A stretch of DNA of 5,164 nt from the NCBI GenBank assembly GCA_014730235.1, contig WJIO01000222.1, positions 1-5,164 of the forward strand. The letters run 5' to 3'. This document shows positions 1 through 5,164 of the stretch, one piece after another; positions within the stretch are counted from its first letter, which is position 1, and every line of letters begins with the position of its first letter. The notes under the pieces are model-generated. The model worked only from the letters and a program-made list of their open reading frames with translations. It searched no databases and was not told where the DNA came from. This DNA is from Candidatus Poribacteria bacterium (GTDB lineage Bacteria > Poribacteria > DTPJ01 > WJIO01). The position numbers and the translations under genes were made by a program.

Positions 1-197
1 GTTCCACATGAACAATAATTGGCGGTATTTTCAAGACTCCATGACTTACCACATCTGTCGCATTTTAAGGTACCGGTCAATATGTCTATCCATAATTTTC
101 CTCTGATGAATGCACCACAGTCTTTATGGGATGCGTGCTCTTCCCACTTTCCACAACTCGGGCATCTTGGAAATATGTTCTTGCGCCAAATAGCCAT
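1..197 (-). CDS. small zinc-ribbon protein, 3' end beyond window (partial)
   Basis: Reading the minus strand from an ATG at 195-197 gives 65 codons without a stop up to the window edge, so the gene is real but cut at its C-terminal end. It begins MAIWRKNIFPRCPSCGKW. Cysteines fall in pairs: C12-x2-C15 followed by G, then C46-x2-C49 followed by G, then C62-x-C64, with a lone C27 between. Paired CxxC knuckles of this kind usually hold a structural zinc ion, so a zinc-ribbon fold acting in nucleic-acid or protein binding is likely; the actual role is unknown. A good ribosome-binding site (AAAGGAGA, 205-212) lies 8 bases before the ATG. The gene follows the 227-residue gene after 31 bases and is probably in the same operon. 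The opposite-strand ORF at 19-204 is its shadow. Confidence 0.8.
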   Translation of the reverse strand, partial: MAIWRKNIFPRCPSCGKWEEHASHKDCGAFIRGKLWIDILTGTLKCDRCGKSWSLENTANYCSCG

Positions 198-228
198 CTT
201 TTAATCTCCTTTCCATCGAATCAATCGC

Positions 229-912
229 TTAGTAATCGGGCCACTTAAAATGATCTTTTGATAAATTCCCTGTGCTCTTCAGAACCTGCTCTAGGTGTCT
301 TACATAGTTTGTTATTAGATTAGGTACTTCCAACGGATTTATTTCGTCAACTTCCGGATATTCCGGATGTTTTTCCACAAAAATCCCATATATCTTTTTG
401 TTGATCTTATGAACGCCCAATTCAGTATGTGCCTGATGAATCCCCATCCATACAGTTTCAATAAATTTCTGCTGTCCCATACTCCATAGGGTTCTTTGAA
501 ACGCAGATACATATTCAGAAATGTTGAAGCTCGGGTCGTGTCTGAGATGGTCTGCAAAATTCATATCTTTCAATTCTCTCAAACCCAGACCCGCTGCCAC
601 TGCATTGATATACACATTTGAGTATAGACTTTTGGCAGCATATTCATATGGAGCGCCCGGTCCTCCGTTGAGAAATACTCTAATAAGATAGTTGTTTATC
701 TTATCAATGCTATCTCCTTGCTCTATGGGGTTCATATCAGGATAATCCTTGATGATCCTTTGTATATCATCCCATCCTCCAATCCTTACAAGAGAACCAT
801 TAAAATTCTCTGCTATGGCTGTCAAGAGATATGAACTTGGTGCGCATTCGGCTTTCTCTTCATCACGATAAAAGTCTCCAAATGGAGGCCTTCTAAAATT
901 TGGAAGACCCAT
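229..912 (-). CDS. hypothetical protein, 227 residues, family not recognised
   Basis: This is a complete reading frame with an ATG start at 910-912 and a TAA stop. A strong site (AAGGAG, 922-927) sits 9 bases upstream, which supports the start. I do not recognise the family. The protein looks soluble and mixed-helical, with no signal peptide or membrane segment and a single cysteine (C23). It has a proline- and arginine-rich start (RRPPFG at 7-12), a glycine/proline turn (GGPGAP, 83-88) and many aromatic residues. The C-terminal third (about 165-212) looks helical and is interrupted by a proline-rich stretch (HPEYPEVDEINPLEVP, 182-197). It starts 17 bases after the Replic_Relax gene ends and is followed closely by the zinc-ribbon gene, so it is very probably co-transcribed. 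A part in DNA mobility is a guess from context only. The 72-residue ORF at 339-557 on the same strand is out of frame and is a shadow. Confidence 0.85.
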   Translation of the reverse strand: MGLPNFRRPPFGDFYRDEEKAECAPSSYLLTAIAENFNGSLVRIGGWDDIQRIIKDYPDMNPIEQGDSIDKINNYLIRVFLNGGPGAPYEYAAKSLYSNVYINAVAAGLGLRELKDMNFADHLRHDPSFNISEYVSAFQRTLWSMGQQKFIETVWMGIHQAHTELGVHKINKKIYGIFVEKHPEYPEVDEINPLEVPNLITNYVRHLEQVLKSTGNLSKDHFKWPDY

Positions 913-929
913 TATTATGTTCTCCTTCC

Positions 930-1829
930 TTAAATATTGAACCTGTCTATTTCAATCATCCCGTCATTCAGGATTGAAAACGGTTCAGGCTCATTTACTG
1001 ATTTGTTCCAGACCTTGCCAGACCAGAAATCAAAAGGTGTATCAAGATCCCCCTTGTTTAGTATCCATACGAAATTCTGTTGTTTTTCCGCAAGGGATAT
1101 AACAGCTTCCCTTAACCTTTCTGCCCTGATACTCGAATTCAGGACATATAGATTCTGGACCGCCACCACTTTTCCATCTGGATTATATTTCTCCCATACG
1201 AGTCCATTGATATACTCCCTGTAGTTAAGGAACTTGAATCCAAGGCTGGAAGGGTCATGTATGTGCTTGCCGTCCGATTCAGTAATGTTCTTGCCATCAA
1301 AGGAATAGCCTTTTTTGGGATACAATATGGGCTCTGTGCCGTTGTCCACTTCTACAAACCATATTACCTGCTCGTCCTCCTCTGTAAGGAATCTCACCCG
1401 TATATCGGGAATAATGACCGTCCCGTCCGGAAGCTCCTCAGCAGTGTTAGAAACAAATTTCCCATCCAAATATGAGAAGCTATACTCCGGAACTATCTCG
1501 ATTATCTTCCAAGGGAAGTCCGGTATATGCTTAAACATCTCAATGCACACGAGAACCTCGTTGACCGACAGCAGGTGTCCGCCTTTAGCTTTTGGAATCC
1601 TCCGACCACGAATCGTGTAGGCATATTCCCTTGAATTGCCCCATCCCGGATAATCAGAGCATCTTACGCAGTATACTGTACCTCTATTCACCTCCCTGAG
1701 CATCAACGCTTGTATGGCCTGCTTCTGCCCCTTTGCCATAGCCTCCGGATAATGTTTCCATCCCAGATGCGACATAGCGAGTAAGATCATTTTTGTTACT
1801 GTTGCCAGAACATCATCTCTCTTTCCCAT
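930..1829 (-). CDS. replication-relaxation (Replic_Relax, MobC-like) family protein
   Basis: Proteins of this family accompany conjugation-type ATPases on mobile elements of Gram-positive bacteria and are thought to help open or mark DNA at replication or transfer origins. Numbering from the ATG at 1827-1829 (299 residues), residues 1 to about 90 look like a winged helix-turn-helix: helices, then a hairpin-like segment (REYAYTIRGR, 67-76), then the family-like H85-LLSVN-E motif. The second half carries the family hallmark: P141-D142 at one strand, then FVEVDNGTEP at 158-167. This D...E-x-D arrangement (D142, E160, D162) also resembles a PD-(D/E)xK nuclease core; that similarity is inference, and activity is not shown. 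A later segment (VVAVQNLYVLNSSIRAERLREAV, about 221-243) fits the family's strand-then-helix region with R-AERLR. The ATPase gene lies just upstream. A GTG at 1845-1847 would add six residues, but it lies inside the ribosome-binding site, so the ATG is preferred. Confidence 0.8.
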   Translation of the reverse strand: MGKRDDVLATVTKMILLAMSHLGWKHYPEAMAKGQKQAIQALMLREVNRGTVYCVRCSDYPGWGNSREYAYTIRGRRIPKAKGGHLLSVNEVLVCIEMFKHIPDFPWKIIEIVPEYSFSYLDGKFVSNTAEELPDGTVIIPDIRVRFLTEEDEQVIWFVEVDNGTEPILYPKKGYSFDGKNITESDGKHIHDPSSLGFKFLNYREYINGLVWEKYNPDGKVVAVQNLYVLNSSIRAERLREAVISLAEKQQNFVWILNKGDLDTPFDFWSGKVWNKSVNEPEPFSILNDGMIEIDRFNI

Positions 1830-1843
1830 TGTTTTATATAGTT

Positions 1844-1853
1844 TCACCTCCTT
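1844..1853 (-). promoter_or_regulatory. ribosome-binding site that decides the start of the Replic_Relax gene
   Basis: The minus strand reads AAGGAGGTGA here, a near-perfect match to the 16S anti-Shine-Dalgarno sequence, three bases after the ATPase stop codon (TAA, 1857-1859). The upstream candidate start GTG (1845-1847) is formed by the last bases of this site and so cannot use it. The next in-frame start is the ATG at 1827-1829. Spacing from the end of the site is 14 bases, longer than usual, which is the one weakness of this choice. Confidence 0.75.
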
Positions 1854-1856
1854 CGA

Positions 1857-4259
1857 TTATGCTGTTATGTCCTTTTTTCGTCGTCTTGATTTTGGAAATA
1901 TTGAATCAAAATATTCTTTGCTGTTTAAATCCGGTATAGTTCCCCCGAATTCTTCTTCTGACCTGTTTTGAATTTCCCTGACAACTTTTTCATCAACCGC
2001 TTCAACAGGCTTTAGTCCCTCCAAGAAATACACCTTTTCATGAAGTCTTAAATAGTATCTATATGGAGGAAGGTTAGTAAGGTTCCTTACCTCTGTCTGG
2101 ACTTCCTTATGCCAGTAATCCGATTCTTCGGCTGAACACTTGAAGACTATTGAATTCAATGCCTCAACTGCATTCCTCAACTTTTCCCCATATTGAGTCC
2201 GTGACTGGTATGTAAAATAGAATCTCGCCCCTTTATTTCTGCCCTGAGAAATAGCGATTTCAGCAATTTCATCTACAAGATACAAATGCGCTTCATCAAG
2301 AAACAGATGAACAAGCTTATTAGGATCGTTAGATCGTTCCGGGCTTAACAATTCCGTCATCACTTTCAATATGAATACAATTGCTGTGGAAATAGTCTTT
2401 TCAACCCCCAAAGCCCATTTGTTAAGATCCAATATGATTATTCTTTTGTTGTTAATAGCTTCAGTAATATCAAGCTTTGGATTTAACTGGCACGTCAGGG
2501 GACTAATAAACGGCGTCAGTATTGTAGAGACGGACAATCCAGGCGCTCGTCCCTTACTTACCAATTCTGCATAAGGTCCGTTGAAATACTTTATAGACCT
2601 TTCTACTGTAGTATATTTTAATGTCTTGCTTAGGAAATCTTTATTTGTTAGCTCTTTAACATGCGCTAATGTCGGGTTATTAAATGTTGGACACAATAAT
2701 CCTGGTACACCATTTTCAAAGTAATCATCCATGTTATGTCCATAACCTCGTGCTTCTGACTTGTTTTTTGTTGCATCCGCATGAGCCATTGCCTTTAGAT
2801 TGCTTATACTGTATTCTTGTTTGGCTGGATCAGTATCCAGAATCTTTATGCCTATTGGTTTTTGAGATATGTAGTTAATATATACTATATTCTCGTGACG
2901 TATCCTTGGAATATTTGAAATAAGTTGTCCGCCTGAATGGTGTAACGACAATATAATTGCTGCTTGAGTCGGATCCATAAGTAATTGGTTCATCGTATTA
3001 AATTCTGCTGTGGATTTACCTCCCCCTGGCACACCGACAAATCCCACCCCAGGAGTAAGAACTTTCCTTTCCACCGTCAATGGCTTCCCGGTATTCGGAT
3101 CCTTTCCAAGAACAATATGGCCCCCTGTTCCAATGGGTTTTTCAGGTATCTTATCACCCCTCAAGGACTTTATCTCAGTATCATCACTGTCCAGCATGTT
3201 TGTACCGAATGGCATCATAAGCTTGGCAACGTTCATCGCAGAAGTCATCTGTGAAGTCACCATGGAAGCCCTCATCTTATCCGCCTCTATGACCTTTGAA
3301 ACAGGTATTCCCTTCTTCCTGTATGCAGACAGCCCTATCTTACGAAGGGGATAATCCTTATACATGGATAGAATCTGCTGCATTATCTTGTCTTCCTTGC
3401 CCTTCAACAACACCCCTATTATCTTCAGGGAATACATCACAAGACAGCTTGACTCGGAGATGCTTTTCTGGGCCATCTCTTTCTGCTGGATGGTATGTGG
3501 ACTGATAAGACCGTTGGTTTCATATTTTATCCTGTCAATCTCCATAGCCAGCTCCTGTGTCTCTGCCAGCTCTATGTATTTCCCATACTGGGGTAGCGTA
3601 TGGAAATAGATGAGAACCAAACCTATGTATTCAAGCCCTTGAAGCTGGGGACATATCTTCACTAGGATTTCCGCCGGATGATTGGTTTCGGTCACAATCT
3701 GGTTAGGAAATGTCTTTAAAAGGTTCCTGTCAAAGACCAGATCAACATGGATGTAGCTGAACCTTTCCCTTTCGGATTCGTTCTCCTGGAGATATCTGAT
3801 CGTCTTTGAGAAAACATCATCTTCCAAGGTCTTCGGCCCAATTGTCTCACCTCTGAATTGGGCCTCATACAGCGACCTGTAATTCTGGAAATCCAGCTTA
3901 TTCCTGGCAAATGCCAACTGGGTTATCTTCGGTTCCTTGCTGTCTTTGTTGGTCAACTGCCATTCCTCAGCAATTGAAGCTCTCATCGCGCTTGCAGATC
4001 TTATATGGTCTGCCTTTGCATACAGGAGGAGGTTTGGTTTCACTTCCAGGCTTCTTGCTAGCCTGTATGACGGTATAAGCTCCACCATTATTATGTCTTC
4101 CGGGGAGTACCTGCCTTCCTTCTTTATCTTGCCATCCATAGTAGGTATTCCCCAGACAAAGGGAGTGATATCATCCTGAATCTCAGGGTTATTATTTACA
4201 TACTGGACCTTAAACGCCGTATGCAACTTTTTCTCTTGCTCCCTGTCATAATGATACAT
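1857..4259 (-). CDS. TraG/VirD4/HerA-class conjugation-type P-loop ATPase
   Basis: This is a complete 800-residue protein. Its C-terminal motor domain has a Walker A motif (GVPGGGKS, 409-416, K415) and a Walker B motif (LVHLFLDEAH, 649-658, D655 and E656). After these come a glutamine-bearing motif (TYQSRTQ, 683-689) and a stretch like the TraG/TraD C-terminal region (NAVEALNSIVFKCSAEESD, 696-714; NLTNLPPYRYYLRL, 726-739). LDITEAINNKRIIILDLNK (595-613) also fits this group. Such ATPases form hexamers that recruit or pump DNA, typically as coupling proteins of type IV secretion. The roughly 400-residue N-terminal region has no convincing membrane helix, unlike classical VirD4. It resembles the soluble N-terminal region of Gram-positive relatives, with the QKEMAQKSISESSCLVMYSLKIIG area (259-282) as one example. 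The C-terminus is basic (KSRRRKK, 790-796). Oddly, the DPHGD motif usual after Walker A reads SLHHSGG (438-444). The start lies 7 bases after the coiled-coil gene with only a weak ribosome-binding site, which suggests translational coupling. VirB4-like function is the main alternative. Confidence 0.88.
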   Translation of the reverse strand: MYHYDREQEKKLHTAFKVQYVNNNPEIQDDITPFVWGIPTMDGKIKKEGRYSPEDIIMVELIPSYRLARSLEVKPNLLLYAKADHIRSASAMRASIAEEWQLTNKDSKEPKITQLAFARNKLDFQNYRSLYEAQFRGETIGPKTLEDDVFSKTIRYLQENESERERFSYIHVDLVFDRNLLKTFPNQIVTETNHPAEILVKICPQLQGLEYIGLVLIYFHTLPQYGKYIELAETQELAMEIDRIKYETNGLISPHTIQQKEMAQKSISESSCLVMYSLKIIGVLLKGKEDKIMQQILSMYKDYPLRKIGLSAYRKKGIPVSKVIEADKMRASMVTSQMTSAMNVAKLMMPFGTNMLDSDDTEIKSLRGDKIPEKPIGTGGHIVLGKDPNTGKPLTVERKVLTPGVGFVGVPGGGKSTAEFNTMNQLLMDPTQAAIILSLHHSGGQLISNIPRIRHENIVYINYISQKPIGIKILDTDPAKQEYSISNLKAMAHADATKNKSEARGYGHNMDDYFENGVPGLLCPTFNNPTLAHVKELTNKDFLSKTLKYTTVERSIKYFNGPYAELVSKGRAPGLSVSTILTPFISPLTCQLNPKLDITEAINNKRIIILDLNKWALGVEKTISTAIVFILKVMTELLSPERSNDPNKLVHLFLDEAHLYLVDEIAEIAISQGRNKGARFYFTYQSRTQYGEKLRNAVEALNSIVFKCSAEESDYWHKEVQTEVRNLTNLPPYRYYLRLHEKVYFLEGLKPVEAVDEKVVREIQNRSEEEFGGTIPDLNSKEYFDSIFPKSRRRKKDITA

Positions 4260-4266
4260 CCTATGC

Positions 4267-4536
4267 CTATTCCCAACCGTCAGTGGTCGTTATATCCTCT
4301 TTTTCCTCGTTTGTATCTTCTTTGACATCTTTGAATTCAGCCAAAAGAGCGTGAAACTCCTTTGCCATCTGCTTGAATATGGTAAACTGTGCGCTGTTGA
4401 TATTGGCCGCAGTCTTGATAAGATTACGGGAAGCCGTCTCGAGCTCAAAGCTGGCCTGGTTAATATTTGAGATTGACTGCTGCAGCTTTCTTGTGCTCTC
4501 CCGCAATTCATCCAACTGGTCAGGCTCTTTCGCCAT
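4267..4536 (-). CDS. small putative coiled-coil protein, 89 residues
   Basis: The ATG at 4534-4536 is preceded by GGAGG (4547-4551) at 10 bases, which supports this frame. From residue 6 to about 69 the protein has no proline and shows a regular alternation of hydrophobic and polar residues (L8, L11, L18, I22, I25, F30, L32, L39, I40, I46, F51, F54, F61, L64, L65). This predicts a long helix, probably a coiled coil. The last 20 residues are acidic and likely disordered (D70 to E89). There is no membrane segment and no cysteine. The stop is 7 bases from the start of the ATPase gene, so the two are probably translated together, and a role as partner or regulator of the ATPase is a reasonable inference. 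I do not recognise a family. The overlapping 89-codon frame at 4290-4559 lacks its own ribosome-binding site and has shadow-like arginine/serine-rich content. Confidence 0.82.
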   Translation of the reverse strand: MAKEPDQLDELRESTRKLQQSISNINQASFELETASRNLIKTAANINSAQFTIFKQMAKEFHALLAEFKDVKEDTNEEKEDITTTDGWE

Positions 4537-4555
4537 ATCTTTATTTCCTCCATGT

Positions 4556-4586
4556 GCATCCCCGGCCGATAAACGACCGGAGATGC
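4556..4586 (-). promoter_or_regulatory. RNA hairpin in the leader of the coiled-coil gene
   Basis: On the minus strand, GCATCTCCGGTCG pairs with CGGCCGGGGATGC around a five-base loop (TTTAT), giving an unbroken 13-pair stem. Two of the pairs are U-G wobbles in minus-strand RNA; the same positions are C-A mismatches if the plus strand is read. The structure is therefore better formed in the transcript of these genes. It ends 4 bases before the ribosome-binding site (GGAGG, 4547-4551) of the coiled-coil gene. No U-tract follows, so it is not a typical terminator. It could stabilise a processed mRNA end, tune translation, or bind a protein; the sequence does not say which. Confidence 0.7.
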
Positions 4587-4612
4587 TGGTTAAGAGTTAA
4601 TTGGTTTAATGC

Positions 4613-4837
4613 TTAAGAACCACAATCCTTATGTGCCACATAGCCTATACCCTTACAGGTCTCACAGGGTAACCTGTTGGCTATTGCCAAATCCACCCCG
4701 CATCGCAGACAATGTCTTCTGGGGTTAACCGTGCCACAGTGTACTGCGCCATACTTATGGCTCTTTCCTGTGCCCCCGCAATCAGGACAAAGCATGGATT
4801 TTCCACAGTATTTACATTTAATGTCGGGTCTTCTCAT
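4613..4837 (-). CDS. small cysteine-rich zinc-finger protein (DnaJ-like CxxCxGxG motifs)
   Basis: The protein has 74 residues, ten of them cysteines. Pairs occur at C8-x2-C11, C17-x2-C20, C43-x2-C46 and C58-x2-C61, with single C34 and C72. Two pairs lie in CxxCxGxG repeats (CPDCGGTG, 17-24, and CETCKGIG, 58-65), as in the zinc domain of DnaJ. There is no J-domain and no room for one, so it is not a DnaJ chaperone. Two zinc sites are the likely structure, with protein or nucleic-acid binding as the generic role. The ATG at 4835-4837 has an ideal ribosome-binding site (AGGAGGTGA, 4844-4852) at 6 bases, which overlaps the stop codon of the gene before it. A 76-base spacer with a hairpin separates it from the coiled-coil gene. 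Confidence 0.85.
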   Translation of the reverse strand: MRRPDIKCKYCGKSMLCPDCGGTGKSHKYGAVHCGTVNPRRHCLRCGVDLAIANRLPCETCKGIGYVAHKDCGS

Positions 4838-4843
4838 TATTTA

Positions 4844-4852
4844 TCACCTCCT
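4844..4852 (-). promoter_or_regulatory. ribosome-binding site overlapping the preceding stop codon
   Basis: The minus strand reads AGGAGGTGA, a full match to the anti-Shine-Dalgarno sequence. Its first two bases are the last two of the TAG stop (4851-4853) of the acidic protein gene. It serves the zinc-finger gene at 6 bases. The overlap shows the two genes lie in one transcript and makes coupled translation likely. Confidence 0.8.
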
Positions 4853-5164
4853 ATTCGTCAAGAAGCAGATGGCCGTAGTTGTCCACGATCTTCTGGATAA
4901 CCTCAATGTCGAACCTGCTTGGCAGTTCCATCCCGAATTTGTCGCAAATCTTTCTGGCCATCTCTATGTTATCCTGCAATTCCTGTAAGAACGGCAGGGA
5001 CTCCATCTCCACATGCCTCAGGTATTCACCAAACAGATCTCCAATAGGATCTTCCTCGACATCAGGAATATTGGGTATCTCTATCTCCCTGACAGGCTCG
5101 ATAGGATATTCCCTTGGCGAAGGTTCACCATCATACAATGATGGACGCTTATAAAGATCATTAA
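4851..5164 (-). CDS. acidic protein of unknown function, 5' end beyond window (partial)
   Basis: The frame is open from the right window edge to a TAG at 4851-4853, giving 103 visible residues. A TTG at 5136-5138 could be taken as a start, but no ribosome-binding site precedes it. The codons before it read sensibly (NDLYKRPSLYDGEPSPREYP), so the gene most likely begins outside the window. The visible part has a proline- and glutamate-rich, probably disordered segment (to about visible residue 43, EEDPIGD), then a helical C-terminal part (GEYLRHVEMESLPFLQELQ onward). It has one cysteine, no zinc motif and no membrane segment. I do not recognise the family. It is the first visible gene of the run and is tightly joined to the zinc-finger gene. 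Confidence 0.75.
   Translation of the reverse strand, partial: NDLYKRPSLYDGEPSPREYPIEPVREIEIPNIPDVEEDPIGDLFGEYLRHVEMESLPFLQELQDNIEMARKICDKFGMELPSRFDIEVIQKIVDNYGHLLLDE

Follow-up and report, generated by a model that had tools for sequence, protein, structure and literature searches.

The window analysed here is the whole of contig C150, a stretch of 5164 bases from a bin of 5.5 Mb in 451 contigs. All seven genes in its list of open reading frames are on the minus strand. In the order of that strand they encode a 103-aa open frame, a 74-aa zinc protein, an 89-aa coiled-coil protein, an ATPase, a Replic_Relax protein, a 227-aa protein and a zinc ribbon protein, the last of which is cut by the contig end (Table 1). 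The largest gap on the contig (76 bases, 4537-4612) lies directly upstream of the coiled-coil gene, and from that gene onward the gaps are 7, 27, 17 and 31 bases. A preliminary description of the locus had the coiled-coil, ATPase and Replic_Relax genes as one tightly packed unit on a single strand, separated by 7 and about 27 bases. These distances are confirmed, and the packed run goes on beyond the three genes, since the 227-aa gene follows the Replic_Relax gene so closely that the two probably share a transcript. Searches of all the libraries and collections used returned no relative of the 227-aa protein. For the Replic_Relax gene the listed GTG start at 1847 sits within the Shine-Dalgarno sequence AAGGAGGTG, and the ATG at 1829 is therefore preferred.

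Table 1. Features of the window, with the evidence for each.
Feature	Position	Strand	Evidence
Coiled-coil protein (89 aa), opening the packed run	4267..4536	-	ORF, codon bias, heptad test, dN/dS 0.107 against C34, no membrane segment
ATPase (800 aa) resembling type IV coupling proteins, no membrane anchor	1857..4259	-	ORF, profile, predicted core
Walker A GVPGGGKST, residues 409-417 of the ATPase	3009..3035	-	Alignments
Walker B HLFLDEAHLYL, residues 651-661 of the ATPase	2277..2309	-	Alignment, D655 E656 invariant
Replic_Relax protein (299 aa), candidate relaxase of MOBC type with a restriction-endonuclease-like fold	930..1829	-	PF13814, profile, predicted fold
PD...ExD nuclease motif (P141 D142 ... 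E160 D162) of the Replic_Relax protein	1344..1409	-	Invariant in nine sequences
13-bp hairpin 5' of the coiled-coil Shine-Dalgarno sequence	4556..4586	-	Fold z -6.2, kept in C34
227-aa protein, family unrecognised, 17 bases after the Replic_Relax gene	229..912	-	ORF; no relatives found

The tetranucleotide profile of the contig correlates with that of the bin at r 0.83; the lowest value among 28 bin pieces of the same size that were sampled is 0.87. Its arginine codons are rich in AGG, and of the sampled genomes the bin's own still comes closest to it in codon usage. This composition fits a mobile element of the bin host or of a nearby host, and misbinning is also possible. Comparison of the contig ends found no circular overlap, and neither a tRNA nor an Rfam family was found on the contig. 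Within the whole 5.2 kb the module has beside it neither an origin of transfer nor a gene for replication or for a channel.

The coiled-coil gene can be compared with a variant on C34, another contig of the bin, which matches window positions 4379-5164 with 87% identity over 787 bp. Over the first 52 codons dN is 0.036 and dS is 0.334, giving a dN/dS of about 0.11, and the zinc gene and the 103-aa gene have likewise values of about 0.11. The codon bias of the coiled-coil frame resembles that of the long genes, whereas that of a competing 89-aa frame does not (log-likelihood ratios of +22 and -6), and the contrast between heptad positions a and d is significant against shuffled sequences (p = 0.005). 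The excess of synonymous change shows that the gene is real and under purifying selection as a protein. C34 stops inside the coiled-coil gene at a perfectly identical stretch, which may be a common sequence collapsed by the assembler, and the ATPase region is outside its reach. Two variants of the element thus coexist in the bin, the match occupying positions 1-786 of C34 and being followed by a further 4.9 kb. This extra sequence holds mostly unrecognised genes and an M56/M48-like membrane peptidase, and no transfer gene was recognised in it. A search for further contigs with the ends of the window and C34 returned nothing.

Scans with the single ATPase sequence gave weak matches, to TraG-D_C (E 0.01) and to the PADLOC model mad8 (E 1.1e-7). 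A family profile built without the window sequence finds the ATPase at E 7.2e-18, and a search of the PDB with the family profile ranked TrwB first. In the predicted structure only the core is confident. This core resembles TrwB most (Z 23.6, 262 residues), followed by VirB4 (22.3) and HerA complexes (about 20-21), although the relatives used may bias the model toward coupling proteins. The two structure models, this one and that of the Replic_Relax protein, were built from 7-9 sequences; mean pLDDT is 60 for one of them and 50 for the other. The nucleotide-binding domain makes the protein a candidate coupling protein of the TrwB/VirD4 kind, which supports the earlier assignment to conjugation-type ATPases. 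No hydrophobic segment exceeds the threshold, so the N-terminal transmembrane domain is absent, as had been proposed, and the protein would fit only the coupling protein subfamily that has no such domain. The missing anchor is not surprising, because the Replic_Relax-linked ATPases of three other loci (L064, L067 and L071) also have none and a subfamily of coupling proteins that lack this domain has been described (PMC7434980).

The Replic_Relax protein matches PF13814 at E 2.6e-5, with 24.8 bits against a cutoff of 25.3, and reaches 25.3 bits when the neighbouring in-frame stretches are included. A profile of eight relatives built without the window detects it at E 1.9e-13 as the sole match among 529 frames. 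Chance is excluded for this protein and for the ATPase, as profiles free of the window recover both. The PF13814 match does not extend over the DNA-binding N-terminal portion of the Pfam model; in our structure model the N-terminus is helical with a pair of strands, and the winged-helix part of the Pfam model is unmatched. A search of the phylum for PF13814 gave mostly matches to the winged-helix part alone, which were taken as false. Residue T165 is common to the nine Replic_Relax sequences, as are the motif residues P141, D142, E160 and D162. The model of the protein (pTM 0.67) is most similar to the nickase Nt.BspD6I (Z 9.0, rmsd 4.1, 162 residues), followed by R.BspD6I2, PaqCI and FokI (Z 6.9). 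These Z values are modest, and most of the top structural matches are nucleases of the restriction-endonuclease-like fold. With the relaxase model alone Foldseek gave no significant match, the best being MunI at E 0.002. PF13814 appears in the literature as the MOBC relaxase superfamily (PMC5357655), MOBC relaxases are related to PD-(D/E)XK restriction enzymes, and the pAD1 protein TraX has an N-terminal winged helix (PMC12857230). The family assignment, the conserved motif and the nickase-like predicted fold together make the protein a MOBC-type relaxase candidate, which would act by nicking. The preliminary description saw neither a relaxase nor any other type IV secretion gene. This does not hold for the relaxase, for which a candidate is in view, and it stands for the channel, of which the contig carries no gene.

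Genes for the two families adjoin one another in loci of Acidimicrobiaceae, Planctomycetota, Poribacteria, Brocadia, Spartobacteria, Zixibacteria and Streptomyces, which were drawn from a genome-wide scan, one Streptomyces plasmid and Planctomycetota genomes. The scan used a peptide pattern steered to the relaxase motif with made-up companion sequences. These companions shaped the pattern only; to confirm the matches, the ATPase and relaxase of the window were joined and used. The relaxase gene is directly downstream of the ATPase gene in L063 (Streptomyces), L066, L067 (Brocadia) and L069 (Zixibacteria), downstream with wider spacing in L064 (Acidimicrobiaceae) and L071, and upstream in L065 and L090. 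In L089 a 64-aa gene follows the ATPase and precedes a 234-aa protein that appears Replic_Relax-like by eye. The loci L063, L064, L067 and L069 thus share the two families and mostly the gene order of the window; they differ in having only about 20-25% identity to it, in carrying no coiled-coil gene and, for most of them, in a Walker A motif of the form GxTGxGKS/T where the window has GVPGGGKST. Since the same pair recurs in several other phyla, often with an anchorless ATPase, there is nothing unusual in the pair or in the missing anchor. The pair had been described as a known one of Gram-positive mobile elements; the pairing is borne out and the limit to Gram-positive elements is not, given its presence in Planctomycetota, Brocadia, Zixibacteria and others. 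Close relatives were found neither by tblastn in plasmids and phages nor by single-protein pattern scans of viral and genome contigs, and two alignment-based scans of viral contigs found no relatives.

Two other arrangements were seen among these loci. Coupling-type ATPases of about 1040 aa lie directly after a 160-230-aa gene in L068 (6227-10076), L091 (5937-9694) and L092 (5732-9357). This pair recurs in Spartobacteria and Planctomycetota with no direct link to Replic_Relax, and in L068 the product of the small gene has a clear membrane segment and the ATPase has none. In L069 (6569-8891) the coupling-type ATPase gene, which lies before Replic_Relax, is overlapped at its start by a gene of the ThiF family.

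Known MOBC modules also encode a coupling ATPase together with a restriction-endonuclease-like relaxase, as in the coupling protein MobB and relaxase MobC of CloDF13 and in pAD1 with TraX. MOBC1 mobilizable plasmids encode their own coupling protein (PMC7431656, PMC7434980), and that of CloDF13 also assists relaxation (PMC7431656). A transmembrane domain is present and essential in CloDF13 MobB (PMC7431656), whereas the ATPase of the window has none. In this feature the latter resembles TraJ of pIP501, a coupling-type ATPase that also has no membrane anchor. The CloDF13 record contains, by eye, a comparable PD...FEVE motif in broken frames. In that record (NC_002119, 6840-9247) the mobilization genes are split over several frames, and the typing in PLSDB is non-mobilizable, although the plasmid is a classical mobilizable one. 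We know of no coiled-coil gene in modules of the CloDF13 or pAD1 type.

We consider it probable that the three genes make up the DNA-processing half of a mobilization system with a MOBC-type relaxase and an anchorless coupling protein. The Replic_Relax protein would nick one strand at an origin of transfer, and the ATPase would bind the relaxase with its nicked DNA and pump this strand towards a secretion channel supplied from elsewhere. The coiled coil may aid assembly of the ATPase or relaxase or dock the ATPase on another protein. No mating-pair formation gene such as VirB4 was found on the contig or on C34, and no VirB4-type secretion ATPase (AAA_10) was matched in the bin, which is fragmented. 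By analogy with CloDF13, this would fit a mobilizable element that borrows its channel. The earlier suggestion of a reduced mobility system is supported in the form of a mobilization module with no secretion ATPase in the bin.

The same missing anchor and secretion ATPase would also suit a cytoplasmic DNA translocase and nuclease that serve a plasmid or virus in its replication, segregation or packaging and do not transfer DNA between cells. The family name, with its allusion to replication and relaxation, points the same way, as do weak matches between the ATPase and phage protein families of unassigned function. However, anchorless coupling proteins are a known subfamily (PMC7434980), neither the window nor the C34 variant has a capsid or packaging match, and the phage and viral collections hold no relatives, so that we regard this explanation as unlikely. 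Still less likely is that a HerA-type ATPase and a restriction-endonuclease-like nuclease form an anti-phage defence pair, as HerA-DUF4297 or HerA-Sir2 do. HerA-nuclease pairs such as HerA-NurA and HerA-DUF4297 do combine a related ATPase core with a partner nuclease as in the window, and the mad8 match, weak HerA matches and the structural similarity to HerA complexes agree with this. In the window, however, TrwB ranks above HerA by both profile and fold, and the nuclease is of the Replic_Relax family, whose proteins match no PADLOC model. Every Replic_Relax-linked coupling-type ATPase tested matches mad8 more strongly than the window ATPase does (E 6e-12 to 1e-19). The assignment to defence through mad8 was rejected because the match is common to this family of ATPases.

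The place of the coiled-coil gene is a separate matter. It may belong with the upstream zinc and 103-aa genes and lie beside the pair by accident, a reading which falls somewhat short of an even chance and is compatible with a mobilization function of the other two genes. Its synteny with those genes on C34 favours this, as does its absence from all of about 15 homologous ATPase loci; against it, the gap of 7 bases to the ATPase and the gap of 76 bases with a hairpin on the other side suggest expression with the ATPase. The preliminary description did not recognise the coiled-coil partner, and it has been found only in this element. It also held that the association would fail if ATPase homologues never carried the gene. 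None of them did, and these loci are distant, as no homologue closer than about 25% identity was found. The coiled coil is therefore a conserved gene of this element, so far seen only there, and not a known part of the module. Its most likely role would be as an accessory of the relaxase or ATPase that aids assembly or docks the anchorless ATPase on another protein. Some anchorless coupling proteins work with a small membrane partner (PMC7434980), whereas the small partner here is a soluble coiled coil without a membrane segment. A bolder and distinctly doubtful proposal is that it is a dedicated adaptor which takes the place of this membrane partner. A minimal MOBC module of three genes, from an otherwise unknown element of Poribacteria-related hosts, could in this way dock on foreign secretion channels.

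The module is ordinary in kind, a very divergent version of a known DNA-transfer module with one lineage-specific gene. As a mobilization module it would extend MOBC-type genes to an element of an uncultivated lineage that is very divergent and otherwise uncharacterised. Searches aimed at classical relaxases would overlook modules of this kind. Selection on the small coiled-coil gene points to a possible new accessory of anchorless coupling proteins.

The hairpin just upstream of the coiled-coil gene includes two pairs that are G-U on the transcript. The C34 variant keeps 12 pairs (z -3.7), and the hairpin occurs at only these two places in the bin. It may act in the mRNA or belong to an origin of transfer. 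Elsewhere on C34 (5101-5460) the inverted repeats GAACCCG/CGGGTTC and TTTGACC/GGTCAAA each precede one of two plus-strand genes. They lie a few bases 5' of the Shine-Dalgarno sequence, a placement that resembles that of the window hairpin.
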